Source: Actinomycetota bacterium
GTDB taxonomy: Bacteria; Actinomycetota; Actinomycetes; Streptosporangiales; Streptosporangiaceae
Direction of reading: 5' to 3'
DNA: 7,356 nt
Assembly (NCBI GenBank): GCA_003140115.1
Contig: PLIQ01000142.1
Span: 1 to 7,356, forward strand
Below are positions 1 through 7,356 of this stretch, piece by piece. Both the position numbers and the translations under genes were made by a program. Positions within the stretch are counted from its first letter, which is position 1; the number at the start of each line of letters is the position of its first letter. Under the pieces are notes generated by a model that was not told the origin of the DNA, searched no databases, and was given only the letters and a program-made list of their open reading frames with translations.

Positions 1-344
1 GCCCGGTGGCACCAGTAAACGGTCAGCGGGTTGAACACGTACCCGAACACCCGGGCCTGAGCGAGCATCAGCACCCGGCCACCGGCCAGGTCGACGTTTT
101 GCGACCGTAGGAAGCGGTCGAGGTTGGCCCTTATTGGCTGATTTGGGTCGCCCAGGTGGTCACGGCCGTGGAAACCCGCCAGCAGCCGCAGCCCCGGGCC
201 GAGCCGGGGCAGGTGGTCCAGGTCGACCAGCCACTGGTAGGTGCGGTAGGTGAACGCGTTGCTTAGCGGCGCCAGCCGGGTGTGGGTGATCCGGCATTCG
301 TACAGCGCGGCGCCCGGGGCCAGCGGGCGCGGGCCGGCCGTCAC
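1..344 (-). CDS. DUF1365 family protein (3' part cut by window edge)
   Basis: This is the first 114 codons of a DUF1365 (PF07103) protein; the C-terminal half lies beyond the window. The conserved family pattern is visible: YECRITHTRLAPLSNAFTYR near residues 15-34, WLVDLDHLP at 38-46, RDHLGDP at 61-67, and the signature GYVFNPLTVYWCH at 101-113. The start is a GTG whose GTGA overlaps the stop of the FAD oxidoreductase gene by four bases, so the two are probably translationally coupled. The biochemical role of DUF1365 is not well established. It recurs beside COG2907 oxidoreductases and cyclopropane-synthase-like methyltransferases in lipid-modification clusters, so a role in altering membrane fatty acids is inferred from context only. 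The family assignment is secure and the function is open. Confidence 0.9.
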   Translation of the reverse strand, partial: MTAGPRPLAPGAALYECRITHTRLAPLSNAFTYRTYQWLVDLDHLPRLGPGLRLLAGFHGRDHLGDPNQPIRANLDRFLRSQNVDLAGGRVLMLAQARVFGYVFNPLTVYWCHR

Positions 345-1612
345 CAGGTCCCTCCGAGCGCGCGGGCCGCCCGAGCCCCGGACCGGCAGCCGTCCTCGTG
401 AAAGCCCCAGCCGTGGTACGCGCCGGCGAACGCCGTGACCGGCGTGTTCAGCTCGGGCAGGCGGCCCTGCGCGAGGACCGACTCCGGCGTGTAGGCGGGA
501 TGCGCGTAGTCCATCTGGCTGATGACCTGGTCCGGATCGACAGCGCCACGGCCGTTCAGGGTCACGATGTAGTTTTTGCTGGCGGGCAGGCCCTGCAGCC
601 GGTTCATGTGGTAGCTGATCCGCACCGCCTCGCCCGGGTTGGCCCGGCAGTCGCCGAGCTCGTAGTTCCAGGAGGCCCGGACCGCGGGGGAATCCGGAAG
701 CAGCCGGGTGTCGGTGTGGAGCAGGGCCGGGTTCGGGGTGTAGCGGAAGGCACCCAGCACCTCCCGCTCGGCCGGGGTGGCCGGGGCGAGCAGGGCGAGG
801 GCCTGGTCCGGGTGGGTGGCGATGACCACCGCGTCGAACTGGTGGGCCTGGCCCGAGGCGTCCCGCACCTCGGCGCCGTCGGGGTAGCGGCGCACGGCGC
901 GGACCGGAGTGCCGAGCCGGACGCAGGCCAGCCGTTGCGCGACCCGGTCGACGTAGTGCCGGGAACCGCCGGCCACGGTGCGCCACGGGGGTGAGCCGGA
1001 CACCGACAGCATCCCGTGGTTGGCCAGGAAGGCGAACAGGTACCGGGCCGGGTACTCCTGCGCGGCGCCGGCCGGGCAGGACCACACCGCCGCGACCAGC
1101 GGCAGCGCGAAGTGGGCCTGGAAGTAGCCGGAATAGCCGCCGTGATCCAGAAACTCCCTGAAGGTGAGGTCGCCGGGCGCCGCGCGGTCGTCGTCTGCGG
1201 CCGTGTCGCCTGCCAGCAGCGCGCGGGCGGCGTGGTGGAAGCGGGGGACGTCGGCCAGCAGCCGCAGGAACCGGCCGCCGCCTCGGCGCAGGCCCGCGGC
1301 CAGTCCGCCCAGGCCCCGCTGGCCGGCGTAGTGCAGGCCGCAGCCCGCGCAGCGGACCGACATGCTCATCTCGGCGGCCCGGGTGCTCACTCCCAGCTCG
1401 GCGAACAGCCTGGTGAGCAGCGGGTAGGTACGCTCGTTGTAGACGATAAAGCCGGTGTCGACGGGGACCGGCCCGACCATATGGGTGTCGGCGTGGCCGC
1501 CCAGGCGGGGGTCGGCCTCGAACAGCGTGACCTGATCGGTGCGGGACAGGACGTAGCCCGCGGTCAGCCCGCTGATCCCGCCGCCGATGACGGCGATCCT
1601 GCGTCCGGTCAC
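341..1612 (-). CDS. FAD-dependent oxidoreductase, COG2907 / amine-oxidase-like
   Basis: A 423-residue flavoprotein of the amine oxidase/phytoene-desaturase-like fold. The N-terminus has the dinucleotide-binding motif VIGGGISG (residues 8-15), the ribose-binding acidic residue in FEAD (E32) and the RLGGHADT segment (36-43). DTGFIVYNERTYP (52-64) is characteristic of COG2907 proteins. The C-terminal FAD contact region FAGAYHGWGFHEDGCRSG spans 395-412. A CxxC pair (C88, C91) is present. There is no signal peptide or clear membrane span, so it is probably cytoplasmic or membrane-peripheral. The GTG start is preceded by a GGAAGGAAA ribosome-binding site and lies 34 bases after the upstream SDR gene; its stop overlaps the DUF1365 start. 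Family members sit in clusters with DUF1365 and CFA-synthase-like enzymes, and an unsaturated acyl chain is a plausible substrate by inference. The exact reaction cannot be read from the sequence. Confidence 0.88.
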   Translation of the reverse strand: MTGRRIAVIGGGISGLTAGYVLSRTDQVTLFEADPRLGGHADTHMVGPVPVDTGFIVYNERTYPLLTRLFAELGVSTRAAEMSMSVRCAGCGLHYAGQRGLGGLAAGLRRGGGRFLRLLADVPRFHHAARALLAGDTAADDDRAAPGDLTFREFLDHGGYSGYFQAHFALPLVAAVWSCPAGAAQEYPARYLFAFLANHGMLSVSGSPPWRTVAGGSRHYVDRVAQRLACVRLGTPVRAVRRYPDGAEVRDASGQAHQFDAVVIATHPDQALALLAPATPAEREVLGAFRYTPNPALLHTDTRLLPDSPAVRASWNYELGDCRANPGEAVRISYHMNRLQGLPASKNYIVTLNGRGAVDPDQVISQMDYAHPAYTPESVLAQGRLPELNTPVTAFAGAYHGWGFHEDGCRSGARAARALGGTW

Positions 1613-1646
1613 GTCACTGTTTCCTTCCGGTGTCCGGCAGATGCTC

Positions 1647-3038
1647 TTATTCGGGGCCGGCCGGGATCCGGATTGCCGGCCGCACCGCTGGCTCGCGTCC
1701 GAGCACGTGACCCAGGGCCGCCCCGAGCTCGGGGTAGCGGAAGTGGTGACCGGCGTCGATCAGCCGCTGCGGGCGGACGTACTGGCTGGCCTCGGCGAGC
1801 TCGCGGGCGCCTTCGCCGCCCAGCAGCAGCCGGGGACCGAGCGCGGGCACCGGGACCAGCGCGGGCCGGTGCAGCAGGCCGGCCAGCACAGCGGTGTAGT
1901 CGGCGTTGCGCACCGGGGCCGGGGCGACCGCGTTGACCGGTCCGGACAGGGCCGGGTCGAGCACCGCCCGCAGGTAGATGTCCAGCAGGTCGTCCAGGCC
2001 GATCCAGGCCAGCCACTGCTTGCCGCTGCCCAGCCGGCCGCCCAGGCCGGCCGCGAAGAGCGGGTACAGCAGGCGCAGCACGCCGCCGCGCGGGGTCTGC
2101 ACCAGGCCGGTGCGGACCTGCACGGTCCGCAGGCCGGCCCGGGCGGCCGGGGCGGTGGCGTCTTCCCAGTCGGCGACCACGTCGGCCAGGAACCCGTCGC
2201 CGCGGGCGCTGGTCTCGGTCAGCACCTCGTCGCCGCGATCGGGTCCGTAGATCCCGATCGCCGACGCCGTGACGAACGCCCGCAGGCCCGGTGCGCCGGT
2301 CTCGCGGCCAGCCGCGGCGAGCTCGGCCAGGCGGCGGGTCGGGATGATCCGGCTGTCGCGGATCTCCTGCTTGCGGCCGGCAGTGAACCGCCCGCCGATC
2401 GACGCCCCGGCCAGGTGGATCAGCGCATCCACGCCGCTCAGCAGTTCGGGCCCGGGATCATCGGGGCGCCAGTAGCGCTCCCCCGCGTGCCGCGGCAGCC
2501 GGCGGACCAGCCGGATGACCCGGTGGCCTCCGGTGCTCAGCAGCGCGGTCAGCGCGGTGCCGATCAGCCCGCCGGACCCGGTGACCGCGATCGTCAGCGG
2601 CTCCGGGGCGAGCTCCCGGGCGCGTGCCTGGGCGGCCAGGTCATCGGCCAGCTGCCGGTGCCGGTAGACGAACATGGGCCGCAGCATCCGGGCCGGCAGC
2701 GGCGTCTCGATCACGTCGGTGACGCGGGTGGCCCGCTGGCCCGCCGACGCGAACTGGTGGGTATGCCGCCACGACAGCACCGCCGACAACGGGAAGGAGG
2801 CCAGGACGTCGGCGAACTCGTGCGGCGGGTCGTACTCGCCGGGCTGGTGGGCGGCCACCCAGCGCAACCCGCCGGGCAACCGCAGCACGGTCTGCCCGTC
2901 CCGGACCGAGCCGGCCTCCCGTTCCACCTGGACCGGCTGCCAGGGCGGCATCAGCCGGGTGATGGCCCCCGGCCTGGCGTGCCAGGCGAACACCTCGCCC
3001 AGCGGTGCGTCGACCACGCTGGAGTAATTCAGTCCCAT
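1647..3038 (-). CDS. SRPBCC domain - TIGR01777 SDR epimerase-like fusion protein
   Basis: A 463-residue two-domain protein and the first gene of the minus-strand operon. Residues 1 to about 140 form an SRPBCC/polyketide-cyclase-like hydrophobic-pocket domain (starts LNYSSVVDAPLGEVFAWHARPGA). From about 148 an extended SDR domain begins with the Rossmann motif TGSGGLIG (153-160) and continues with LIHLAGASIGGRFT (206-219), the TIGR01777-typical SAIGIYG (259-265), and QWLAWIGLDDLLDIY (341-355). The C-terminus (about 415-447, EASQYVRPQRLIDAGHHFRYPEL) matches the DUF1731 tail of this family. The SRPBCC-plus-SDR fusion is a known architecture in actinobacteria. The ATG start has GGGGAGGG eight bases upstream. 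It probably binds and reduces or epimerises a hydrophobic substrate with NAD(P). The substrate is unknown; its place in the operon suggests a lipid or isoprenoid. Confidence 0.92.
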   Translation of the reverse strand: MGLNYSSVVDAPLGEVFAWHARPGAITRLMPPWQPVQVEREAGSVRDGQTVLRLPGGLRWVAAHQPGEYDPPHEFADVLASFPLSAVLSWRHTHQFASAGQRATRVTDVIETPLPARMLRPMFVYRHRQLADDLAAQARARELAPEPLTIAVTGSGGLIGTALTALLSTGGHRVIRLVRRLPRHAGERYWRPDDPGPELLSGVDALIHLAGASIGGRFTAGRKQEIRDSRIIPTRRLAELAAAGRETGAPGLRAFVTASAIGIYGPDRGDEVLTETSARGDGFLADVVADWEDATAPAARAGLRTVQVRTGLVQTPRGGVLRLLYPLFAAGLGGRLGSGKQWLAWIGLDDLLDIYLRAVLDPALSGPVNAVAPAPVRNADYTAVLAGLLHRPALVPVPALGPRLLLGGEGARELAEASQYVRPQRLIDAGHHFRYPELGAALGHVLGREPAVRPAIRIPAGPE

Positions 3039-3071
3039 GATTGCGGCCCTCCCCGGTGCAACATCGCACGC

Positions 3072-3099
3072 TTGCCTTAAAACAATACTAAACTACACT
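3072..3099 (+). promoter_or_regulatory. Candidate promoter of the B12-binding regulator gene
   Basis: A -35-like TTGCCT (3072-3077) is separated by 16 bases from a -10-like TACACT (3094-3099). Each matches four of six positions of the housekeeping consensus. The start site would fall near 3106, leaving a leader of about 30 bases with a G-rich ribosome-binding site before the ATG at 3137. This was found by eye and has no experimental support. Confidence 0.4.
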
Positions 3100-3103
3100 A
3101 AAA
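3085..3103. repeat. Tandem ten-base direct repeat, unit ANACTAAA (candidate operator)
   Basis: ATACTAAAC at 3085-3093 and ACACTAAAA at 3095-3103 are imperfect direct copies exactly ten bases apart, so they lie on the same helical face. A weaker TTAAA copy lies at 3077-3081, and another TTAAA at 3112-3116. The two good copies cover the -10 boxes of both candidate divergent promoters. CarH of Thermus binds tandem direct repeats of about 11 bases as a tetramer, so this is a reasonable operator candidate for the adjacent regulator. Confidence 0.45.
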
Positions 3104-3122
3104 ATCCGAGCTTAAACGTCTA
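3095..3122 (-). promoter_or_regulatory. Candidate promoter of the leftward SDR/FAD/DUF1365 operon
   Basis: On the minus strand, a -35-like TAGACG (plus-strand 3117-3122) is followed after 16 bases by TAGTGT (plus-strand 3095-3100), which fits the actinobacterial TANNNT -10 pattern. The -10 box lies on the same base pairs as the rightward promoter's -10 box. Other TANNNT boxes (TAGTTT, TAGTAT) lie just downstream, so the precise start is uncertain. An alternative sigma factor could also be used. Confidence 0.3.
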
Positions 3123-3136
3123 TACGGGGGTCAGGT

Positions 3137-4270
3137 ATGCAGGTGCGTGAGGCCGCGGACACTCTCGGTGTGCACTACCAGACCGCCTACGCCTGGGTGC
3201 GGCAGGGCACGCTCCCCGCCCGGAAGACTGGCCGCGGTTACGACGTCAGCGACGATGACATCAGCGCGCTGGCCGAGCGCCGGGCCTCGGGCGCCCCGCC
3301 GCGGCCCGAGGTGCGGGTCCGCGACTGGTCGGTGCAGGCCGGCCGGCTGTACGACGCGATCGTGTCCGGCGACGAGACGCTGGCCCGGCATGATTTCGAC
3401 CGGCTGGCGCTCGGCGTGCCGCTGGTCGACCTGTGCGAGCGGGTCATCGCCCCCGCGCTGCGCCGGGTGGGCCAGGAATGGACCGTGGGCCGGCTCAGCA
3501 TCGCGACCGAGCACCGGGCCAGCGCCATCTGCGAGCGGCTCATCGCGGCCCGCGTGCACCAGCCGCCGGGCCGCCCGCGCGGGATCGCGGTGACCGCAAC
3601 GCCGCCCGGCGAACGGCACGCGCTGCCCGCGCTGATGGCGGCGGCCTGCCTGCGGGAGGATCGCTGGCTGGTGCACCACCTGGCCGCGGACCTGCCGGTC
3701 GCTGAGGTAGTCGGCCTGGCCCTGGAGGTCGGCGCGGACCTGGTGGTGCTGTCGTCGGCGACGGACCAGACGGCCCGGGCGGCCCGCCGGGCGGCTCGGG
3801 AGATCGGCTTGTCCGCGCCGCGGCTGCGCGTGCTGGCCGGCCGGCCCGGCGACAGCCTGAGCCGGCTGCGGGAGCTGGCCAGGGGCTTAGGACGGCCGGG
3901 TCAGCGGAGCGCGAACCGGTCGGCGAAGGCCGCGAGCTGGTCGCGCTGTTCGGACAGGTGGACCGAGGCGGGCGCGACCACCAGGCGGTCGGCCCCGCGG
4001 CCGGCGTGCTGGGCCACGTCCTCGGCGGTCATCTCGATCGACCCCCAGCGAGTGACCTGCAGCGCGTCGGGGTCGCGGCCCGCGTCCCGGGCGGCGGCCC
4101 GCATGAGCTTGAGCTGGCTGACCCGCTCGGCTTCGGTGAGCCGGCCACCGGGAAAGTACCCGTCACCGCGCCGCCCGGCCCGCCGGGCCGCGGCGGGGCT
4201 GGATCCGCCGACGTGCACCGGGAGCGGCTGGAGGGGCTTGGGGAAGCTGCACGCGGCGGCGAAGGAGTAG
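3137..4270 (+). CDS. CarH/LitR-type cobalamin-binding transcriptional regulator (as-sequenced frame has an aberrant tail)
   Basis: A one-component regulator. Residues 1 to about 48 form a short helix-turn-helix of the excisionase/MerR type (VREAADTLGVHYQTAYAWVRQGTLPARKTG), shorter than a classical MerR domain. Residues 60-145 match the four-helix bundle over cobalamin, with the CarH Wx9EH motif (W115, E125, H126). Residues 148-250 match the Rossmann-like B12 domain: E159xH161xxP164, then 41 residues to S206xA208, then 26 to G235R236. Spacings equal Thermus CarH (W131, E141, H142, H177), offset by 16. The residue after W115 is Thr, where Thermus CarH has His132. Homology ends near residue 250 (about 3886). 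The remaining 127 or so residues are Arg/Ser/Ala-rich, antisense to the oxidoreductase gene, and probably not genuine. A TAG at 3888 lies one frame away. It likely represses the divergent operon in the dark with adenosylcobalamin bound. Confidence 0.85.
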   Translation: MQVREAADTLGVHYQTAYAWVRQGTLPARKTGRGYDVSDDDISALAERRASGAPPRPEVRVRDWSVQAGRLYDAIVSGDETLARHDFDRLALGVPLVDLCERVIAPALRRVGQEWTVGRLSIATEHRASAICERLIAARVHQPPGRPRGIAVTATPPGERHALPALMAAACLREDRWLVHHLAADLPVAEVVGLALEVGADLVVLSSATDQTARAARRAAREIGLSAPRLRVLAGRPGDSLSRLRELARGLGRPGQRSANRSAKAASWSRCSDRWTEAGATTRRSAPRPACWATSSAVISIDPQRVTCSASGSRPASRAAARMSLSWLTRSASVSRPPGKYPSPRRPARRAAAGLDPPTCTGSGWRGLGKLHAAAKE

Positions 4271-4749
4271 AACTCGCCGTCGAAGCTGACGCCGTTCTCG
4301 TCACCCGCCCACAGCAGGCGCAGTGCGTCGATGGCCTCGTCGGCGCGGCGGCCGCGGGTCGCGTAGTCGACGCCGACCGCCGCCGCCTCGCCCGGCAGGC
4401 TGCCCACCCCGATGGTCAGCAGCCGCATCCGGCCCTTGGACAGCACGTCGATGGTGGCCAGCCGCTTGGCCAGCACCACCGGCTCGTGATAGGGCAGCAG
4501 CAGGACCCCGGTGCCGAGCAGGATCCGCTCGGTCGCGGCGGCCACGAAGCTCAGGCACTCGAGCGGGTCGGCGATCGGCAGGTCGGCCGGGAAGGTCATC
4601 GCGCCGACGCTCGCGCCGGGGTACAGGGCGACGTGCTCAGGCAGGTAGAAGGACTCGAAGCCGCAGGCCTCGGCGTGCCGGGCGAGCGCGATCAGCGCGC
4701 CCGGGTCGACGCCGTAGCTGCCGGTGTTGTAGTGGACGCCGAACTTCAC
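3901..4749 (-). CDS. LLM-class flavin-dependent oxidoreductase, probably F420-type (TIGR03619-like)
   Basis: A 282-residue luciferase-like monooxygenase-fold protein. Family features are FGVHYNTGSYGVDPGALIALARHAEACGFESFYLPEH (3-39), TERILLGTGVLLLPYHEPVVLAKRLATIDVLSKGRM (73-108, typical of Rv2161c-like F420 enzymes), LLTIGVGSLPGE (110-121), and LPVHVGGSSPAAARRAGRRGDGYFPGG (176-202). The GTG start has GGGAGG seven bases upstream and overlaps the cbiZ stop by four bases, so the pair forms one translationally coupled unit. The longer open frame extending upstream to 6459 is rejected because it runs antisense to gpgS and out of frame through cbiZ. Members use reduced F420 or flavin on diverse substrates, and the substrate here is unknown. 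The strict coupling to CbiZ hints at a link with corrinoid metabolism, but that is inference. The gene converges on the regulator gene with essentially no gap. Confidence 0.88.
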   Translation of the reverse strand: MKFGVHYNTGSYGVDPGALIALARHAEACGFESFYLPEHVALYPGASVGAMTFPADLPIADPLECLSFVAAATERILLGTGVLLLPYHEPVVLAKRLATIDVLSKGRMRLLTIGVGSLPGEAAAVGVDYATRGRRADEAIDALRLLWAGDENGVSFDGEFYSFAAACSFPKPLQPLPVHVGGSSPAAARRAGRRGDGYFPGGRLTEAERVSQLKLMRAAARDAGRDPDALQVTRWGSIEMTAEDVAQHAGRGADRLVVAPASVHLSEQRDQLAAFADRFALR

Positions 4750-5405
4750 TGGGTCCTCCCGTTGAGCGTGGCGGCGTAGCCGGCCGCCCCGGTGTGGACG
4801 GCGGCGTGCACGGCCCGCGCGATCCGGGCCCCCCACACAGAGCGCGGGCCGGTGAATTCTTCTTCCCGGTCCGCGGCGCGAATGGGCGCGGCGACGCACA
4901 CGGCGTCGGTGGCGGTCCCGGTGCCGGCGAATCCGGCGTCCAGGACGGCCTGTACTTTGGCCTCGGTGGCGGTGGCGACCGCGTTGACGAAGGCCGCGTC
5001 GGTGAGCGGCACCGGCAGGGCGACGATGATGTTGATCGTGCCCGCCAGTTCGGGGTCCGTGCGGCCCGGCGGGGCCGCGGCCCAGGTCGGGACGCTCAGC
5101 CCGACGGTGACGGCGGCGTGCGCCCCCTCGTCCTGACGCTGGACCAGGCCGGTGACCTGCGCCGCGGTCAGCAGGCCGATCCCGGGCCCGGTCAGGCCCA
5201 GGTCGCGGGCCAGCTCGCGCAGGTGCTCGGCCGGGTCGGTGCGGGCGTAGCCGGCCGGGACCTGGGCGTTGAGCACCCACTCGCGCGGGCCGAGGCCGCC
5301 GCCCAGCACGCCGGTGGAGATCATCCGGTAGCCAGGTCCCGGGCGCCACAGCGCCATCGGCAGCCGCACGCCATCCTCGGTGCGCCAATGCTGGTGCAGC
5401 CGCAT
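4746..5405 (-). CDS. cbiZ: Adenosylcobinamide amidohydrolase CbiZ
   Basis: A 219-residue protein of the CbiZ family (PF01955). CbiZ cleaves the aminopropanol amide of adenosylcobinamide to give adenosylcobyric acid, which re-enters late cobalamin synthesis; this is the salvage route of archaea and some bacteria. Conserved blocks are MISTGVLGGGLGPREWVLNAQVP (28-50), IGLLTAAQV (76-84), DEGAHAAVTVGLSVP (92-106), GTINIIVALPVPLTDAAFVNAVATATEAK (122-150), GTGTATDAVCVAAP (161-174) and the C-terminal FTGPRSVWGARIARAVHAAV (184-203). The ATG at 5405 is preferred because a purine-rich AGAAAGAAA lies just upstream and family homology begins soon after. A GTG at 5435 would add ten unremarkable residues. 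No signal peptide is seen. No cobalamin riboswitch B12 box (GCCACTG) is evident upstream. The gene overlaps the downstream oxidoreductase by four bases and lies beside a cobalamin-binding regulator. Confidence 0.9.
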   Translation of the reverse strand: MRLHQHWRTEDGVRLPMALWRPGPGYRMISTGVLGGGLGPREWVLNAQVPAGYARTDPAEHLRELARDLGLTGPGIGLLTAAQVTGLVQRQDEGAHAAVTVGLSVPTWAAAPPGRTDPELAGTINIIVALPVPLTDAAFVNAVATATEAKVQAVLDAGFAGTGTATDAVCVAAPIRAADREEEFTGPRSVWGARIARAVHAAVHTGAAGYAATLNGRTQ

Positions 5406-5510
5406 GCTGGTTTCTTTCTGGGGGGCGGATACCACGGACCGTTCGGCATAAAAATGCTAGCCGATTTACCGGGCGGAAACAGGGCTTTACGTGGCCACAA
5501 CAATGGCGGG

Positions 5511-5524
5511 CTATTCCGGAATAG
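5511..5524. repeat. Perfect 14-base palindrome upstream of gpgS
   Basis: CTATTCCGGAATAG is a perfect palindrome with no central spacer. It lies 36 bases before the preferred gpgS start, a typical position for a dimeric regulator site. Its GGAAT half is repeated at 5546-5550 inside the next inverted repeat. Binding by any protein is inference. Confidence 0.4.
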
Positions 5525-5541
5525 TTGAGTCCGGCACGGGG

Positions 5542-5556
5542 AAACGGAATCCGTTT
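5542..5556. repeat. Inverted repeat AAACGG-AAT-CCGTTT just before gpgS start
   Basis: Six-base arms AAACGG and CCGTTT flank the triplet AAT and end four bases before the ATG at 5560. The element overlaps the likely ribosome-binding zone (GGGGAAACGGA, 5538-5548), so occupancy or hairpin formation could limit translation. The three-base loop makes a stable RNA hairpin doubtful; a DNA-binding site is equally possible. Confidence 0.35.
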
Positions 5557-5559
5557 TAC

Positions 5560-6534
5560 ATGGACATGACGGTGTGGGAATGGTTCGGGCGGCGCTCGTT
5601 TCGGCACCCGGATTACCGCGGGCTGGTGGCCGGGGGCCGGACCACCACGTTGATCCTCCCGGCGCGCAACGTCGCGGCGACGATCGGGCCGATCCTCGAT
5701 TCCGTCGCGGGGCTGCGGGCCCGGACCGGCCTGCCCGGCCAGGTCGTGGTGGTGGACGCGGACTCGCCGGACGGCACGGCCGATATCGCCCGCGCGCACG
5801 GCGCGGAGGTGTACTCCGAGAATGAACTGCTGCCCGAGTACGGGCCCGCCCAGGGCAAGGGCGACGCGATGTGGCGGGGTCTTTCGGTGGCGCGCGGCGA
5901 CATCGTGATGTTCGCCGACACCGACACCGCGGATTTCGGCGAGCATTTCGTCTACGGCACCCTCGGGCCGCTGCTCGCCGATCCCGGGATCCGGTTCTGC
6001 AAGGCCGCCTACCGGCGGCCGTACGCGGCGGGCGAGAAGTCCGTCGTAGACGGCGGCGGCCGGGTGACCGAGCTGATGGCCAAGCCGCTGCTCAACCGGT
6101 TCTACCCCGAGCTGGCCGGGTTCGTGCAGCCGCTGGCCGGGGAATTCGCGGCGCACCGGGAGTTGCTGGCCAACCTGCCGTTCCTGACCGGGTACGGGGT
6201 GGAGATCGGGCTGCTGGTCGACGTGCTGGCCGCGGTCGGCCTGGCGGCGATGGCTCAGGTCGACCTCGGTGTCAGGCAGAACCGGCACCAGCCGCTGCGG
6301 GAGCTGGCCAAGATGAGCTCGGTCGTCCTGCGCGCGATGTCGCTGCGGGTTCCCGCGCTGGAGCGGGAGCCGCCGACACCCGGCCTGTGGGGGCTGCGCC
6401 AGCCGGAGATCTACCTGCACGCGGTGGCCACCGAGGACGGGCTGCGGCTCGACGAGCACCTCACCGACGTGCTCGAGAGGCCGGCCCTGGCCCGGGTGAG
6501 CAGCGGCGACCTGATCCCGGACTTGCTCTGGTGA
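5560..6534 (+). CDS. gpgS: Glucosyl-3-phosphoglycerate synthase-like glycosyltransferase (GT81)
   Basis: A 324-residue GT-A glycosyltransferase, the length of mycobacterial GpgS. GpgS transfers glucose from an NDP-glucose to 3-phosphoglycerate, the first step to glucosylglycerate and methylglucose lipopolysaccharides. Visible motifs are TTTLILPARNVAATIGPILDS (28-48, nucleotide-sugar binding), VVVVDADSPDGT (62-73), YSENELLPEYGPAQGKGDAMWRGL (85-108), the metal-binding DxD in FADTDTADF (D120, D122), FVQPLAGEFAAHR (188-200), GYGVEIGLLVD (211-221), and RQNRHQPLREL (239-249). I chose ATG 5560 over GTG 5491 because homology starts there, a GGGGAAACGGA ribosome-binding zone precedes it, and the longer form would place two inverted repeats inside the coding region. 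One oddity is NVAA where the family usually has NEE. No phosphatase partner gpgP is in view. GT81 assignment is firm; the exact acceptor is less so. Confidence 0.88.
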   Translation: MDMTVWEWFGRRSFRHPDYRGLVAGGRTTTLILPARNVAATIGPILDSVAGLRARTGLPGQVVVVDADSPDGTADIARAHGAEVYSENELLPEYGPAQGKGDAMWRGLSVARGDIVMFADTDTADFGEHFVYGTLGPLLADPGIRFCKAAYRRPYAAGEKSVVDGGGRVTELMAKPLLNRFYPELAGFVQPLAGEFAAHRELLANLPFLTGYGVEIGLLVDVLAAVGLAAMAQVDLGVRQNRHQPLRELAKMSSVVLRAMSLRVPALEREPPTPGLWGLRQPEIYLHAVATEDGLRLDEHLTDVLERPALARVSSGDLIPDLLW

Positions 6535-6580
6535 GGGAGCTCAAGCGGGCCTAGCGGGCACAGCCTCATCCTGGCGCATG

Positions 6581-6586
6581 TAGCGT
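6581..6586 (+). promoter_or_regulatory. Candidate -10 box of nadK (possible leaderless transcript)
   Basis: TAGCGT fits the TANNNT -10 pattern of actinobacteria and ends six bases before the nadK ATG, the spacing seen when transcription starts at the first base of the start codon. The only Shine-Dalgarno-like run (AAGGG, 6588-6591 region) is too close to the ATG to work normally. No clear -35 box is visible. gpgS ends 58 bases before nadK, and no terminator is seen in the gap. Confidence 0.35.
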
Positions 6587-6592
6587 AAGGGC

Positions 6593-7356
6593 ATGCACGT
6601 CGTAGGGTTGATGCTGCATCCGGAACGAGACTGCGGCGGGGCGGTGGCCTCGGTGCTGGACTGGGCCGATCAGCGCGGGATCGAGGTCCTCGGCATCGAC
6701 AGCCAGCTGTCCAAGCTGGCCTGCACGGCCACTCCGGTGTCCCCCGAGGAACTGCGGCAGCGCGCCGACCTGCTGGTTAGCATGGGCGGCGACGGTACCA
6801 TGCTGCGGGCCATGCGGCTGGCCGACCGGCAACGGTTCCCGGTGCTGGGGGTGAACCTGGGCAAGCTGGGCTTCCTGGCCGAGGTGGACGTGCCCGACCT
6901 GCCCGCCGCGCTGTCCGCGATCGACGGCCACGACTTCACCACCGAACCCCGGCTGGCGGTCGACGCGATCATCGGGGACCGGACCATCACGGCGTTCAAC
7001 GACATCGCGATCGTCCGGTTCCCAGGCCACAAGGTGGCTAGCGTCGCGGTACGCGCCGCGGGGTACCCGTTCGTCAGCTACGCCGCCGACGCGATCGTGG
7101 TCGCGACGCCGACCGGCTCGACCGCGTACAGCTTCTCGGCGGGCGGCCCCATCGTCAGCCCGGGGGTGGAGGCCCTGGTGGTCACGCCGGTCGCGCCGCA
7201 CTCGGCCTACAACCGCGGGCTGGTCATCTCGTGTGCGGATCAGCTGGGGCTGGACATCCTGCCGAGCAGCGGCAGGCTGGCCGTGGAGGCCGACGGCATC
7301 GCGGCCGCCGACGTCGGGCCCGGCGACCAGATCGAGCTGATCTCGCGTCCCGGTGC
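6593..7356 (+). CDS. nadK: NAD kinase (3' end cut by window edge)
   Basis: An open frame of 254 codons running off the window. It encodes an ATP- or polyphosphate-dependent NAD kinase, which makes NADP in the cytoplasm. Diagnostic motifs are present and in order: MGGDGTMLRAMR (64-75, catalytic GGDGT), NLGKLGFLAEVD (88-99), FNDIAIVR (135-142), the NAD-binding TPTGSTAYSFSAGGPIVSP (172-190), and VTPVAPHSAYNRGLVIS (about 196-212). The N-terminus MHVVGLMLHPERD matches the usual short N-terminal strand of the family, supporting ATG 6593. Homologues are about 280-320 residues, so only a short C-terminal segment is missing. It follows gpgS on the same strand after 58 bases. Co-transcription is possible, but the TAGCGT box next to the ATG suggests its own leaderless promoter. 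Confidence 0.95.
   Translation, partial: MHVVGLMLHPERDCGGAVASVLDWADQRGIEVLGIDSQLSKLACTATPVSPEELRQRADLLVSMGGDGTMLRAMRLADRQRFPVLGVNLGKLGFLAEVDVPDLPAALSAIDGHDFTTEPRLAVDAIIGDRTITAFNDIAIVRFPGHKVASVAVRAAGYPFVSYAADAIVVATPTGSTAYSFSAGGPIVSPGVEALVVTPVAPHSAYNRGLVISCADQLGLDILPSSGRLAVEADGIAAADVGPGDQIELISRPG

Follow-up and report, generated by a model that had tools for sequence, protein, structure and literature searches.

Does a B12-domain regulator that has no histidine opposite His132 of Thermus CarH (TtCarH) still sense light, and which genes would it control? The question is raised by a regulator gene in the 7,356-nucleotide stretch of actinobacterial DNA analysed here (the window; contig PLIQ01000142.1, Table 1). 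Its preliminary description left two alternatives: a light sensor whose state after photolysis is unlike that of TtCarH, or a corrinoid sensor that no longer depends on light. The first of these is favoured below, since 120 homologues vary little or not at all in the AdoCbl-linked residues and light or lipid genes neighbour the regulator in 9 of 12 loci; the surprise attached to the missing histidine did not stand. We conclude that the protein probably senses light via vitamin B12 and controls light-protective membrane lipid genes.

Table 1. Features of the window (residues are numbered from ATG 3137)
Feature	Position	Strand	Remarks
DUF1365 protein	1-356	-	UfaO-like by domain; gene cut by window edge, start codon not fixed
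FAD-dependent oxidoreductase (amino-oxidase family)	341-1612	-	UfaD-like by domain and gene order
TIGR01777 oxidoreductase	1647-3038	-	First gene of divergent operon; N-terminal stretch weakly SRPBCC-like (Polyketide_cyc, below cut-off)
Proposed operator	3079-3101	+	Core ACTAAACTACACTAA (3087-3101) with an A/T-rich flank; TAA steps spaced by ~10 bp; contains -10-like TACACT
Regulator, conserved body (residues 1-250)	3137-3886	+	Excisionase-type HTH, four-helix B12 cap, B12 Rossmann domain
HTH_17/excisionase-type DNA-binding domain (residues 3-49)	3143-3283	+	Pfam HTH_17, NCBIfam TIGR01764
B12-binding_2, four-helix cap (residues 70-138)	3344-3550	+	Includes W115, T116, E125, H126; Pfam, phmmer
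W115 and T116 codons	3479-3484	+	T116 opposite TtCarH His132; phmmer alignment
B12-binding Rossmann domain (residues 151-235)	3587-3841	+	Includes H161; Pfam, phmmer
LLM oxidoreductase (TIGR03619 F420-type)	3901-4752	-	Convergent with regulator, beside CbiZ
CbiZ, adenosylcobinamide amidohydrolase (corrinoid salvage)	4746-5435	-	Two genes from regulator
Glucosyl-3-phosphoglycerate synthase	5491-6534	+	NF010496, above cut-off; ordinary gene
NAD kinase	6593-7354	+	Cut by window edge; ordinary gene

The regulator gene and its protein

The gene had been described as ending at 3890, but TAG 3888-3890 does not lie in the frame of ATG 3137, so a stop there was rejected; the frame stays open to 4270 and encodes 377 amino acids. 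Its last part, past residue 250 (3887-4270, + strand), includes 370 bases antisense to the convergent LLM gene, and the 377-residue frame has no Pfam match beyond residue 235. Most of the homologues listed end at about 250-262 amino acids, and we therefore take residues 1-250 as the conserved protein. One homologue, P0003 (94% identical), has the same 377-residue length and the same final 15 residues as the window regulator.

The homologue counts given below refer to 120 listed homologues (1397 were found, from 7995 scored); the close homologues listed come mainly from JGI and ENA sources. Eleven further family members, 57-74% identical, were found in 10 of 345 genomes of the order to which the Trebonia kvetii genome belongs. 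The excisionase type of the helix-turn-helix held good, as the HTH matches both Pfam HTH_17 and NCBIfam TIGR01764 ("excise") and no MerR model is among its matches listed at E <= 0.001. The B12-binding model PF02310 is passed narrowly by the window regulator (33.7 bits versus a cut-off of 32.1), and its cut-off is missed by the regulators of L041 and L044.

The B12 site

The phmmer match of the regulator to TtCarH (3whp) has an E value of 3.6e-15, so the alignment is not a chance one. In it W115, E125, H126 and H161 stand opposite TtCarH W131, E141, H142 and H177 at a constant offset of 16, as had been claimed, which places H161 opposite the lower cobalt ligand, His177. The ExHxxP loop (E159-R-H161-A-L-P164) and the GR in place of GG (G235-R236) were likewise borne out by translation from ATG 3137. 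G112, W115, E125, H126, H161, P187 and S206 are kept in 120 of 120 listed homologues, P164 in 119 and E159 in 118, and the Wx9EH motif (W115...E125-H126) is present in the window regulator and in all 120.

Published motifs fit the protein in part. Of the strict motif ExHx2G-x41-SxV/T-x22-27-GG it keeps ExH and S206, and reads ExHxxP, S206-S-A and GR for the rest; proline for the glycine of ExHxxG is also found in 18 of 20 photocobilin-type domains. Of the SignatureFinder B12 photoreceptor signature, GxxW (G112-W115), EH (E125-H126) and GxxH (G158-H161) are present, the glycine of GxxH varying within the family (it is alanine in P0013 and P0031, for example). The GxxxP element reads A183xxxP187, and residue 183 is A in 112, S in seven and G in one of the 120 listed homologues; applied strictly, the published GxxxP signature would thus be expected to overlook the window family.

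Two cysteines, C100 (3434-3436) and C132 (3530-3532), are invariant in the 120 listed family members. When the three commonest letters per position are considered, cysteine occurs at the C100 position in 3 of 24 MerR-type rows and at the C132 position in 1 of 20 photocobilin-type rows. Their role is perhaps redox or that of a cobalt ligand.

Taken as a pattern of residues, the family looks like one that has retained its AdoCbl site, even though PF02310 barely passes its cut-off. Might the domain instead be kept for oligomer shape, with the switch set by something else, as in a B12-independent regulator of the CarA kind? The lack of GxxxP and of the strict ExHxxG...GG residues and the weak PF02310 score fit such a protein, but the presence of Wx9EH in every listed homologue makes it very improbable, as the absence of Wx9EH is said to explain the B12 independence of CarA (PMC8156234).

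The residue after the tryptophan

The phmmer alignment agrees with the preliminary description that the regulator has no histidine at the position following the tryptophan (W+1). Is that unusual, as was implied? The residue at W+1 in the 120 listed homologues is A (112), T (3), E (2), V (2) or S (1) and never H; in more distant relatives of the same order, where 21 of 22 loci are readable, it is A in 17 and E in four. The actinobacterial CarH-like proteins were sampled from 296 genomes of the phylum, of which 69 matched the CarH model; 30 loci were fetched and 29 had a readable motif. Two of these 29 have histidine at W+1, the full tally being A 7, E 6, Q 5, K 3, S 2, H 2, R 2, L 1 and M 1. 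By alignment, the characterised B12 photoreceptors SasPCob, AbDPcob and CtMerR have Gln, Tyr and Arg, respectively. With histidine absent from 120 of 120 listed homologues, 21 of 21 distant relatives and 27 of 29 CarH-like proteins, we rejected the idea that its absence is an oddity: a missing W+1 histidine is ordinary among such sensors.

CtMerR, with its Arg, is a demonstrated B12 photoreceptor whose AdoCbl-bound tetramer becomes a monomer in light, and in its anaerobic light structure Glu166 bridges to cobalt via water (PMC11796333). A "semi-conserved histidine" of LitR is the title topic of reference 27 in PMC9758184. The need for the upper histidine is disputed, as two published results for TtCarH H132A conflict: PMC10442372 describes the mutant protein as staying largely a tetramer after illumination, and refers to an earlier report in which it disassembles. 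A natural histidine-less group of about 250 residues with a candidate operator (below) makes this question testable, and the family may provide a compact green-light switch.

Relationship to other B12-binding domains

The main tree of B12-binding domains has 63 rows (18 of the family, 20 photocobilin-type and 24 MerR-type, TtCarH among the latter) and is unrooted. L021 and L077 were omitted as having no readable motif, and L016 and L080-L087 for long or doubtful branches. The family, the photocobilin-type and the MerR-type domains each occupy one side of a branch (100/98, 99/98 and 98/94, respectively), so that in this unrooted tree the family's domain does not group with CarH/LitR but lies on a separate side (100/98 versus 98/94). 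In a larger, likewise unrooted tree, from which only L021 and L077 were omitted, the family (100/99) and the MerR-type set (100/92) hold, and two changes are required for the photocobilin set, owing to the long-branched L016. CtMerR falls on the MerR side with a long branch, and a match to SasPCob over residues 8-321 (E 4.9e-77) was found for L024, a member of the photocobilin set.

The NCBIfam CarH equivalog NF052513 gives the regulator 71.1 bits against a cut-off of 400; this is a narrow test, since its cut-off is passed by none of 296 actinobacterial genomes and none of 14 controls. By its anatomy the regulator would work as CarH does, but it is not filed as one. To judge from these alignments and trees, the family appears to be a new group with an excisionase-type HTH, separate from the CarH-like and photocobilin-type domains that were sampled. 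A search of the open-licence literature found no paper on a B12-binding-domain photoreceptor with an excisionase.

Neighbouring genes

Which genes accompany the regulator? Neighbour annotation covered chosen ORFs, so a neighbour recorded as present is surer than one recorded as absent. Furan-fatty-acid-type genes, a photolyase or a heliorhodopsin adjoin the regulator in 9 of the 12 loci. An FAD oxidoreductase and a DUF1365 gene, divergent from it and adjacent or one gene off, occur in six (the window, L037, L038, L040, L046 and L047); a CMAS methyltransferase gene comes next in L037, L038, L046 and L047 (the L040 sequence and the window end there), and a TIGR01777 gene is found in the window, L037, L045 and L047. 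According to PMC7380195, an NAD/FAD domain is predicted in UfaD, UfaO belongs to DUF1365 and UfaM is the furan-fatty-acid SAM methylase; judged by domains and gene order, the operons beside the regulator may make furan fatty acid. A search of the open-licence literature for CarH together with furan had one relevant paper among the matches listed (PMC9758184).

The photolyase is the next gene on the same strand as the regulator in L041, and in L045 about 2.6 kb, including a TudS-DUF1722 gene, separates it from the regulator; such genes (RudS) are described as often lying within light-responsive operons (PMC11417400). A heliorhodopsin gene is divergent from the regulator in L036; a heliorhodopsin survey gives a MerR regulator and photolyase among the frequent neighbours, and the text of it available to us reports no B12 photosensor (PMC11109279). 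In L039, L042 and L043 no gene of the light-linked or furan-fatty-acid-type sets that we sought turned up among the annotated ORFs. L041 (10281-12516) and L043 (10006-12171) each have, divergent from the regulator, two tandem nitroreductase-like genes and a response regulator, a dormancy- or redox-type set of which L041 10281-11294 matches the Acg family (NF047509).

The LLM gene recurs beside the regulator only in L045 among the 12 fetched loci. CbiZ was rejected as a regular partner because no match to it is listed in the 12 fetched relatives' loci.

The chief rival explanation is a light-independent corrinoid sensor, which would report the supply of AdoCbl or cobinamide and set the neighbouring genes by it. 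CbiZ in the window, the retention of every B12-contact residue and the lack of a histidine for a bis-His light state are all as such a sensor would have them, but the relatives' loci list no CbiZ, light and lipid photoprotection genes lie beside the regulator in nine of the 12 loci, and the Trp and Glu that hold the adenosyl group in CarH are invariant. We regard this explanation as unlikely.

A candidate operator

The 220 bases upstream of 12 family genes were searched for the best 15-mer with up to three mismatches (L044, 36% identical, was omitted from this promoter test). It is present in 12 of 12 family promoters, whereas 100 dinucleotide shuffles gave 2.8 on average and never more than 4, and in the window it ends 35 bases 5' of the regulator ATG. 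The consensus over 13 sites (the 12 and one SRPBCC site, below) is about AAATCAAT-ACTAAATTACACTAA, and A-A steps at -7/-6, +3/+4 and +13/+14 across these sites give it a 10-bp period. The TACACT within it is a possible -10 element, in which case the motif would overlap a promoter.

The pattern RCTAARBTASRCTAA occurs 10 times in the 345 genomes, in 9 of the 10 regulator genomes and 0 of the 335 others; its reversed control is found 20 times, spread over 19 genomes that all lack the regulator. Nine of the 10 exact sites precede a regulator, which is circular as evidence since the pattern was built from family promoters; the evidence that is not circular is the absence of the exact pattern from the 335 other genomes, and the SRPBCC sites. 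The tenth exact site (in G034) lies upstream of an SRPBCC gene, its end 40 bp from the ATG. When one mismatch is allowed, 16 sites occur in 10 genomes versus 15 for the reversed control, so that the motif is no commoner, and for this reason we give weight only to the exact sites and to the SRPBCC pair. The one-mismatch additions include the regulator's own site in G052, three sites with no A/T flank, and a site before the SRPBCC gene of G338, which is orthologous to that of G034 (58% identical) and 62% identical to the SRPBCC gene adjoining the L038 regulator.

A further one-mismatch, operator-like site lies before an ECF sigma and RskA-type anti-sigma gene pair in G001 (L091 1501-2962); it may belong to the regulon or be there by chance. 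An ECF/RskA pair also lies 3' of the regulator in L039, its sigma factor 34% identical to that of L091/G001. Should 3087-3101 then be read as the promoter of a dedicated sigma factor and not as the regulator's operator? The -10-like TACACT and these two gene pairs point that way, but an ECF sigma gene was identified beside the regulator in only one of 12 loci (partially annotated), and the motif is a single contiguous periodic stretch that precedes the regulator in 12 of 12; we think such a reading of the motif decidedly unlikely.

The TtCarH target is described as three 11-bp direct repeats (PMC8156234). A promoter tiled by the TtCarH repeat nAnnTnnACAn was rejected: 13 upstream stretches have two isolated matches to it and no tandem run.

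A model for the switch

Our preferred explanation, which we hold to be reasonably probable, is that the regulator is an AdoCbl-dependent dark repressor that is released by light without bis-His ligation and controls membrane photoprotection, in a group distinct from the sampled CarH/LitR proteins. Conservation of the sensor residues, the conserved motif and gene linkage support it, and from these we infer B12 binding, the light response, the change of oligomer and the sign of regulation. The switch would work as follows: in the dark AdoCbl would be bound with H161 below the cobalt and its adenosyl group gripped by W115 and E125, and protomers would join head to tail, their excisionase-type HTHs occupying the ~10 bp direct repeats of the proposed operator. 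The bound site would cover the regulator's own -10-like element and adjoin the divergent furan-fatty-acid-type operon, so that both would be repressed. Light would cleave the Co-C bond; with no histidine at W+1, the upper cobalt site might take water, hydroxide or a water bridged by Glu125 (compare CtMerR, above), and the assembly would dissociate, turning the photoprotection genes on.

Several results speak against this dark-repressor model: GxxxP and the strict ExHxxG...GG are lacking, PF02310 is marginal, three loci show none of the light or lipid genes sought, a TtCarH H132A protein that stays mostly tetrameric in light has been reported, and the one-mismatch motif is at control level. If the model is true, light reaches furan-fatty-acid-type membrane genes directly via B12, bypassing both the LOV partner and the ChrR-linked control known elsewhere. 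More tentatively, the family may be a separately assembled class in which an excisionase-type HTH, an AdoCbl light-sensing domain and a dedicated operator of ~10-bp period are combined, switching without bis-His ligation, perhaps via Glu125/His126 or Cys100/Cys132, and in soil actinobacteria placing genes of the furan-fatty-acid type, together with those for photolyase and heliorhodopsin, directly under the control of light.

Comparison with known systems

With CarH and class I LitR (TtCarH; PDB 3WHP, 5C8A, 5C8D-F) the window protein shares the arrangement of HTH, four-helix cap and Rossmann B12 domain, Wx9EH and the lower-ligand histidine at identical spacing, and a direct-repeat target over a likely promoter (a candidate operator here). 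It differs from them in its excisionase-type HTH (no MerR-type DNA-binding domain was found), in having no W+1 histidine, and in reading ExHxxP, AxxxP and GR. The repeats are ~10 bp in the window family and 11 bp in CarH, the linked genes are furan-fatty-acid-type and carotenoid genes, respectively, and the trees separate the two groups.

CtMerR (PDB 8JBS/8JBT) also has no histidine at W+1 (its Arg accompanies a dark tetramer that becomes a light monomer), but its chain is longer (327 amino acids) and its match to the regulator (E 8.1e-13) is weaker than that of TtCarH. Photocobilins (SasPCob and AbDPcob; PDB 8J2W-8J2Y) resemble the window protein in having no W+1 histidine and mostly ExHxxP, but in them a C-terminal bilin-binding region is present and an HTH is missing; their structures match the window protein at residues 71-211 only, and no C-terminal bilin-binding domain was found in it.

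Class II LitR of Pseudomonas (PmlR/PplR) is similar in what it controls, being described as running a light-responsive set of photolyase, SDR, FAD oxidoreductase and UfaM, and different in mechanism, since it retains the four-helix bundle alone, is believed not to be a B12 binder and acts under the control of a short LOV protein (PMC9758184). BldC has a small MerR/Xis-like HTH like that of the window protein and is described as binding short direct repeats of 9 bp head-to-tail (PMC5859096), an arrangement that is only proposed for the window protein; unlike BldC, which has no sensor domain, the window protein has sensor domains and a motif with a period of ~10 bp.
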